Source of the DNA: Bradyrhizobium quebecense
GTDB lineage: Bacteria; Pseudomonadota; Alphaproteobacteria; Rhizobiales; Xanthobacteraceae
Length of the DNA: 64,000 nucleotides
Direction of reading: 5' to 3'
Assembly (NCBI RefSeq): GCF_013373795.3
Contig: NZ_CP088022.1
Coordinates: 7,564,001 to 7,628,000 of the forward strand
Part shown: positions 1 to 64,000 of the stretch, in pieces
Layout: every line of letters starts with the position of its first letter
How positions within the stretch are numbered: the first letter of the stretch is position 1
Program-made: the position numbers and the translations under genes
Notes under the pieces: model-generated
Seen by the model: the letters and a program-made list of their open reading frames with translations, nothing else
Database searches by the model: none
Told to the model about the DNA's origin: nothing

Positions 1-306
1 GAAGCGGTTCTCGCCCCAGCCCTCGAACTTCGAGGGCACCTTGTCCCACCACGATGCCTTGCCCGGGCCGCCCGCGATCTGTCCCATGTCGTTGAGGCGG
101 AACGAGAGCAGCACCGCCTTCTTCAGCCACTGATTGACCTTCCACTTGCCGCTCGCCTCGCGCTCGGCGACGCGGGCCTCGCCCTTGTCGAGCAGCTCCA
201 GCGCGTGATCGACGGCCTCGCGGACCTCACCCTTGGTCGAGGTCGAGATGCCTTCGCGGGCGTCGAACGCGGTGTTGACGGTGGTTTCGAGGGCGGACAG
301 CGACAT
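1..306 (-). CDS. dapD: 2,3,4,5-tetrahydropyridine-2,6-dicarboxylate N-succinyltransferase, N-terminal part
   Basis: This is the N-terminal 102 residues of DapD, which succinylates tetrahydrodipicolinate in the succinylase branch of lysine and diaminopimelate synthesis in the cytoplasm. The translation starts [15 protein letters not shown] and contains the helical N-terminal domain, with the family segments [17 protein letters not shown] and [17 protein letters not shown]. The left-handed beta-helix that carries the active site lies beyond the left edge of the window. The gene is read from ATG at 306 on the minus strand. The HAD phosphatase next upstream and argB close by are the usual neighbours in Bradyrhizobium. 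The truncation is only the window edge. Confidence 0.93.
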
Positions 307-433
307 CGGGACAATCCTTGGGCGTATCGGGGATATGATAGGAATTTTGCAGGGCTTTTTCGGAATTTGGGGCCATGGAGTCAAGGCAAACCCCACGTCG
401 TCCTGGCCTTCGCCGGGACGACATCGGGAGAGA

Positions 434-1123
434 TCAGGGCTTCAGCCGCTGCAAGAACCCGGTGAGATCGTCCGTGACATGGTCGACATAAGCGGCGTCG
501 CGGCCTTCGAGCTCCCAGGTCTCGCGCACCACCTCCTGGCTGCCGTCGGGCACCACCAGCACGGTGGTCATGCCGAGCTCATGCGGCACCACCAAATTGC
601 GCGCGAGGTCCTCGAACATCGCAGCCTTCGCCGGATCGACGTCGTGGAGTCTCAGGAACTTCTGATAGGTCTGCGGCGCCGGTTTCGGCTCGAGATCGGC
701 GGCGATGATATCGAACACGCCATCGAAATGGTGGCCGATGCCGAGCCGGCCCAATACCGCATCGACATGGTCGACCGAGCCGTTCGTCAGGATGAGCTTG
801 CGCCCCGGTAGCTTGGCGATCGCAGCGCCCATCGCCGGATTCGGCTGCAACGGCGAGTGGTCGATCTTGTGCACATAGGCGAGATAGTCGTCCGCCTGCA
901 CGCCGTGCTCGGTCATCATGCCGCGCATGGTGGTGCCGTAGCGCAGGTAATAGTCCTTCTGCAGCCGCCGCGCTTCCTCGGGCGAGATCTTCAGCCAGTT
1001 GCCGACGAACTCGCCGATCCGCGCATCGACCTGCTGCCACAGATTGACGTGATGCGGGTACAGCGTGTTGTCGAGGTCGAACACCCAGGTCTCGACATGG
1101 CCGAAGCTGCGGGCAGTTTTCAT
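434..1123 (-). CDS. HAD-family pyrimidine 5'-nucleotidase
   Basis: A 229-residue cytoplasmic haloacid-dehalogenase-fold phosphatase of the SDT1-like pyrimidine 5'-nucleotidase group, expected to hydrolyse UMP/CMP-type nucleotides. Motif I is FDLDNTLY, with nucleophile D16 and acid D18. Motif II is ILTNGS, motif III contains the lysine of PKPAPQTY, and motif IV is FEDLARNL. An all-helical cap follows motif I. The length is normal for the family. It is transcribed toward dapD with a gap of 127 bp, so shared transcription is possible. The HAD fold is certain; the exact substrate is inferred from family resemblance. Confidence 0.88.
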
Positions 1124-1133
1124 GTTATCTTTC

Positions 1134-1280
1134 CGTCGTCGTCCTGGCGAAAGCCAGGACCCATACCGCGTGATCCATCAAATGAAGCGCGGTGCCAATA
1201 CCGCGCAACGGTCGGTCACTACCAGTCTTCGCCAAATGATTGCCTGTGGTAATGGGTCCTGGCTTTCGCCAGGACGACGG
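1134..1280. repeat. Inverted pair of dispersed intergenic repeats
   Basis: The gap between the HAD gene and the DUF1036 gene carries the unit GTCCTGGCGAAAGCCAGGAC near 1140-1160 and the same unit in inverted orientation near 1254-1276. Each unit is itself a hairpin, so the whole block can fold into a larger cruciform or double hairpin. A diverged copy lies at about 397-423 beside dapD. I recognise this type as a common intergenic repeat of Bradyrhizobium. It has no coding content. Confidence 0.75.
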
Positions 1281-1306
1281 TGATCCATGTGGCGCCACTG
1301 CCTTCA

Positions 1307-2365
1307 TCACGGCATCGCAAAGCGCAGCGTCTTGCCGCCGCTGGTCATGTCGACGGTGGTGAAGCCGAGCGCGGTGAGGCCGCGGGTGGCGCAGTCGCCC
1401 TGCTCGTTGACCTCGAACTTGCTTTCGCGGGTGCAGAGCTGGACCGCGCCGCCCCAGTTCAGCGGCTTGTCTTTGATGCGGATGGCGCGGTTGTCGCCGT
1501 CGACGGCTTCGGCGAAGGAATAGATCTGCTTCGGCGTGCCCGACACGTCGGGATGCAGGCATTTGCCGGGGTCGATCCGATACCAGCCGCGGCTGGTCAC
1601 CATCTTGCCGTCATCGGTCGCAACCGCGGCCATCACCTTGTGCGGCGTGTCGTTGCACCAGGTCAGCCCCGACGGCGAGGGCTTCTGCACGGCATCGACC
1701 ATGGTGGCGAAGAAGTTCGGCGACTGCACAATGTCGCTGCCGAGCCCGCGGCTCTTGAGGAATGCCGACAGCGCGCTCTGGGTCTTCGGCCCGTCGACGC
1801 CGTCGATCGGTGCTGCGTCGTAGCCTGCGATCACCAGCAGACGCTGGATGCCGGCGAGCCGCGCCTGCTCATCGTCATACTCGCTGTCTTCGGCGAGGTA
1901 GGCAACGAGATTGCCGTCATCGGTCTGCGTCGGCGTGATCTGGGTGAACTGCGCCGGTGTCTGGCCGGAGCGGCATTGGCGCGCGGCCGCGATCACGAAA
2001 TTGTCCTGCGCGACGCAGAGCGTATCCGTGCCGTTCTGCGGGATCGGCGACGCACCGTAGACGCCGAGCGCGCGGGCATTGAGCAGCACGCGGTCCGCGG
2101 TCAGCGCCCCCTGCACCACGACGCGGCAGGTCGCGGGATCAATGCGGAACCAGCCGCGGGTCGCCGTCGCGGCCTTGTCGTCGATGCCGATCGCGGCCTC
2201 GATCACATAGCTCATGCGGTTGCACAGCTTGAGATCGGCATGCGCCGGCGCCGCCGAGAACAGGAACGACACCAGCGCTGCCGGCAGCGACATCGCGAGC
2301 CGCGCCGGCGGCGACCGGCGAGGCATCCTCGCCGCGCGTCCCGCGATGACGACCTCGTCTGCCAT
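1307..2365 (-). CDS. Secreted protein with two DUF1036-like domains
   Basis: A 352-residue exported protein of unknown function. A hydrophobic signal sequence ends at SAAPAHA, with the mature part beginning ADLKLCNRMSYVIEAAIG. Two copies of a DUF1036-like module are visible: LCNRMSYVIEAAIG followed by RGWFRIDPATC, then WCNDTPHKVMAAVA followed by RGWYRIDPGKC. Between them lies a short region resembling a peptidoglycan-binding repeat (IDGVDGPKTQSALSAFLKSRG). Paired cysteines suggest disulphides in the periplasm. The listed start overlaps the argB stop (TAATG). An internal ATG giving MPRRSPPARLAMSLP would make a more typical signal peptide. Confidence 0.8.
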   Translation of the reverse strand: MADEVVIAGRAARMPRRSPPARLAMSLPAALVSFLFSAAPAHADLKLCNRMSYVIEAAIGIDDKAATATRGWFRIDPATCRVVVQGALTADRVLLNARALGVYGASPIPQNGTDTLCVAQDNFVIAAARQCRSGQTPAQFTQITPTQTDDGNLVAYLAEDSEYDDEQARLAGIQRLLVIAGYDAAPIDGVDGPKTQSALSAFLKSRGLGSDIVQSPNFFATMVDAVQKPSPSGLTWCNDTPHKVMAAVATDDGKMVTSRGWYRIDPGKCLHPDVSGTPKQIYSFAEAVDGDNRAIRIKDKPLNWGGAVQLCTRESKFEVNEQGDCATRGLTALGFTTVDMTSGGKTLRFAMP

Positions 2366-3258
2366 TACTTGTGGATCAGCGTGCCGGTGCCCTGGTTGGT
2401 GAAGAGCTCGAGCAGCACGGCGTGCTGCGTCTTGCCGTCGATGATGACGACGCCCTGCACGCCCTGTTCGAGCGCGTAGATGCAGGTCTCGACCTTCGGG
2501 ATCATGCCGCCGGAAATCGTGCCGTCGGCGATCAGCTTGCGGGCTTCCTTGATCGACAGGTCCGGAATCAGCTTCTTGGACTTGTCGAGCACGCCGGGCA
2601 CGTCGGTCAGCAGCAGCAGGCGCTTGGCCTTCAGCGCGCCGGCGATCGCGCCGGCGAAGGTGTCGGCGTTGATGTTCAGGGTCTGGCCGTCCTGCGAGGT
2701 CGCCAGCGGTGCCAGCACCGGGATCAGCTCATAGCCGATCAGCTGATTGAGCAGCGTGAGGTCGACCTTCTCGGGATCGCCGACGAAGCCGAGATCGACC
2801 GCCTTCTCGATGTTGGAATCGGGATCGACCATGGTGCGCGTCGTCTTCGACGCCTTCACCATGTTGCCGTCCTTGCCGGACAGGCCCACGGCCTTGCCGC
2901 CGGCCTCGTTGATGTAGCCGACGATCTGTTTGTTGACCGAGCCCGCCAGCACCATCTCGACGATCTCGATGGTCGCGGCGTCGGTGATGCGCAGGCCGGC
3001 GGCGAACTCCGACTGGATGCCGAGGCGCTTCAGCATGGTCGCGATCTGCGGTCCGCCGCCATGCACGACCACCGGATTGATCGCGGTCTGCTCGAGCAGC
3101 ACGATGTCGCGCGCAAATGCCTTGGCGGTGTCCTCGGCGCCCATGGCATGGCCGCCATATTTAATGACGATGGTTTCCTCGTCATATTCCTGCATGTGCG
3201 GCAGCGCCTCGGACAGGATGCGGGCCTGATCGAGCGGGCTGATGTGCTGGTCGGTCAT
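2365..3258 (-). CDS. argB: Acetylglutamate kinase
   Basis: A 297-residue cytoplasmic amino-acid kinase that phosphorylates N-acetylglutamate with ATP in arginine synthesis. The N-terminal lysine motif VIKYGGHAM, the glycine-rich VVHGGGPQI, the substrate loop [11 protein letters not shown] and the C-terminal [12 protein letters not shown] segment are all present. Length and start ([20 protein letters not shown]) are typical of alphaproteobacterial ArgB, including the N-terminal helix associated with arginine-feedback-sensitive hexameric enzymes. It lies between the DUF423 gene and the DUF1036 gene, with 91 bp to the former. Confidence 0.97.
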
Positions 3259-3349
3259 GGGGCTGGTCTCACGTCAGCGGAGGGACGGGCGCGGTTCTAT
3301 CTGATTGCCGGGCAGGGCGCAAAGTGGGAGAGGTATTCCGGGCGACGGA

Positions 3350-3718
3350 TCAACGCTTCGGCCACATGGCCGAAACCGCCAGCACCAGCCAGCTTAGGAT
3401 CAGCAGCGTTCCGCCGGTCGGCGCCGCCATCGGAAACACGCCATGGCCACCATATTGGCGCAGCACCAGATCGCCCGCGAACAATGACGCTGCGATGACG
3501 AAGCCTGCCGCCGCCACGATGCCGAGCCTTGCATGGATGATCGCGCGCTCCGCGACCGCAATGGTCACGATGGCGGCGGTCGCATGGAACAGCAGCATCG
3601 AGGACGCTGCCGCCAGCCGCGATGCGTCCGGCAGATGGGCCGCGGCCGCCGCCAATATCACGCCGCAGGCGCCCATGATGGCGGCAAGGCCGATCAGGAG
3701 ACGGGGTGCGCCGTTCAT
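3350..3718 (-). CDS. DUF423 family inner-membrane protein
   Basis: A 122-residue protein that is almost entirely hydrophobic, with four predicted membrane helices (about 5-25, 40-60, 65-85 and 95-117). The pattern LIGLAAIMGACGVILAAAAAH at the N-terminus and the length match DUF423 (YgdD-like) proteins, whose biochemical role is unknown. The start codon overlaps the end of the yihA gene by four bases, so the two are probably co-translated. The family assignment rests on topology, length and position between yihA and argB. Confidence 0.75.
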   Translation of the reverse strand: MNGAPRLLIGLAAIMGACGVILAAAAAHLPDASRLAAASSMLLFHATAAIVTIAVAERAIIHARLGIVAAAGFVIAASLFAGDLVLRQYGGHGVFPMAAPTGGTLLILSWLVLAVSAMWPKR

Positions 3719-4368
3719 CGGCGCCGCTCTTCGATCAGGCGCACCATGGCGGCGCGCAGCTCCAGCATGCCGTCGCCGGTGCGCGACGAGGTTACCAGCA
3801 CTTCGGGGAACGCGGCGGGATGTTTTGCGAGCGTCGCGATGGTTTCGGCGGTGACGGTCTTGAGTTCACCGGCCTTGACCTGGTCGGCCTTGGTCAGCAC
3901 GACCTGATAGCTGACCGCAGACTTGTCCAGCGTCTTCAGCACGTCGAGATCGACGTCCTTGATGCCGTGGCGGGCGTCGATCAACACATAGACCCGCGCC
4001 AGCGTCGCGCGCCCGAGCAGGAATTTGTGGATCAGCGCCGTCCATGACGCCACCTTGGTCTTCGGTGCCGAGGCGTAGCCGTAACCGGGCATGTCGACGA
4101 GACGAATGTCCGCGTTTTCCGGGCCCTCGAAGAAGATCAGTTCCTGGGTGCGGCCCGGCGTATGCGAGGTGCGAGCTAGCGCATTGCGGCCGGTCAGCGC
4201 GTTGATCAGGCTCGACTTGCCGACATTGGAGCGGCCGGCAAAGGCGACCTCGAGGCCGGCCATCGGCGGCAGCGTCTCGATCGAGGGCGAGGCCCAGATG
4301 AAACGCCAGTCGCCGGCGAACAGCTTTCGCCCCTGCTCGATCAGCTCCGCATCAGGTTCGGCGGTCAT
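3715..4368 (-). CDS. yihA: Ribosome-biogenesis GTPase YsxC/EngB
   Basis: A 217-residue TrmE-Era-EngA-YihA-Septin-like GTPase required for late assembly of the large ribosomal subunit. The P-loop is AGRSNVGKSSLINAL, the switch-I region is RTSHTPGRTQ, G3 is VDMPGYGYA, G4 is LTKADQV and G5 is VTSSRTGDG. All nucleotide-binding motifs are intact and the length is normal. It sits immediately upstream of the DUF423 gene (4-bp overlap) and downstream of yidC on the same strand, the usual alphaproteobacterial arrangement. Confidence 0.95.
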   Translation of the reverse strand: MTAEPDAELIEQGRKLFAGDWRFIWASPSIETLPPMAGLEVAFAGRSNVGKSSLINALTGRNALARTSHTPGRTQELIFFEGPENADIRLVDMPGYGYASAPKTKVASWTALIHKFLLGRATLARVYVLIDARHGIKDVDLDVLKTLDKSAVSYQVVLTKADQVKAGELKTVTAETIATLAKHPAAFPEVLVTSSRTGDGMLELRAAMVRLIEERRR

Positions 4369-4526
4369 GCGAAGGATCCCATTTCATCGTGGCCGGGCGA
4401 AAGCCCCGGGCGCAGCTTTGGCGTAAGACAACCCGGCCATCCCCGTCAACGTTTTGCTGGCCGCCAAATACGTCGATGCCCGGCACGAGGCCGGGCATGA
4501 CGCAGTGATAGATCGGCCGCAGGAAG
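4369..4526. repeat. Intergenic region with palindromic repeats
   Basis: The 158 bp between yidC and yihA contain two dispersed palindromic units: GGCCGGGCGAAAGCCCCGGG near 4391-4410, and GATGCCCGGCACGAGGCCGGGCATGAC-like sequence near 4475-4502, whose arms ATGCCCGG and CCGGGCAT can pair. Nothing coding is seen here. The hairpins may act as a processing or attenuation site between the two genes. Confidence 0.6.
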
Positions 4527-6398
4527 CTATGTCGGCTTCTTGGCGAAGGTCGACTTCAGATTGTCGAATAACTCCACCTTGACGCCATTCTTGCGCATGA
4601 TGAAGCTCTGCTGCAGCACGGAGAGCGTGTTGTTCCAGGCCCAGTAGATCACGAGGCCCGCCGGGAAGCCGGCCAGCATGAAGGTGAAGATCAGCGGCAT
4701 CCAGTCGAAGATCATCTTCTGGGTCGGATCCGGCGGCGCCGGGTTGAGCTTCATCTGCACCCACATCGTGATGCCCATGATGATCGGCCAGATGCCCATC
4801 ACCAGATAGGCCCCGATGTGCGGTCCGAGCAGCGCGATCGGATCGAACGGAATCAGCCCGAACAGCGTGAACAGATTGGTCGGATCGGGCGCCGACAGGT
4901 CCTTGATCCAGCCGAAGAACGGCGCGTGCCGCATTTCGATGGTGATGAACAGCACCTTATAGAGCGAGAAGAACACCGGGATCTGCAAGGCGACGGGAAG
5001 ACAACCGGCGATCGGGTTGATCTTCTCCTTCTTGTAGATCTCCATCATCTCCTGCTGCTGCTTCACGCGGTCGTCAGGATAGCGCTCCTTCAGCGCCTGC
5101 AGCTGCGGCTGCACCGACTTCATCTTCGCCATCGAGGCGTAGGACTTGTTGGCGAGCGGGAAGAACAACAGCTTCACGATCACGGTCACCAGCAGGATCG
5201 CGATGCCGAAATTGCCGACCAGGCGATAGAACCAGTCGAGCGCCAGGAACATCGGCTTGGTGATGAAGTAGAAATGGCCCCAGTCGATCAGAAGATCGAA
5301 ATGGTTGAGGCCGAGCTGCTTGTTGTAGCCGCCGAAGCCGACCAGCGGGAAGTTGAGGCCGACCGTGGCGGCCTCCTTCGCGCCGGCGAACAGCCGCGCA
5401 TTGGCAACGCCCGTGCCGCCGATCGGAATGGTCTGCGCGCCGAGCATGTAGTCGGCCTGATAGCGCTTGTCGCCGGTAGTGAAGCGGGCGGTGTCCAGCG
5501 TCGCATTGGTTTCCGGCAGCAGCGCGGTGGCCCAGTATTTGTCGGTGATGCCGAGCCAGCCGTCGGTGACCTTCGAGAACACGATGCCGCGCGAATTTCC
5601 GCCGGTCGGGGTCTTGGCCTCGTCGAGGTTCTTGTAGGTGTATTCCTGCAGGCCCTGTTCGCCGAGATAGCCGATCGGGCCTTCGTGCAGGATCGCGTAG
5701 CCGGAGACCGGCGGCTTGCCGCCGCGCGAGATCAGGCCGAACGGATACAGCGTCACCGGCGCGCTGCCGAGATTGTTGACCTCATCCTTGATACTGAAGA
5801 GGTAGCGATCGTCGATCGAGATGGTGCGGCGGAAGGTCAGGCCCTGGCCGTTGTCGTATTTCAGCGTCACCGGGGTGCTTGGCGACAGGCTGTTCGAACC
5901 CTCCTGCTGCCAGACGGTTTCGGCGTTCGGTGTCTTCACCGACGAGCCGTTGGCGGTCAGCCACAGGAACTCGGCATAATAAGGCTCGGCGGTGCCCGAC
6001 GGCGACAGCAGCACGACGGCCGGAGATGTGGGGTCGACCGTCTCGCGGAACTGGACCAGCGCCAGATCGTCGATCCGGGCGCCCTTCAGCGCGATGCTGC
6101 CGATGACGCGCGGGCTCTCGATCTTGATGCGCGGGCCGGCCGCGAGCACCGTCTCGCGGCTCGCCACCGGAGCGTCGGCAGCGGGCACGGCGGCCGTCGG
6201 TGACGGCGTCGCGGAGCTTCCGGGAGCGGCGCCGGGAGCAGCACCAGGGGTCGCCTGCGGTGCCGGCTTCAACAGCTCGGCCTGGCGCTGCGCCTCGCGC
6301 TGCTTCTCCATCTGCGGCACGTTATAGAAATATTGCCAGGCGATCAGGACGAGGCCCGACAGAATGACGGCGATGATCGTGTTGCGGTTGTCGGACAT
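4527..6398 (-). CDS. yidC: Membrane protein insertase YidC
   Basis: A 623-residue inner-membrane insertase/foldase (YidC/Oxa1/Alb3) that inserts membrane proteins alone or with SecYEG. The N-terminal helix (TIIAVILSGLVLIAWQYFYN) is followed by a Pro/Ala-rich linker and a large periplasmic domain (about 75-370). The conserved membrane core starts near GHFYFITKPMFLALDWFYRL and includes the cytoplasmic hairpin KSYASMAKMKSVQPQLQALK. Helices NPIAGCLPVALQIPVFFSLY and the C-terminal LVIYWAWNNTLSVLQQ complete it. The length is typical of proteobacteria. It follows rnpA by 3 bp, so rpmH-rnpA-yidC form a transcription unit. Confidence 0.97.
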   Translation of the reverse strand: MSDNRNTIIAVILSGLVLIAWQYFYNVPQMEKQREAQRQAELLKPAPQATPGAAPGAAPGSSATPSPTAAVPAADAPVASRETVLAAGPRIKIESPRVIGSIALKGARIDDLALVQFRETVDPTSPAVVLLSPSGTAEPYYAEFLWLTANGSSVKTPNAETVWQQEGSNSLSPSTPVTLKYDNGQGLTFRRTISIDDRYLFSIKDEVNNLGSAPVTLYPFGLISRGGKPPVSGYAILHEGPIGYLGEQGLQEYTYKNLDEAKTPTGGNSRGIVFSKVTDGWLGITDKYWATALLPETNATLDTARFTTGDKRYQADYMLGAQTIPIGGTGVANARLFAGAKEAATVGLNFPLVGFGGYNKQLGLNHFDLLIDWGHFYFITKPMFLALDWFYRLVGNFGIAILLVTVIVKLLFFPLANKSYASMAKMKSVQPQLQALKERYPDDRVKQQQEMMEIYKKEKINPIAGCLPVALQIPVFFSLYKVLFITIEMRHAPFFGWIKDLSAPDPTNLFTLFGLIPFDPIALLGPHIGAYLVMGIWPIIMGITMWVQMKLNPAPPDPTQKMIFDWMPLIFTFMLAGFPAGLVIYWAWNNTLSVLQQSFIMRKNGVKVELFDNLKSTFAKKPT

Positions 6399-6401
6399 CT
6401 C

Positions 6402-6782
6402 TTAGGGTCTCGTCATTCCATTCGGATTGGGCGCGCTCTTGTTACCCGCCTTTGGCGCAGGCCGGTCGAGGCGGCGCAGCGCCGACCGCAGGTCGTCAAT
6501 CATGGTCGCAAAGTCGCGGGTCAGCGCGTCACGACGGCCGACTAGCACATAATCATGGTGCGGCCGCATGAATACGGCATCGACCCGTCTTATCACTTCG
6601 CGAAGCCGGCGGCGGATGCGGTTGCGCTCGGTCGCGGTGCCGTTCTTCTTGGTGACGGTATAACCGACGCGGATCGGGCCCTGATCGTCGCGAAGGCGGC
6701 CCTGCAGCACAAAAGCTGCGGTATTCGCCCGTGCGCCATTGGCAACGGCGAGGAAATCCGCCCGCTGCCTCAGCCGATCCAT
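6402..6782 (-). CDS. rnpA: Ribonuclease P protein component
   Basis: A 126-residue basic protein that binds the RNase P RNA and helps 5' tRNA processing. The RNR signature is present in KKNGTATERNRIRRRLREVI, with the N-terminal MDRLRQRADFLAVANG and the segment RVGYTVTKK. I chose the ATG at 6782 because a GGAG box lies eight bases upstream and the protein then begins as in relatives. Upstream in-frame extensions overlap rpmH and look non-coding. It is sandwiched between rpmH and yidC. Confidence 0.93.
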   Translation of the reverse strand: MDRLRQRADFLAVANGARANTAAFVLQGRLRDDQGPIRVGYTVTKKNGTATERNRIRRRLREVIRRVDAVFMRPHHDYVLVGRRDALTRDFATMIDDLRSALRRLDRPAPKAGNKSAPNPNGMTRP

Positions 6783-6814
6783 AATGGGTATCTCCGGAGA
6801 GGAGACGTCCGGGC

Positions 6815-6949
6815 TCAGGCGCTCAGGCGCTTGCGGCCGCGTGCACGGCGCGCAGCGAGGACCTTGCGGCCGCCGGCCGTGGCGAGACGGGCGCGGAAGC
6901 CGTGACGGCGCTTGCGCACCAGTTTGCTGGGTTGATAAGTCCGCTTCAC
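6815..6949 (-). CDS. rpmH: 50S ribosomal protein L34
   Basis: The 44-residue L34 protein, [20 protein letters not shown] at its start and a very basic arginine-rich body, complete to RGRKRLSA. It is initiated at GTG (6949) with GGAG eight bases upstream. It is the first gene of the rpmH-rnpA-yidC unit. The gene is too short for most ORF callers but the match to L34 is unambiguous. Confidence 0.97.
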
Positions 6950-7313
6950 GGGTAATTCTCCGCTGACCGGGCAATTTGCCGTTGTATTGAGATGGAGTCC
7001 GATGATGCTGGCAGGCCCAAGCGAGCCGATTACGGCCCCAAATGAGCCGCCCCCGGTCAAGAACCGGGCCATCGCGGACAGTTGGCGCGGCTTATAAGGG
7101 AGCGCCCTGTTTTCGTCAATGTCACAGGGCGTCGCGAAGAGGCTTCTTTGAAACGTCGCAATTGGGGCGAATATAACTGTTTTCGCGGGGTTTTTGCCGG
7201 TGAGGAGCCCTTTGGGGCGTTCGGGGAACCGCCGACATTAGCGATCCGTAATTTGACCGGCTTGGGGGCCGGGCCGCATCTTCCGACCCCTAAGCCCAAC
7301 AAGGCCTTATCTT
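6950..7313. promoter_or_regulatory. Divergent promoter region between rpmH and a sensor kinase gene
   Basis: This 364-bp gap separates the leftward rpmH unit from the rightward histidine kinase gene, so it must hold both promoters. It contains a relatively AT-rich stretch around 7150-7190 that is unusual against the local GC content. I could not assign convincing -35/-10 boxes for either gene by eye. No credible coding sequence is seen. Confidence 0.5.
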
Positions 7314-8792
7314 GTGGCTCTAACTGACGATCAGGCGACCGCGCAGAAGCAGCGGCCCAAGCCGCCCCTTCGGCTCGGGCTGTCGGGCAAGCTGTTGCTG
7401 CTGACGATCCCCCTGGTGATGATCGCCGGGCTCCTGATCTACGTGCCGGCCATCGCCAACTTCCGGATGAACCGGCTCAATGACCGCCTGGCCGCCGCCA
7501 ACACCGCGGCGCTGGTGCTCGATGCCGCCCCGTCCGGCCTGGTGCCGGATTCGCTGGCGCGGCAGATCCTGACCAGCATCGGGGCCCGTGCCGTCGCCAT
7601 CAAGCTCGGCCAGCAGCGCCGCCTGCTCGCCAGCGCCGACCTGCCGGCCGCGATCGACCATGATGTCGACATGCGGGCCATGACGGTGTGGTCGGCGATC
7701 GTCGATGCCTTCGAGATCATGCTCGAGCACGGTGACCAGACCATCCGCGTGGTCGGACCCGCGCCGGGCCAGGCGCAATTCATCGAGGTCGTGATCGACG
7801 AGAAGCCGCTGCGGCAGGCGATGTACCGCTTCTCGCGCAACGTTCTGGTGGTCGCGCTCCTCATTGCCGGCCTGACCGCCGGCCTCGTCTACCTGGCGCT
7901 GCATTATCTGTTCGTCCGCCCGATGCGGCGGCTGACCGCGAGCCTGGTCGGCTTCCACGAGAATCCGGAGAGTTCGGCGCGAATCATCGTGCCCAGCCAG
8001 CGCGGCGACGAGATCGGCGTTGCCGAGCGCGAGCTGTCGGACATGCAGCGCGACCTCGTCTCGATGCTGCATCAGAAGAGCCGGCTTGCCGCGCTCGGGC
8101 TCGCCGTCTCCAAGATCAATCACGACCTGCGTAACCTGCTGGCGTCCTCGCAACTGCTGTCGGACCAGCTCGCCAGCGTGCCCGATCCGCGGGTGCAGCG
8201 CTTCGCGCCGAAACTGCTGCGCTCGCTGGAGCGCGCCATCGCCTTCTGCCAGTCGACCTTGTCCTATGGCCGCGCGCAGGAGGCGGCGCCCGACCGCCGC
8301 GTGATCATGGTGGAGCCTGCGGTTGCCGAGGTGCGCGAGTCTGCCGGGCTTGCGACCGATGTCTCGATCACCTGGATCAGCGCGATCGAGCGCGGCCTCA
8401 CCATCGACGCCGATCCGGACCAGCTGTTCCGCGTGCTGCTCAACCTGGTGCGCAATGCGACGCAGGCGCTGGAAAGCCGGCAGGACAGCGATGGCGGTGC
8501 CCAGCAGATCCGCATCACCGGCCGCCGCGAGGGGACGGTTGCGATCATCGAGGTCTCCGACACCGGCCCCGGCGTTCCGGCCAAGGCGCGCGAGCATCTG
8601 TTCGAGGCGTTCCAGACCTCCGGCCGGCCCGGCGGCAGCGGGCTCGGCCTCGCGATCGCCGCCGAGCTGATCCGCGCCCATGGCGGCCATATCCATCTGG
8701 TCGAGGGCACCATCGGCGCCACGTTCCAGATCTCGATCCCGGATCGCCCGGTGGAACTGCTGTCGGTCCGCAGCGAGCGGGCCAGGGCCTGA
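7314..8792 (+). CDS. HAMP-domain sensor histidine kinase
   Basis: A 492-residue inner-membrane histidine kinase. Helix 1 is at about 27-47 (LLLLTIPLVMIAGLLIYVPA) and helix 2 at about 174-200, so residues 48-173 form a periplasmic sensor region. A HAMP linker follows (RRLTASLVGFHENPESSARI). The phospho-accepting H270 lies in KINHDLRNLLASSQLLSDQL. The ATPase domain has N-box LLNLVRNATQALE, G1 ISDTGPGVP-like VSDTGPGVP and G2 GGSGLGLAIA. The start is GTG at 7314 with only a weak ribosome-binding site. No response regulator gene is adjacent, so it is an orphan kinase within this window. Confidence 0.9.
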   Translation: MALTDDQATAQKQRPKPPLRLGLSGKLLLLTIPLVMIAGLLIYVPAIANFRMNRLNDRLAAANTAALVLDAAPSGLVPDSLARQILTSIGARAVAIKLGQQRRLLASADLPAAIDHDVDMRAMTVWSAIVDAFEIMLEHGDQTIRVVGPAPGQAQFIEVVIDEKPLRQAMYRFSRNVLVVALLIAGLTAGLVYLALHYLFVRPMRRLTASLVGFHENPESSARIIVPSQRGDEIGVAERELSDMQRDLVSMLHQKSRLAALGLAVSKINHDLRNLLASSQLLSDQLASVPDPRVQRFAPKLLRSLERAIAFCQSTLSYGRAQEAAPDRRVIMVEPAVAEVRESAGLATDVSITWISAIERGLTIDADPDQLFRVLLNLVRNATQALESRQDSDGGAQQIRITGRREGTVAIIEVSDTGPGVPAKAREHLFEAFQTSGRPGGSGLGLAIAAELIRAHGGHIHLVEGTIGATFQISIPDRPVELLSVRSERARA

Positions 8793-8945
8793 GGCCTTTC
8801 CGGTAACCCAGGGCGGCTTAAACCGCGGCCGAAATTGGCGCTTGCAGACCTTGCCAACCGGACCGGGAGCCTGTAGCTAGAGCGCTCTTTCGCGACGTTC
8901 CGGGGCTCCCGGAGCCGTGCGGGCTTCAAGCCCACCTGCGAAAAT

Positions 8946-9023
8946 GCGCCCGTAGCTCAGCTGGATAGAGCATCAGACTACGAATCTGAGGGTCGGACGT
9001 TCGAATCGTTCCGGGCGCGCCAT
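8946..9023 (+). tRNA. tRNA-Arg (anticodon ACG)
   Basis: A complete cloverleaf is readable. The acceptor arms are GCGCCCG and CGGGCGC, the D-arm is GCTC...GAGC, and the anticodon stem TCAGA/TCTGA encloses the loop CTACGAA with anticodon ACG. The T-arm is GGACG-TTCGAAT-CGTTC, followed by an encoded discriminator G and CCA (9021-9023). ACG is the A34 (inosine) tRNA that reads CGN arginine codons. Confidence 0.97.
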
Positions 9024-9217
9024 TCGTCTTTGTTTCCATTGGATTTTTCGCGGTGCGTGCCGGGCTTGCTGCCCGGCAAAGGCATTGGCCGCGCCGCGAT
9101 TTCCAGTTGTCGGGGTGTCGCGGCCATCAAATGTTTGTGCAATGCGGCATAATCTTTATTGCATTGCAACAAAGTGAGCCTACCTCTGCTCCTCGAGACC
9201 CATCGAGGAGCCTTCAA

Positions 9218-9484
9218 GTGACCAAGATTTCCCTTTCCATCATTGCCGCCACCCTCGCGATCGCGAGTGCAACGGTCGCGTCCGCCGCCGAGCTTCCGAC
9301 GTTCGAAGCCGCCGGATTGCCGATCTCGCCGGTGCAGGCTGGCGTGCTTGGCGCCGCCAACGTCCACGAGCAGGCAGCGGCTGCCGCGACGGCGGCCACG
9401 CCGCATCAGCTCCACGTCCTGACGCCGCGAAGCAAGGTCACGACTGCACGGGCTTCGGTCCGGGCGGACCGCTCGCTGCACTAA
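9218..9484 (+). CDS. Small secreted protein of unknown function
   Basis: An 88-residue protein with an evident signal peptide (MTKISLSIIAATLAIASATV ending at ASA). The mature region is short, Ala-rich and low in complexity (ELPTFEAAGLPISPVQAGV, then HEQAAAAATAATPH). I chose GTG at 9218 because GAGGAG lies seven bases upstream and the signal peptide then begins at residue 1. A strong terminator follows 25 bp after the stop, so it is a monocistronic unit just downstream of the tRNA. I recall similar hypotheticals in Bradyrhizobium; function is unknown. Confidence 0.7.
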   Translation: MTKISLSIIAATLAIASATVASAAELPTFEAAGLPISPVQAGVLGAANVHEQAAAAATAATPHQLHVLTPRSKVTTARASVRADRSLH

Positions 9485-9509
9485 CCGGCATCGCCGAACC
9501 CTTGTAGAG

Positions 9510-9536
9510 AGCCCGCGGCGACGTTGCGGGCTTTTT
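9510..9536 (+). terminator. Rho-independent terminator
   Basis: The arms AGCCCGC (9510-9516) and GCGGGCT (9526-9532) form a 7-bp GC-rich stem with a short loop, followed directly by a run of five T. It lies 25 bp after the stop of the small secreted protein gene and is in the right orientation to end its transcript. Confidence 0.85.
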
Positions 9537-9854
9537 CGTCCCGCACAAGTCGCGGCGTGCTTAAACAGAATTGAGCCCGCGAGTAGAACGATCAGCTCCG
9601 TTATCTCCGGGCCAACGGTTTGCCGTAGCCGCCGCGCAGAAGCAGCAAACGCGTCCGACATTTTTGATCGAGCAGGCAGTAGCCGCATCAGCCGCGACGG
9701 CCCGTCAGAATCGGGCTCAAGGGCGAGGCGCACGCCCGTAGAAACCCTGCTTGCGCGCGCCCGACCGTTGAGAAAAAATAAGGTTTTTAGCTTATAGGGG
9801 ACGGAGTGTTTTTATTCCTTTTGTCCATCCTATTGAATCGGCGAGTGATCCCTC
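9537..9854. other. Intergenic region, AT-richer than surroundings
   Basis: About 318 bp without a supportable gene. The right part (around 9770-9850) is clearly AT-rich (GAAAAAATAAGGTTTTTAGC and nearby), suggesting a promoter for the downstream desaturase-like gene, but I could not place exact boxes. The reverse strand reads ARNDSNVRPSDS across the tRNA, a known spurious antisense translation. Confidence 0.45.
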
Positions 9855-10655
9855 ATGCCGAGTGACATCGCAAACGCCGTCTTTTACGCGGCGGTATTTC
9901 TGGGCATCGTCTATGGCAGTCGCATCCTGGAAAAAAGGTGGCCGATTGCGGACGTTCCTTACCCCGAGTTTCGTGATGATTGGCTCGCGGTGATCGTGAG
10001 CCTCGGGTTGTCGCACATGCTCGCTCCGATCGCGGCGATCAGCGCGGGCGCAATTGCGAGCTATGCTGGTGTCGGTTGGATCAAGTTACCGACCGACGGT
10101 TACTGGTGGTACGTCTCTCTCGCAATCGTCGTGGTCGCGCTCGATCTCTACAAGTACACATACCATCGCCTCCAACACGCGATCCCGTTTCTTTGGGCGA
10201 TGCACTCGTTCCATCACAGCGCGAACGGCGTTACGTTCATTACCGGCGGTCGGCATTTCTGGTTTGAGAGGGTGCTGTCCGACGCCTTCCTTCCGATTAT
10301 GGCGATCTTGTTTCGCGTCCCGGCGGACATGGCGATAGCTGTCGGATTTATCTTCTTCATCCCCGATACATGCGCCCATCTCAACGTCCGTATCCCGCTC
10401 GGCCGGTTTGTGACCTGGGTCAACAATCCGCAATGGCACCGGATCCATCATTCGATCCATCCCGAGCATCGCGACAAGAACTTTGCAGCCTTCTTCCCAC
10501 TCCTGGACATTCTGTTCGGCACTGCCTGGGTGCCGAAGCCGGACGAGTATCCTGCAACGGGCCTCGTGCCTGCCGAGCGAGTGGACATTATCAACAGTGT
10601 GATCTGGCCAATCCGGCATCTTCGCCATCGGGAGTCTCGGAATGAATTGGGTTAA
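9855..10655 (+). CDS. Sterol desaturase / fatty acid hydroxylase family protein
   Basis: A 266-residue integral membrane di-iron enzyme of the fatty acid hydroxylase superfamily. Hydrophobic helices occupy about 4-20, 42-70, 83-100 and 150-175. The histidine-box ligands are visible as HRLQH (about 103-107), HSFHHS (about 116-121) and HRIHHS (about 196-201), with an additional conserved GGRHFWFE segment. Such enzymes hydroxylate or desaturate lipids using O2; the substrate here cannot be told. The base composition is less GC-biased than in the flanking housekeeping genes. The end overlaps the next small membrane gene by 14 bp, suggesting coupling. Confidence 0.85.
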   Translation: MPSDIANAVFYAAVFLGIVYGSRILEKRWPIADVPYPEFRDDWLAVIVSLGLSHMLAPIAAISAGAIASYAGVGWIKLPTDGYWWYVSLAIVVVALDLYKYTYHRLQHAIPFLWAMHSFHHSANGVTFITGGRHFWFERVLSDAFLPIMAILFRVPADMAIAVGFIFFIPDTCAHLNVRIPLGRFVTWVNNPQWHRIHHSIHPEHRDKNFAAFFPLLDILFGTAWVPKPDEYPATGLVPAERVDIINSVIWPIRHLRHRESRNELG

Positions 10656-10929
10656 AGGTCTTTTGGTGCTCCTCGCGTTGTTGCTGGGATACGCCGACCT
10701 GGTGTCGACCAATGTGATCCTGAATCTCGGATTGGGTGAGTTGAACCCGTTCATGCATCTGGCACAGACATGGTTCGGCGTGTGGTGGCTGGTCCCCAAG
10801 CTCGGTTTGACGTTCCTCGTCACGTGGCTGCTTTGGCGCAGCAACAACGTCTACAACATCGCGCTTGTCGTCGCCTTCTGTTCGACGCCCGTACTGAACA
10901 ACCTCGTCGTCATCGCGGGCAATAGCTGA
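10642..10929 (+). CDS. Small membrane protein (DUF5658-like)
   Basis: A 95-residue protein with three predicted membrane helices (about 5-30, 46-65 and 72-92). The segment LGYADLVSTNVILNLGLGELNP, seen here as a helix followed by an N-P turn, resembles DUF5658 proteins, which typically carry the motif D-x-x-x-T-x-x-x-L followed by E-x-N-P. Function is unknown. It overlaps the desaturase-like gene by 14 bp in another frame, so translational coupling is likely and a shared role in lipid modification is a reasonable guess. Confidence 0.65.
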   Translation: MNWVKGLLVLLALLLGYADLVSTNVILNLGLGELNPFMHLAQTWFGVWWLVPKLGLTFLVTWLLWRSNNVYNIALVVAFCSTPVLNNLVVIAGNS

Positions 10930-11106
10930 GCCGGCCGCCTCGCCAGTTGTCGCAACTGGCGAAGCGTTTGCCCGATGCGGACTTTCCATTACCCTTGGAC
11001 GCCGCGCAGACTTTCGTCGCATCTCGCAGAACCTGCCCGCATCGTCCGACGACAAACATCCTGGAATGACCGATGATCGCGTTCCGGCGGTCCAGGAGAT
11101 TGAGTG

Positions 11107-11481
11107 ATGTCGGACAGGTTTGTTCTCGCCTGCATCGTCTGTGGTGCCCTGATCCCGGGGGCCCTCGGTACGACCGTGCACGCGCAGACGCCGTCGAGCT
11201 GCAAGGAGCCGCGGGCGGGCACCAGCCGCGTCCCGATGCTGTCGCCGCCGCTGGCCAATGTGGTGACGGGCAAGGGACGGCTGCAATTCTACTCGGCGCC
11301 GAATCTTCACTGCCCGATCAGCGGCGTGTTCGTCATTCCGAATGACGAACTCGTCGCCTATGCGCAGACCAATGATGGCTGGTCATCGGTGATGTATCTC
11401 AATCCGGGGACGGGCAACGACGTCTCGGGTTGGGTGCGGTCGGCGCGATTGAAGGTGACCGGAACCATCGGCCCAAAGTAG
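11107..11481 (+). CDS. Secreted SH3-like domain protein
   Basis: A 124-residue exported protein with a signal peptide (MSDRFVLACIVCGALIPGAL, cleavage likely near TVHAQ). The mature portion reads as a small SH3-like beta domain: GKGRLQFYSAPNLHCPISG, then VIPNDELVAYAQTNDGWSSV and VSGWVRSARLKV, a pattern typical of bacterial SH3 domains that bind cell-wall or peptide ligands. Two cysteines may pair in the periplasm. ATG at 11107 is preferred over the adjacent GTG because of GGAG at 11095-11098. It stands alone between divergent or convergent neighbours. Confidence 0.7.
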   Translation: MSDRFVLACIVCGALIPGALGTTVHAQTPSSCKEPRAGTSRVPMLSPPLANVVTGKGRLQFYSAPNLHCPISGVFVIPNDELVAYAQTNDGWSSVMYLNPGTGNDVSGWVRSARLKVTGTIGPK

Positions 11482-11556
11482 CACGTGCCCGGGATCGCAG
11501 CGGATGCTGCATGACAGCGAGCGGCGAGCCGGCCGCGACGCATGGGCGTTGCCACC

Positions 11557-13049
<1,493 letters not shown>

Positions 13050-13053
<4 letters not shown>

Positions 13054-14147
13054 GAGCCGACCTCCTCGGCGAGCCCGGCGAGGGGCAGTTTCAGCACGCG
13101 GCCCGGTCCTTTGGCGATCAGCACGAGGTCGCTGCCCAGCTCGAGCGCTGCGACGACGCCATGATTGATGCCGTCGACCCGGCTGTGCAGCGAATAGAGC
13201 GGCTTGCCGTCTTCGCCCAGCCGGATCACGAGGCCGTAGGAACGCGGCGGCGCCCACGGCTTGATGACGCCCATCGTCTTGATGTGCGCGGCCTGCATCG
13301 GCTCCTTGAACGAGAAGCCCGAGCGCAGCCGCGGCGCCACCCAATAGGCCGGGTCGATCTCGGCCATCATGCGGCGCCGGTAGGCCGGCTCGCGCAGCAC
13401 GAATTCGATCAGCTGGGTGCGTGCGGTGAACGCGGTGAGCCAATAGCCGCCGCCGGTGGCCTTCGACAGCCGCGATGGATAGACCGGCAGGTGGCCGAGC
13501 ACGACCTGCGGCGGCCTGCCATCCGCAACAAGCACGAGGCGATGCCGCCAGCTCTCGCTGACCAAGACGCCATCGCCGCGCGCGCAGGCGCCGAAAGCGT
13601 AGCCGAGCTTCGAGGCCAGCGGCTTCACCGATCGGGTCCTGGGATCGAGCCGGAACACGCGGCCGTTCCGGTTGAGCTCCAGCAGGTCGCGCGCCCAATC
13701 GTCGACGCCGCAGGTCGTCGAGCCGTCGGTCGCGATCAAGGTCCCGTCATCCGCCAGCGTCAGCGCGTTGATCGCATTGAAGGCGGCGTCGCTGAACGTC
13801 ACGCTCGGCTCGGCCGATGAGGGATTGGCGTAAAGGCGCACCTCGCGGCCGCCGAGCGCGACGGCGAGGCCGCCGTCGGCGAGCGCACAGAGCGCCGAAA
13901 TCGGCTGCTCGAAGCTGCGCAGCTCGGTCGCAGCGCTGCCGTCGAGGCGCAGCAGACGCCGGCCGTCGGCGACATAAAGATTGCGGCCGTCGGTTGCGAG
14001 ATCCTCGAGCGCCTCGCACTCCAGCAAGGTGGTCGCGGCCTCCAGCTTCTGATTGGGCTTGAGCGCGCCGTCGAACGACGGCACGGTGATGGTGGCCTCG
14101 CCGCGGCCGAGAAAGCGGTTGGCGAATTCCCTGACGGCCGCGATCAC
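13050..14147 (-). CDS. SMP-30/strictosidine-synthase-like beta-propeller protein
   Basis: A 365-residue protein with repeated propeller-blade motifs (DLATDGRNLYVADGRRLLRL, ALTLADDGTLIATDGS, GVLVSESWRHRLVLV). The segment LPVYPSRLSKATGGGYWLTA mirrors the LPGYPDNINLASDGNYWLAL segment of the fused propeller encoded upstream, so the two are paralogous. The family includes lactonases and strictosidine-synthase-like enzymes. No signal peptide is evident. The preferred start is GTG at 14147, which overlaps the upstream stop as GTGA and has GGGGGA seven bases before it; a TTG at 14162 is the alternative. A lactone or sugar-acid substrate is inferred from context. Confidence 0.78.
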
Positions 14148-16267
14148 GACGCTTTCCCCCAACGCTTGTCATACTGCACGAAGTTCGGGTCCGCGTTGGT
14201 CAGCCTGTAGCGGCCGATCCGGTTGTTCATGATGCCGCCGAGATAGAGGTAGCCGCGATGCTCGCGCATCGAGGTGATCATCGGATGGTTCTCGCCGCGC
14301 AGATCCCAGAACGATTCGAGGATCTTGCCCTGCTCGTTGAACTTGACGACGCAGCCGGTGTTGATGTTCGGGAATAGCCATTCGTCGACCGGGACGCGCT
14401 TGGCCATGCGGCGGCGGAAACCAGGCATCTTCCATGCGAGGTCGAGCGAGGGGCTACGCATGCCGACCAGCGCCAGCCAGTAATTGCCGTCGGAGGCGAG
14501 ATTGATGTTGTCGGGATAGCCCGGCAGATTGTCCATCACCACCTCGACCTGGCCCTTCTTCGGCCCAGCGAACCACAGCCGCTTGATCGAGCAGCCGAAG
14601 GTTTCGGCGAACAGGATCGACTGGCCGTCGCTGGCGACGCAGATGCCGTTGGGGAATTTGAGGCCGCGCAGCGCCGTATGCGTCGCGCCGGTCTTGGTGT
14701 CGTAGCAGATGATGCGGCCGTTGCCGCGGGCCTCGAGGCCGTCGATCGGCCATTCGTCCATCTCGTAGCGCACGGTGGCTTCCGAGAAGAAGATCAGGCC
14801 GTCGTCGGTGATGTCGAGGTCGTCGGCCAGTCGCAAGCGGCTGTCGTCGTTCACCGAATGCATGCTGCGATTGGTCTCGTCGGTCGCCTTTTCCACGGTG
14901 CCGTCGGGCGTGATCCGGTACAGGCCCATGCCGCCGATGCAGACATAGAGATTGTCCTGCCGGTCGAACGCCATGCCGAGCGGCTGACCGCCGATATGGG
15001 CGAACACCTCCATGCGCTGATAGTCAGGCGCGAAGAAGCGCATGATGTCGCCATGGCGCGAGCCGGCGTAGAGATTGTTGTTGCGATCGAGGATCACGTC
15101 TTCCGGTGCCTCGATGCGGCCGAGGCCGATCAGCTCGACGTCGCGCAGCTTGTCGTTCTGCTCGAACGGACCGCCCTGGCCGATCTCGGTCGCCGGCGGT
15201 GGCGGCAACGCGTGATAGGTCGGCGCGACATAGACCTTGCTGATGATGCGGGTGCGGTTCTTCTGCCAGCGGATGTCGACCATCGCGGCGATCAGCAGGA
15301 TGCCTGCGAGCGCCATGCGGTTGATGCCGCCGCGGGCATTGAGTGTGGTCAGGCCGTTGGTGATCAGGAGCACGATCAGAACGCCGACCAGCGATTTGGC
15401 GACCGAGCCCTTGCCGCCGCCGAGCGTGATGCCGCCGAGCACCGTCGCGGTCAGCACGATCACCTCGAGGCCGACGCCGATGTCGCCGCCGACGGTGCCG
15501 AGCCTTGCCGCGAAGAACAATGCGGCGATGCTGGTCAGTACGCCGCTCGCGACATAGCACAGCGCGATGGTGCGGCGAACCGGAATGCCGGAATTGTAGG
15601 CCGAACGGCGCGAGCCGCCGATCGCGGTGATGTGCCAGCCCGGGCGCAGCCGCGTCATGAAGATATGGCCGAAGATCGCGATCGCGATGTAGACCAGCGC
15701 GACGCTCGGAATGCCGAACACGTCGCCGCCGCCGATGAAATTCCAGGACGGGATGTCGGGAAAGGCCGCGGCGATCGAATTGGAGTAGCGCTGGATCAGC
15801 AGATCGAATGCCGAACGGTAGATGATCAGGGTGATCAGCGTGGTGATGAAGGCGCGGAGTCGCAGATATCCGATCAGGACGCCGTTGACGGCACCGAGCA
15901 GCGCGCCGCAGGCGAGGGTGGCGACCACCACCGCAGGCACCGGCCAGTTCAGCACATCGAGCAGGTAGAGCGCGCAGAAATCTGTCAGCGCGAAGATCGA
16001 GCCGACCGACAGATCGATGCCGCCGACTATGACCACCAGCGCCATGCCGAGCCCGATGAAGCCGATCTCGCCGGCCTGCCGCGCAGTGTCGGCAAGGCTC
16101 GCCGGCGACAGGAAGTGATCGATGGAGCGGCTGAGCGCGAAGCCGACGATCAAAAGCAGGATCACCGGAATAGCGGTCTCGGTCCAACGCTTGGACAGGA
16201 TCTCGCCGAGGAGATGATCCGGCCAGTAGCGGTAACGCAGGCTCGTCAGGGTATCGCGCATCGGCAT
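14144..16267 (-). CDS. ABC permease fused to a C-terminal SMP-30/strictosidine-synthase-like beta-propeller
   Basis: A 707-residue fusion. Residues 1 to about 335 are an RbsC-type permease with about nine helices and the motifs GLGMALVVIVGGIDLSVGS and VLGGITLGGGKGSV. After a linker (TYHALPPPPATEIGQGG) residues from about 365 to 700 form a beta-propeller: EAPEDVILDRNNNLYAGSR, RLADDLDITDDGLIFFSEAT, KFPNGICVASDGQSILFAET and LPGYPDNINLASDGNYWLAL. The reading frame is continuous, so it is not an assembly of two ORFs. Stand-alone permeases of this class end near residue 330. An internal ATG at residue 3 has the better-spaced ribosome-binding site. The propeller side of the membrane cannot be settled from sequence alone. 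Confidence 0.85.
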   Translation of the reverse strand: MPMRDTLTSLRYRYWPDHLLGEILSKRWTETAIPVILLLIVGFALSRSIDHFLSPASLADTARQAGEIGFIGLGMALVVIVGGIDLSVGSIFALTDFCALYLLDVLNWPVPAVVVATLACGALLGAVNGVLIGYLRLRAFITTLITLIIYRSAFDLLIQRYSNSIAAAFPDIPSWNFIGGGDVFGIPSVALVYIAIAIFGHIFMTRLRPGWHITAIGGSRRSAYNSGIPVRRTIALCYVASGVLTSIAALFFAARLGTVGGDIGVGLEVIVLTATVLGGITLGGGKGSVAKSLVGVLIVLLITNGLTTLNARGGINRMALAGILLIAAMVDIRWQKNRTRIISKVYVAPTYHALPPPPATEIGQGGPFEQNDKLRDVELIGLGRIEAPEDVILDRNNNLYAGSRHGDIMRFFAPDYQRMEVFAHIGGQPLGMAFDRQDNLYVCIGGMGLYRITPDGTVEKATDETNRSMHSVNDDSRLRLADDLDITDDGLIFFSEATVRYEMDEWPIDGLEARGNGRIICYDTKTGATHTALRGLKFPNGICVASDGQSILFAETFGCSIKRLWFAGPKKGQVEVVMDNLPGYPDNINLASDGNYWLALVGMRSPSLDLAWKMPGFRRRMAKRVPVDEWLFPNINTGCVVKFNEQGKILESFWDLRGENHPMITSMREHRGYLYLGGIMNNRIGRYRLTNADPNFVQYDKRWGKAS

Positions 16268-16296
16268 TCCAGCAGGGCGTTGGATTTTGGGAGATC

Positions 16297-16327
16297 GACG
16301 TCCCGGGCAAAGCGCGCCCGGGACGTC
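16297..16327 (-). terminator. Strong hairpin after the binding-protein gene
   Basis: A perfect 12-bp stem (GACGTCCCGGGC at 16297-16308 and its complement at 16316-16327) with a 7-base loop, in the gap between the binding-protein stop and the permease-propeller start. No T tract follows on the minus strand. Hairpins in this place commonly stabilise the upstream binding-protein mRNA and lower read-through, giving excess binding protein; that role is inferred. Confidence 0.65.
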
Positions 16328-16344
16328 AAGCGGACGTGGCCGGA

Positions 16345-17361
16345 CTATTTCTTCAGATCACTGAGATTCCAGCACGCGGTCTGGCTGTCGGCGTTCTCCT
16401 TGGTGATCGGAATCAGGGTCGTGTATTCCGAACCCTTGATCGAGCCGGCCTTGGCGCCGGACGACAGCAGCCATTTGATGGTGCCTGCCATCTGCGCGGC
16501 CTGGGTCGGCACGTCGTAGCTCAGGTTGAGATCGAAGGCGCCGGACTTCACGAGCTCGCAGGCGCCCTTGCGCTCGCCGCCCCCGGAGGTCGCCACGAAC
16601 ACCTTGCCGGTCAGACCGGCTTCCTTCACCGCGGCCGCGGTGCCGATGTCCATGCCGTCCCAGAAGCCGACGATGCCGCAGAGATCGGGATTCTGCTTCA
16701 GCACCGTCTGGGTGATCGCCTTGGCCTTTGCCGCATCCCAGTCGGCGGCCTGGCTCGAGACCACCTTGATCTCCGGATGCTTGGCGAGCACGTTCTCGAC
16801 GCCCTTGAGCGTGTAGGCGCTGGCCGCCGCCGAAAGCGCGCCCTGCACGATGGCGATCTTGTTCGACTTGCCCTGGCAGGCCTTCACCACGGCTTCAGTG
16901 TCCTTTTCGCCGATCTCGATCCAGTTGGCGCCGACGAAGGCCGACGAGCGATAGGCCGATCCCATGTTGATCTGGATGACGTAGATGCCTTCGTTCTCGG
17001 CGCGCTGCAGCAGCTTGGCGTAGGTCTGCACGTCCGGATTGTGGATCACCATCACGGCCGGCTTCTCCGAGATCAGCGAGGTCACCGCCTGCGCGCCGGC
17101 ATTGGTGTTCCAGTTGGGATCGCGGATCTCGAACTTGACGCCGTAAGGCTCGAGCTCCTTCTTCATGCCGGCGTACCAGCCTTCGGTGAGGTCGAAGTTC
17201 ATGGCGACCGGAACATAGGCCACCGTCTTGCCGGCGAGCGATTCCTTGAACGGCTTCTGGAACGGCTCGTCCAGGCCCTGCTGGGCCAGAGCCGGGGCGG
17301 CGATGGCCGCGAGCCCGAGCGCTGCGGCGATCACCTTGGCAGTCCTGACAGCGTATTTCAT
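16345..17361 (-). CDS. Periplasmic sugar-binding protein of ABC importer
   Basis: A 338-residue solute-binding protein of the periplasmic-binding-protein type I (ribose/galactose-like) class. It has a signal peptide (MKYAVRTAKVIAAALGLAAI, cleaved near PALAQ). Characteristic parts are VAYVPVAMNFDLTEGWYAG, the hinge-region EKPAVMVIHNPDVQTYAKLL, NKIAIVQGALSAAASAY and VGFWDGMDIGTAAAVKEAG. The start at 17361 is supported by an AGGAGGAAG box and by the signal peptide. It lies between the two permease genes. The ligand is not identifiable; the propeller partners hint at a lactone or aldonic acid. Confidence 0.92.
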   Translation of the reverse strand: MKYAVRTAKVIAAALGLAAIAAPALAQQGLDEPFQKPFKESLAGKTVAYVPVAMNFDLTEGWYAGMKKELEPYGVKFEIRDPNWNTNAGAQAVTSLISEKPAVMVIHNPDVQTYAKLLQRAENEGIYVIQINMGSAYRSSAFVGANWIEIGEKDTEAVVKACQGKSNKIAIVQGALSAAASAYTLKGVENVLAKHPEIKVVSSQAADWDAAKAKAITQTVLKQNPDLCGIVGFWDGMDIGTAAAVKEAGLTGKVFVATSGGGERKGACELVKSGAFDLNLSYDVPTQAAQMAGTIKWLLSSGAKAGSIKGSEYTTLIPITKENADSQTACWNLSDLKK

Positions 17362-17402
17362 TGCTTCCTCCTTGGTCGTGATTGATGTTTTTGTGGCTTG
17401 GT

Positions 17403-18374
17403 TCAGATGTCGCCCTGCTGTGCCGTTTCTTCGTTGCGCGGATTCAGGAATGAATCGGTGATGACGGCGAGCAGCAGGACGACGCCCTTGACGAGGTTTT
17501 GTCCGGCGTAGGAGATGTCCATGATGGTCATGCCGTTGAGCATGGTGCCGATCAGCAGCGTTCCGATGATGACGTTGAGCACGCCGCCGCGGCCGCCCGA
17601 CAGCCCGATGCCGCCGAGCACGACGACGAGAATGACGTCGTAGATCAGGGTCGAATTGAAGACGCGGGTCGGCATCGAGTTGACCGACGCCGCCATCACC
17701 AGGCCTGCAAAGCAGCCGATCAGGGCCGCGACCACATATTGCAGCACGATGATCGGCCGCGAGGGGATGCCGGTGACGCGGGCCGCATAGGGATTGTCGC
17801 CGATCGCGTAGATATAGGCGCCCCAGCGCGTCTGCCGCAGCAGGAAGGCGATCACCACGCAGGCGATCGCGAACATCACGATCGAGGTCGGGATACCGAG
17901 GATGGTACCTTGTCCGAGCCGCTCGAAGCCCTGCATGCCGTCGCTCCACTGCACGACGTCGAGCTGAAACAGCGCGGCCTGTCCGAGGCCGGCGAGCAGC
18001 AGGCCGGTCGCCAGCGTTGCAAACAGCGAAGGGACCTCGGCGTAGGCAATGAGCCAGCCATTGACCAGGCCGAAGGCGATCGTGAGCAGCACGGCCGTCA
18101 GCAGCGAGGCCGGCAGCGAGTGGCCGTTCTGCACCATCTGCAGCACGAGACCCGGAGGGACCGCGAGCGCTGCGATCAGCGAGATGTCGATGCCGCGCCC
18201 GATCACGACCAGCGCCATGGCAAGCCCGAGAATGCCGAGCACCGCCACGTTCTGCAGCAGCGTCAGCATGTTCTCGGGCGTCAGAAAGCCGCGCAGGAAA
18301 ATCGAGAACGCCAGGAAGAGCACGGCGAATACGGCGAAGACGATCTCCTGTTGATTGAATCGCAATCGCTTCAT
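17403..18374 (-). CDS. RbsC-type ABC transporter permease
   Basis: A 323-residue inner-membrane permease with about nine helices, first gene after the regulator. Family motifs include GLAMALVVIGRGIDISLIAAL (the segment G-x-D-[IL]-S) and VVLGGIGLSGGRGGVLNVI. It forms a heterodimeric pore with the permease part of the fusion protein. It follows the TetR gene by 19 bp, and is 41 bp from the binding-protein gene, so the whole set from TetR to the ATPase is one operon. Confidence 0.92.
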   Translation of the reverse strand: MKRLRFNQQEIVFAVFAVLFLAFSIFLRGFLTPENMLTLLQNVAVLGILGLAMALVVIGRGIDISLIAALAVPPGLVLQMVQNGHSLPASLLTAVLLTIAFGLVNGWLIAYAEVPSLFATLATGLLLAGLGQAALFQLDVVQWSDGMQGFERLGQGTILGIPTSIVMFAIACVVIAFLLRQTRWGAYIYAIGDNPYAARVTGIPSRPIIVLQYVVAALIGCFAGLVMAASVNSMPTRVFNSTLIYDVILVVVLGGIGLSGGRGGVLNVIIGTLLIGTMLNGMTIMDISYAGQNLVKGVVLLLAVITDSFLNPRNEETAQQGDI

Positions 18375-18393
18375 TGCCTCGTCCTTCCTGCTG

Positions 18394-19218
18394 CTATGGC
18401 TGCGCAGTCGGCCTGGATCTTGTGCGGGAGCCGGTCGCGACGCGGCCGGGCCGCGTCCTGCCGGCGACCGCGGCGTCGACGAAGGCGCCGACGGCGTTGA
18501 TGTAGGCCTCGATCGAGGTGCCGCGTCTGCGGTACTTCGCGCGCTTGACGTACCAGTCCTGCAGCAGCGGCTTGATCAGCGACGCCGTCAGCGTGACCTG
18601 GTCGATGGCGAACACCCCGCTGGCGACGCCTTGTTTGAGGACGTCGGCGATGATCTTCTCGGTCATCACCTCCATCTCGATGGCGCGCTGGCGCTCCGCG
18701 GGCGGAAACGACTTTGCTTCCATGAAGGAGAACACGAACCAGGGCTGCATCGCCTCGCTCATGCGAACGTGGGTGGCGATGATCCAGTGCAGGTGCTTGC
18801 GTGCATCCTGCTTCACGTTGGCGGGCGGCGCGGTGAGGACCTCGGCGGCCGTTTCGGCGACCTCGCCGAGGATCATCGACAGCAGCGTCGGCTTGCTGTC
18901 GAAATAGGTATAGAGGCCGCCCATGCTGAGGCCGGACGCCTCCGCGAGCTGGCGCAGCGTGGTGGCGTGAAAGCCGTGCTTGTTGGACAGCGTCAGCGTC
19001 GCGCCGATGATGCGCGTGAGGTTCGGAACGGCGAGATGCGGCTTCTGGACCCGGATGGAATCACGATGGCGTTCGAGAATGCGTGCGCAAAGCACGTCCA
19101 TCGCGAACGCATTCGTCCCCGGCCGCTGACGCGCGAGACCCACGTTGCCTCCCTGGCTATGTCCCCGGATCATTTCATTTGGTTGCCGATCCGGGCCGGG
19201 CTTTGCGCCCTTGCTCAA
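18394..19218 (-). CDS. TetR/AcrR family transcriptional regulator
   Basis: A one-component repressor, up to 274 residues. The helix-turn-helix is at about 72-118, including GFHATTLRQLAEASGLSMGG and LYTYFDSKPTLLSMI. The ligand-binding helical domain follows. The first 50 or so residues (SKGAKPGPDRQPNEMIRGHS onward) are atypical, so initiation may be at an internal ATG such as that giving MIRGHSQGGN or MDVLCARILE. The C-terminus is a basic, disordered tail. It heads the ABC importer operon, so it most likely controls it, with the GAGCG-CT-CGCTC palindrome upstream as the likely operator. Confidence 0.85.
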   Translation of the reverse strand: MSKGAKPGPDRQPNEMIRGHSQGGNVGLARQRPGTNAFAMDVLCARILERHRDSIRVQKPHLAVPNLTRIIGATLTLSNKHGFHATTLRQLAEASGLSMGGLYTYFDSKPTLLSMILGEVAETAAEVLTAPPANVKQDARKHLHWIIATHVRMSEAMQPWFVFSFMEAKSFPPAERQRAIEMEVMTEKIIADVLKQGVASGVFAIDQVTLTASLIKPLLQDWYVKRAKYRRRGTSIEAYINAVGAFVDAAVAGRTRPGRVATGSRTRSRPTAQP

Positions 19219-19523
19219 TTCCTAGCCCACGAACCGCGGTTCGGAAAAGGGGGATGATCAATTTTTCTGAGAGAGCGCTCGCTCGTTTTTTGGGGGCCGC
19301 GCCGCGTCGCTAGCCTGGAGCCCAGTGCCGCTCCGGCGCTGTTCGGGAACTTTTCGCGCTGAAAGGTCAGCACAAATTCCCGGCACTCCGGCCGATCAAG
19401 TTGCCGGTTAGACGGCCGTCACATTCCAGATATAAAGAACGCAGGCTCGCTGGCCGGAAGGTCAACCCGCACAGACATGCTGGCCGAATTTCACCCACGG
19501 TCACTTTGGGCCGAAGCAAGGTT
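19219..19523. promoter_or_regulatory. Divergent regulatory region with TetR-type operator
   Basis: This 305-bp region separates the leftward tetR-ABC operon from the rightward STN/TonB locus. At 19273-19284 lies the perfect palindrome GAGCG-CT-CGCTC, of a type often bound by TetR regulators, 55 bp upstream of the regulator start. A GGAACT at 19346-19351 resembles an ECF sigma -35 element and another GGAACT precedes the fecR gene, but no shared -10 was found. A TATAAA lies at about 19432. Nothing coding is supported. Confidence 0.5.
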
Positions 19524-20294
19524 ATGACGGCAGTTGGATCATATGGTGCACGCGCGGGCGCTGCGATCGGCGCTGGCGCTCCGGGAGCCTCCGCAACGTC
19601 GCGGTATCTGTTCGGGATTTGTGCTGCGCTGCTGATCGGCAGCATATGCGCGGTCGCCGCGCAGCAGCGTGGGACTGTTGCGGTATCCGCAGCGATCGAA
19701 TTCAACATCCCGGCCCAGCAGCTTGCGAGCGCGCTGCAGGCTTATGGCGAACGATCCGGCGTTCAGGTGCTCTATGAGAGCAATTCTGCGACCGGCCGAA
19801 AGTCGACTTCGGTCGAAGGCAGCCTCACGCCTGAGGATGCATTGAACCTGCTTCTGACGGGAACCGATCTGAAGGTCCAGTACATTCGTCCGGATGCCAT
19901 CACGCTCGCTTCGTGCAGCGTACGTGACGACCGCCCGCCGGCAAGCCCGCTTGCGACCGCGGATCTGTCGCTGGGGACGCTGCAGGTGCGCGCGACCGGT
20001 GACGGCAACGACACCAGCGCGCTGCGCGACTACAGCCAAAGCCTGCAGTTCGACATTCAAAAAGCGCTGCAGAAGAATATCGGGTCCCGCGGCGGCAGCT
20101 ATCAGCTCGTCGTCGATCTGTGGATCGACCCCTCACGCACGATTCAGCGGACCCAGCTGTTGCGATCGACCGGCGATCAAAACCGTGATGCCGCAGTGAC
20201 CGCGGCGCTGCAAGGACTGACCGTGAGCCGAACGACTCCCGCGAATGCGTCGCAGCCGGTGCGGATCGCGATCCGGGTGAAATCGTTCCAATGA
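19524..20294 (+). CDS. Stand-alone STN-domain periplasmic signalling protein (VreA-like)
   Basis: A 256-residue protein with an N-terminal hydrophobic segment (about 28-46, YLFGICAALLIGSICAVAA). It is followed by an STN (secretin/TonB N-terminal) domain at about 56-130: FNIPAQQLASALQAYGERSG, VLYESNSATGRKSTSVEGSL and EDALNLLLTGTDL. The C-terminal part (about 165-255) resembles a TonB C-terminal fold (YQLVVDLWIDPSRTIQRTQL). No outer-membrane receptor barrel is present, unlike FecA/FpvA receptors. This matches what I recall of VreA of P. aeruginosa. It overlaps tonB by four bases. The start at 19524 was chosen because upstream codons look non-coding. Confidence 0.78.
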   Translation: MTAVGSYGARAGAAIGAGAPGASATSRYLFGICAALLIGSICAVAAQQRGTVAVSAAIEFNIPAQQLASALQAYGERSGVQVLYESNSATGRKSTSVEGSLTPEDALNLLLTGTDLKVQYIRPDAITLASCSVRDDRPPASPLATADLSLGTLQVRATGDGNDTSALRDYSQSLQFDIQKALQKNIGSRGGSYQLVVDLWIDPSRTIQRTQLLRSTGDQNRDAAVTAALQGLTVSRTTPANASQPVRIAIRVKSFQ

Positions 20295-21019
20295 GTGCCG
20301 ACGACAGCAGCGGACCCGATGGCGTGGGCGGCATGAGTCCGATGACCCTGCTGTTTCATCCCGAGGATCCGAGCGCGTGGACCTCGGGCGAGGTGCTGCG
20401 TCTGCTCCTGGTGCCGGCGATCGCAGCCCTGTTGTTCGTCGGGGGAATCTATTGGATCCGGTTGCAGCCGCCGGCTGGACCGGCAAGCCGGGAGCAGAGC
20501 TCGATCGTCCAGGTTCGGTTGCTGCCGAGCCCATCACCTGCGCCGATTCCGGTTGCGCCCGTGTTGCAGCCGCAAACCGCGACCCTCGCGAGCCTGACCG
20601 AGGTGTCGCTGGAGAGCTCCGATCCGCCGCTCGACAATCTGACCGCGGCCCCGGCGCGGGAGCCGATGCCGGCGGAGCCAGCCGTGCCGAGCCTGCGTCC
20701 GACGCCGTCGCCCGCCGATGCGCCGCCCAACAGTGTCGCAGTGAAATTTCAGCAGGCGCTGCTTCGCCACGTGGCACGCTACCAGCGCTATCCGGACGCG
20801 GCGGGGCTCGGTCGGCTGCACGGGGCGGTCGAGACGCTGTTTTCGATGCAGCGGGACGGCACCCTGCTCGATGTCTGGGTCAAGACCAGTTCCGGACAGG
20901 CCGTGCTCGACAAGGCTGCGGTCGACGCGATCCGGCGGGCGCAGCCGCTGCCGTTGATCCCGTCGGCGCTGCCCGACCGGCTCAATATTCAGATCACTTT
21001 GGTCTTCGACCCGGCCTGA
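20291..21019 (+). CDS. TonB family energy-transducing protein
   Basis: A 242-residue TonB-like protein. One membrane helix lies at about 38-57 (LLLVPAIAALLFVGGIYWIR), preceded by a short cytoplasmic tail. A Pro/Ala-rich periplasmic linker (about 62-150) leads to a TonB C-terminal domain, RYPDAAGLGRLHGAVETLF through VLDKAAVDAIRRAQPLP. TonB proteins transmit proton-motive energy from ExbB/ExbD to outer-membrane partners. The start overlaps the STN gene stop by four bases (ATGA), so the two are co-translated. A second, different TonB is encoded at 28267-29067. Confidence 0.85.
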   Translation: MSADDSSGPDGVGGMSPMTLLFHPEDPSAWTSGEVLRLLLVPAIAALLFVGGIYWIRLQPPAGPASREQSSIVQVRLLPSPSPAPIPVAPVLQPQTATLASLTEVSLESSDPPLDNLTAAPAREPMPAEPAVPSLRPTPSPADAPPNSVAVKFQQALLRHVARYQRYPDAAGLGRLHGAVETLFSMQRDGTLLDVWVKTSSGQAVLDKAAVDAIRRAQPLPLIPSALPDRLNIQITLVFDPA

Positions 21020-21221
21020 TCCAATTGCGCGGACCCGTTCGGCTTCGCAAGCGCGAGCGGCAGTTCATTGTTTGGATGTGACCGCGATGCAACCAGCTTG
21101 CGTGTCGTTCGGTGTCGACTTGTTGCCGTCATAAATGTGTTGTGCGCGGCCGTTACGAGACGGGCAGCTTCAAGAACAATTCAATCTGGATATCGGGCTG
21201 GTGTCTGGGAGGCCGCGAAAC

Positions 21222-21764
21222 GTGGCTGAAATCAATCAAGTGCGGCTGCGGGGCCAGCTTGCAGAGAACTACGACGGGCTGGTCAGGAAATTGACCCGCC
21301 GTCTGGGATCGTCGGACTTCGCGTACGAAGCCCTGCACGAGACGTTCCTGCGGCTGGAGCGGGTCACTGACGCCGTGCCGATCCGCAGCCCCGCCGACTA
21401 TATCTTCCGTATCGCGATCAACATCGCCCGGGATCGCCAGAAGGCGCAGAATCTCCGCGTCAGCGCGGCCGAAATCGATTCATTGCTCGACGTCAGCGAC
21501 GACGGACCGAGCCCGGCGAGAATCGTCGAGGCCCGCTCCGATATTGATGCTTTCAAGCGGGCGCTGGCCGAATTGCCGGAGCGGCCGCGCGATGTGCTTT
21601 ATAGTATTACGATCGAGGGACGGACGCCGAGCGACGTGGCAACCCGCCTCGGCGTCAGCGTGCGAACGGTGGAAAGCGATTTGAAGTTGGCCCTGAGCCA
21701 TTGTGCCGATTGCCTCGACTATACTCTGATCCGTCGTCTCGGCGGTCCTCGTCCCGGTACGTGA
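21222..21764 (+). CDS. ECF RNA polymerase sigma factor (FecI/VreI-like)
   Basis: A 180-residue extracytoplasmic-function sigma factor. The sigma-2 region spans about 9-75 (YDGLVRKLTRRLGSSDFAYE, HETFLRLERV, SPADYIFRIAINIARDRQ). The sigma-4 region spans about 108-160 with helix-turn-helix EGRTPSDVATRLGVSVRTVE. I set the start at GTG 21222 because GGGAGG lies nine bases upstream and the earlier in-frame ATG at 21135 adds 29 non-homologous residues. A FecR gene follows 462 bp downstream. Together with the STN protein this is the classical cell-surface signalling triad, in which FecR restrains or activates the sigma factor. Confidence 0.87.
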   Translation: MAEINQVRLRGQLAENYDGLVRKLTRRLGSSDFAYEALHETFLRLERVTDAVPIRSPADYIFRIAINIARDRQKAQNLRVSAAEIDSLLDVSDDGPSPARIVEARSDIDAFKRALAELPERPRDVLYSITIEGRTPSDVATRLGVSVRTVESDLKLALSHCADCLDYTLIRRLGGPRPGT

Positions 21765-22226
21765 TCGCATTCGCCGCGGCCGCGACGCGCACTGTCACGC
21801 GGAGCCGGCCGTCGAAATTTGTTGCCGGAACTATTTCCAACAACTGCAGGCGCTTGACCTGAAATCAGGGGCACAAGCTGCAGGATTTTCAACCTCCGTT
21901 CTGCGGGATAGCCGGCTTTCCGTCGTCTATAGGGTAGAGAGCGATCTCATAAGGGCCGTTTGGGTGCCTGGGAAAGGTTCGCCGGAAGTGTTGCGCCGCC
22001 TGAAAACACGTGCAGGCCTGGTCGGCCTGGCATGCGATCGCCGCGAGGACTGCCGGCGCGCGACCCGGTGCAAGCTGCTATTGCCGGATGTTTCTGGTTG
22101 CGTTGTGCCCAACGGCCGATTGCGGTGCCCTGCTGCCGTCGGAATCGTCTATATAGCGACCTTCGCTATGTGCTCGACGCGATTGGGAGGTTGAGGTTTG
22201 GCGAGCAGGGTGATGAGCAATCCGTC
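21765..22226. promoter_or_regulatory. Long gap between sigma factor and fecR genes
   Basis: A 462-bp stretch without a convincing gene. The frame open upstream of fecR encodes a cysteine- and arginine-rich sequence unlike any FecR N-terminus. A GGAACT at 21827-21832 resembles an ECF -35 element but has no clear -10. Sigma and FecR genes usually abut, so this gap is longer than expected and may hold a separate fecR promoter. Confidence 0.45.
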
Positions 22227-23210
22227 GTGACCGAGCCGACCCGCACTTCCGGGCCCGATCCGTTGCTGGACGAGGCGCTTGACTGGGTTGTTCGGCTGAA
22301 AGCCGGCGCGCCGACGCGCGCCGATGTCGACGCGTTGCAACGTTGGCGCGCGCAGAGTCCCGACCACGAGGATGCCTTCAGGGCGGCTGTCCGGCTGCTC
22401 CGCAGCGCCAGCGCCGCGGCAAAGGAACTCGCCGATGAGCAGGCCGCCGCGGCCCCCGTGGTGGCGTTGACGCCCCGGCCATCACGCCTCTTGACGCGCC
22501 GCATCGTGTTCGGCGGTGCGATCGCAGCCGCAGCCGGCTATGTGATGATCCGCCCGCCGCTCGACATGTGGCCGTCGATCGAGGAGCTCTCGGCCGACTA
22601 CCGGACCGGAAAGGGCGAACAGCGCAAGGTGATGCTGGCGCCCGACATTTCGGTTGAATTGAACACCCAGACCAGCCTTGCGCTGCGGCCCACGCCGAAC
22701 GAGACGCGGGTCGAGTTGATTTCGGGCGAGGCCTCGGTGGTCGCCCGAAGGTCGTCGTCGACGCCGCTGGTGATGCTGGCGCGCGACGGCCGCATCAGCG
22801 CGCAGCAGGCCGATTTCAACGCGCGCTGCCTCGATGGCGTGGTTTCGGTGACGTGCCTCGACGGCATGGTCACCGTCGAGCAGGACGGCCGTTCCGTACA
22901 GCTTCGCAAAGCAGAGCAGGTCACCTATTCGCGCGCGGGCCTGCAGGCATCGCTTCCGGTCGACGCCAAGCAGGTCGCGGCCTGGCAGACCGGATTGTTG
23001 ATCTTCCGCGACCGGCCGCTGGCGAGCGTCGTCGACGAAGTGAATCGGTACCGCGCCGGAAAGATCATCATTACCAACGCGGAACTGAAACGCCGGTTGG
23101 TCAACGGCACTTTCCAGGTCGACAAGCTCGACAATTTCGTCGCCCAGGTCGAGCAACTGTTCGGCGCGCGGATCACATCGCTGCCCGGCGGTGTGGTGCT
23201 GATGAGTTGA
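22227..23210 (+). CDS. FecR family anti-sigma factor
   Basis: A 327-residue inner-membrane anti-sigma factor/sigma regulator. The cytoplasmic DUF4880 domain is at about 11-55 (LLDEALDWVVRLKAG, WRAQSPDHEDAFR). One membrane helix is at about 92-108 (RIVFGGAIAAAAGYVMI). The periplasmic FecR domain is at about 130-240 (YRTGKGEQRKVMLAPDISVE, VELISGEASV), and a C-terminal STN-like region at about 262-325 (LASVVDEVNRYRAGKIIITN). The GTG start at 22227 begins exactly at the DUF4880 domain. It is expected to partner the sigma factor encoded at 21222 and to touch the STN protein in the periplasm. Confidence 0.88.
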   Translation: MTEPTRTSGPDPLLDEALDWVVRLKAGAPTRADVDALQRWRAQSPDHEDAFRAAVRLLRSASAAAKELADEQAAAAPVVALTPRPSRLLTRRIVFGGAIAAAAGYVMIRPPLDMWPSIEELSADYRTGKGEQRKVMLAPDISVELNTQTSLALRPTPNETRVELISGEASVVARRSSSTPLVMLARDGRISAQQADFNARCLDGVVSVTCLDGMVTVEQDGRSVQLRKAEQVTYSRAGLQASLPVDAKQVAAWQTGLLIFRDRPLASVVDEVNRYRAGKIIITNAELKRRLVNGTFQVDKLDNFVAQVEQLFGARITSLPGGVVLMS

Positions 23211-23212
23211 CC

Positions 23213-23331
23213 TGGAGCGTTTTCGAGCGAAGCCTGTCCCGCACTTGATGCGGGATGGATACCGGTTCGCGTGAAGCAGACGCATCAAAGAGATCTTTAG
23301 CCCCGTCCGCTGCAATCGGAACGGGGCTAAA
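23213..23331. repeat. Modular intergenic repeat (tail plus hairpin head), interrupted copy
   Basis: The conserved tail GAGCGTTTTCGAGCGAAG and TGGATACCGGTTCGCGTGAA are here split by a 23-bp palindromic insert (23233-23255, arms TCCCGCA and TGCGGGA). The head follows: arms TTTAGCCCCGT (23296-23306) and its complement (23321-23331). It also may terminate fecR transcription. Related copies are at 34932, 48738 and 52251. Confidence 0.75.
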
Positions 23332-23506
23332 GTCGAACGAATCGGCGCCGCGTCGCTCGATTTCCTAACAAACCAAAAATTTCTTTTGCGCCGCCGCAGA
23401 TTCTTTTGCGGGTTTGCGTTCGCCCAGTCGTCTTCTGAGTAAGGCGTCGTCATCGCGGCCTTCCTGTCGCGATGGCGCGCGTCTGCGCGAAGTAAGTGGG
23501 ACGTCT

Positions 23507-25267
23507 GTGCGTAGTCGAAGAGATCATCGGGTTTTCGGGCATCGTCAGCGATGCCGGATCGGGTTGCGCGTGTCGGCTGCGGCGCTCACCGTGGTTGGCT
23601 CCGTAGCAGCCATCGTTCCGGCGTGCGCGGCGAAGGAAGCAGCGAAAGATGCGGCTGCGGCTACAGCGGCAGCGCCGGCGGCGGACAAGCAGCCGGCGCA
23701 GGCGAATGCACCGGCGCAGAAGCCGTCGGCGCCGCTGCAGCGCTTCGACATCGACGACTTCGCCGTGCAGGGCGCCGATAGACTGCCGCAGGTCGAGATC
23801 GAGGAGGCGATCTATCCGTTCCTCGGTCCGGGCAAGACCTCGGAGGACGTCGAGAAGGCGCGGGCCGCGCTGGAGAAGGCGTATCACGACAAGGGCTTCC
23901 AGACCGTCAGCGTCGCGGTCCCGCAGCAGAACGTGACCGGCGGTGTGGTCACCCTCAAGGTGACCGAGCTGAAGGTCGGGCGCCTGCGGGTGAAGAATTC
24001 GCGTTATTTCGATCTCGACCGGATCAAGGACAGCGCGCCTTCGCTGAAGGAGGGCACCGTTCCCAATTTCGGTGACGTCACCAAGGACATCGTGTCGCTC
24101 AACCAGTGGCCGGATCGCCGCGTGACTCCGGCGCTGCGCGCCGGCGTGGCGCCGGGCACCGTCGACGTCGATCTCAATGTCGAGGACAAGGCGCCGTTCC
24201 ACGCCAGCCTCGAAGCCAACAACCGGCAATCGCCGTCCACCACGGCGAGCCGCGTCTCCGCCACCGTGCACTACGACAATCTATGGCAGCTCGGGCATTC
24301 CCTGAGCTTCACCTATCAGGTTGCGCCGGAGCGCCCGAGCGATGCCGAGGTGTTCTCCGGCTCCTACATGGCGCGGATACCGAACGCCGATTGGCTCAAT
24401 CTGCTGTTCTACAGCGTCAAGTCGAACAGCAATGTCGCGACGATCGGCGGCACCAATGTGGTCGGTCCCGGCACGATCATCGGCGAGCGCGCCGTGATCA
24501 CACTGCCGACGCGCGAGGGTCTCTTCCACACGCTGTCGGTCGGTATGGACTACAAGCATTTCGACCAGACCGTGAAGCTCGGCACCGACGGGTTCTCGTC
24601 ACCTGTCACTTACTATCCCGTCGTCGCGACTTATGGGGCGACGTTCCAGGAAGAGAAGTTCACGACGCAGTTCAATGCCGGCGTCACCTACAACATTCGG
24701 ACGCTGAGCAGCCCGTGGGACGAGTTCGACGCGAAGCGCTTCAAGGCTTCGCCGAGCTTCGCCCACCTCAACCTCGACGTCTCGCATACCCAGGAGCTGC
24801 CGGAAGGCTTCCAGCTCTACGGCAAGGTGCAGGGCCAGATTGCCGACGGCCCGCTGGTCTCGAGCGAGCAGTTCAGCCTCGGCGGTCTCGATACCGTTCG
24901 CGGCTACCTCGAGTCCGAGGTGCTCGGCGACAACGGCGCGGTCGCCAATTTCGAGCTGCGCACGCCCAATGTCGGCGGCATGCTGCAAGGCGAGCTCAAG
25001 AGCGAAACCGGCGACGGCAAGCCGCGCTTCATCACCTTCAACGATTGGCGCTTCTTCACGTTCTTCGATGCCGGTTACGCGTCGATCCAGCAGCCGCTGC
25101 CTGATCAGCAATCGTCATTCGTCGCATGGAGCTACGGCCTCGGCACGCGATTCAAGACCTTCGAATATTTCAACGGCATGGTCGCGCTTTCGGTGCCTGG
25201 GGTCGCTCAACAATACACGCACGCAAACAGTCCGCGCGTGAACTTCCGAATCTGGGGTGAATTCTGA
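23507..25267 (+). CDS. TpsB outer-membrane transporter (ShlB/FhaC/HecB family)
   Basis: An outer-membrane two-partner-secretion transporter of about 586 residues. After a signal peptide (VSAAALTVVGSVAAIVPACA) and an Ala/Lys-rich linker there are POTRA domains (about 75-230; FDIDDFAVQGADRLPQVEIE, KAYHDKGFQTVSVAVP). Then comes a 16-strand-type barrel with the conserved FSLGGLDTVRGYLESE motif containing VRGY and a C-terminal FRIWGEF ending in phenylalanine, as expected for BamA-dependent barrels. The start is uncertain: GTG 23507 is my choice, ATG 23414 the longer option. No TpsA exoprotein gene is adjacent. Its stop overlaps the exbB-like gene. Confidence 0.87.
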   Translation: MRSRRDHRVFGHRQRCRIGLRVSAAALTVVGSVAAIVPACAAKEAAKDAAAATAAAPAADKQPAQANAPAQKPSAPLQRFDIDDFAVQGADRLPQVEIEEAIYPFLGPGKTSEDVEKARAALEKAYHDKGFQTVSVAVPQQNVTGGVVTLKVTELKVGRLRVKNSRYFDLDRIKDSAPSLKEGTVPNFGDVTKDIVSLNQWPDRRVTPALRAGVAPGTVDVDLNVEDKAPFHASLEANNRQSPSTTASRVSATVHYDNLWQLGHSLSFTYQVAPERPSDAEVFSGSYMARIPNADWLNLLFYSVKSNSNVATIGGTNVVGPGTIIGERAVITLPTREGLFHTLSVGMDYKHFDQTVKLGTDGFSSPVTYYPVVATYGATFQEEKFTTQFNAGVTYNIRTLSSPWDEFDAKRFKASPSFAHLNLDVSHTQELPEGFQLYGKVQGQIADGPLVSSEQFSLGGLDTVRGYLESEVLGDNGAVANFELRTPNVGGMLQGELKSETGDGKPRFITFNDWRFFTFFDAGYASIQQPLPDQQSSFVAWSYGLGTRFKTFEYFNGMVALSVPGVAQQYTHANSPRVNFRIWGEF

Positions 25268-27306
25268 TGGGGATGGGTCTTACTCTCGAGCGGGGCACGC
25301 GCCGGCCGGCGCTGCGCCGAGGCATTGCGAACGCCGCGACCGGATTGTTGTTCGGGCTCGTCGCCCTGGTGGCGTCGCTCGCGCCCGCCAATGCGTGGTG
25401 GAACGACGAATGGTCGCTGCGCAAGAAGATCACGATCGATGCCAGCGCGTCGGGCGCCAACGTCACCGATCCGATCGGCGGGGCGCCGGTGCTGGTGCGG
25501 CTGCATGTCGGCAATTTCCGGTTCAGTGCGGCGAAGGACGACGGCAGCGATCTGCGGTTCGTCGCCGGTGACGACAAGACGCCGCTGAAGCATCACATCG
25601 AGAAGTTCGATTCGCTGCTCGGCGAAGGCCTGGTCTGGGGCGCGGTGCCGAACATCGCGCCGGGCGCGCGGACCGATATCTGGCTCTATTACGGCAACAA
25701 GAAAGCGCTCGCGACCAGCGATCCCAAGGGCACCTACGATCCGGATACGCTGACGGTCTATCACTTCAACGAGCGCGGCACGCCGGCGATCGATTCCTCG
25801 GTGTGGGCCAACAACGCCCAAAGCGTCGGCCAGCCGGCGGACGGTTCGCTGATCGGGACCGGCTTGCGGCTCGACGGCCGCGCGCCGGTAACCGTGCCGG
25901 CCTCGCCGTCGCTCGCATCGCCCGATGGTGCTGCGCTGACCTGGTCGGCCTGGATCAAGCCGGCCGCCTTGCAGGCCAACGCCGCGCTGTTCAGCCGGCG
26001 TGACGGCGCCAACGCGCTGGTCATCGGTGTCGACAATGGCAGCCCGTTTGTCGAAGTCACCAACGCGGGTTCCGTGCAGCGCTCGGGCGCCGGAGCGCCG
26101 GTGGCGGCCGGCAGCTGGCATCATGTCGCCGTCGTTGCCGGAAACGGTCAGGTCACGCTCTATCTCGACGGCGTATCTTACGCCGCGCTCAGCGCGAGCC
26201 TGCCCGCCCTCAATACCGTTGGCCTGATCGGAGGAGACTCGTCGACCTCCAGTGCGTCTCCGATCGCGCCTGCGACGGCCCCGTCCGCAGCAACACCATC
26301 AGTGCCCCCTGATGCGTCGGCTGCGGACGGTGGCGCCGCGCCCGCGGCGACGCCGGATGCAGCGACAACGCCGGCACCGGCGCCTGTAGCCGCCGCGATG
26401 GCCGGCTTCGTCGGCGACATCGACGAGCTGCAGATCAGCAAGGTCGCGCGGCCCGCCGGACTCATCAAGGTGATGGCGATCGGGCAGGGCCCCGACCAGG
26501 CCAAGCTGATGGCCTTCAGCGTCGACGAGGAGACTGCAAGCTGGCTGTCCGGCTACTTCGCGGTGATCCTGAAGTCGGTGACGCTCGACGGCTGGGTGGT
26601 GATCGGCATTCTGCTGATCATGGCCGCGGTCAGCTGGGTGGTGATGTTCGACAGAGCCTCGTATCTCAGCAAGCAGGCCAAGGCGAATGCCCAGTTCATG
26701 AAGGGCTTCCGCGAGATCGCGGCCGATCTCACCATGCTGGATCGCGGCGATGCCGACGACATCTCGACGCTGGGCGGACGCCTCACCGAGGCTGACGCCA
26801 AGATGATGCGCTCGTCCTCGCTCTACCGCATCTACCGCATCGGCGCCGCGGAAATCCGCCACCGCTTCAGCAACTCGCAGCGCGCTCCGGTGCTGTCGGC
26901 GGTCTCGATCGCGGCGATCCGCGCGGCGCTTGACTCCGGCGTCGTCAAGGAGATGCAGCGCCTCAACCGCCTGATGGTGGTGCTGACCATCGCGATCTCC
27001 GGCGGACCGTTCCTCGGCCTGCTCGGCACCGTGGTCGGCGTCATGATCACCTTCGCGGCGATCGCGGCGAGCGGCGACGTCAACGTCAACGCGATCGCGC
27101 CCGGCATCGCTGCGGCGCTGGTCGCAACCGTCGCCGGTCTCGGCGTCGCGATCCCGGCGCTGTTCGGCTACAACTACCTGATCTCCCGGATCAAGGACCT
27201 GACCAACGATATTCAGGTCTTCGTCGACGAGTTCGTGACCAAGATGGCGGAATTCTATTCCGCCGACCGGCCGGGCCCGATCGAACACCGTATCGCTGCG
27301 GAGTAA
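25267..27306 (+). CDS. ExbB/MotA/TolQ proton-channel protein with periplasmic DUF2341 and LamG-like domains
   Basis: A 679-residue fusion. A signal sequence ends near APANA. Then comes a DUF2341-like domain (about 41-170; WWNDEWSLRKKITIDA, TDIWLYYGNKKA). A LamG/concanavalin-like module follows (about 175-390; ALTWSAWIKPAALQANAALF, AGSWHHVAVVAGNGQVTLYL), broken by a Pro/Ala/Thr-rich insert. The ExbB core is at about 435-660 with three helices, including LMVVLTIAISGGPFLGLLGT and ALVATVAGLGVAIPALFGYN. Ordinary ExbB is about 230-250 residues, so the ectodomain is an addition that could bind glycan. It overlaps tpsB by 1 bp and precedes exbD by 5 bp. Confidence 0.9.
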   Translation: MGMGLTLERGTRRPALRRGIANAATGLLFGLVALVASLAPANAWWNDEWSLRKKITIDASASGANVTDPIGGAPVLVRLHVGNFRFSAAKDDGSDLRFVAGDDKTPLKHHIEKFDSLLGEGLVWGAVPNIAPGARTDIWLYYGNKKALATSDPKGTYDPDTLTVYHFNERGTPAIDSSVWANNAQSVGQPADGSLIGTGLRLDGRAPVTVPASPSLASPDGAALTWSAWIKPAALQANAALFSRRDGANALVIGVDNGSPFVEVTNAGSVQRSGAGAPVAAGSWHHVAVVAGNGQVTLYLDGVSYAALSASLPALNTVGLIGGDSSTSSASPIAPATAPSAATPSVPPDASAADGGAAPAATPDAATTPAPAPVAAAMAGFVGDIDELQISKVARPAGLIKVMAIGQGPDQAKLMAFSVDEETASWLSGYFAVILKSVTLDGWVVIGILLIMAAVSWVVMFDRASYLSKQAKANAQFMKGFREIAADLTMLDRGDADDISTLGGRLTEADAKMMRSSSLYRIYRIGAAEIRHRFSNSQRAPVLSAVSIAAIRAALDSGVVKEMQRLNRLMVVLTIAISGGPFLGLLGTVVGVMITFAAIAASGDVNVNAIAPGIAAALVATVAGLGVAIPALFGYNYLISRIKDLTNDIQVFVDEFVTKMAEFYSADRPGPIEHRIAAE

Positions 27307-27311
27307 CGGCC

Positions 27312-27716
27312 ATGCAGATCCAGGCCGACTCCAAGCCCTATGACGACATCAACATCACGCCGATGCTGGACCTCGCCTACGTGCTGCTGGTGATCTTCAT
27401 CATCATGACGACGGCGACCGTGCAGGGCCAGAAGGTCAATCTGCCGAAGGCCTCGGCGGCGCCGAGCCTTGCGACCCAGACCACCAAGGCGATCACGGTC
27501 GCCAATGACGGCAAGATCTTCCTCGACACCATACCGGTGACCCTGGCCGAACTCGAGCAGCGGCTGATTCAGCAGAAGGCGCTGACGCCGGAATTTCCGG
27601 TGGTGCTGCGCGGCGATGCGCAGGCGCAGTACCAGAGCGTGATGGATGTGTTCGATCTGCTCAGCCGTATCGGCCTGAGCCAGGTCGGGCTCGCCACCAA
27701 GCCGCTCGTGAAGTGA
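27312..27716 (+). CDS. ExbD/TolR family biopolymer transport protein
   Basis: A 134-residue inner-membrane protein, one N-terminal helix (MLDLAYVLLVIFIIMTTATV) with the essential proton-conducting aspartate in PMLDLAYVLL, then a periplasmic domain. It partners the ExbB-like channel encoded just upstream. Conserved segments INITPMLDLAYVLL and VVLRGDAQAQYQSVMDVFDL are typical. The stop overlaps the start of the next gene by four bases, so this operon is tightly packed. Confidence 0.93.
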   Translation: MQIQADSKPYDDINITPMLDLAYVLLVIFIIMTTATVQGQKVNLPKASAAPSLATQTTKAITVANDGKIFLDTIPVTLAELEQRLIQQKALTPEFPVVLRGDAQAQYQSVMDVFDLLSRIGLSQVGLATKPLVK

Positions 27717-28270
27717 GCCAGTCGGAAAGCGACGCCATGATCACGCAGCCATCACCTTTCCCGCTGACCGAGCGCAGGACGCTGCGGACATGGCTGAGCA
27801 GCATGATGCGATCATTCGATCATGGCTGCGGTGCCGCAGATGTCGTGCGCGCTGAGCCCGTGTCGCAGGTGTCGATCGGCAGCGGCATAGGCACGGAACT
27901 CGGTGTGGTACCGGTCGCCGCGGATGTGCGCGAGGAACCGCGCGGCGAGGTGGTGGCATTTCCCGTCCATGGCGAGGCCCTGCTGGTCAAGCTCGCTGAT
28001 CTGTTGCGCCGGCGCGTCGCCGGCCGCGAGCCCGCCGACAATCCGCTGCGGCTGACGATCTCGCGATGCCCGTGGACCCGCCTCTCGATCGACGCGACCG
28101 CCTATGTCGACTATCTGAGCGATGTCGAGACCTTTCACGCAGCGATCGAAGCAGGCCCCGACACCAAGGTCATCCTGAAGACCACGGACTTCGACGCGCT
28201 TGCCGGCTTCGTCATGCAATACGTCAATGACAGGCTGCTCGACCGCGCCTCGGTGGAGGCGGCGCCATGA
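27713..28270 (+). CDS. Uncharacterised protein in TonB operon
   Basis: A 185-residue protein I cannot assign to a family. It has no signal peptide or membrane helix; the C-terminal half (about 100-175) looks globular (PLRLTISRCPWTRLSIDATA, YVDYLSDVETFHAAIEAGPD, TKVILKTTDFDALAGFVMQY). It lies between exbD and tonB, overlapping each by four bases, so it is expressed with them and likely acts on the cytoplasmic side of the complex. The GTG start at 27713 overlaps the exbD stop; ATG at 27737 is an alternative. Confidence 0.7.
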   Translation: MSQSESDAMITQPSPFPLTERRTLRTWLSSMMRSFDHGCGAADVVRAEPVSQVSIGSGIGTELGVVPVAADVREEPRGEVVAFPVHGEALLVKLADLLRRRVAGREPADNPLRLTISRCPWTRLSIDATAYVDYLSDVETFHAAIEAGPDTKVILKTTDFDALAGFVMQYVNDRLLDRASVEAAP

Positions 28271-29067
28271 ACGCGCCGATGCGGGACCAGAACGCGCGTG
28301 CCGCGCCGCCAGCCGACGATCACGATGCTGCCGTCGCGCCCGCAACAGCCGCGGCGCCGCCGACCGCTGCCCGCAACACGGCCGCCCGGAAGGGCGAGCG
28401 CAGTGCACTGCTGCGCTACGGCGCGGTGGTCGCGCTGTTCGTCGGCGGCATCGTCTATTTCTTTCTCGGTCACGACGATCTGCCGCCGCCGCGTCAGGTG
28501 CGCGATCTCACCATCGTCAATGTGACGCTGCCGCCGCCACCTCCGCCTCCGCCGCCACAGCCGCAGCCCGAGCAGAAGATGATCGAGCAGCCCAAGATGG
28601 CGGAGCCCGAGTTCAAGGAAGAGAAGCCGGTCGACAAGCCGAAGGACGAACCGGCCAAGGATGCCAAGAACGACGAGCCGCCCGGTCCGCTGTCGCTCGA
28701 TGCAAAGCCGACGGGACCCGGCGATCTGTTCAATCTCGGCGGCAAGCCCGGCGGCAACCCGTATGGCGGAGGCGGCGGCGGTGGCAGCCGCTGGGGTTGG
28801 TACACCACGATCATCACCTCGCAGGTCGAGGCGGCGATCCGCGCCAATCCGAAGACCCGCAACATGGCGACGCAAATCCAGGTGCGGCTGTGGGTGGACG
28901 GCTCCGGCCACGTCACCCGCGTCGTCCTGACGCCGTCCTCCGGCAATCCGGAGATCGATGCGGCGCTTCGCAACGAGGTGATCGGCAGCCTGACGCTGCG
29001 CGAGCCGCCACCCAAGGACATGCCGATGCCGGTGGTCACGCGCGTCACCGCGCGACGGCCAAGCTGA
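28267..29067 (+). CDS. TonB family protein (second copy)
   Basis: A 266-residue TonB-like energy transducer. One helix lies at about 45-65 (LLRYGAVVALFVGGIVYFFL), followed by a run of ten prolines (about 82-92), acidic/basic linker repeats (EEKPVDKPKDEPAKDAKNDE), a glycine-rich stretch and a C-terminal TonB domain (IQVRLWVDGSGHVTRVVLTP). It overlaps the preceding gene by four bases. Being in the exbB-exbD operon, it is the natural partner of that channel, whereas the TonB at 20291 is linked to the STN gene. Confidence 0.87.
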   Translation: MNAPMRDQNARAAPPADDHDAAVAPATAAAPPTAARNTAARKGERSALLRYGAVVALFVGGIVYFFLGHDDLPPPRQVRDLTIVNVTLPPPPPPPPPQPQPEQKMIEQPKMAEPEFKEEKPVDKPKDEPAKDAKNDEPPGPLSLDAKPTGPGDLFNLGGKPGGNPYGGGGGGGSRWGWYTTIITSQVEAAIRANPKTRNMATQIQVRLWVDGSGHVTRVVLTPSSGNPEIDAALRNEVIGSLTLREPPPKDMPMPVVTRVTARRPS

Positions 29068-29130
29068 CGAGACCGACTGACGAACGACCAACCTTCGAAA
29101 TTCAATGTGCGAGTGAGAACTGGGGGACTG

Positions 29131-31029
29131 ATGTTTAAGAAACGAGCTCACGCAGAATGGCACGCGTTGCCGCTTGCGGTGTCGCTGAGCGCGCTCGCCT
29201 GCGCAACGCCGGCCGTGGGCCAGACCGCGGACCAGGCCGCCGAGCAGGGTCCCGCCGCCGCGGCAAAGCGGACTGACGCAAAGAAGCCAAAGGTGTCGAG
29301 CACCAAGCCGACATCGTCAAATGCCACCGTCAATCTCGTCAACCTGCTGGTGCAGCAGGGCGTCCTCAAGGAGGAGCAGGCCCAGGCGCTGATCAAGCAA
29401 GCCGAGGACGAGGCCTATGTCTCCCGCCAGGCCGCCAAGGACGCCACGACCAAGGCCGACGACGCCACCAAGGCGGCAACCGCCGCCGCCGCGGCGGCAC
29501 AACCGCCCGGCACGCGGCACGTCACCTACGTTCCCGAAGTCGTCAAAAGACAGTTACGGGAAGAGATTAAGCAGGAGGTGATGGCCAAGGCGCAGAAAGA
29601 AAACTGGGCGTCGCCCGGAACCTACCCGGAATGGGCGCAACGCATCCGCTTCTACGGCGATGCGCGCGTTCGCTATCAGGGTGCCTATTTCCCGACCGGC
29701 AACGACCAGGCCGGCGCGGCCAACTACAACGCGATCAATACCGGGTCGCCATATGACATTTCGAGCACCGCGTTTGGTCCGACCTACGACGCCACGCAAG
29801 ATCGCAACCAGTTCCGCTTCCGCGGCCGGCTCGGCATGGAAGCCGACCTGCTGTACGGGTTCACTGCCGGCCTGCGCATTGCCACCGGCGAGAACAGCTC
29901 GCCGGTGTCGACCAACCAGACCCTTGGCGGTGGTGGCGGCAACTTCTCGAAGTATGGCGTCTGGCTCGATCGCGGCTACATCAACTGGCAATCTTGGGGC
30001 GACGATCTGAGGATCTCGGCGGGTCGCATCGACAATCCATTTTGGTCGCCGACCGATCTGGTCTGGTATAAGGAGCTCGGCTTCGACGGTCTTGCCGTTC
30101 AGGCCAAGCACGAGGTTTGGGAAGGCTTCACGCCGTTTGCCGTGGGCGGTGCGTTCCCGATCTACAACACCGATTTCAATGCCGGCAGCAATCTACCGGC
30201 CGATCCGAGCAACCTGAACTCGCCGCCGAGCAAGTTTGCCAGCCACGACAAGTGGCTGTTGGGAGGCCAGGTTGGCTTCAATGCCCGGTTCAGCCCGGAA
30301 TACTCATTCCGGTTCGGCGTTGCCTTCTACGACTTCGACAATGTTCAGGGCCAGTTCTCGAGCCCCTGCAGGGTCTCGTCCGCATCTGACGTCTGCGACA
30401 CCGACCTGACCCGGCCGTCGTTCGCGCAGAAGGGCAATACCTATTTCCCGCTGCGTAACATCATCGCCGATCCTCCGGGCACCGGTAACAATGGCGGCAC
30501 GATCAACCAGTTCGAATATTTCGGATTGGTCAGCCAATATCGGCCGGTCGTTGTCAGCGGACAGCTCGATCTCGGACAATTCCATCCGACCCACATCGTG
30601 CTCGACGGCGAGTATGTCTACAACACCGCGTTCAGCCGCTCCTTCATGAACGCGGCCGCGGCAACCTACGGGGTGCTGATGAACAACCGCGGGCCGAGCC
30701 CGGATGGCGGCACCACGCCGGGCCCGTTCAACGGCGGCAATCAGGGTTGGCTCGGCCGCGTCACCGTCGGCAACAGGGAGATCAAGCATCTCTGGGATTG
30801 GAACGTCCACGCCGGCTACAAATACCTCGAATCCGACGCCACCATCGATGCGTTCGCCGACTCCGACTTCGGTCTCGGCGGCACTAACCTCAAGGGCTAT
30901 TTCGTCGGCGGCAATATCGGTCTCGGCGAGAATGTCTGGGCGACCTTGCGCTGGATGAGCGCCAACAGCATCGCCGGCAGCCCCTATGCCGTCGACGTCC
31001 TGCAAGTCGACCTCAACGCGAAGTTCTGA
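29131..31029 (+). CDS. Putative outer-membrane porin
   Basis: A 632-residue exported protein with a signal peptide (LPLAVSLSALACATPAVGQT). A short helical coiled region follows (about 55-150, LVNLLVQQGVLKEEQAQALI) and then a beta-barrel resembling the putative-porin family (Porin_5-like). Alternating aromatic strands are seen, for example IRFYGDARVRYQGAYFP, RFRGRLGMEADLLYGFTAGL and WATLRWMSANSI, and the protein ends in AKF. ATG 29131 was chosen because of GGGGG six bases upstream. It lies 63 bp after tonB and 2 bp before the next gene, so it may be the energised outer-membrane partner of this locus. Confidence 0.83.
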   Translation: MFKKRAHAEWHALPLAVSLSALACATPAVGQTADQAAEQGPAAAAKRTDAKKPKVSSTKPTSSNATVNLVNLLVQQGVLKEEQAQALIKQAEDEAYVSRQAAKDATTKADDATKAATAAAAAAQPPGTRHVTYVPEVVKRQLREEIKQEVMAKAQKENWASPGTYPEWAQRIRFYGDARVRYQGAYFPTGNDQAGAANYNAINTGSPYDISSTAFGPTYDATQDRNQFRFRGRLGMEADLLYGFTAGLRIATGENSSPVSTNQTLGGGGGNFSKYGVWLDRGYINWQSWGDDLRISAGRIDNPFWSPTDLVWYKELGFDGLAVQAKHEVWEGFTPFAVGGAFPIYNTDFNAGSNLPADPSNLNSPPSKFASHDKWLLGGQVGFNARFSPEYSFRFGVAFYDFDNVQGQFSSPCRVSSASDVCDTDLTRPSFAQKGNTYFPLRNIIADPPGTGNNGGTINQFEYFGLVSQYRPVVVSGQLDLGQFHPTHIVLDGEYVYNTAFSRSFMNAAAATYGVLMNNRGPSPDGGTTPGPFNGGNQGWLGRVTVGNREIKHLWDWNVHAGYKYLESDATIDAFADSDFGLGGTNLKGYFVGGNIGLGENVWATLRWMSANSIAGSPYAVDVLQVDLNAKF

Positions 31030-31031
31030 CC

Positions 31032-31625
31032 ATGCGCACCGCACTCTTCGTCCTGATGATGGCGATCGGAGCATTGAGCTCCGGCACCGCATTCGCCCAG
31101 TCCGAGACCGACCGCCTGCGCGACGCCTTGCGCAGCGCGACGGCGCAGACCCGTGCGCTGGAAGACCAGCGCACGGCGTTGCAGGCCAAGGTCGCCGACG
31201 CCGATCGCGAGAAGGCGGCGGCCAAGAAGGAGGTCGACGACCTCAAGGCGCAGCTGAAGAAAGCCGACAAGGAGCATCGCGACGCCGTCGACGAGTTCAA
31301 TCAACGGCTCGCCGAACGCGATGAGACGCTGGAGAAGTGGAAGTCGGCCTATGAGGAAGCGGCCACCGTCGCCCGCACCAAGGACGCCGAGCGGGCCAAG
31401 TTCGAAGGCGAGGCCACCGCCTACAAGGCCAGCACCAAGAGCTGCGTCGCCAAGAACACCCAGCTGATCAAGGCCGGCAAGGAAATGGTGCAGCGCTACA
31501 AGGATCTGACCATCGGCGAGATCGTGGTCTCGCGCGAGCCGATGATTCAGCAGCGCCGCGTCGAAATCCAGAATCAGCTGCAGGAAAGCCAGGACAAATT
31601 TCTCGATCAGAAGGTGAATCCATGA
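31032..31625 (+). CDS. Periplasmic coiled-coil protein
   Basis: A 197-residue exported protein. The signal peptide (MRTALFVLMMAIGALSSGTA, cleaved near AFA-QS) is followed by a long, charged coiled coil (about 25-140; EDQRTALQAKVADADREKAA, KKEVDDLKAQLKKADKEHRD) and a short globular tail with one cysteine. No enzyme motif is seen. Its start lies 2 bp after the porin stop and its end overlaps the isomerase gene by four bases, pointing to a structural or scaffolding role in the envelope complex. Confidence 0.75.
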   Translation: MRTALFVLMMAIGALSSGTAFAQSETDRLRDALRSATAQTRALEDQRTALQAKVADADREKAAAKKEVDDLKAQLKKADKEHRDAVDEFNQRLAERDETLEKWKSAYEEAATVARTKDAERAKFEGEATAYKASTKSCVAKNTQLIKAGKEMVQRYKDLTIGEIVVSREPMIQQRRVEIQNQLQESQDKFLDQKVNP

Positions 31626-32671
31626 CGACCGCCCTTATTGTGAAGCCGCTTCGGTCGATCGGTCTCGCCGCCGCCGTCGCAGCTTTCGTTGCGCCGCTCG
31701 ATGTCTCGGCGCAGACGCAGGCCCAGACCCAGGCTCCCGCGCCGCGCGCCGTGCAGGCTCCGGTCAGGAAGCCGCAGCCACAGCCTGCGGCACAGGCGCA
31801 AGCTGCCGCCACGCCCGCGTCGGTCGCGGCTGCGCCGAAGCCCGCCGCGCCCGAGAATGTCATCGCGCGGGTCGGCGAGACCAACGTCTCGGCCGATGAT
31901 CTCCGGAGCTATGTCGCAGCCCTCGCGCCGCGCGAGCAGGCTGCGCTGGCCAAGGATCCGGCCATGCTCAGCCAGGCGGTCCGGCTGCTGCTCGCCAACC
32001 GCCTCGTGCTGCAGGAGGCGGTGGCGAAGAAGTGGGATCAGCAACCTGCCGTCGCCGCGCAGCTCGACCGGGCACGCGAGGGCGCGGTGGTCGAGCTCTA
32101 CCTGCAATCGGTGTCGACGCCGCCGGCCAATTTCCCGAGCGAAGACGATTTGCAGAAGGTCTATGAGGCCAATCGCGCCGCATTCCTGATGCCGCGGCAA
32201 TTCCAGCTCGCGCAGATCTTCGTCGCCGCTCCGAAGGAGGGCGACAAGGCCGCCGAGGACAAGGTGAAGCAGGAACTCGACGACGTGCAGCGCAAGCTGA
32301 AGGCGCCGGGAGCCGACTTCGCGGCGATCGCGCGCGGCGACAACAACGCCGCCAAGGATGCCGGCGACCTCGGCTGGGTTGCCGAGAGCCAGATCCGTCC
32401 GGAGATCCGCAACCAGGTGATGGGGCTCGCCAAGAACAGCGTGTCCGAGCCGATCAAGCTCGACGACGGCTGGCACATCATCAAGCTGCTCGACACCAAG
32501 GCGTCCTATACCCGCACCTTGCCGGAAGTGCGCGACCAGCTGGTGCTGCAGATCCGCTCCGAGCGGTCGAACATGATGCGGCGGGCCTATCTCGCCGAGC
32601 TGCTGAAGCAGCATCCGCCCGTCCTCAACGAGCTTGCACTGTCGAGCCTGCTCGACGCGTCGAAAAAGTAA
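31622..32671 (+). CDS. Periplasmic peptidyl-prolyl isomerase (SurA/PpiC type)
   Basis: A 349-residue exported foldase. A signal region (SIGLAAAVAAFVAPLDVSAQ) and a Gln/Pro/Ala-rich linker precede a SurA-like N-terminal chaperone part (about 78-170; VIARVGETNVSADDLRSYVA, RLLLANRLVLQEAVAKKW). One parvulin domain follows at about 183-295 (RQFQLAQIFVAAP, DLGWVAESQIRPEIRNQVMG, PIKLDDGWHIIKLLD). It probably assists folding of the TpsB or porin barrels encoded upstream. The comparable P. aeruginosa exbB2 locus, as I recall it, also carries a PpiC-type isomerase. Confidence 0.88.
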   Translation: MTTALIVKPLRSIGLAAAVAAFVAPLDVSAQTQAQTQAPAPRAVQAPVRKPQPQPAAQAQAAATPASVAAAPKPAAPENVIARVGETNVSADDLRSYVAALAPREQAALAKDPAMLSQAVRLLLANRLVLQEAVAKKWDQQPAVAAQLDRAREGAVVELYLQSVSTPPANFPSEDDLQKVYEANRAAFLMPRQFQLAQIFVAAPKEGDKAAEDKVKQELDDVQRKLKAPGADFAAIARGDNNAAKDAGDLGWVAESQIRPEIRNQVMGLAKNSVSEPIKLDDGWHIIKLLDTKASYTRTLPEVRDQLVLQIRSERSNMMRRAYLAELLKQHPPVLNELALSSLLDASKK

Positions 32672-32685
32672 TACGGAGATAGAAG

Positions 32686-33216
32686 ATGTCCGAGATCATC
32701 ACCAAGCTCACCATCGACGGATTGCGCGACAGCTTCCAGAATGTCGGCTATCGCGTCGAAACGCTGACCGATCCGGTCGCCAACACGGCCTATCTGCGCT
32801 CGGCGACGGCGGGGATCGGCTTCGAGATCCGTCCAGGAAACCAGCTCGTCGGCGAGGAGCAGAGTTTTGTCGACGCCACGCTGGTCACCACGCTTCAGGT
32901 GCAGGGCGAGCTGCCGCTCGACCTCGTCAATCGCTGGAACACGACGCGGCGATTCGGGCGGCTGCAGTTCAGCCAGCCGTTCCTGATGTTCTGCCTCGAT
33001 GTCTCCGTGGCCGGCGGCGTGGCGCCGAACTTTGTGCGGGCGCAGATCGAGGTCTGGGACCGGCTGGTTCAGGAGCTGATCGCCTATCTGCGCGAGGAGC
33101 TGCCGAAGATCGTCGGCCGCAATGCCGCGGCGGCTGCCCCGCAGCCGAGTGCGCCGGCCCAGCAGTCGGCGCATGAGCACGCCGCGGAAGCGGAGGCAGT
33201 TCCCACCATCCAGTAG
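32686..33216 (+). CDS. YbjN domain-containing protein
   Basis: A 176-residue cytoplasmic protein resembling the YbjN (type III secretion chaperone-like) fold: MSEIITKLTIDGLRDSFQNV, YRVETLTDPVANTAYLRSAT, TTLQVQGELPLDLVNRWNTT and GRLQFSQPFLMFCLDVSVAG. The Ala/His/Glu-rich C-terminal tail is likely disordered. There is no signal peptide. It continues the operon, 14 bp after the isomerase gene. YbjN-like proteins are linked to regulation or chaperoning; its role here is unknown. Confidence 0.75.
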   Translation: MSEIITKLTIDGLRDSFQNVGYRVETLTDPVANTAYLRSATAGIGFEIRPGNQLVGEEQSFVDATLVTTLQVQGELPLDLVNRWNTTRRFGRLQFSQPFLMFCLDVSVAGGVAPNFVRAQIEVWDRLVQELIAYLREELPKIVGRNAAAAAPQPSAPAQQSAHEHAAEAEAVPTIQ

Positions 33217-33219
33217 ATC

Positions 33220-34119
33220 ATGCGGACACGCGACGATCAGGGCCGTAAGCGATCGATGAATGACGGTGTCTCAACGATGAAGGCGGGCAGCTTCAGCCGA
33301 TGGCGGAAGCTGCTTGATCCTGCTCGTCACCGGGGCAGCCGCATCGCAGCCGGCGGTCTGGTGCTCGCGCTTTGTCTTGTTCAGCCCGCCCATGCCGAGG
33401 GAGAGACGCCGGCGTCGTCATTCAGCACGCGCTTTGCCGCCGTCGAGTCGGCAGACCCTTCAGCCGACGCCACGGCAAAGCCGCCCGTACCGGCCAAAGA
33501 TGCGGCGAAGGACGCCGGGGGGAAAACGCTCCCGCCTCCGCCGGTAAGCCAGCCCGCGGTGTCGGACGCGCGTATGCGCTATCGCGCGCTGATCGAGAAG
33601 GAGGCTGCGGGAAGCGGGCTCGCGCCCGAGATCGCCGAGGCGGTGATGGGCGTGGAGAGCGGCTACAATCCCGACGTGATCGGCGGTGTCGGCGAAATCG
33701 GGCTGATGCAGCTGCTGCCGTCGACCGCGCGCATGCTCGGTTTTTCCGGCTCGCTTGCCGAACTCGCGATTCCCGAAAACAACATTCACTTCGGCGTCAT
33801 GTATCTTGCGCAGGCATGGCGCCTTGCCGGCGGCGACCTGTGTACCGCGGTCATGAAGTACCGCGCCGGTCATGGCGAGACCCGCTTCTCCTATCTGTCG
33901 GTGAATTATTGCGTGGCGGTGCGCGCCCGGCTGTCTGCTCGCGGCTTTCGGGTGACCGGCACCGTACCGGTCGCGACCTTCGGCGAACCGGGCCGTGGCG
34001 GTGGCGGCGGATGTGGCCGTAAATGCCTCGGCGGCGGCGGACGCATCGGCCGTGTCGATCTCGTCGCGCTCAACACGCGGCTCAATGCGCTTGTGATCCA
34101 GGCCCGGGGAGGGAAATAG
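33220..34119 (+). CDS. Lytic murein transglycosylase (SLT domain)
   Basis: A protein of up to 299 residues with a signal or anchor segment (GSRIAAGGLVLALCLVQPAH), a Pro/Ala-rich linker and a soluble-lytic-transglycosylase domain at about 120-240. The catalytic glutamate is in AVMGVESGYNPDV, followed by GGVGEIGLMQLLPSTARMLG, the GLMQ motif, and NIHFGVMYLAQAWRLAGGDL. The C-terminus is glycine- and cysteine-rich (GGGGGCGRKCLGGGG), which is unusual. It would open peptidoglycan locally for envelope-spanning machinery. The start is uncertain among ATG 33220, 33256 and 33277. Confidence 0.85.
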   Translation: MRTRDDQGRKRSMNDGVSTMKAGSFSRWRKLLDPARHRGSRIAAGGLVLALCLVQPAHAEGETPASSFSTRFAAVESADPSADATAKPPVPAKDAAKDAGGKTLPPPPVSQPAVSDARMRYRALIEKEAAGSGLAPEIAEAVMGVESGYNPDVIGGVGEIGLMQLLPSTARMLGFSGSLAELAIPENNIHFGVMYLAQAWRLAGGDLCTAVMKYRAGHGETRFSYLSVNYCVAVRARLSARGFRVTGTVPVATFGEPGRGGGGGCGRKCLGGGGRIGRVDLVALNTRLNALVIQARGGK

Positions 34120-34228
34120 CAAGGCCGCGTTGCCCGAATTCATATCGTTACCTTGATATCCTCGCTTGATATCAGCCCTTGGCTTCCTATCGTTTGAAAC
34201 AAGTCTGGTTCTGCAAGGAGCAGCACCG

Positions 34229-34642
34229 ATGAAAGTGATCATGTTGGCGGTCGCCGTTGGCGGATTGTCGGCGATGCAGGCGCAGGCGCAGCAGCACACG
34301 CCGCTGCCGGAAATTGTCGTCGGCACACCGCCGCCGGCGCTCAACCTTAACCGCGGCGCCAGTGGCGGCACCGGCCGGGCTGCGGCAAGAGGTGGCGGCG
34401 GCGGCGCGCCGGCCGAGCGCTGCGGCGATGCGGCCTCGCTTGGCTGCATCAACGAGCGGTTGAAGAAGCAGGTCGATCAGGTCAATCCGCCCGTCACCAA
34501 CACGCCGCCGATCGACGCGAAATCGCAGGACCTCAAGGTGGGCGTGGTCAACGTCCCGGCGGTGCAGCAGCAATATGGCCGCAACTTCGGGGTCTCGGCG
34601 TTTCCCTACCGCCCGCCAGCACCCGTTTACAGTCATCGATAA
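34229..34642 (+). CDS. Small secreted protein of unknown function
   Basis: A 137-residue exported protein. The signal peptide MKVIMLAVAVGGLSAMQAQA is followed by a glycine/alanine-rich segment (about 45-70) and a short region with two cysteines (ERCGDAASLGCINERLKKQV). No family was recognised. ATG 34229 is supported by AAGGAG eight bases upstream. It lies 109 bp after the transglycosylase gene; its secreted nature fits the envelope theme of the locus. Confidence 0.68.
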   Translation: MKVIMLAVAVGGLSAMQAQAQQHTPLPEIVVGTPPPALNLNRGASGGTGRAAARGGGGGAPAERCGDAASLGCINERLKKQVDQVNPPVTNTPPIDAKSQDLKVGVVNVPAVQQQYGRNFGVSAFPYRPPAPVYSHR

Positions 34643-34742
34643 CGTCAGCGAAGACACCGTCTGTTTCGCACAGATCGTGACGCCGTCACATTTCTGACGA
34701 TGGGCATATGGAAAATAGAGAGAGCAACGGTTTGCTGATTCC

Positions 34743-34934
34743 ATGCGAAAATCTGACGTGACGTGCCCCCATTGCCAGGCCGGCTATCGCCGGATCGAAT
34801 TGACGTCGAAGGGCGGCATCGCCGGCGAGTTTCGATGCCTGGTGTGTGACCAGTTGATCGAGCTGATGGACGGTTCGACCGACGTCGCCTTTCGGCTGAC
34901 CGTGCAGCCGGGCAAGACGTCCTACGCTTACTAG
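34743..34934 (+). CDS. Small zinc-ribbon protein
   Basis: A 63-residue protein with two CxxC pairs, VTCPHCQAGYRRIEL and FRCLVCDQLIELMD, spaced as in a zinc ribbon. The C-terminal RLTVQPGKTSYAY is conserved-looking. It is likely a small cytoplasmic zinc-binding protein; function is unknown. Its stop codon lies at the edge of a palindromic repeat that starts at 34932. Confidence 0.7.
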   Translation: MRKSDVTCPHCQAGYRRIELTSKGGIAGEFRCLVCDQLIELMDGSTDVAFRLTVQPGKTSYAY

Positions 34935-35032
34935 AGCCTTTCCGCTCCGATCGGATCGGAGCGGGCTCTAGATTCCTGTTTGACGCGTTTTCTCCACGCG
35001 AACCGGTCTCCACTTCGCTCGAAAACGCTCCA
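34932..35032. repeat. Modular intergenic repeat (hairpin head plus conserved tail)
   Basis: The head is a near-perfect palindrome at about 34932-34972 (arms CTAGAGCC and GGCTCTAG with inner CGCTCCGATC pairing to GATCGGAGCG). It overlaps the stop of the zinc-ribbon gene and may terminate the TonB-locus transcript. The tail to 35032 (GACGCGTTTTCTCCACGCGA, then CCACTTCGCTCGAAAACGCTC-like) matches the copies at 23213, 48738 and 52251. Confidence 0.75.
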
Positions 35033-35079
35033 GCGCCGACGTCCTTGCAAGCGAGGCGGTGAGCGATCGCGGCCCGCAA

Positions 35080-36120
35080 TCATTCGCCGCGGATATCGCT
35101 CGGGGCCTTGTTGGTCCAGCGGTGAAACGCACGCCTGAAGTTTGCTGCATCGCTGAAGCCGAGCGCCAATGCGATGTCGTCATTGGCCAGCGTCGTGCTG
35201 CGGAGATATTTCAGCGCAATCTGGGTCCGCAGCTCGTCGTGCAGCCCCCGGAAGGAAAAGCCCTGCTGACGAAGCTGGCGGCGCAACGACCGGTCGTTCA
35301 CGCCGAGCAGCTTGGCGATCGCCTCGAAAGTCGGGGGATTGGCGATGTCGCGAAGCAGGATGGCGCGGATTTTTCCGGCCACGCCGGTCCGCAATCTCAA
35401 GTCTCCGAGCAAGGCGTCGCAGAGGGCGACGATGGTCGGGTACGTCGTCTTGTTGCCGAGATCGGCTCTCCGGTCCAGCAACTGCGCCTTGAAGACGATC
35501 TGGTTGGCCGGCTGATCGAAGCGCACCGGGCACCCGACATGATCGAGCGGAAGATCGAAATCCTGTGCCTGCGGATAGGCGAGCGTGATTTCAAAGGGAG
35601 CGAAGCTTGGTCCCATGATGTCGCGCATCAGCGAAATGTGGATGCCGATCTGCATCTCGGCGACGAACCGGTACAGCGCGGAATCGGCAAGTGCGTGCAG
35701 ATTGGGTTCGATGGTCCATCTCGCATGGGCCTTGTCCTCGCTGAATTCGATCGTCGCCAGCGGCGCGGCGAGCGCGTGGTAGCGCATCGCGAATTCCATT
35801 GCCTTGCGAAAGTCCGGGCAGCACAGCAGCGCATAGCCGTACATTCCGTAGGTCGAGATGTGGATCGATGCGCCGATGCGATAGGGCAGGTGACGGTCGG
35901 TCGACAGGCGCAGCGCGTTTTGACAAACCGTCATCAGCTGCGTCAGCGAAATCCGCGCCTGCGGTGAGTGGACATCGGCCAGCGGAACGCGGGTGTCGCG
36001 CAGGATGGCGTCGGCCGGGACGCCGGCGCCGGCCAGCATGTCGAAGACGGCGCCAAGCTTGGTCGTCTCATAGACCTTGTCGCCGGTGCCGACGGTCAGG
36101 ATATCGTTGCGGGAGCCCAC
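35080..36120 (-). CDS. AraC family transcriptional regulator
   Basis: A 346-residue one-component regulator. The N-terminal arabinose-binding-like domain (PF12625 type) spans about 20-215 (GAVFDMLAGAGVPADAILRD, SIHISTYGMYGYALLCCPDF). The C-terminal double helix-turn-helix is at about 250-340 (FEAIAKLLGVNDRSLRRQLR, DIALALGFSDAANFRRAFHR). I chose GTG 36120, preceded by GAAGAGG, because the ATG at 36252 adds 44 basic residues unlike the family. It is divergent from the acyl-CoA ligase/PHA operon and is the probable controller of it, with a fatty-acid-type ligand inferred. Confidence 0.82.
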   Translation of the reverse strand: MGSRNDILTVGTGDKVYETTKLGAVFDMLAGAGVPADAILRDTRVPLADVHSPQARISLTQLMTVCQNALRLSTDRHLPYRIGASIHISTYGMYGYALLCCPDFRKAMEFAMRYHALAAPLATIEFSEDKAHARWTIEPNLHALADSALYRFVAEMQIGIHISLMRDIMGPSFAPFEITLAYPQAQDFDLPLDHVGCPVRFDQPANQIVFKAQLLDRRADLGNKTTYPTIVALCDALLGDLRLRTGVAGKIRAILLRDIANPPTFEAIAKLLGVNDRSLRRQLRQQGFSFRGLHDELRTQIALKYLRSTTLANDDIALALGFSDAANFRRAFHRWTNKAPSDIRGE

Positions 36121-36506
36121 AGGCCTCTTCAGTCGCGTGGTTGGTTGCAAAGTGAACCAGCCTTTCCCTTCGGTCGGAAAGCAGTGCGCCGCAAACCTGG
36201 CCCGAGTGGATTTCCGTTCGCGAGCCCCTGGAACATAGCCGGTTCGCGCCAAAACCCAAGACTCATCAATGGGCCTCCCTTGCTGCGCAGCAGCAAGATC
36301 GTCGCCATTGATGAGAGCACCTTGTCCGGTTGAGACCCCGCCGATGTCCGTTTCGGACCTTCACAAATCTCGGGCGTCACGCGAGGCTTCGTCCTAATGT
36401 CACACGATCAGACCGTCGTGATGCAGCACGGCAGACCACACGATCCGCTCGCTTAGAACTGCGGACGCAACGGTCGGAGGACACGCCAGGGTCGAGGGAG
36501 GCTTCC
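36121..36506. promoter_or_regulatory. Divergent regulatory region of the PHA cassette
   Basis: A 386-bp region between the AraC regulator and the acyl-CoA ligase gene. It should contain both promoters and AraC half-sites, but I found no convincing direct repeats or -35/-10 pairs by eye. A GAGGGAGG ribosome-binding site for the ligase lies at 36494-36501. No gene is supported. Confidence 0.5.
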
Positions 36507-38159
36507 ATGGTTGGAAGGCTGATTCAGACTGCCCAATCCGCCTATCACTATCCGCTCATCTTCAAGCAGCTTTGGCACACGCCGAGCGTCCAGGCGCCGG
36601 ACCAGGAGATCGTCTATCGCGATCTCAAGCGCCAGACCTATCGACAGACCAGAGAGCGGATCGGCCGTCTCGCCTCGGCGCTCAGCAAGGCCGGCGTCCA
36701 GCCCGGCGACACCGTCGGCGTGCTCGAATGGGACAGCCATCGTTTCCTCGAAGCGTTTTTCGCGATCCCGATGATGGGGGCCGTGCTGCAGACGGTGAAC
36801 GTCCGCCTGTCGCCGGAGCAGATCGCCTATACGATCGATCACGCCGGCGCGTCGACGCTGCTGGTCAATGAAGAGTTCGTCGGATTGCTTGAGGGCATCA
36901 AGGCCCAGTTGCCCAAGGTCAAGCGGATGATCGTGATGTCGGACAAGCCGTCGCCGCAGACCGGCAGCCTGTCCTTCATCGGCGAGTATGAGGGCCTGCT
37001 CGCGGCGGCTTCGCCGGATTACGACTTTCCCGATTTCGACGAGAACACCCAGGCCACCACCTTCTACACGACCGGCACCACCGGTCTGCCGAAGGGCGTC
37101 TATTACAGCCACCGCCAGCTCGTGCTGCACACGATCGCCGGTCTCGCACTGTTCGGCATGGCCGGGTCGCAGGGGCGCTTCTCGCGCGACGACGTCTATA
37201 TGCCGATCACGCCGATGTTCCACGTTCACGCCTGGGGCTTTCCATGGTCGGCGACGCTGGCCGGCACCAAGCAGGTCTACCCCGGCCGCTACGAGCCGGC
37301 GATGCTGGTCAAGCTGATCAAGAGCGAAGGCGTCACCTTCACCCACGGCGTGCCGACCATCCTGCAGATGCTGCTCAACGCCGCTGCTGCGGCCAAGGTC
37401 GATCTCAAGGGCCTCAAGATGGTGATCGGCGGCTCTGCGTTGCCGAAGGCGCTGGCCAAGCAGGCGATGGAGGCCGGCATCGACATCTTCGCGGGTTACG
37501 GCATGTCGGAGACCGGTCCGCTTGCCGCGGTGTCCCATGTCCAATCCAGGGATCTCAGCGGCGATCCTGACGGCGAGGTCGAATTCCGCACCCGCGCCGG
37601 CATGGCCGGCCCGCTGGTCGATTTGCGCATCGTCGATCCCGACATGAAGGACGTGCCGCATGACGGCAAGTCGCCCGGCGAGATCGTGCTGCGGGCGCCC
37701 TGGCTTACCCAGGGCTACTTCAACAACCCCGAAGGCTCGGAGCAGCTCTGGGAGGGGGGCTATCTGCACACCAGCGATATCGCCGTGGTCAGCCCGGGCG
37801 GCTACGTCCAGATCACCGACCGGATCAAGGATGTGATCAAGACCGGCGGCGAATGGGTCTCCTCGCTGCAGATCGAGGATCTGATCTCGCAATGCGCCGG
37901 CGTAGCCGAGGCCGCGGTGATCGGCGTCAAGGACGAGAAATGGGGCGAGCGGCCGCTCGCGCTCGTGGTCAAGAAACCGTCCGGTACCGACGGCCTCAGC
38001 GACGACGCCATCAAGGATCATCTCAAGCTGTTCGCCGACAAGGGCGTGATCTCGAAATACGGCATCCCCGGCAAGATCCTGTTCATCGACAGCATTCCCA
38101 AGACCAGTGTCGGCAAGATCAACAGGAAGGAGCTGCGCGAGCTGTACGGCGACATGTGA
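36507..38159 (+). CDS. Fatty-acid-CoA ligase (AlkK-like medium-chain type)
   Basis: A 550-residue adenylate-forming enzyme that activates a fatty acid with ATP and CoA. The AMP-binding P-loop motif is TFYTTGTTGLPKGVYYSHR. Further motifs are FHVHAWGFPW, GYGMSETGP, YLHTSDIAVVSPGGYVQITD, the hinge DRIKDVIKTGGEWVSSLQIE and the catalytic lysine in PKTSVGKINRKELRE. The sequence style is that of AlkK-type medium-chain ligases. The start at 36507 has GAGGGAGG upstream. It heads the operon that continues with MaoC, PhaC and PhaZ, feeding acyl-CoA into it. Confidence 0.92.
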   Translation: MVGRLIQTAQSAYHYPLIFKQLWHTPSVQAPDQEIVYRDLKRQTYRQTRERIGRLASALSKAGVQPGDTVGVLEWDSHRFLEAFFAIPMMGAVLQTVNVRLSPEQIAYTIDHAGASTLLVNEEFVGLLEGIKAQLPKVKRMIVMSDKPSPQTGSLSFIGEYEGLLAAASPDYDFPDFDENTQATTFYTTGTTGLPKGVYYSHRQLVLHTIAGLALFGMAGSQGRFSRDDVYMPITPMFHVHAWGFPWSATLAGTKQVYPGRYEPAMLVKLIKSEGVTFTHGVPTILQMLLNAAAAAKVDLKGLKMVIGGSALPKALAKQAMEAGIDIFAGYGMSETGPLAAVSHVQSRDLSGDPDGEVEFRTRAGMAGPLVDLRIVDPDMKDVPHDGKSPGEIVLRAPWLTQGYFNNPEGSEQLWEGGYLHTSDIAVVSPGGYVQITDRIKDVIKTGGEWVSSLQIEDLISQCAGVAEAAVIGVKDEKWGERPLALVVKKPSGTDGLSDDAIKDHLKLFADKGVISKYGIPGKILFIDSIPKTSVGKINRKELRELYGDM

Positions 38160-38201
38160 CGGCTCCGGTGCAGTCGAGAAAAGATCGTGGAGAACGATGT
38201 C

Positions 38202-38678
38202 ATGAGCAACCTCACACTTGCCGGCCTGGGCGAACACCTCGGAAAGGAGCTCGGGCTCTCCGATTGGGTCACGATCGATCAGCAACGCATCGACGCGTTT
38301 GCGTCCTGCACCGGCGATCACCAGTGGATTCACGTCGATGTCGAACGCGCGAAGCGGGAGAGTCCGTTCCGCGGTCCAATCGCGCATGGCTATCTGACGC
38401 TCGCGATGGTGGCGCCGCTGGCGATGCAGGTCGGCATCATCCCGCGCGATGCCGCCGCCGGGTTGAACTACGGGGTCGACAAGGTGCGCTTCCTGGCGCC
38501 GGTGCCATCAGGCGCGCGGGTGCGGCTGCGTGTCGTGCTGTCTGGCGTTGAGCCGAGGGACGCTGGCCAGGTGATCATGAAAACCCTGAACGCGCTGGAG
38601 GTCGAAGGATCGGAGAAGCCGGCGCTGATCGCCGAAACGCTGGCCCTTCTGATCCCCGCGGCGGGAGCAAAGCAATGA
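38202..38678 (+). CDS. MaoC-like (R)-specific enoyl-CoA hydratase
   Basis: A 158-residue hotdog-fold hydratase of the MaoC family. The catalytic pair is visible in CTGDHQWIHVD as D39 and H44, followed by GPIAHGYLTLAMVAPL. Enzymes of this type (PhaJ-like) hydrate enoyl-CoA from beta-oxidation to (R)-3-hydroxyacyl-CoA, the direct monomer for PHA synthase. It is 42 bp after the ligase gene and overlaps phaC by four bases. A GTG 15 bp upstream is a less likely start. Confidence 0.88.
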   Translation: MSNLTLAGLGEHLGKELGLSDWVTIDQQRIDAFASCTGDHQWIHVDVERAKRESPFRGPIAHGYLTLAMVAPLAMQVGIIPRDAAAGLNYGVDKVRFLAPVPSGARVRLRVVLSGVEPRDAGQVIMKTLNALEVEGSEKPALIAETLALLIPAAGAKQ

Positions 38679-40378
38679 GCACGGAAAATCGCAGTCCGGA
38701 GTCCCCGGCGTCTGACATGTCCGAGGCGGCGTCCAGGAATACGCTGGCACTCAATCCGCTGGTCGGCATCCAGGGGCAGGACCTCGTCGAGGGCGCCGGC
38801 ATCCTGTTCAAGGCGGTCATCAACGAGCCGAAGGTCGCGACCGAGCAGTGGCTGTCGTTCGTCGGCGAGCTCGGCTCGATTGCCGCCGGCAAATCCGAGC
38901 GCGCACCGAAGGCCGGCGACAAGCGGTTTGCCGATCCGACCTGGAAGGAGAGCTCGCTGCACTCCGGCCTGCTCAAGGCCTATCGGGCGTGGGGCGAGGC
39001 GGTCAACGGCCTGGTCGACAAGACCAGCCTCAGCAACATCGACAAGCAGCGCGCGCATCTGATCACGGATATCCTGATCGATGCGGTCGCGCCGACCAAC
39101 ACGATGCTCACCAACCCGGCGGCGGTCCGCAAGTTCATCGACACCGGCGGGCAGAGCCTGTGGAGCGGGCTGAAGAACTATATCGGCGACCTGACGCAGA
39201 ATCGTGGCATGCCGTCGATGGTGGACATGAACGCGTTCAAGGTCGGCGAGAACCTCGCGACCACGCCGGGTGCGGTGATCTTCCGCAACGAGCTGATCGA
39301 GTTGATCCAGTACACCCCGACGACGCCGACGGTCAGGAAGCGGCCGCTTTTGATCACGCCGCCGCAGATCAACAAGTACTACGCGCTCGACCTGTCGCCG
39401 GACAAGAGCATGGTTCGCTTCCTGCTGGAGAGCGGCTTCCAGGTCTTTGCCGTGAGCTGGCGCAACCCGACCGCGGCGCATCGCGACTGGGGGCTCGACA
39501 CCTATGTCGCGGCGCTCGACGAGGCGGTCGACGCGGCGCGCGAAATTTCCGGCAGCGCGGACATCTCGATGATGGGATCCTGCTCCGGCGGCATCACCTC
39601 GACGGCCTATTTCGCGACGCTCGGCAGCGCCACTGAAAAGAAGATCAAGAATTTGGTGCTGGCCGTCTGCCTGCTCGATCCCAACTCGGCCGAGGAGAGC
39701 ACGTTCGGCTGCCTGATGACGCCGGAGACCATGCGCGCGGCCAAGGCGACGTCGCAGCTGCGCGGCATCGTCGATGGCCACGACCTGGCGCGGATGTTCG
39801 CCTGGATGCGGCCCAACGACCTGATCTGGAACTACTGGGTCAACAACTACCTGCTCGGCAACCAGCCGCCGGCGTTCGACATTCTCTATTGGAACGCCGA
39901 CACGACCCGCCTGCCGGCGGCGCTGCACGGCGACTATCTGGATCTCTATTTCTCCAACCCGTTCGTCAACGCCGGCAAGCTGACGCTCAACGACAAGACC
40001 ATCGACATGAGCAAGGTCAAAGCCGACAGCTACGTCGTCGCAGGGGTGACCGACCACATCACGCCGTGGAAGGGCGTCTACAAGACCGCGCAGATCCTGG
40101 GCGAGGGCACCACCTTCGTGCTGTCGAACAGCGGGCACCTGCAGAGCCTGCTCAATCCGCCGAGCAATCCGAAGGCGTCCTTCATGATCGGGCCGATCTC
40201 CACGGACAAACCCGATGCGTTCATGGCCTCGGCGGAGAAGCGCAAGGGCAGCTGGTGGCTCGACTGGCGCGACTGGCTGCAGGCGCGTTCGGGTGACGAG
40301 GTGGCGGCGCCCGCCTCGCTCGGCAGCGCGCGCTATCCATCCCTTGGCGCCGCACCGGGGACCTACGTCTTTGACTGA
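38675..40378 (+). CDS. phaC: Polyhydroxyalkanoate synthase (class II-like active site)
   Basis: A 567-residue alpha/beta-hydrolase-fold polymerase that joins (R)-3-hydroxyacyl-CoA into PHA. The lipase-like box is MMGSCSGGITS with nucleophile C303. The aspartate is D460 in AGVTDHITPW and the histidine H488 in LSNSGHLQS. The GSCSGG box resembles the GACSGG/GACAGG of pseudomonad class II synthases rather than the class I GYCLGG style. The N-terminal domain (PKVATEQWLSFVGELGSI, FADPTWKESSLHSGLLKAYR) is typical. It overlaps phaZ by 8 bp. It may accept medium-chain monomers, fitting the AlkK-like ligase. Confidence 0.9.
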   Translation: MSTENRSPESPASDMSEAASRNTLALNPLVGIQGQDLVEGAGILFKAVINEPKVATEQWLSFVGELGSIAAGKSERAPKAGDKRFADPTWKESSLHSGLLKAYRAWGEAVNGLVDKTSLSNIDKQRAHLITDILIDAVAPTNTMLTNPAAVRKFIDTGGQSLWSGLKNYIGDLTQNRGMPSMVDMNAFKVGENLATTPGAVIFRNELIELIQYTPTTPTVRKRPLLITPPQINKYYALDLSPDKSMVRFLLESGFQVFAVSWRNPTAAHRDWGLDTYVAALDEAVDAAREISGSADISMMGSCSGGITSTAYFATLGSATEKKIKNLVLAVCLLDPNSAEESTFGCLMTPETMRAAKATSQLRGIVDGHDLARMFAWMRPNDLIWNYWVNNYLLGNQPPAFDILYWNADTTRLPAALHGDYLDLYFSNPFVNAGKLTLNDKTIDMSKVKADSYVVAGVTDHITPWKGVYKTAQILGEGTTFVLSNSGHLQSLLNPPSNPKASFMIGPISTDKPDAFMASAEKRKGSWWLDWRDWLQARSGDEVAAPASLGSARYPSLGAAPGTYVFD

Positions 40379-41321
40379 CGATCTCACCAGCGCTGACAAG
40401 GTCGGGCCGGCGCCAGTTAGGCAGCGCGGCACGATCGAGACGCGGCAAATCGCGATCGACGGCCAGCTGCTTCAGGTCGCGATCCGGCACGGCGACGGTA
40501 GCGGGCCGCCATTACTGTTGTTCAACGGGATCGGCGCTAATTGGGAGCTGGCGAAGCCGTTCCTCGACGCGCTCACGGGCACCACAGCCATCATCTTCGA
40601 CGTGCCCGGGGTCGGCGGATCGCCAAGGCCGGCATGGCCCTATCGTCCGTCGACCCTGGCGCGGCTTGCCGCCGGGCTCGTCGCGGAGCTGGGCTATGCC
40701 GAGGTCGATGTCGCCGGCGTGTCCTGGGGCGGCGGCATCGCGCAGCAATTCGCGCATCAGTTTCCAAAGCGCTGTCGCCGCCTGGTGCTCGCCGCGACCG
40801 CGCCCGGTTTCACCATGGTGCCGGCAAGCCCGTCGGTGCTGTGGAAGATGGCGACGCCGCGCCGCTACACCGACAAGGGCTACATGAAAACGATCGCCGC
40901 CGAGATCTATGGCGGGGCGTTTCGCGACGATCCGTCATTGATCGGCCGGCATGCGGCCGCGATGCACGGCGCGCGCAGCATGGGCTACTTCTATCAGCTG
41001 CTCGCGATGACCGGCTGGACCAGCCTGCCCTGGCTGTGGTCGCTGCCGCAGCCGACGCTGATCCTGATGGGCAGTGACGATCCGCTGGTTCCTCCGGTCA
41101 ACGGTCAGATCATGGCGAGCCTGATCCCGAACGCCGAGCTGCGCCTGATCGACGACGGACACCTGTTCATGGTGACGCGGCCAAAGGAAACCGCCGACCT
41201 GATCGAAGCGTTTCTGGCCGACGAGAGCCGTCAGGCCGTGTCGTCATCCCTGCTCTCGCGAACGACGAGTTACTTCAGGGATCTCGTTCCAACGTCCGGA
41301 GGCGGGCGACAGAAGCCTTAA
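40371..41321 (+). CDS. phaZ: Intracellular medium-chain PHA depolymerase
   Basis: A 316-residue alpha/beta-hydrolase. The lipase box is VAGVSWGGGIAQQFAHQFP with S118, closely resembling pseudomonad intracellular mcl-PHA depolymerase (GVSWGG). Other motifs are LLLFNGIGANWELAKPFLDA, FDVPGVGGSP, ILMGSDDPLVPP (Asp) and IDDGHLF (His). I set the start at TTG 40371, which overlaps the phaC end; no ATG/GTG in frame is compatible with a complete N-terminus. The phaC-phaZ order copies the pseudomonad mcl-PHA arrangement. It would mobilise stored polymer. Confidence 0.87.
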   Translation: MTDDLTSADKVGPAPVRQRGTIETRQIAIDGQLLQVAIRHGDGSGPPLLLFNGIGANWELAKPFLDALTGTTAIIFDVPGVGGSPRPAWPYRPSTLARLAAGLVAELGYAEVDVAGVSWGGGIAQQFAHQFPKRCRRLVLAATAPGFTMVPASPSVLWKMATPRRYTDKGYMKTIAAEIYGGAFRDDPSLIGRHAAAMHGARSMGYFYQLLAMTGWTSLPWLWSLPQPTLILMGSDDPLVPPVNGQIMASLIPNAELRLIDDGHLFMVTRPKETADLIEAFLADESRQAVSSSLLSRTTSYFRDLVPTSGGGRQKP

Positions 41322-41344
41322 ACACAGCCACCAGGGAGGATATC

Positions 41345-41773
41345 GTGACCGACAATACCTCTTACATCGATATGCTGCGGAAGTTCGGCAGTGATCTCGG
41401 CTTGCCGAAGCTGAACGTGGACGAATTGCTGCAGGCGCAGAAGAAGAACCTCGAGGCGCTCGGCCAGAGCGCGAAGGTTGCGGCCCAGGGCGCGCAATCG
41501 GTGGCGCAGAAGCAGCGCGAGGTGATTGAGGCGGGCTTGCGCGAGGCCTCGACCTTGGCGCGCGAGTACAAACCGCTCGGCAAGATTCATGAGAACCTCG
41601 CCTTGCAAACCGAGTTCGCGCGAAAGGTGTTCGATATCGCGGTCAAGGGCGCGCAGGACAGCGCGTCGACGGCGCGGCAGTCGACCACGGAAGCGGTGAA
41701 GATCATCCAGGACCGGATGAAGGAGAATTTCGAGGAGTTCCGCGCCAGCGTCCGCCCGAACAAGCCAACCTGA
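41345..41773 (+). CDS. Phasin (granule-associated protein)
   Basis: A 142-residue helical protein of the phasin_2 type that coats PHA granules. Amphipathic helices include NVDELLQAQKKNLEALGQSA, QSVAQKQREVIEAGLREAST and FARKVFDIAVKGAQDSASTA. The start is GTG at 41345 after a GGGAGG box. Its position 23 bp after the depolymerase gene confirms the PHA role of the cluster. Confidence 0.88.
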   Translation: MTDNTSYIDMLRKFGSDLGLPKLNVDELLQAQKKNLEALGQSAKVAAQGAQSVAQKQREVIEAGLREASTLAREYKPLGKIHENLALQTEFARKVFDIAVKGAQDSASTARQSTTEAVKIIQDRMKENFEEFRASVRPNKPT

Positions 41774-41790
41774 CGTCACGTTGAGATGAA

Positions 41791-41818
41791 TCCCGGCAGG
41801 GCGTGGGTCCTGTCGGGA
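41791..41818 (+). terminator. Hairpin between phasin and acyl-CoA dehydrogenase genes
   Basis: Arms TCCCGGCAGG (41791-41800) and CCTGTCGGGA (41809-41818) form a 10-bp stem with one G-T wobble and an 8-base loop. There is no T tract, so it is more likely an mRNA processing or attenuation element than a full terminator. Confidence 0.55.
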
Positions 41819-41861
41819 GCGCGATAAGGGCGAAGCATCGCCATGCATCAGGGAGCATACC

Positions 41862-43079
41862 ATGGCTAACGCGCAGGCGACACGGCCACCCAAGCCCGAT
41901 TACGCGCCGCCGCCGATCAATGGTGATTTCTACGGGATTGCCACCGTCCTCAACGACAAGGAGCGCGCGCTGGTGCAGCGCGTGCGCGCATTCACCGAGG
42001 GCGTGGTCGCGCCGGTCATCGAGGAGTTCTGGAGCCGCGACGAATTTCCGTTCGCGATCATTCCGAAGATGGCCGAAATCGGCATCGGCGGCGTCGGCTA
42101 CCAGGGCTATGGCGCGGCCGGCGGCAGCTGGCTGCTGAACGGCTTTGTCGCGATGGAGCTGGCGCGGGTCGATTCCTCGGTTGCGACCTTCTGGGGTGTG
42201 CACACCGGGCTTTCGGCGGGCTCGATCTATCTGTGCGGCGACGAGGCGCAGAAGCAGCGCTGGCTGCCTGCGATGATGCGCTTCGAGAAGATCGGCTCGT
42301 TTGGTCTCACGGAGCCGCTGGTCGGCTCAGCGACGTCGGGCGGGATGCTGACCACCTGCCGGCGCGAGGGCGACGTCTGGATCCTCAACGGCCAGAAGAA
42401 GTGGATCGGCAACGCCACCTTCGCCGACATCAACGTGATCTGGGCGCGCGAGGAAGGCTCGAACCAGGTCAAGGGCTTTGTCGTAGCCAAGGACAATCCG
42501 GGCTTCTCGGTCGAGAAGATCAAGACCAAGATGGCGCTGCGCGTGGTGCAGAACGGCCTGATCACGCTGAAGGACTGCCGCGTGCCCGAGGCGGACCGGC
42601 TGCAGAACGCCAACTCCTTCAAGGACACCGCCAAGGTGCTGCGCATGACCCGCACCGGCGTGGCGTGGTTTGCCGTCGGCTGCGCAATGGGCGCCTATGA
42701 GCACGCGCTGCGTTATGCGACCGAGCGGCAGCAGTTCGGCAGGCCGATCGGCGGCTTCCAGCTGGTGCAGGATCTGCTGGTCCGGATGCTCGGCAACGTC
42801 ACCACGACGCAGGCGATGATGCTGCGGCTCGGGCAGATGCAGGACGAGGGCGTGATGCTGGACGAGCATGCCTCGCTGGCGAAGGCGTTCTGCACCGTCA
42901 GATGCCGCGAGACGGTCGGCTATGCGCGCGAGCTGCTGGGCGGCAACGGCATCCTGCTCGAGAACCATATCGGCCGCTTCGTGGCCGATGCCGAGGCGAT
43001 CTATTCCTATGAGGGCACCCGCGAGATGAACACCCTGATCGTCGGCAAGTCGATCACGGGACTGAGCGCCTTCGTCTGA
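41862..43079 (+). CDS. Acyl-CoA dehydrogenase
   Basis: A 405-residue FAD-dependent flavoenzyme that makes enoyl-CoA from acyl-CoA, passing electrons to ETF. Motifs are FGLTEPLVGSATSGG, NGQKKWIGNATFADINVIW, RQQFGRPIGGFQLVQDLL and the catalytic-base region IYSYEGTREMN with E384 in the glutaryl/isovaleryl-like C-terminal position. Overall it resembles the glutaryl-CoA dehydrogenase-like subgroup. In the PHA cassette it supplies the enoyl-CoA substrate for the MaoC hydratase. It follows phasin by 88 bp and may have read-through past the hairpin. Confidence 0.9.
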   Translation: MANAQATRPPKPDYAPPPINGDFYGIATVLNDKERALVQRVRAFTEGVVAPVIEEFWSRDEFPFAIIPKMAEIGIGGVGYQGYGAAGGSWLLNGFVAMELARVDSSVATFWGVHTGLSAGSIYLCGDEAQKQRWLPAMMRFEKIGSFGLTEPLVGSATSGGMLTTCRREGDVWILNGQKKWIGNATFADINVIWAREEGSNQVKGFVVAKDNPGFSVEKIKTKMALRVVQNGLITLKDCRVPEADRLQNANSFKDTAKVLRMTRTGVAWFAVGCAMGAYEHALRYATERQQFGRPIGGFQLVQDLLVRMLGNVTTTQAMMLRLGQMQDEGVMLDEHASLAKAFCTVRCRETVGYARELLGGNGILLENHIGRFVADAEAIYSYEGTREMNTLIVGKSITGLSAFV

Positions 43080-43101
43080 TGTGTTGCAAGGCGTCTAATA
43101 C

Positions 43102-43186
43102 CGTCATTGCGAGGAGCGTTAGCGACGAAGCAATCCACGTTTCCACAAGTGGTGAGATGGATTGCTTCGCTTCGCTCGCAATGACG
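43102..43186. repeat. Inverted intergenic repeat
   Basis: Arms CGTCATTGCGAGGAGCGTTA (from 43102) and its near-complement GCTTCGCTCGCAATGACG (ending at 43186) flank a shorter palindrome TTCCACAAGTGG. The sequence also has GAAGCAATCCA paired with TGGATTGCTTC. I recognise this as a frequent Bradyrhizobium intergenic repeat. It lies between the convergent ends of the PHA cassette and the MFS gene, where it could act as a two-way terminator. Confidence 0.75.
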
Positions 43187-43232
43187 CAGATACTGCCACG
43201 CGACTGGTCACACGTCCGAAGGAGACCCTGGT

Positions 43233-44468
43233 TCACTCCGCCGGGGGCAGGCTGCCATGGCCGGCTTCGGCGGTTGCCCGCGACAGCATGCCGAGGGCCA
43301 CGATCGCGGCGGCAAAGCCGGCGGCGGCGCCGACCCCGAGTGCCCAGCGCGGGCCGAGGTGATCGGCGACCCAGCCGACGATCGGTGCGCCGATCGGCGT
43401 GCCGCCCAGCGCCACGCCGAGCCGCAGCGCCATCACCCGGCCGCGCATCGCGGGCTCGGTCGAGAGCTGCATCAGCGCGTTCGAGGTGTTGGTGACGGTC
43501 AGCGCGGCGACGCCGATCACGACGAGCGCGGCGGCGAACAGCCAATAGCTCGGCGCCAGTGCGGCGAGCGTGCAGCCGAGGCCAAAGATCGCAGAGCCCA
43601 GCATCAGGGAAGAGAATCGCGGCTGATCGCGGCTCGCGGCCAGCAGCGCGCCCGACATCGTGCCGAGCGCCATCACCGACGACAGCAGGCCGAAGCCGCG
43701 CGCATCGGTGTGGAACACGCCGACCGCCATGGTGGAAATGAAGATCGGAAAGTTCAGTCCGAAGGTCCCGATCAGGAACAGCATGATCAGCGTCGCCCGG
43801 AGATCGGGGCGGGACCACACATAGTGGAAACCCTGCATGACGCTGCCCTTGGTGGGATGGGCCCGCGCATTCGGACGCAGCTCGGAGGTGCGCAGCAGGG
43901 TCAGCGAGGTCAGCACCGCAAGAAACGAAGCGCCGTTGAACAGGAACGCCCAGCCGGTGCCGACGGAGGCGATGATGAGGCCGGCGACGGCGGGGCCGAT
44001 CATCCGCGCGGCATTGAACGAGGTCGAGTTCAGCGCGATCGCGTTCGACAGGTTCGTGTCGCTGACCAGCTCGGCCACGAAGGTCTGGCGCACCGGCGCG
44101 TCGAGCGCTGCCGCGCAGCCGAACAGGAACGCGAACACATAGACGTGCCAGAGCTGCACCAGTCCGGTGACAGTGAGAATCCCAAGCGCCAGCGCGAGCG
44201 CGCCCATCGTCGCCTGGGTCGCCATCAAGAGCTTACGCTGGTTGAAATGATCGGCGGCAAAGCCGCTCCACGGCATCAATAATAGCTGTGGCCCGAATTG
44301 CAGCGCCATCACGATGCCGACGGCGGATGCGCTATGCTGCGTCAGCTGGGTGAGGACGAGCCAGTCCTGGGCGGCGCGCTGCATCCAGGTGCCGATGTTG
44401 GACACCAGCGCGCCGGCCGCCCAGACACGGTAGTTGAAGCTTGTGAGCGATCGAAAGACGCGTCTCAT
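43233..44468 (-). CDS. MFS transporter, drug or siderophore efflux type
   Basis: A 411-residue major-facilitator transporter with twelve helices, resembling the MFS_3/EntS group of exporters. Landmarks are the start (MRRVFRSLTSFNYRVWAAGA), the loop between helices 2 and 3 (GFAADHFNQRKLLM), DAPVRQTFVAELVSDTNLSN and the second-half loop after LRTSELRPNARAHPTKGSVM. It overlaps the small membrane protein gene by four bases and is the last gene of the marR operon. Its substrate is not identifiable; MarR control suggests an aromatic or toxic compound. Confidence 0.88.
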   Translation of the reverse strand: MRRVFRSLTSFNYRVWAAGALVSNIGTWMQRAAQDWLVLTQLTQHSASAVGIVMALQFGPQLLLMPWSGFAADHFNQRKLLMATQATMGALALALGILTVTGLVQLWHVYVFAFLFGCAAALDAPVRQTFVAELVSDTNLSNAIALNSTSFNAARMIGPAVAGLIIASVGTGWAFLFNGASFLAVLTSLTLLRTSELRPNARAHPTKGSVMQGFHYVWSRPDLRATLIMLFLIGTFGLNFPIFISTMAVGVFHTDARGFGLLSSVMALGTMSGALLAASRDQPRFSSLMLGSAIFGLGCTLAALAPSYWLFAAALVVIGVAALTVTNTSNALMQLSTEPAMRGRVMALRLGVALGGTPIGAPIVGWVADHLGPRWALGVGAAAGFAAAIVALGMLSRATAEAGHGSLPPAE

Positions 44469-44794
44469 GGTCTCTGTGGTTCATTGCCGCCGTGAAACCG
44501 TCCGAACCGCCGCGCCAGCAACAGGCCGATCAGCAGGCCGCCGAGACCGAGCGCTGCGACGTCGCTTGTCGTTCTCAAGCCGAAGTCGCCGACGCGGCAG
44601 ACCAGGAGATATCCGACGGCGAGGTTGAAGAAGCCCCACACGATGTTGACGGTCGATGACGACAGGCCCTCGCCGGGCGGCTTCGCGAACGGGCTCTGGA
44701 ACGGTTCGCCCATCATGCCGGCGACGACGTGGGGGATCGCGTTGGTGAGGAAGGCGCCGCCGAAAAAGTAGGCGACGAGGTCAAGCCAGTTCAT
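44465..44794 (-). CDS. Small four-helix membrane protein
   Basis: A 109-residue protein with three or four hydrophobic segments (LDLVAYFFGGAFLTNAIPHV, TVNIVWGFFNLAVGYLLVCR, VAALGLGGLLIGLLLARRFG). The segment NAIPHVVAGMMGEPFQSPFA, present as an N-terminal loop, looks conserved. I do not recognise a named family. The start at 44794 has AAAGGA nine bases upstream and overlaps the hydrolase gene by 14 bp. It sits in the marR-hydrolase-MFS operon, overlapping both neighbours, so a role in the same process is likely. Confidence 0.68.
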   Translation of the reverse strand: MNWLDLVAYFFGGAFLTNAIPHVVAGMMGEPFQSPFAKPPGEGLSSSTVNIVWGFFNLAVGYLLVCRVGDFGLRTTSDVAALGLGGLLIGLLLARRFGRFHGGNEPQRP

Positions 44795-45356
44795 GCGCAT
44801 TGGTCCTTTCAAGCAGATCGATGATCGCCTGCGTCGAGCCGGTTTCGCCGAGCCGCGGGAACACCTGTTCGATGCTGTAGTCATGTGCGTTCGGCCGCGC
44901 ATCGGTCATGGCGTCGATCGCAAGCGTGACGTTGAAGCCGGCTTCGTAGGCCTGCCGTGCCGTGGATTCGACGCCGGTGCCGGTCGCAACGCCGGCTACC
45001 ACGACCTGCGTGACGCCGCGGGCGCGCAGCTGCTTCTCAATATCGGTGCTGGCGAACGCACCCCACGTCCGCTTGGTCACGACGATGTCGCCCGGCTGCC
45101 GGTCGAGCTCCGGAATCAGATCGGTCCAGCCGTCGGGAAATTGCCCACTGTGGCGCGGCCGCTCGGTTCGTCCGGGTGCCGTGCCGTCGACATTGACCAG
45201 CACGACCGGCAGTCCATGCCGTCGAAACGCATTGATGAGGGCGCGGGCGCGAACCACGACGTCTCCGAACGGATGCACGAACGGTGCTCCGACGAGCCCT
45301 GATTGCAGATCGACGACAATGAGGGCGGTGATCGGATCGAGCGTCGTCAGAGCCAT
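44781..45356 (-). CDS. Isochorismatase-fold hydrolase lacking the usual cysteine
   Basis: A 191-residue cysteine-hydrolase-superfamily protein. The conserved aspartate is D16 (IVVDLQSGLVG) and the lysine K95 (VVTKRTWGAFAST). The position where amidase-type members have a nucleophilic cysteine reads GVATGTGVESTARQAYE, so G128 replaces cysteine. True isochorismatases such as PhzD also lack that cysteine, so vinyl-ether hydrolysis rather than amide hydrolysis is possible. The start at 45356 has AGGAAG six bases upstream. It is the second gene of the marR operon. Confidence 0.85.
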   Translation of the reverse strand: MALTTLDPITALIVVDLQSGLVGAPFVHPFGDVVVRARALINAFRRHGLPVVLVNVDGTAPGRTERPRHSGQFPDGWTDLIPELDRQPGDIVVTKRTWGAFASTDIEKQLRARGVTQVVVAGVATGTGVESTARQAYEAGFNVTLAIDAMTDARPNAHDYSIEQVFPRLGETGSTQAIIDLLERTNAHELA

Positions 45357-45396
45357 GATCGCTTCCTGTTTCCACAATTGCGCGGCGCGGCCGGCA

Positions 45397-45849
45397 TCAA
45401 TCCGCGACCAGCCGTTTCAGCAGGCCGACGGCGGCGGCGAGTTCATCCTGCTCCCGCGCCGACAGCCGCGCGGCGATGGTGCGCGACAGCCAGTCCTGCC
45501 GCGCGGCACGGCCGGTGCGCAGCCGCTCGCGGCAGCTATCGGTGAGCGACATGATGGTCTGCCGGCCGTCGTCCGGATCGGGCGCGCCGCGCACCAGGCC
45601 CGCGGCCTCGAGCGCTGATATCGCCGAGCTCATCGACTGCGGACGCATCCCTTCAGACCGCGCCAGACTGGACACGGTCGCGGGGCCGTCCCTTTCGAGG
45701 CGCAGCAGGACCGCGACCTGGGACGGCGGAAGATCCTCACGCTGCCCCTGCTCACGCAGCCGGCGCTTCAGCGTTCCGATCAACAAACGAAGATCCTCGG
45801 CGAGCGCCGATGTGCGCGCTGATCCGTTACGGGCCGCTGAATTGTTCAT
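45397..45849 (-). CDS. MarR family transcriptional regulator
   Basis: A 150-residue winged-helix repressor. The DNA-binding segment is at about 43-100 (DLPPSQVAVLLRLERDGPAT, SLARSEGMRPQSMSSAISAL, GLVRGAPDPDDGRQTIMSLT with the wing DPDDGR). ATG 45849 was chosen because AAGGAT is ten bases upstream; a second ATG nine bases earlier overlaps that box. It starts the operon with the hydrolase, small membrane protein and MFS exporter. A 47-bp palindrome immediately upstream is its likely operator. Confidence 0.88.
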   Translation of the reverse strand: MNNSAARNGSARTSALAEDLRLLIGTLKRRLREQGQREDLPPSQVAVLLRLERDGPATVSSLARSEGMRPQSMSSAISALEAAGLVRGAPDPDDGRQTIMSLTDSCRERLRTGRAARQDWLSRTIAARLSAREQDELAAAVGLLKRLVAD

Positions 45850-45866
45850 GCCGGTCATCCTTGCAT

Positions 45867-45913
45867 ATATGAAGGTAATCTGTAAAGATTGTCTTCGCAG
45901 ATTACCTTCATAT
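45867..45913 (-). promoter_or_regulatory. Palindromic operator upstream of marR
   Basis: Two perfect 16-bp arms, ATATGAAGGTAATCTG at 45867-45882 and its exact complement at 45898-45913, flank a 15-bp core that itself contains AAGA-TTG-TCTT. The whole 47 bp is therefore palindromic except for a few central positions. It lies 18 bp upstream of the marR start and is AT-rich against the local background, as expected for an autoregulatory MarR operator, perhaps for two dimers. Confidence 0.75.
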
Positions 45914-46099
45914 TCCCGTGATCGTCAGCGCCCGGCAGAGCATTGTTGGACGATGCTTCAAGATCTGAACCGCAGCTGAACTCGGTTCTGGTGCGCATCA
46001 CATTAGATTTGGTTGTCTGTTGCGCGCGTATGTCGATGACTGCGCCGGCGCTCACGACGCGGCGTCTCGTCTCCGCGGTGGCTCGCGGAGTTGTTTGGA

Positions 46100-47053
46100 A
46101 TGAAGTTTGATGTTCGTTTAACGGCGGTCGGCGTATCGATCGTCCTTGCTTGCCTCGCGCAGCCGGCAGTGGCCCGGACATGCGAGGCGCCACCGGCGCT
46201 GACATCGGTCGACCCGCCCGGCTTCTACCGGGATGCAGGCGGTTACGCGGAAGCCATCAAGCCGCTGCATGCGTTCATTGCGCAGGTCAACAAGGCCGCC
46301 GATGAACGCGATCTGGATTGCGTCATGGACTTGCTCGCAGGCTGGGCCAACGGAAGTGCGCTGCTGACGATCGGCGCGAATTATCAGGGCGATTTCGAAC
46401 GCTCCTGGGCCGGGACCGATTTCGCGCTGGCGTTGCTGCGCTTCCCCAACGCGTCGACCAAGGCCGATCACCGTTTCCAGCAAATCAAACCATGGCTGAT
46501 CCGGATTGCCGAGGAAACCCGCGATGCCGATCGCATCAACCATCTCGACAACAATCTGGTCTATTGGGCAGGGCTCGATCTGATGTCGATCGGCACCCTG
46601 ACGGATCGCGGTGATCTGGTCGATGCCGGCATTTCCCGGGCGCGTCAGGGCATCAGGGACATCGGCGCCCACGGCGAATTGGAACGCGAGTTGAAGCGTG
46701 GCGAGCGCGCGCTGCACTACCACAACTTCGCGCTGATCCCGCTGGTGTTCTGCGCCGAGCTGGCAAGCCGCCGGAAGGTCGACCTCTATGCGGAGAACAA
46801 CGGAGCGATCCGTCGGCTCGCGGACCTGGTCGTTCGCGCGGTGCAGGACGAGCGCAGCTTCGGCGCTCTCACCAACGTTCCGCAGCAGCTCTTCCCCTGG
46901 ACGTTTCAGGGAGACCTTGCCTGGATGGAGCCGTATTACGCCCGGTTTCACGATCCGCGCTTGCCGCCAATTCTCAGCTCGAGAAGGCCTTTGAATAATC
47001 CGAGGCTTGGCGGCAACGTGACGGCGACCTGGGGCGCGCCCCTGCCGGACTAG
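46100..47053 (+). CDS. Alginate lyase family protein (AlgL-like)
   Basis: A 317-residue exported protein with a signal peptide (VRLTAVGVSIVLACLAQPAV, cleaved near AVA-RT). The alpha/alpha-barrel alginate lyase motif NNLVYWAGLDLMSIG (with N-N-x-x-Y-W) and RALHYHNFALIPLVF (the H-x-Y-H-N type segment) match polysaccharide lyase family 5. These enzymes depolymerise mannuronate-rich alginate in the periplasm. No alginate biosynthesis genes are nearby. ATG 46100 was preferred over TTG 46091 because of GGAG nine bases upstream. The substrate is inferred. Confidence 0.82.
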   Translation: MKFDVRLTAVGVSIVLACLAQPAVARTCEAPPALTSVDPPGFYRDAGGYAEAIKPLHAFIAQVNKAADERDLDCVMDLLAGWANGSALLTIGANYQGDFERSWAGTDFALALLRFPNASTKADHRFQQIKPWLIRIAEETRDADRINHLDNNLVYWAGLDLMSIGTLTDRGDLVDAGISRARQGIRDIGAHGELERELKRGERALHYHNFALIPLVFCAELASRRKVDLYAENNGAIRRLADLVVRAVQDERSFGALTNVPQQLFPWTFQGDLAWMEPYYARFHDPRLPPILSSRRPLNNPRLGGNVTATWGAPLPD

Positions 47054-47090
47054 GCTCGGTCGGAGGTGCGCAGTACCTCGATGACGCGTG

Positions 47091-47396
47091 CTATTCGCTC
47101 TCGCTGGTCGCCGGCGCCGCGTACATGTCCCGTGCGCGCTTGGTCACCGCCGCATAGCGCGCGGTCGCGCTGAGGGTCATCAGGCCGGCGCGCACCAGTC
47201 CCAGGATGGCGCGGCGTGAATGGAACGGGCCGGTCTTGCTCGCGGCATATCCGCGCGGGTAGAGCTGCAGGCGGCCGGCGAGCGCTTCCTGCAACGCCAG
47301 CTTCTGGGTCGCGCTCATGCGCCGGCGCCGCGCAGGCTTTTCCGCTTCCGCCAACATGAGCTCGATACCCAACGATTTCCGTGGCGCGGCCTTCAT
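47091..47396 (-). CDS. Hypothetical basic protein
   Basis: A 101-residue lysine/arginine-rich protein (MKAAPRKSLGIELMLAEAEK, PARRRRMSATQKLALQEALA, ATARYAAVTKRARDMYAAPA). No family was recognised; there is no signal peptide or membrane segment. The start at 47396 is uncertain, with a GGAG about 11 bases upstream; a longer form from 47507 is possible. The base composition is coding-like but evidence is limited. Confidence 0.5.
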   Translation of the reverse strand: MKAAPRKSLGIELMLAEAEKPARRRRMSATQKLALQEALAGRLQLYPRGYAASKTGPFHSRRAILGLVRAGLMTLSATARYAAVTKRARDMYAAPATSESE

Positions 47397-47644
47397 TGTC
47401 AGCTCACACTCCGGCCGACTGGCGCGACCTTCCGCGAGGCGCGGCGCCCGGCCGGCATCGCCATGGACGCCGGCATGTGGCACATCATGGCTTGCGCTGT
47501 TGCTCATTCGTACGACAGAACCGCATTTCGAGCGGCGGCGGCATCTGACGAAAGTCAGGATCAGTTATGACGAAAGTCATATTCGTTTGCGGCCGCTGCC
47601 GGCTTACGGCAGAGTGGGCTGCTCGCTGAGTTGATGGGCAACGC

Positions 47645-48715
47645 ATGATCGATTTGAGCGCGGATTTGCTTGCGGCGGCAGGAGCCGACGTCATCGGTCT
47701 CGCCGTCATCGGTGCCGACCGAAGCATGCAGCGGAAGATCGGGCGGCTGGTCGAATGGCTTCCCGCGATCGGCGTCGATTGTTGCGCATGCATGCTGCTG
47801 GTCGGCATGGAGGCCGAGCTGGCGGCGCTTGCCGCAGGCCAGCGGGACATGATCGCACTGGCCGGTGTCCGCGGTGCCTCGCCGGACATCGCGCAGCCGA
47901 TGACGGCGGTCGTGCTGTGGAACGGCGCGCAGTCGCATTACTTCGTCATCGCCATGCCGGACTTCGCGGGACGTCAGGTCGAAACGCTGCTCGGCAGCGA
48001 GCGCAGGGCCCGCCGCCTGATGGAGCAGCAGCTCGAGGCGGCGAGCGCGGAAGTGCGTTTTGCCTCGCTGGCGCGGACGCGGCTGCGGCTGGCGCGCGAC
48101 CTGCACGATACGCTGGTGCATTCGATCGTGGCGCTGCTGACCCAGATCCGGCTGATCAGGCATTATCTTTCGGCCGACCCGGCGCGCGTGGCGGACAGCC
48201 TTGCAACCGCAGAAGACGCAGCAGCGAGCGGACTCTCGCGTGCCCGCGAGGCCATCGATCGCCTGCGCACGCCCGACGATTTGAAGCTTGATCCCGACGT
48301 CGAGGGACTGCTCAGCGACTTCGCGGCGCGCAGCGGCGTCAGGGTGTCGATCCAGATCGACGAAGAGGCGCGTCCGGGCTTGCGCGATTGCGGCTTGACG
48401 GTTCAACGCATCCTCAGCGAGGCATTGCGCAATGTTCAGGCACATGCGCAGGCACACCGTGTCTCGTTTCACGCCTTCGAGGCGCCGGCCGCGGTCGGTC
48501 GCAAGCTCGTTGTCGAGATCCGCGACGACGGCCGCGGCTTCGATCTCGCGGTGCCCACTCCCGGACATTTCGGATTGATCGGGATGGCCGAATTTGCTGA
48601 ACTCGTCGGCGGAAGCTGCGCGGTGGAGAGCGCGCCCGGACAGGGAACGCTGGTCCGGATATCGCTCCCCGTGGCGGTGCCGCCGGCAGCGTCTGCCGGC
48701 CTGCTGGCCGATTGA
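47645..48715 (+). CDS. Cytosolic sensor histidine kinase (HisKA_3 type)
   Basis: A 356-residue kinase of the NarX/DegS-like HisKA_3 class. H154 is in RLRLARDLHDTLVHSIVALL. The ATP-binding domain includes ALRNVQAHAQAHRVSFHAF and EIRDDGRGFDLAVPTPGHFG. Residues 1-120 form a sensor-like region with no recognisable PAS, GAF or membrane helix (DVIGLAVIGADRSMQRKIGR, ALAGVRGASPDIAQPMTAVV), and a coiled linker leads to the kinase. The kinase is thus cytosolic. A NarL-type regulator gene follows 108 bp downstream, separated by a repeat. Confidence 0.88.
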   Translation: MIDLSADLLAAAGADVIGLAVIGADRSMQRKIGRLVEWLPAIGVDCCACMLLVGMEAELAALAAGQRDMIALAGVRGASPDIAQPMTAVVLWNGAQSHYFVIAMPDFAGRQVETLLGSERRARRLMEQQLEAASAEVRFASLARTRLRLARDLHDTLVHSIVALLTQIRLIRHYLSADPARVADSLATAEDAAASGLSRAREAIDRLRTPDDLKLDPDVEGLLSDFAARSGVRVSIQIDEEARPGLRDCGLTVQRILSEALRNVQAHAQAHRVSFHAFEAPAAVGRKLVVEIRDDGRGFDLAVPTPGHFGLIGMAEFAELVGGSCAVESAPGQGTLVRISLPVAVPPAASAGLLAD

Positions 48716-48737
48716 TGTCGTTGCCGCGCATTCGGAG

Positions 48738-48790
48738 CGTTTTCGAGCGAAGTGGCTACCGGTTCGCGTCAAGAAAACGCGACCAGCAAG
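48738..48790. repeat. Tail-only copy of the modular intergenic repeat
   Basis: The sequence GAGCGTTTTCGAGCGAAG followed by TGGCTACCGGTTCGCGTCAA and AAAACGCG matches the tail of the copies at 23213, 34932 and 52251. No hairpin head is present here. It lies inside the kinase-regulator operon. Confidence 0.7.
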
Positions 48791-48823
48791 ACAACTGGAC
48801 CTTCGAGAGGATGACTGAAGCCC

Positions 48824-49480
48824 GTGAGCATAATTGAGAAGGTGCGGGTGCTGATCGCCGAGGATCAGACCCTGATCAGGGAAGGTATCGCCACACTGCT
48901 TGCCCAGCAGAACGACGATTTCGAGATCCTTCCCGGTGCGTCCGACGGCGAGCAGGCCATCGAATTCGCGCGGCGCTATCGGCCGGACGTCATCCTGATG
49001 GACCTGCAGATGCCGCGTGTCGACGGCATCGCGGCGACCCAGCGGATTCTGCGCGAGTTGCCGCAGACCCATATCGTCGTGCTGACGACATTCGAGACCA
49101 ACGATCTGATCTTCGAGGCGGTCAGCGCGGGCGCCAAGGCGTATCTCCTGAAGGACGCCAGGATGGAGGAGATCGCATCGACCATCCGCGCGGTGATCAA
49201 CGGCCAGTCCGGGCTGTCGCCCAGCGTCGCCGCGCGCATCCTCGACGAGTTCAAGCGGCTGCGCGGCCCGCGCGTCTCGGCGAAGCTGCCGGTTCGCGAC
49301 GGGCTGACGGCGCGGGAGAATGAAATTCTCACGCTGATCGTCGAGGGCAAGAGCAATACCGAGATCGGTGAACGGCTGCATTTGGCCGAGGGCACGGTGA
49401 AGAACTATGTCAGCACCATTTTGGAAAAATGCCAGGTCAAGAACCGTACGGAACTGGCAATAAAGGCAATAACTTACTAA
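48824..49480 (+). CDS. NarL/FixJ family response regulator
   Basis: A 218-residue regulator. The receiver domain (1-125) has the acidic pair in VLIAEDQTLIREG, phospho-acceptor D60 in DVILMDLQMPRVDG and the lysine in AYLLKDARMEEI. The LuxR-type helix-turn-helix is at about 158-215 (LTARENEILTLIVEGKSNTE, LAEGTVKNYVSTILEKCQVK). The start is GTG 48824 with GAGAGG 13 bases upstream, an unusually long spacing. It partners the upstream cytosolic kinase and may control the GTPase cassette that follows 159 bp later. Confidence 0.9.
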   Translation: MSIIEKVRVLIAEDQTLIREGIATLLAQQNDDFEILPGASDGEQAIEFARRYRPDVILMDLQMPRVDGIAATQRILRELPQTHIVVLTTFETNDLIFEAVSAGAKAYLLKDARMEEIASTIRAVINGQSGLSPSVAARILDEFKRLRGPRVSAKLPVRDGLTARENEILTLIVEGKSNTEIGERLHLAEGTVKNYVSTILEKCQVKNRTELAIKAITY

Positions 49481-49639
49481 AAACAATTGCCTCCAATCGC
49501 ACACCACGCGGTTGATCCGGCTGAGATTGCTCGCGTTTCTCTGGGCCGCGCCGACAAAATTGGCTATAGGGTTGTTTCGGATTTGCTTTTTGACACGGCA
49601 GGTCCGGATTGCGCGGCTTTGACTAAACAGGGAATGACC

Positions 49640-50002
49640 ATGAAGGGTATCGAGCGCCAGACCAAGGATACCGATGGACTGGCAAACGCGGCGGCTGGCA
49701 ACGGCGCGGACGCCGCGGCGCATGGCATGGCGGCAATCGATCAGGTCCGCGATCTCCTGTTCGGCGGCGCGCAACGCTCGATTGAGACCAACCTCTCGGG
49801 TCTGCGCGAGGAGATGCAGGCCTCGCTGAAGCAGATGCAGGCGGACTTCACCAACGAGCTCACCGCGCTGCAGGCGCGGCTCTCCGACCTCGAACGCGAT
49901 ACCGAGCAGAAGCGCCTCGACTCGCTGAAGGATGTCGGTGCGGCCATCACCCAGCTCGGCGCTGCGATCAGCGGATTGGGATCCGGCCGCACGGGCAAAT
50001 AG
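49640..50002 (+). CDS. Small coiled-coil protein of GTPase cassette
   Basis: A 120-residue acidic, alpha-helical protein. A coiled coil spans about 45-105 (LREEMQASLKQMQADFTNEL, TALQARLSDLERDTEQKRLD), ending in a glycine-rich tail. No enzyme motif or signal peptide is seen. ATG 49640 has GGGA eight bases before it. The stop is 1 bp before the ATG of the OmpA-domain protein, so the two are co-translated. A cytoplasmic adaptor for the GTPase/OmpA pair is the simplest guess. Confidence 0.7.
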   Translation: MKGIERQTKDTDGLANAAAGNGADAAAHGMAAIDQVRDLLFGGAQRSIETNLSGLREEMQASLKQMQADFTNELTALQARLSDLERDTEQKRLDSLKDVGAAITQLGAAISGLGSGRTGK

Positions 50003-50003
50003 C

Positions 50004-51755
50004 ATGGCAGCCGCTGCCGGCCAGAATCGCGAGATCGAGCAGCTCAGGACATTGCTGTTTCAGCCCGAGGCGACGCGTCTGACGTCGCTGGAGGCCGACC
50101 TCGACTCGCTGCAGCGCTATGTCGGCAACGCCGATCGCCTGGAGACGGCAACTGCCGGCATTCTGGTGGAGGCGCTGGAGCGCGCCGAGGTCAACCGGCC
50201 GCGCGAGCTCGCCACCGCGATTGCGCCGGTCGTGGTCTCCGCGATCCGCAGCGAGATCAAGAATTCGCGCGAGCAGATGATCGAGGCGCTCTATCCGATC
50301 GTCGGCCGGCTGGTCAGCGCCGCGGTCGCTAATGCTTTCAGGGAACTGGTTGCCTCGCTCGAGCAGCGCATCAATGCGCTGACCTCGGCGCAATTGTGGG
50401 TCGGGCGGGTGAAGTCGCTGGTGACGGGACGTCCGATCAGCGAGTTCGTGCTCGCCGATGGTCCGCCGCAGATCAACCGGCTCCTGATCATCGAACGCGG
50501 CAATGGCCGCCTGGTCGCCGACTGGAAGCGCGAGGCGACCGTCGACGAGCGCGCCGACCTGCTCAGCGCCATGGTTGCGGCAATCCTCGAATTCTCCGTG
50601 CAGGCGCTGGCCGGCGAAGGCAATCTGCAGACGCTCGATTTCGGCGGTCGGCAGCTCGCGCTGCGCGCCTCGCCCCGCTTCATCCTGGCGGCGGAGTGCC
50701 TGGGGCCGCTGCGTCCCGCCGACAACGCCAGGATCAACTCGCTGTTCTTCGATGCGATCGAGCGCATCGACCGCGGCGCGGATTGCGACGGGCCGATGCT
50801 CGCCTCGCTCGCAACCGCGATCGAGACCGACGATACGCCGCGGCGGATCGCGAGCCGGCGCGGCAAGGTGATCCTGTTCGCCGTGCTCGCCGCTGTCGCC
50901 GCGCTGTTGCTTTATTTTGCCGTGACCTCGGTGACGCGCGCGCTGCTGGAGCGGCGGACCCATGCCGCGCTGGAGCAGCTCGCCGCGAAGCAGCCCCTGC
51001 TGGCCACGTTCCCGCTGCGGCTCGAGTTCGATCACGGCAACGCAAGCGTGGCCGTGTCGGGCCTCGAGCCCAGTCAGTTTGAGACAGCGCCACTGATCGA
51101 CACGCTCGCTGCGGCCGCGGCGCCGTACAAGGTCATCGACCGCATCGGACTGGTGTCCACGCCGGACCAGGCGGCGGCATCGCAGGCCGGCATTGCAGGC
51201 CTGCAGCAGAGCCTGACGCGCCTGCAGGCGAGCCTCGACCAGATGCGCGAAGCGACGGGCGCGCAGGCGAAGTCGGGCGACCAGAAATATGCCGCTCTCG
51301 CCGCGCAGTATGACAAGCTCGGCGAGCAGTACGCGAAGTTGAGCGAGCAGGCTGCGAAGCTGCAATCCGTCGCCGACGGTCCGGCGGCGCGGCTCGACCG
51401 CTTCATCGCCTCGACCGCGGTCTTCTTCGTCAACAATTCAGACGAATTCCTCGACAACGACCAGGCCGAGCAGCAGCTGCGCGAGCTCGCCGGGCTGCTG
51501 ACGAACAATGATCTCAGGCTGCGGATCGTCGGCTACGCCGATCAGAGCGGCACCGAAGGCACTAACAAGACGCTCGGGCGCAAGCGGGCGGAGCAGGTGC
51601 AGCGCAGGTTGACCGCGCTCGGCGTCGACCCGTCGCGGCTGATTTTGGTGTCGCGCGCTGCGACGATGCCGATCACCGACCGGCTCGACGCCACCGCCGG
51701 CGGCAACCGCCGCGTGGCGTTCGAGACGGTCTATCGAGGCGAAATGGCCCGCTGA
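50004..51755 (+). CDS. Trans-envelope OmpA-domain protein with cytosolic roadblock/longin-like region
   Basis: A 583-residue membrane protein. Residues 1-285 are cytosolic: a helical part (about 1-135), then a mixed region at about 150-262 (INRLLIIERGNGRLVADWKR, DLLSAMVAAILEFSVQALAG, ASPRFILAAECLGPLRP) whose pattern resembles roadblock/longin modules that bind Ras-like GTPases. One helix lies at 288-308 (KVILFAVLAAVAALLLYFAV). The periplasmic side has a BON-like stretch (330-385), a coiled coil (about 390-458) and an OmpA peptidoglycan-binding domain (about 468-575, RIVGYADQSGTEGTNKTLGR). The start at 50004 is 1 bp after the previous stop. The stop overlaps the GTPase start. Confidence 0.8.
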   Translation: MAAAAGQNREIEQLRTLLFQPEATRLTSLEADLDSLQRYVGNADRLETATAGILVEALERAEVNRPRELATAIAPVVVSAIRSEIKNSREQMIEALYPIVGRLVSAAVANAFRELVASLEQRINALTSAQLWVGRVKSLVTGRPISEFVLADGPPQINRLLIIERGNGRLVADWKREATVDERADLLSAMVAAILEFSVQALAGEGNLQTLDFGGRQLALRASPRFILAAECLGPLRPADNARINSLFFDAIERIDRGADCDGPMLASLATAIETDDTPRRIASRRGKVILFAVLAAVAALLLYFAVTSVTRALLERRTHAALEQLAAKQPLLATFPLRLEFDHGNASVAVSGLEPSQFETAPLIDTLAAAAAPYKVIDRIGLVSTPDQAAASQAGIAGLQQSLTRLQASLDQMREATGAQAKSGDQKYAALAAQYDKLGEQYAKLSEQAAKLQSVADGPAARLDRFIASTAVFFVNNSDEFLDNDQAEQQLRELAGLLTNNDLRLRIVGYADQSGTEGTNKTLGRKRAEQVQRRLTALGVDPSRLILVSRAATMPITDRLDATAGGNRRVAFETVYRGEMAR

Positions 51756-52255
51756 TGCTCACCGCAAAAGTCATGCTGCTCGGCGATATGGGGGTCGGCA
51801 AGACGTCGATCCTCTATCGGCTGATCTACAACCGGTTCGAGGGCCAGTACAAATCGACGCTGGGCGTCGAGATCCTGAGCCATGATGTGGCGCCGGCGGA
51901 TGGCAGCGATCCGATGCGCCTCGTGCTGTGGGACACCGACGGCGATTTCGGCACGCAGATCTTCGACACCGTCTATGTCACCGGTGCATCCGCCGCCATC
52001 ATCGTGTCCGATGTCACGCGGCCGCAGACCGTGACCCGCATGGTCGAGCTGGTCCGCGGTTTCGAGGAGCGATTCCCGGGCCGGCCCTACCGGGCGCTGC
52101 TCAACAAGATCGACCTGCCGGAAGCCGCCGGCAGCGCCGGCGCGATTGCCGAACTCGCCAAGTCGAGCGTCAAGCCGGTCAGCGCCAAGACCGGCGTCGG
52201 CATTGCCGAATGCTTTGTCGAGCTCGCCCAGACCATTCGCCGCCGTCAGCTCTAG
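51755..52255 (+). CDS. Ras/Rab-like small GTPase
   Basis: A 166-residue small GTPase of eukaryote-like type. The P-loop is LLGDMGVGKTSILYRL (10-18), switch-I is QYKSTLGVEI with T35, G3 is WDTDGDFG (60-64), G4 is NKID (117-120) and G5 SAKTG (143-147). In Rab proteins G3 is WDTAGQ; here the catalytic glutamine is replaced by aspartate, so intrinsic hydrolysis may be slow and dependent on a partner. There is no lipidation motif. It overlaps the OmpA-domain gene by one base and is the last gene of the cassette. Its stop codon is inside a palindromic repeat. Confidence 0.9.
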   Translation: MLTAKVMLLGDMGVGKTSILYRLIYNRFEGQYKSTLGVEILSHDVAPADGSDPMRLVLWDTDGDFGTQIFDTVYVTGASAAIIVSDVTRPQTVTRMVELVRGFEERFPGRPYRALLNKIDLPEAAGSAGAIAELAKSSVKPVSAKTGVGIAECFVELAQTIRRRQL

Positions 52256-52361
52256 AGCATTTTCGGTTCTGATTGAATCAGAACCGAAAATGCTCTAGAT
52301 TCTTGTTTTGACGCGTTTTCTTCACGCGAACCGGTGTCCACTTCGCTCGAAAACGCTCTGG
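52251..52361. repeat. Modular intergenic repeat with a perfect 24-bp palindromic head
   Basis: Two exact 24-bp arms (52251-52274, starting TCTAGAGCATTTTCGG, and 52276-52299) are separated by a single base, giving a 49-bp perfect palindrome that includes the GTPase stop codon. The tail to 52361 (GACGCGTTTTCTTCACGCGA, CCACTTCGCTCGAAAACGCTC-like) is shared with copies at 23213, 34932 and 48738. Confidence 0.85.
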
Positions 52362-52386
52362 TTCACATAACTCCGCACAGGTTTGT

Positions 52387-52437
52387 GTCAGCCGTCCCGA
52401 CTTCTCGGGGCTGGCGAATCGGGCCGGGACGGCTGAC
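52387..52437. other. Strong 13-bp hairpin in intergenic region
   Basis: Arms GTCAGCCGTCCCG (52387-52399) and its exact complement (52425-52437) enclose a 25-base loop. No T tract follows. It lies between the GTPase gene and the DUF3597 gene and is not part of the recognised repeats. It may be a structured RNA element, processing site or unlisted repeat. Confidence 0.6.
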
Positions 52438-52642
52438 TTCATCGCACGTGGGGCGTACGATGAAACGCGCGCGACATGCGGTGCATGACCGCACGAATCT
52501 CTCCCCGAATGCACCACGCCGTCCCACACTCCGATAGTGACGATGGTCATCTTCCGCTCGGCCAATGGCCTGCCTATCGTCCACGCGTCACTGGAACCAG
52601 TCACGGGACCAACGGTGTCCCGGGCGTACGGAGTGAGAGGAC

Positions 52643-53056
52643 ATGAGCATTTTTGGAAGCATCATGGGTGCAATCTTCGGCCACGGTGCCCAGGCTAAAA
52701 CCGCTGAGACCACAGCGACGGCAGCACCCGGCACCTCGCCGGCATCGACGTCAACGTCTGCATCTGCATCGCCGGCATCCGGCACATCCGCGGCGCAGAC
52801 GGTCGACGTCGCGGCGATCGTCGACAAGGCGGCGGCTGCCACCGGCGAGAAGCTCGACTGGCGCACCTCGATCGTCGACCTGTTGAAGGCGCTTGGCCTC
52901 GACAGCAGCCTTGCTGCGCGCAAGGAGCTCGCCAAGGAGCTGCACTACACCGGCGATACCAACAACACCGCCACCATGAATGTCTGGCTGCATCAGCAGG
53001 TGATGGCCAAGCTCGCCGCCAATGGCGGCAAGCTGCCGGCCGACATCAAGACCTGA
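52643..53056 (+). CDS. DUF3597 domain-containing protein
   Basis: A 137-residue protein. The N-terminus MSIFGSIMGAIFGHG is followed by an Ala/Thr/Ser-rich low-complexity linker (about 18-55) and the C-terminal DUF3597 domain (TVDVAAIVDKAAAATGEKLD, WRTSIVDLLKALGLDSSLAA, RKELAKELHYTGDTNNTATM). The domain resembles LysM-neighbouring modules of unknown function. The start has GAGAGG upstream. It is monocistronic, followed by a repeat. Confidence 0.85.
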   Translation: MSIFGSIMGAIFGHGAQAKTAETTATAAPGTSPASTSTSASASPASGTSAAQTVDVAAIVDKAAAATGEKLDWRTSIVDLLKALGLDSSLAARKELAKELHYTGDTNNTATMNVWLHQQVMAKLAANGGKLPADIKT

Positions 53057-53085
53057 TCACCGCCTTGAGCCGTGCGCGGCGCTAA

Positions 53086-53193
53086 GCATGATGCGGAAAA
53101 GTGCGAAGCGGTTTTCCCTCGCGACAAACGCGTAGCGTTTGCGCGGAGATCGTGCTCAAGCAAAAGGCTAAAGCGCGACATCGCGCTTTAGCG
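53086..53193. repeat. Dispersed intergenic repeat ending in a hairpin
   Basis: The block CATGATGCGGAAAAGTGCGA through GTGCTCAAGCAAAAGGC, followed by the hairpin TAAAGCGCGACATCGCGCTTTA-like with arms TAAAGCGCGA and TCGCGCTTTA, is a type I recognise as frequent in Bradyrhizobium intergenic regions. No other copy was found in this window. The hairpin may terminate the DUF3597 transcript. Confidence 0.65.
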
Positions 53194-53239
53194 TCGCGCA
53201 CGGCTCCGAACCATGTGTATTGCGTGAGGAGCAGTTGCG

Positions 53240-53524
53240 ATGACCTCATCTCATCTTGCCATCCTGAAGAGGCTGCGGACCGGCGTCGTTGCTGCCTCGA
53301 TTGGCGCGGGACTCGGCCTCGCGGTATTGGCGCTGGGCATCTCCATCGCCGTCGCGCGCGCCGATAACGCCGGCGACGAGCCGCAGCCGGCGCATGTGAA
53401 TGCCGGTGTACAGCGTGCCGCACAGACCCTGCCGCCGGCGCGGGTCATCCTGCCGGCACCGTGGGAGCAGGCGGCGCCTGCGCAGCCGGTCGCAACATCA
53501 GCGAAGCCGTCAGATCACAAATAA
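53240..53524 (+). CDS. Small membrane-anchored or secreted hypothetical protein
   Basis: A 94-residue protein with one hydrophobic segment at about 15-40 (GVVAASIGAGLGLAVLALGI, then SIAVARADN), probably a signal peptide or anchor, and a Pro/Ala-rich tail. No family was recognised. The ATG at 53240 follows a TGAGGAGC box. It is followed after 90 bp by another small ORF on the same strand. Confidence 0.6.
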   Translation: MTSSHLAILKRLRTGVVAASIGAGLGLAVLALGISIAVARADNAGDEPQPAHVNAGVQRAAQTLPPARVILPAPWEQAAPAQPVATSAKPSDHK

Positions 53525-53614
53525 TCTTCGCGCCTCCGTCGCGGCCGGCGATCCACGCATCGCGTCACGGTCGCTGCGAATGGCCCGCACGCCACCCAGC
53601 TCTGGAGCCTCATC

Positions 53615-53779
53615 ATGCCAGAACAGGTCAAGCTGCCCCGGAAATTGTCGCAAGAGCCCGGCGGTCCGCCGTCGCTGCGGCCGAGCCACCGGCGGGTCAT
53701 CGAGGACCTCGACCGCTGGGCCAACAGCCCCGGCCTGCAGCCGCCGAGTGACGGAGACAAGGACGACGACAAGCACTAG
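53615..53779 (+). CDS. Small hydrophilic protein (54 aa)
   Basis: A 54-residue ORF beginning MPEQVKLPRKLSQEPGGPPS, with a central RPSHRRVIEDLDRWANSPGL and a very acidic C-terminus (DGDKDDDKH). ATG 53615 has GGAG seven bases upstream. It is highly charged, with no cysteine, and probably cytoplasmic. Coding status is supported by start, ribosome-binding site and composition only. Confidence 0.5.
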   Translation: MPEQVKLPRKLSQEPGGPPSLRPSHRRVIEDLDRWANSPGLQPPSDGDKDDDKH

Positions 53780-53813
53780 CGTGCTCCAATCCGCAATTGA
53801 TCTGCGGCGATTG

Positions 53814-54644
53814 CTACGCGTGGCGCTGGCGCCGCCGCGCCGTCGCGATCAGTGCGGTCGAGGGAATCGCGAAGGTGTCTCCGATCCGGCCTCGCTCGAT
53901 CTCGCTCCGGAAGGCGCGTGCAACGGCGGCGCTCTGCTCTGCATCGAGCCCGCTCCAATGCGGCATGAACTCGAACAATTTGTCGACGTCGGCAGGATTG
54001 GCGACATGGAGCTTGAAGTCGTGGGTGATCTCGGCGACGACAGGATCGGAGAAGCCGGCCGCGACGACCGCCGCACTGAGGCGGCCGGGATCGGCGAGTT
54101 CGGCGAGGCCCGTGCACGGCATCGGCGTGACGTTGTCGGGATAGAGCCGCCGGATGATCTGCGAGAGCCGCAGATGCACGGCGGCACCGTCGGCGCTTTT
54201 CCAGACCGCAATCGCCGCCGATCCGCCTGATCGTGTCACCCGCGCCATCTCGCGCAGTCCGGCGCGCCAATCCGGAAACAGCATCACGCCGAACACCGAC
54301 ACCGCCGCGTCGAAGGCCGCATCCGGCAGATCGAGCGCCTGGCCGTCCATCTGCCGCGCCGCGATATTCGCCACATCATGCGCGCGGACCCGTGCCACCA
54401 TGCCGGCCGAGAAGTCGATCGCGGTGACGTCGGCGCCCCTGCGCGCGGCCGCAAGCGCCGCGGCCCCCGTACCGGTGGCGACGTCGAGCACCTTCGATGA
54501 CGGGCCGATCGGGAGCATCGCGACGGCGGCCTCGGCGAAGTGTGTCGTGAACGGCTGCGACTGCGCCTCGTAGGTCGCGACCATCTTGTCCCAGTGCGCG
54601 GGATCGTTGAACGGAAGCGGTTTCGCCTGTTCACTTTGCTGCAT
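53814..54644 (-). CDS. Class I SAM-dependent methyltransferase
   Basis: A 276-residue methyltransferase of the UbiE/COQ5-like type. SAM-binding motif I is [20 protein letters not shown], with [20 protein letters not shown] (motif II, acidic), [20 protein letters not shown] (post I/IV) and [20 protein letters not shown]. The methyl acceptor is unknown. Its start overlaps the end of the Rrf2 regulator gene by 14 bp, so the two are co-expressed and the methyltransferase is a likely regulon member. Confidence 0.87.
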
Positions 54645-55095
54645 GAATCTGGTCCTCGAGACTTTGTTTGTGTTTGGCGAGCCGGCGCTTGAAATCCTTC
54701 GCGAGCGCGTCGAGCGTCACCGCGCCGAGCCGCTTCAGGAAGATCGCCTCGACCTCGCGAAACGTATCTGACAGCGCATCGTTGACGGCCTGTTCGACCA
54801 GGCAGCCGGGATTTTCCGAGCGATGGCCCATCGCGACGATCGTGGGCGCGCCGACCGCGCGATAGATGTCGGCCAGCGTGATGTCGGCGGGATCGCGCGC
54901 CAGCGTCCAGCCGCCGCCATGGCCCTTCTCGGAGCGTACCAGGCCTTGCTCGCGCAGGCCCGCCATCACGCGGCGGACGACCACCGGGTTGGTGGCCATC
55001 GCCTGGGCAAGTTGCTCCGATGTGACCGGCTCGCCCGCTCCGATCATGTGGAGCAGGCCATGCAGGACACCAGATAGACGGCTATCGCGTATCAT
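54631..55095 (-). CDS. Rrf2 family transcriptional regulator
   Basis: A 154-residue regulator with an Rrf2 winged helix ([60 protein letters not shown]) and only one cysteine (C98, in [12 protein letters not shown]) instead of the three that bind an Fe-S cluster in IscR. It may sense redox or another signal through that residue. The ATG lies inside a palindrome (55091-55117) and has no visible ribosome-binding site, so the gene may be leaderless or start slightly downstream. Confidence 0.85.
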
Positions 55096-55117
55096 GTAAC
55101 TTTACATGTTACATGAT
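55091..55117 (-). promoter_or_regulatory. Palindromic operator over the rrf2 start codon
   Basis: Exact arms ATCATGTAAC (55091-55100) and GTTACATGAT (55108-55117) with spacer TTTACAT. The palindrome is AT-rich in a GC-rich setting and covers the start codon at 55093-55095, fitting autorepression by the Rrf2 protein. Confidence 0.75.
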
Positions 55118-55138
55118 GAGCCAGACGTCAAGAGGGGC

Positions 55139-55320
55139 GATGGCGGGCGTCAGCTCCCCTCGAAAAGGGGAGGTCGCGTTGCTCGGCAGAGCAACGCGGG
55201 TGGGGATCGACTCTCTCCGCGAGCAGCAGTGCGTGTGGCTGACCCCCATCCCGACCTTCCTCGTTTCAGGGGGAAGGAGAGGAGATCAGGGCTTGCACCC
55301 GGGTCATGATTCTTCAATGG
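55139..55320. repeat. Intergenic repeat region with short hairpins
   Basis: The gap before the TPR gene carries a hairpin with arms CTCCCCT and AGGGGAG (near 55156-55173), a second hairpin GTTGCTCGGCAGAGCAACGC-like (55178-55197), and ACCCCCATCCCGACCTTCCTC with a purine-rich mirror (GGGGGAAGGAGAGGAG). The style resembles the repeat at 62538-62672. No gene is supported here. Confidence 0.6.
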
Positions 55321-55393
55321 GGATTCGCGTGCCGGATTTGGCGGCGCCGCCCGTTTAATCCCCATCGGGGTCTTGAGAGGCGGGGGCGGTATC

Positions 55394-57502
55394 GTGGGCA
55401 GTGTGGCTGTTGATCGGATGTTGCTGGATGCGGTGGCGCATTATGGTGCGGGCCGCGCGACGGAGGCCGGCACGTTGTGCGGCGACATCCTCACATCAGA
55501 TCCCGACCATATTCCGGCGCTGCATCTGTCCGCCGTCATCGCCTTCGTGACCGATCGCGCTGCGGAGGGCGCGGTGCTGCTGAACCGGGTGTTCAGCCTC
55601 GATCCGCATCACGGACCGGCGTTCGCCACGCTCGGCGATGCGCTCGCCGTGAAGGGCGAGCACGAGGGCGCGGTGGCGGCGTTCCAGCGCGGCGTCACAT
55701 TGCGGCCGAAGGATGCCGGCCTGCACATCAAGCTCGGCGTTGCGCTGTGCGAGTTGTCACGCTTCGACGAGGCCGAGGCGGCGTTTCGCCGCGCGATCGC
55801 ACTCGATGGCGGCCTGACGCGGGCGCGGTTCAACCTCGCTGTTGCGCTGGCCGGGCAGCAGCGGCCGGTCGAGGCGGAGCAGGCCTATCGCGAGGTGATC
55901 GCGCGCGATCCGGCCTATCGCGGCGTCTGGCTCAACCTTGGCAATGCGACCGATCAGAAGAAGCACGACGCCGCCGCCACCGCTTATCGCCGCGGGCTCG
56001 GCGCGGATCCCGATCATCCCGGGCTGCATAGTGGCCTCGGTGCGGCCCTCTACCGCCTGGGTCGGCTGGAGGACGCGGTCCTGCACTATCGCCGCGCGAT
56101 CGCGGTCGAGCCCGACAATTTCGCGCCGCGACGCCTGCTGGCCATGGTGCTGCACGAACTGGGCGAGCGCGAGGAGGCGGTCCGCATCTATCGGCAGGTC
56201 TCGGCCCGCGATCCGTCCGATCACGTCATCCTCAACAATCTCGGCGCCTGCCTGTTCGAGCTCGGACAGGTCGACGACGCCATCGCCTGCGCCGAACTGG
56301 CGCTGGCGCTCAAGCCGGACTATGCCGCCGCGCACACCAATCTTGGAATCATCTTCGAGGCGCAGAATCTGGTCGAGGCGGCGGTCGCGGCGCATCGGCG
56401 CGCCATCGACCTCGAACCCAATTACGCCAAGGGCCATGCCAATCTTGCGGTCGCGCTGCGCAATGCCGGCGAGATCGATGCGGCGCTGGTGGCCTCGCGC
56501 CGCGCCATCGCGCTCGATCCCGAGCAGCCGCTGGCGCATTACAACCACGCGCATTTCCTCCTGATGAACGGCGAGTTCGAGGAGGGTTTTGAGGAGTATC
56601 AGTGGCGCCGCAAGACCAGGATGCTCAGCGAAGGCGATCCGGTGTTCGACGAGCCGGAATGGCAGGGTGAGCCGCTGGCGGGACGCACGCTGCTGCTGTT
56701 TGCCGAATACGGGCTCGGCGACGCCATCAATTTCGTCCGCTATGTGCCGATGCTGGCGGGCAGAGGCGGCCGGATCATTCTGCAGGTACAGCCGGCGCTG
56801 GTCTCGCTGCTGCGGCCGATGCTGCCCGATGTCGCGGTGTTCGCGCGCGGCGAGCCATTGCCGCCGTTCGACCTGCAACTGCCGCTGCTGAGCCTGCCGC
56901 GGATCTTCCGCACCACCGTCGAGACCATTCCATCGGCGGTCTCCTACCTGCAGGCGGACGCCCTCAAGCTCGCGCGCTGGCGCGTGGCGCTCGCCGGCGT
57001 GTCCGCGCTGAAGGTCGGCGTGGTCTGGGCCGGCAATGCCAGGCACAAGGGCGACCGCCAGCGCTCGCTGCCGGCCGATGCCGTACTGCCGCGGCTGGTC
57101 ACACCAGGCGTGCAGCTCTACAGCCTGCAGAAGGAGCCGCGGCCGGAGGATGCCCCGGTTCTGCGCCGTCTTGGTGCTGATGTTGTCGACCTCGCACCGA
57201 CGCTCGGTGATTTCGCCGACACCGCCGCGGCCGTCTGCGCGCTCGATCTCGTCATCGCCGTCGACACCTCCGTGGCGCATCTCGCCGGCGCGCTGGGCCG
57301 TCCGGTCTGGATGCTGTGTCCCTATGCGCTCGACTGGCGCTGGCTGCGCGATCGCGCCGACACGCCGTGGTATCCGACCATGCGGCTGTTCCGCCAGGAC
57401 AGACCGCAGGCCTGGGAGGGCGTGCTGACGCGGATGTCCGACGAGCTTGCACGCGTCGCGCGGGGGGAGCGGGACCTGCTGCTGCCGGCAGCGGCGAAGT
57501 GA
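55394..57502 (+). CDS. TPR protein with C-terminal GT9-like glycosyltransferase region
   Basis: A 702-residue protein. About 11 tetratricopeptide repeats span residues 10-390 (HGPAFATLGDALAVKGEHEG, DHVILNNLGACLFELGQVDD). The C-terminal 270 residues look like a GT9/heptosyltransferase Rossmann fold (RTLLLFAEYGLGDAINFVRY, KVGVVWAGNARHKGDRQRSL, DLVIAVDTSVAHLAGALGRP). Such fusions are known in alphaproteobacteria and may glycosylate proteins or polysaccharides. No signal peptide is seen. GTG 55394 was preferred over TTG 55373. Confidence 0.85.
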   Translation: MGSVAVDRMLLDAVAHYGAGRATEAGTLCGDILTSDPDHIPALHLSAVIAFVTDRAAEGAVLLNRVFSLDPHHGPAFATLGDALAVKGEHEGAVAAFQRGVTLRPKDAGLHIKLGVALCELSRFDEAEAAFRRAIALDGGLTRARFNLAVALAGQQRPVEAEQAYREVIARDPAYRGVWLNLGNATDQKKHDAAATAYRRGLGADPDHPGLHSGLGAALYRLGRLEDAVLHYRRAIAVEPDNFAPRRLLAMVLHELGEREEAVRIYRQVSARDPSDHVILNNLGACLFELGQVDDAIACAELALALKPDYAAAHTNLGIIFEAQNLVEAAVAAHRRAIDLEPNYAKGHANLAVALRNAGEIDAALVASRRAIALDPEQPLAHYNHAHFLLMNGEFEEGFEEYQWRRKTRMLSEGDPVFDEPEWQGEPLAGRTLLLFAEYGLGDAINFVRYVPMLAGRGGRIILQVQPALVSLLRPMLPDVAVFARGEPLPPFDLQLPLLSLPRIFRTTVETIPSAVSYLQADALKLARWRVALAGVSALKVGVVWAGNARHKGDRQRSLPADAVLPRLVTPGVQLYSLQKEPRPEDAPVLRRLGADVVDLAPTLGDFADTAAAVCALDLVIAVDTSVAHLAGALGRPVWMLCPYALDWRWLRDRADTPWYPTMRLFRQDRPQAWEGVLTRMSDELARVARGERDLLLPAAAK

Positions 57503-57538
57503 TCGGCTAGCCGTGCTGTCTGCCGCCTTGGCAGAGCG

Positions 57539-57820
57539 TTACGCTGCCAAGAGCCGGATCTGGAACTTGCTGCCGGTTGCCTTGGCAAATCGCAACAACG
57601 TCTTGGTACTTGGAAGCGTCTGGCCGCTTTCGAGCCGGGCGATGGTTGATTGGCTAGTGCCCATCTTGGCTGCTAGCTCGGACTGCGACAGTCCCGCACG
57701 CTGACGCGCCTTGAGCAACTCGGCAGCGATTTCGAACTCAGGCGCGAGCGCATCGTATTCCGCCCGGACCCTCGGATTGGCCAACAGGCGCGCCTTGAGC
57801 TTTTCGAACGGTATCGTCAT
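57539..57820 (-). CDS. XRE-family antitoxin (HigA-like)
   Basis: A 93-residue cytoplasmic DNA-binding antitoxin. The helix-turn-helix is at about 40-80 (RAGLSQSELAAKMGTSQSTI, ARLESGQTLPSTKTLLRFAK). The N-terminus (MTIPFEKLKARLLANPRVRA) is the usual toxin-binding start for this group. All motifs are intact. Its start overlaps the end of the broken toxin gene by four bases, keeping the toxin-first order of higBA loci. Since the toxin is disrupted, it may survive as a simple repressor. Confidence 0.85.
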   Translation of the reverse strand: MTIPFEKLKARLLANPRVRAEYDALAPEFEIAAELLKARQRAGLSQSELAAKMGTSQSTIARLESGQTLPSTKTLLRFAKATGSKFQIRLLAA

Positions 57821-58067
57821 GTGACTTCCTTTGCCCGCCGCAGCGCCAACTCAACCTCACCCGGTGGCGTCTTCTGGGACTTCTTCACGAACGCGCGGAC
57901 GACCACAACGCGCCGACCAAATGCTTCACATGCGGTTCACCCAGACTTTCCAGCCCAGCGGCAGCAATGCGCTCTGAAAGGCGGATGAAACGCGCCTGCA
58001 TGTCGGCTGGTAGCGCCGCGATATCTTCCACGACGACCTCGTTGAGGATTTCGACGCTCCAGGACAT
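57817..58067 (-). pseudogene. Disrupted RelE/HigB-type toxin
   Basis: The start MSWSVEILNEVVVEDIAALP and the segment GEPHVKHL match HigB/RelE-like toxins of about 105-115 residues. After residue 50 the frame goes to VGALWSSARS and stops (60 residues). In the next frame the family C-terminus continues as RRVVVVRAFVKKSQKTPPGE and ALRRAKEVT, ending in the ATGA overlap with the antitoxin gene. About 25-28 central codons, including the basic catalytic stretch seen in relatives (as I recall, K-L-W-E-M-R), are missing, with a net frameshift. The toxin should be inactive. Confidence 0.85.
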
Positions 58068-58076
58068 CGCGGAGGA

Positions 58077-58094
58077 TATCTCATTTTTGAGATA
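58077..58094 (-). promoter_or_regulatory. Palindrome upstream of toxin-antitoxin locus
   Basis: Arms TATCTCA (58077-58083) and TGAGATA (58088-58094) with a 4-base spacer lie 9 bp upstream of the toxin start codon. The location and symmetry fit an autoregulatory operator for the HigA-like antitoxin. Confidence 0.6.
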
Positions 58095-58134
58095 GGGGAA
58101 AGCGGCAATCCGCCTTGGATGCGCTGTGCCTTCG

Positions 58135-59865
58135 TCACCCCGCACTCATTCCCTGCGCGCCGCCGAGCAGCTTGGCGTTGAGCCGGCCGCCGTCGAACAG
58201 CATTTCACTGACCGCGCCGTCGAGGTCGGAGGCGGTGACGTGCCCGCCGCCATTGCCAGCGATGCTGGCCTGGGCGAGACGGCGCATCAGCTCCTTGATG
58301 AAGGCGGCGCTGACGCCTTCGGTGCGTCGTACGGCCTCGTCGATGACGGGCTGTTCGAGCGGCAGGCCCTTGCCATAGAGTCGGATCAGCTTGCCGCGCC
58401 CGGTCTCGTCGGGCAGCGGCACCTCGATCGCCTGGTCGATGCGGCCGGGCCGGCCGGCCAGCGCACTCTCGAGCTCTTCGGGGCGGTTGGTGGTCAGCAG
58501 GAACAGGATGTCGCAATCCTCCTTCAGGCCGTCCATCTCGTTGAGCAGCTTGTTGAGCAGGGATTCCTCGCACGGCCCGCCCATGTCCTCGCGGTCGCGT
58601 GCGATCAGGTCGACATCCTCGATCACGACCATGGTCGGCTGCAGCAGGCGGGCCAGGTTCATATAAGCGCCGAGCAGGCCGACCTGCTCGGCGGTGATGA
58701 TCAGCGTGGTGTGATCAGGCAGGTTGGTGGCGAGATAACGAATGGTGTGGGTCTTGCCGGTGCCGGGCGGGCCGTAGAGCAGGATGCCCTTGCGGGTCGA
58801 CTGCCCGAGCTTGCGCAGCAGATCGCGGCTTTCGACAAAGCCGAGCACGTTGCGGTCGAGCAGCCGCAGTGTCCGCTCCGGCAGGATCACGTCATCGCGT
58901 GCAACTGTCGGCAGGCGATGCACGGTCACGCCGCGCGAACGGCCGCGATAGTCCGAACCACCCTCCAGCGAGAGTATCTTGCCGCGGTAGGATCGCGCGG
59001 CGTGGACAGCGGCTTCCAGCGCGGCAAAGGTCGGCTGTACGAAGGCATCGCCGGCCGTGCCCGCCGGCAAAGCGATCTCGATCCGAACGGCGGGTTCGCG
59101 GTCATATTCCCGATGATAGGTCAGCAGCACGGCGTAGCGTAGCGTGCCGGACCGGCACAGCCACAAACCGTTGACGAGACATTTCACCGGCTCGGGCTCG
59201 CCGATATCGACGTCCTGGTACTGAGGAGGTGCGATCGCCGGCGCATTGCGGCTGTCCTTCATCAAGGACGCAAATCCAATCGTCTCGTAGCGGTATTCCT
59301 CATGGATCCCGAAGAAGTGGATCGGGTCGGTGAGCAGTCTGTCGATCGCGACCTGAACGTCGGCACGCATGTGGCCTGGAAACTGGCGTGCCCGCGTCAC
59401 GATCAGGTTGCGCGACACGCCGGCGAAATGCCAGTCGAGCGCAACAAAGGCGTATCGAAACTCGTGGCTCGGCAATTCTTCCGAGCTGCGACGCGCGGCG
59501 AGCAGGCAGTCCGTACATAGCGAGGCCGTCGTGCCGGAGAGAATAATCTCCGTCACGGCCTTCGGGGCTTCGCACAGATCGCAGGGGCGGCTGGCATCGG
59601 CGGACTCGCTCGTGATCATCAACGGGTGGCCGTTGGAGCGGATCAGCCACTTGGCGCTGTTGAACATTGCTCGAGCGACGGCGCCCGGATAGGGGCCGCA
59701 CGGAACAGCGCCCCTGGCCTCGATCAGTGCAGCGGTAGCGATGGCTTCCTGCTGGGATTTCCCGAATACCGTGCGCAGCAGGTCCTGCACGAACTCCAGC
59801 GGCGTCTCGCCGTCGTCGTGAATGAAGAGCTGGACCGGACCGTCATCGGCAAAGACGTCGTGCAT
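58135..59865 (-). CDS. ClpS-like domain, C4 zinc finger and AAA+ ATPase fusion protein
   Basis: A 576-residue cytosolic protein. Residues 10-88 resemble the N-degron adaptor ClpS (QLFIHDDGETPLEFVQDLL, GAVPCGPYPGAVARAM, SNGHPLMITSE), but the N-degron-binding histidine of ClpS is E49. Residues 92-125 form a ClpX-like C4 zinc finger: C95, C98, C117, C120 in CDLC and CTDC. A region at 130-320 is unassigned. The AAA+ module (about 325-560) has Walker A GPPGTGKT (365-372), Walker B VVIEDVD (413-419, with the usual D-E order reversed), sensor TTN (458-460) and arginine finger GRPGRID (471-477). The start at 59865 has GGAGG four bases upstream. No protease domain is present. Confidence 0.85.
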   Translation of the reverse strand: MHDVFADDGPVQLFIHDDGETPLEFVQDLLRTVFGKSQQEAIATAALIEARGAVPCGPYPGAVARAMFNSAKWLIRSNGHPLMITSESADASRPCDLCEAPKAVTEIILSGTTASLCTDCLLAARRSSEELPSHEFRYAFVALDWHFAGVSRNLIVTRARQFPGHMRADVQVAIDRLLTDPIHFFGIHEEYRYETIGFASLMKDSRNAPAIAPPQYQDVDIGEPEPVKCLVNGLWLCRSGTLRYAVLLTYHREYDREPAVRIEIALPAGTAGDAFVQPTFAALEAAVHAARSYRGKILSLEGGSDYRGRSRGVTVHRLPTVARDDVILPERTLRLLDRNVLGFVESRDLLRKLGQSTRKGILLYGPPGTGKTHTIRYLATNLPDHTTLIITAEQVGLLGAYMNLARLLQPTMVVIEDVDLIARDREDMGGPCEESLLNKLLNEMDGLKEDCDILFLLTTNRPEELESALAGRPGRIDQAIEVPLPDETGRGKLIRLYGKGLPLEQPVIDEAVRRTEGVSAAFIKELMRRLAQASIAGNGGGHVTASDLDGAVSEMLFDGGRLNAKLLGGAQGMSAG

Positions 59866-60189
59866 GAGGCCTCCGAAACGCAACTGAAACCATAAGAACA
59901 AAATAAGAACATCATGGCGGCGGCTGTGCGTCAAGCGAAAGATTATCCCGCCTCAGCCCTGGCGTGTGGCGCGCCGATCGGCCGGCTCGGCCCCGAACGC
60001 CCGCATGCGTAAACGCCGCTCAACACCTGTGACGATTGTGTTGCGGCAAATGCCAAGAGATGGTCGTCGCAGCAGCAAACTTCCGACACATCATCAAGGC
60101 GAAAAGGGGCGATCCGACATGGCGCGAGCGCGAGAGCAGAGTCCCCCCGGGGATCTGCGGTCGCGCAATTATTTTAATAAGAGGCCCTC
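59866..60189. promoter_or_regulatory. Divergent region between AAA+ fusion and MscS genes
   Basis: A 324-bp divergent intergenic region. Close to the AAA+ gene (59891-59911) the direct repeat ATAAGAACA occurs twice 3 bp apart, an AT-rich feature likely to be its promoter or a protein-binding site. TTATTTTAATAA lies at about 60170-60182 just before the channel gene. No coding sequence is supported. Confidence 0.5.
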
Positions 60190-62529
60190 GTGTCGCACAA
60201 ACTTCGCTTTGCGCTTCTCCTCATCCTCACCCTGTTCGTCTCGCCCGCGCTTGCGCAGCCGGCTGCCAAGCCGGCGCCGCCGCAACCGAGTACCAGCGAC
60301 GCACTGACGCCGGAGCAGGCGAAGCGTGCGCTCGAGACGCTGCAGGACGACAAGAAGCGCGGCGAGATCATCAACACGCTGCGCGCCATCGCCAATGCCT
60401 CGCCGCAGGCGGCCGCGCAGCCGGCGTCCGAGCAGCATTCGCCGATCCCGCTCAGCGCGGACAGCCTCGGCGCGCAGCTTCTGCTGATGGTCTCGGAGCA
60501 GGTCGGCGAGATGTCGCGCGAGGTCGCCGACGTGGCGCGCACGCTGACGCATTTCCCGGCGTTCTATTACTGGTTCCTGCGCACCGCCAACGATCCGGCC
60601 GCCTATGGCCTCATGATCGACATCGCCTGGAAGCTGGCGCTGGTGCTCGGTTGCGCGCTGGCAGCCGAATGGGTGGTGTTCCGCCTGATCAAGCGGCCGG
60701 TCGCGTTCCTTGAAGCGCGGCTGCCGCAGACCGCGCGCGTGCCGGTGCAGGCGCTCGCCAGCGCCGATCCGCCGTCGTCGGTTGCCGACGTCACGCCGGA
60801 GGGCGATCTGCATCGCCGCCGGCTCAGCCTGGCGCGGGCCTGGCAGTCGCTGGTCCGGCTGCCTTTCGTGCTCGGGCGCCTCGTGCTCGAGCTGCTGCCG
60901 GTGGTCGTGTTCCTCAGCGTGGCCGCCGCGCTGCTCAGCACCGAGATCGGCAATCAGTCGACCACGCGGCTCGTGATCCTCGCGGTGATCAACGCCTATG
61001 CCTTCTCGCGCGCGCTGATCTGTGCGGTGCGCGCGCTGGCCGGCCCGTTCGGCCTGATCCGCGTTCGTGCCGAGACCGCGGCCTATATCGAGATATGGGC
61101 GCGGCGCATCGTCGCCGTCGGGGTCTCGGGGATCTGCTTGGCCAATGTCGCATTGCTGCTTGGGCTGTCCCACGCCGGCTACGCCGCGCTGCTCCGGCTT
61201 GTGATGCTGGTGGTGCACCTCTTCATCGTCGTCATCATCCTGCAATGCCGCCGCCAGGTCGCCGACGTCATCCGCGCGCCGGCCGATCGCACCGGCCTTG
61301 CGGCGCGGACGCGCAATCGTCTCGCTTCGCTGTGGCATGTGCTGGCGATCGCGCTCGATCTCGCGCTGTGGGCGGTGTGGGCGCTCAACATCCGCAACGG
61401 CTATTCGCTGCTGCTGCAATATTTCGTCGGCACCGTCGCGGTGCTGCTGGTCACCCGCCTCGTCACCATGGTGGTGCTGAGCCTGATCGATCGCGGCTTC
61501 CGCATCAGCCCGGACCTGATGCAGCGCTTCCCGGGGCTCGAGACCCGCGCCAACCGCTATCTGCCGCTGCTGCGCAAGGTGGTCACGGCGGTGATCGCCG
61601 TGGTCGGCTTCGTCGCGCTGCTCGAGGTCTGGGGCGTCGATGCCGTCGTCTGGTTCTATGGCGGCCAGATCGGCTCTCGCCTGATCTCGGCCCTGGTGAC
61701 GATCGGCATTGCCGCGCTCGCCGCGGCCGTGATCTGGGAAGTCGCCAATGCGTTGATGGACCGGCAGATCGATACGCTGTCGCGCGACGGGCATTTCGCC
61801 CGCGCCGCACGCCTGCGCACCTTCCAGCCGATGCTGCGCACCGCGCTGTTCTGCATCATCGTCGCGGTGGTCGGGCTCACCGCGCTCAGCGAGATCGGCG
61901 TCAATGTCGCGCCGCTGCTCGCCGGCGCAGGGATCGTCGGCATCGCGATCGGCTTCGGTTCGCAGAAGCTGGTGCAGGATCTCATCACCGGGCTGTTCCT
62001 GCTGCTCGAGAACACCGTGCAAGTCGGCGACACCGTCACGGTGTCGGGCCTGTCGGGCGTGGTCGAGAACGTCTCGATCCGCACCATGCGGCTGCGCGCC
62101 GGCGACGGCTCGGTGCATATCGTGCCGTTCAGCGCGGTGACCACGATCACCAATGCCAGCCGCGGTGCCGGCAATGCCGCGGTCAGCGTCAACGTGTCCT
62201 ACAAGGAGGACACCGATCGCGCCGGCGAGGTGCTGAAGGACATCGTCGCCGGGATGCGCCAGGAGACGGCGTATCGCGCGCTGATCCGCGGCGATCTCGA
62301 ATTGTGGGGCGTCGACAAGGTCGACGGCTCGGTCGTGACCATCGTCGGCCAGATCCGCTGCACCGACGGCGGCCGCTGGTCGGTACAGCGCGAGTTCAAC
62401 CGCCGCATGAAGCGGCGCTTCCAGGAGGAAGGCATTGAGATCGCCTCGATGGGCCAGACCATCCTGATGCAGCTTCCCGCGCCCTCCGAGCTGGATACAA
62501 ACAAGCTGCCGCGCCGCGCCGCGGGCTGA
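60190..62529 (+). CDS. Large MscS-family mechanosensitive channel
   Basis: A 779-residue protein with a signal peptide (RFALLLILTLFVSPALAQ), a periplasmic region (about 25-145), and about 9-11 helices. The pore helix and MscS core are at about 560-690 (ALLAGAGIVGIAIGFGSQKL, VQDLITGLFLLLENTVQVGD). The C-terminal cytosolic domain follows (SIRTMRLRAGDGSVHIVPFS). It resembles YbiO/MscM-type large channels rather than the 286-residue MscS. The start is GTG 60190. It protects against osmotic down-shock. It is divergent from the AAA+ fusion gene. Confidence 0.9.
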   Translation: MSHKLRFALLLILTLFVSPALAQPAAKPAPPQPSTSDALTPEQAKRALETLQDDKKRGEIINTLRAIANASPQAAAQPASEQHSPIPLSADSLGAQLLLMVSEQVGEMSREVADVARTLTHFPAFYYWFLRTANDPAAYGLMIDIAWKLALVLGCALAAEWVVFRLIKRPVAFLEARLPQTARVPVQALASADPPSSVADVTPEGDLHRRRLSLARAWQSLVRLPFVLGRLVLELLPVVVFLSVAAALLSTEIGNQSTTRLVILAVINAYAFSRALICAVRALAGPFGLIRVRAETAAYIEIWARRIVAVGVSGICLANVALLLGLSHAGYAALLRLVMLVVHLFIVVIILQCRRQVADVIRAPADRTGLAARTRNRLASLWHVLAIALDLALWAVWALNIRNGYSLLLQYFVGTVAVLLVTRLVTMVVLSLIDRGFRISPDLMQRFPGLETRANRYLPLLRKVVTAVIAVVGFVALLEVWGVDAVVWFYGGQIGSRLISALVTIGIAALAAAVIWEVANALMDRQIDTLSRDGHFARAARLRTFQPMLRTALFCIIVAVVGLTALSEIGVNVAPLLAGAGIVGIAIGFGSQKLVQDLITGLFLLLENTVQVGDTVTVSGLSGVVENVSIRTMRLRAGDGSVHIVPFSAVTTITNASRGAGNAAVSVNVSYKEDTDRAGEVLKDIVAGMRQETAYRALIRGDLELWGVDKVDGSVVTIVGQIRCTDGGRWSVQREFNRRMKRRFQEEGIEIASMGQTILMQLPAPSELDTNKLPRRAAG

Positions 62530-62537
62530 TCCCTTTA

Positions 62538-62672
62538 TCTTGCTCCACCTCTCCCGCTTGCGGGGGAGGTCGGATCGCATCGCAGATGCGATCCGGGTGG
62601 GGACTCTTTCCACGATGTGACTCGCTGAGATACCGCCACCCCAACCCCGCAAGCGGGAGAGGGAGCACAGTC
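62538..62672. repeat. Long inverted intergenic repeat
   Basis: The outer arms CTCCACCTCTCCCGCTTGCG and its near-complement CGCAAGCGGGAGAGG (about 62656-62671) can pair, with inner palindromes GATCGCATCGCAGATGCGATC (62573-62593) and others between. This is a rhizobial intergenic repeat type; it may terminate the MscS gene. The remaining 268 bp up to the next gene contain nothing else I can support. Confidence 0.75.
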
Positions 62673-62939
62673 CCTTGGCGGCGGCCGCTCCAGCTTGATC
62701 CCAGTTCGCCGTAACTGCTGAGCGTGTTGCGCGTCTCACGGTTGCGACACCGTCTCGCGACGATGAGACGACAAAGGGCCTCGCTGGACCCGAGGCATGG
62801 CTCGCACTTGGCCGAAAACGCCGCCTTTCTCCTCCTCTCCTGCGATTTCCACGCTGGCACAGCGCTTGCTCAACGCATCTTCGAATGCGCGGCAAGACGC
62901 ATTGCATGACTGAATCTCAAGGGAAGGAAGGAAACGCAC

Positions 62940-64000
62940 ATGGAGCTTGGCTACTTCACCATGCCCTCGCACCCGCCGGAGTGCGGATTGAAGGAGGGCC
63001 ACGACTGGGACCTGCAGACGCTGCGCTGGCTCGACGAGCTCGGCTATCAGGAAGCCTGGATCGGCGAGCATCACACCGCGCCGTGGGAGCCGCACCCGTC
63101 GCCCGATCTCCTGGTCGCGCAGGCGCTGCTGCAGACCAAGAACATCCGCATCGGACCCGGCGGCTTCCTGTTGCCGTATCATCACCCGGCCGAACTCGCG
63201 AACCGCGTGGCGATGCTCGACCATCTCTCGAACGGGCGGCTGAACTTCGGCGTCGCGGCCTCGGGCCTGCCGAGCGACTGGGCGATGTTCAACGTCGACG
63301 GCATGTCGGGCCAGAACCGCGACATGACCCGCGAGGCGCTCGAGATCATCCTGAAGATGTGGTCCGAGCCCGGACCGTGGACGCACAAGGGCAAGTACTG
63401 GACGGTGTCGAAGCCGGACACGATGTTCGACTTCCTCAAGCCGCACATCAAGCCACAGCAAGCGCCGCATCCGCCGATCGGCGTCGCCGGCCTGTCGAAG
63501 AATTCCGACACGCTCAAGCTCGCCGGCGAGCGCGGCTTCATCCCGATGAGCCTGAACCTCAACCCGGCCTATGTAGGCAGCCACTGGGACTCGGTGGAAG
63601 CCGGCGCGGCCAAGACCGGCCGCAAGCCGAGCCGCAAGGATTGGCGGCTGGTGCGCGAGGTGTTCGTGGCTGATACCGATGAGGAGGCGTGGAGGCTGTC
63701 GACCGGCGACATGATGGGCCGGATGATGGGCGAGTATTTCCTGCCGCTGCTCGGCCATTTCGGCTTCAAGGACTATCTGAAGCACGCCCCCGACGTGCCC
63801 GACAGCGACGTCACCGTCGAATATTGCGCGCGCCGGAATTGGATCGTCGGCTCGCCCGCGACCGTCACCGAGAAGATCGAGAAGATCTACCGGGAGGTCG
63901 GCGGCTTCGGCGTGCTCTGCGTGTTCGGCTTCGACTACAAGCACAAGCCGGAAGCCTGGCGGCACTCGCTGGACCTGCTCAAGAACGAGGTGATGCCGCG
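62940..64000 (+). CDS. LLM-class flavin-dependent oxidoreductase, incomplete at right edge
   Basis: The first 353 residues of a bacterial-luciferase-like monooxygenase. The start MELGYFTMPSHPPECGLKEG follows AGGAAGGAA. Conserved segments are EAWIGEHHTAPWEPHPSPDL, IRIGPGGFLLPYHHPAELAN, ASGLPSDWAMFNVDGMSGQN and NWIVGSPATVTEKIEKIYRE. These enzymes use FMNH2 or F420 and O2; the alkane/limonene-type LLM subgroup is the nearest match I recognise. No stop is reached by 64000, so the C-terminus is missing. The preceding repeat suggests an independent promoter. Confidence 0.88.
   Translation, partial: MELGYFTMPSHPPECGLKEGHDWDLQTLRWLDELGYQEAWIGEHHTAPWEPHPSPDLLVAQALLQTKNIRIGPGGFLLPYHHPAELANRVAMLDHLSNGRLNFGVAASGLPSDWAMFNVDGMSGQNRDMTREALEIILKMWSEPGPWTHKGKYWTVSKPDTMFDFLKPHIKPQQAPHPPIGVAGLSKNSDTLKLAGERGFIPMSLNLNPAYVGSHWDSVEAGAAKTGRKPSRKDWRLVREVFVADTDEEAWRLSTGDMMGRMMGEYFLPLLGHFGFKDYLKHAPDVPDSDVTVEYCARRNWIVGSPATVTEKIEKIYREVGGFGVLCVFGFDYKHKPEAWRHSLDLLKNEVMP

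Follow-up and report, generated by a model that had tools for sequence, protein, structure and literature searches.

The window analysed here, a stretch of 64,000 nucleotides from Bradyrhizobium quebecense (positions 7,564,001 to 7,628,000 of contig NZ_CP088022.1), carries on its minus strand at 58135..59865 a gene for a protein of 576 residues, P0001, in which a ClpS domain, a ClpX-type zinc finger, a middle domain and an AAA module follow each other. The frame starts with the ATG at 59865 and ends with the stop codon at 58135-58137; an alternative TTG start at 59934 would give 599 residues, but GGAGG stands before the ATG. A Pfam scan detected ClpS at residues 11-85 with 38.6 bits (cut-off 23) and AAA at residues 361-484 with 72.7 bits, leaving the middle uncovered, and no NCBIfam equivalog scored above its own cut-off among the matches listed. 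The preliminary description of this DNA had proposed ClpS-like, C4 zinc finger and AAA parts in this order within one frame and the absence of a protease domain; the order was confirmed by the Pfam and profile-versus-PDB matches, and the Pfam scan shows no protease domain. The best 120 of 7137 scored homologues, many of the total matching in the AAA part only, were 66-97% identical over 86-100% of the query, and the domain arrangement is therefore more than a product of chance. The database name for these homologues, 'ATP-dependent Clp protease adaptor ClpS', conceals the motor part, and literature searches for this protein found no paper.

The ClpS domain occupies residues 11-88 (59602..59835, minus strand) according to PF02617, profile comparison with the PDB and the structure model. 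All top ten PDB matches of a profile built from 20 ClpS heads of the family were ClpS (best E 2.6e-17), and the model has the order strand 11-16, helix 23-32, helix 38-51, strand 53-59, helix 61-77 and strand 83-88. The domain earlier placed at residues 10-88 as ClpS-like is by the Pfam score and these profile matches a true ClpS. In the alignment, E49 falls on H66 of E. coli ClpS and the loop reads HDDGE, both as previously described for the replacement of the amine-holding histidine. The alpha-amine pocket N34, D35 and H66 of ClpS reads D, D and E in P0001 (D, D and G at 34-36, E at 66), and the full set is thus not kept. Among the 179 proteins with the full ClpS, zinc finger and core architecture, in E. 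coli ClpS numbering, 107 have N and 56 have D at position 34, while D35, T38 and L99 are kept in 172, 171 and 176, respectively. At the H66 position 89 of the 179 have E, 32 have D and 10 have H; the residue at M40 varies, and none has K at the K84 position, which is taken by L, M, I, F, V or P. The same genome encodes two ordinary ClpS proteins besides, both of which keep NDD, H66 and K84.

K84 is the lysine by which ClpS docks to ClpA. A ClpS head fused to its own motor would no longer need this lysine, and its loss fits, as judged from the sequence, a head tied in cis to a motor. P0001 belongs to the same family as the ClpS adaptor and its relatives retain D35, T38 and L99 of the pocket, but the head differs from the adaptor in being fused to a motor, in the altered H66 and K84 positions and in lacking a long N-terminal extension. 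Only 10 residues precede the first strand, whereas in ordinary ClpS a free N-terminal extension is described as entering the ClpA pore. The human UBR1 N-domain is described, from a homology model, as having D263 at the place of H66 with the remaining pocket residues conserved (PMC8346999). Since UBR1 carries this aspartate, N-degron binding is compatible with an acidic residue at that position, and the earlier suggestion that the ligand is probably not a classical N-degron is weakened both by D263 and by the 10 of 179 proteins that keep the histidine, while the loss of the histidine in P0001 itself stands. UBR1 and UBR2 likewise carry, according to what is described of them, a ClpS-like domain in cis within a large protein with an acidic residue at the H66 place; they are however eukaryotic N-recognins of the E3 ligase kind and not motors, and the sequence link is weak (UBR2, E 0.44).

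The ClpX-type C4 zinc finger spans C95-C120 (59506..59583, minus strand), as seen in the alignment, in PF06689 of a relative and in profile comparison with the PDB. No zinc finger stands among the Pfam matches listed for P0001 itself (25 of the 27 weak ones). PF06689 (ClpX C4) was above cut-off in the relative P0173 (39.5 versus 27), the cysteines C95, C98, C117 and C120 were invariant in 30/30 aligned homologues, and a profile of eight family zinc fingers matched ClpX chains with E 1.6e-14, which together bear out the kinship with ClpX that had been read from the cysteine spacing. ClpX zinc fingers pair up. The N-terminal zinc-binding domain of P0001 is homologous to that of ClpX, whereas the motor is not of the Hsp100/ClpX AAA type, PF00004 alone passing for it among the matches listed.

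Behind the finger lies an alpha/beta middle domain without a Pfam family at residues ~132-316 (58918..59472, minus strand; Pfam scan and structure model), followed by the AAA module with its small domain at residues ~346-558 (58192..58830, minus strand; Pfam, model and structure match). Walker A, GPPGTGKT, is found at residues 365-372 (58750..58773, minus strand) and Walker B, MVVIED, at residues 412-417 (58615..58632, minus strand), both seen in the sequence and in the alignment of relatives. The replacement of D-E by E-D in Walker B is as described earlier and is a family trait, E416 and D417 each being kept in 272/273 relatives. The arginines of the SRH are similarly conserved (R472 in 272/273 and R475 in 273/273). 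An E-D Walker B occurs in Bcs1 as well.

In sequence comparison the AAA part is closest to Cdc48 and FtsH, and this nearness, noted in the preliminary description, holds; the conclusion drawn from it on the type of unfoldase is weakened. The longest structural match was to YjoB of Bacillus subtilis, covering the middle domain and AAA over 354 residues against about 250 in matches of AAA only, with a Z score tied with other AAA matches. Bcs1 was among the ten best Foldseek matches, with 437-487 aligned columns and 16-20% identity. The stretch from Walker A to Walker B, which in threading motors is the place of pore loop 1, is about 8 residues shorter than in Cdc48, the placement of the gap differing between the two Cdc48 domains, and in the model helix 392-407 starts right after strand 386-390. 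The tyrosine Y401, aromatic like the residue expected in pore loop 1, is however kept in 271/273 relatives. Because of the short stretch and the YjoB and Bcs1 matches, threading is not the default assumption, and the motor is probably something other than a plain unfoldase of the Cdc48/FtsH kind. The HbYX tail and the ClpP-docking loop are motifs of peptidase docking; the C terminus of P0001, LLGGAQGMSAG, has no HbYX tail and no ClpP-docking loop was seen, both as judged by eye. YjoB is reportedly a protein with chaperone activity. Its aligned chain (PDB 7w42, 7w46) differs from P0001 in having neither ClpS nor ClpX finger and in its stress switch. Bcs1 is described as an AAA translocase moving the folded Rieske Fe-S protein. 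It differs from P0001 in having a transmembrane helix and in working within the inner membrane of mitochondria, where it forms a heptamer. The anti-phage AAA protein IetA was matched by the AAA part of P0001 at 62-70 bits, far under the NCBIfam cut-off of 510, and no IetS-like partner was seen among the clustered neighbours of the family loci.

The family is conserved yet patchy. Of 195 genomes sampled from the genus, 96 contain a match to residues 1-300 (E 1e-10), a count that includes fragments and copies without a ClpS match such as that of G035. In samples of the order (297 genomes) and the phylum (398 genomes), the matches listed include just two clear members from beyond the genus, one of full length and 47% identity (G247) and one of the core only (G087); the numerous weak matches were ordinary ClpS. 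Genome contigs were scanned as well; of 362 relatives the 80 best were used as loci, mostly from Bradyrhizobium, together with Mesorhizobium and a few metagenome bins. One of these contigs, L112, titled 'Frankia sp. RB7', holds a 66% identical copy with an alphaproteobacterial LexA box and is probably a mislabelled or contaminated Bradyrhizobium assembly. Among 289 fetched proteins, 273 had 430-620 residues, and the full domain order was found in 179 of these, alongside 34 with zinc finger but without ClpS, 56 with the core only and four odd ones. Two C4 fingers in tandem were seen by eye in five of the proteins without ClpS, and a finger-less fusion of ClpS to the core was found in one Bradyrhizobium paralogue and in nine of ten further stretches. 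The readers are thus interchangeable, core, ZF-core, ZF-ZF-core, ClpS-ZF-core and ClpS-core all existing. On a quick core tree of 46 sequences the least number of changes is at least four for ClpS and at least eight for the finger, and a core-only clade of 11 sequences is fully supported. It is the core, and not the readers, that is the constant part, and the ATPase core is the most conserved part of the family. The preliminary description had missed the exchange of N-terminal modules, the absence of the lysine for ClpA docking, the LexA box and the nif-linked sister branch.

The LexA (SOS) box GTTCTTATTTTGTTC, of the alphaproteobacterial form, lies at 59896..59910 on the minus strand, 30 bp upstream of the ATG. 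The direct repeat GTTC-N7-GTTC is described as the LexA-binding site of alphaproteobacteria (PMC3323433). It was found in 65 of the 80 homologous loci, 40-91 bp from the start of the match, the expectation being 0.011 per locus as taken from the same loci with the box sites included. When the spacer was varied, a length of 7 gave the repeat in 65 loci and the other lengths from 3 to 14 in 0-7, and three control arrangements gave 0, 0 and 2. The boxes comprised 29 different 15-mers with flanking columns mostly 32-72% conserved, the half-sites being invariant by construction. By a simple finger pattern 62 of the 80 loci bear a finger, and the box was present in 60 of these and in 5 of the 18 without finger. 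Within the genus, boxes precede the copies L005, L006, L007, L034 and L010, the last with a shortened frame lacking the readers, and none was found before L008 and L011. A loose LexA pattern was rejected as genome-wide proof, giving 216 sites against 184 in the control, and a stricter form, picked after the sites of the family had been seen, gave 11 sites in the 9.17 Mb genome against 0 in the reversed control. Besides the P0001 gene, strict sites stand next to dinB, a radical SAM (splB-like) gene and ssb, and dinB and splB are named as SOS genes of this class (PMC3323433); none of the 11 lies at the recA or lexA promoter. Two similar small proteins (L198, L202), the one scanned having no Pfam family, are encoded directly behind a strict box each and are candidates for unnamed SOS genes. 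Directly behind strict boxes, on the opposite side, two similar small acidic proteins of ~70-80 residues are encoded (L201, L204); the one scanned, that of L204, has no Pfam match.

A sister branch lacks the box. Of the 15 loci without it, nine are ClpS-core copies of Bradyrhizobium and four are from Mesorhizobium, the others being L134 and L140. In the box-less contig L143, nifN and fdxB lie within 8 kb, and in four of ten further stretches (L155-L158), which were picked partly for a nifK already located nearby, nifK, nifE, nifN and fdxB are found with the ClpS-core copy a few kb off; in G728 and G833 a long distance separates the copy from nifK. Forty-seven plasmid records match, none beyond 80% of the query, and nif or fix genes were present in four of six opened plasmid stretches and absent from two. 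A Mesorhizobium plasmid copy adjoins fdxB, a Paraburkholderia copy annotated as two frames sits between nifK and nifE, a Rhizobium leguminosarum copy precedes fixABCX-nifA-nifB, and a Sinorhizobium numidicum copy is ~9 kb from fixLJ. The copies of the AAA core inside or beside nitrogen-fixation clusters of several genera include those of L148, L149 and L151 and of L155-L158. The P0001 gene itself is not nif-linked, nifK being at 5.74 Mb and the gene at 7.62 Mb, 1.9 Mb apart. A TGT-N10-ACA motif occurs ~215 bp upstream in 9/9 closely related loci without zinc finger, which are near-copies, and is absent from L154, L158 and L159. A NifA switch of the sister branch was rejected as a demonstrated feature on account of these near-copies and absences together with the lack of a strict sigma-54 site, a loose one being on the wrong side.

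A ClpS head, a ClpX-type finger, a middle and an AAA domain, an intact Walker A, the SRH arginines and a conserved LexA box at the promoter may be read directly from the DNA. With moderate confidence we take P0001 for an AAA+ remodelling chaperone that stands alone, is inducible by DNA damage and carries substrate readers but no protease of its own. LexA would repress the gene, and after DNA damage the protein would be produced and its subunits would assemble into a ring via their AAA parts. By analogy with ClpX the zinc fingers may pair and keep the ClpS heads positioned over the ring, and exposed N termini, or else a short motif related to them, would be what the heads recognise in a client. 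ATP-driven motion of the middle and AAA domains, analogous to YjoB or Bcs1, could then remodel, hold or release the client, which would not be fed residue by residue to an attached peptidase. More tentatively, the protein could serve the SOS response as an N-recognin machine made of a single polypeptide. An acidified, UBR1-like ClpS pocket would then read N termini that appear or become exposed after damage, for example on replication and repair proteins that have been cleaved or displaced, and a protease-free ring of YjoB/Bcs1 type would remodel them; a sister branch would have exchanged LexA for nitrogen-fixation control and would serve the nif system.

Both N-terminal modules stem from Clp proteolysis, the AAA sequence is closest to unfoldases and R472 and R475 are kept, all of which would suit a ring that unfolds ClpS-bound clients and passes them to a separate peptidase such as ClpP, HslV or another, as a one-protein SOS substitute for ClpS and ClpA. 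The shortened pore-loop-1 region with helix 392-407 directly behind its strand, the missing docking motifs and the lack of a peptidase gene recurring beside the family loci speak against it and make such proteolytic unfolding rather unlikely. It is also unlikely that the ClpS domain is a mere scaffold or docking part which reads no N termini and leaves the choice of substrate to the middle domain. The loss of the histidine and the lysine, the variable M40 position, the many relatives with the same core but without ClpS, and L010, whose frame begins after the readers although its LexA box is retained, would agree with a scaffold; the near-invariance of D35, T38 and L99 would not, nor would UBR1, described as having D in place of H66 and yet functional as an N-recognin.

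Homologous interaction modules in a genome with two ordinary ClpS proteins could also suggest a regulator of the cell's Clp machines, whose finger pairs with that of ClpX or whose head competes with ordinary ClpS and so shifts Clp specificity in SOS. This is quite improbable, as the ClpA-docking lysine is never kept and the ATPase core, the best conserved part, would then be superfluous. Finally, core or ClpS-core copies in or beside nif/fix clusters of Bradyrhizobium, Mesorhizobium, Rhizobium, Sinorhizobium and Paraburkholderia, and the folded Rieske protein described as cargo of Bcs1, could point to a chaperone that folds or assembles metal or Fe-S proteins and of which the SOS-controlled branch would be a redeployment. 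Against it stand the distance of the P0001 gene from nifK and its different switch, the two of six plasmid stretches without nif or fix genes, and the tendency of symbiosis-plasmid genes to adjoin nif through their origin, and this possibility is accordingly highly improbable.

Adaptors and AAA+ motors are usually separate proteins, and the hand-over of ClpS cargo has been studied with ClpA. With a reader fused to a motor of another type and with readers exchanged naturally on one core, P0001 and its relatives offer a natural experiment on modular substrate choice and, the gene appearing LexA-controlled, a candidate for an arm of the alphaproteobacterial SOS response that remodels proteins.

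No recurrent partner gene, peptidase genes included, was found among the clustered neighbours of the family loci. Directly downstream of the P0001 gene on the same strand is a HigBA-like pair (57885-58067 and 57539-57820), consisting of an XRE antitoxin (HTH_3, 58.9 bits) and a Gp49-like toxin which is probably truncated, since it has only ~60 residues and falls slightly under the Pfam cut-off. Caulobacter higBA is described as repressed by LexA (PMC13384398). A toxin-antitoxin partnership was rejected, as XRE relatives recur beside the gene in only six loci. Elsewhere, a 499-residue frame at L058:2166-3665 (minus strand) combines a part resembling a HEIGH membrane metalloprotease, as judged by eye, with a C-terminal ClpS-like domain that retains NDD and H66, and is by its predicted domains another ClpS fusion, here with a protease as the partner.
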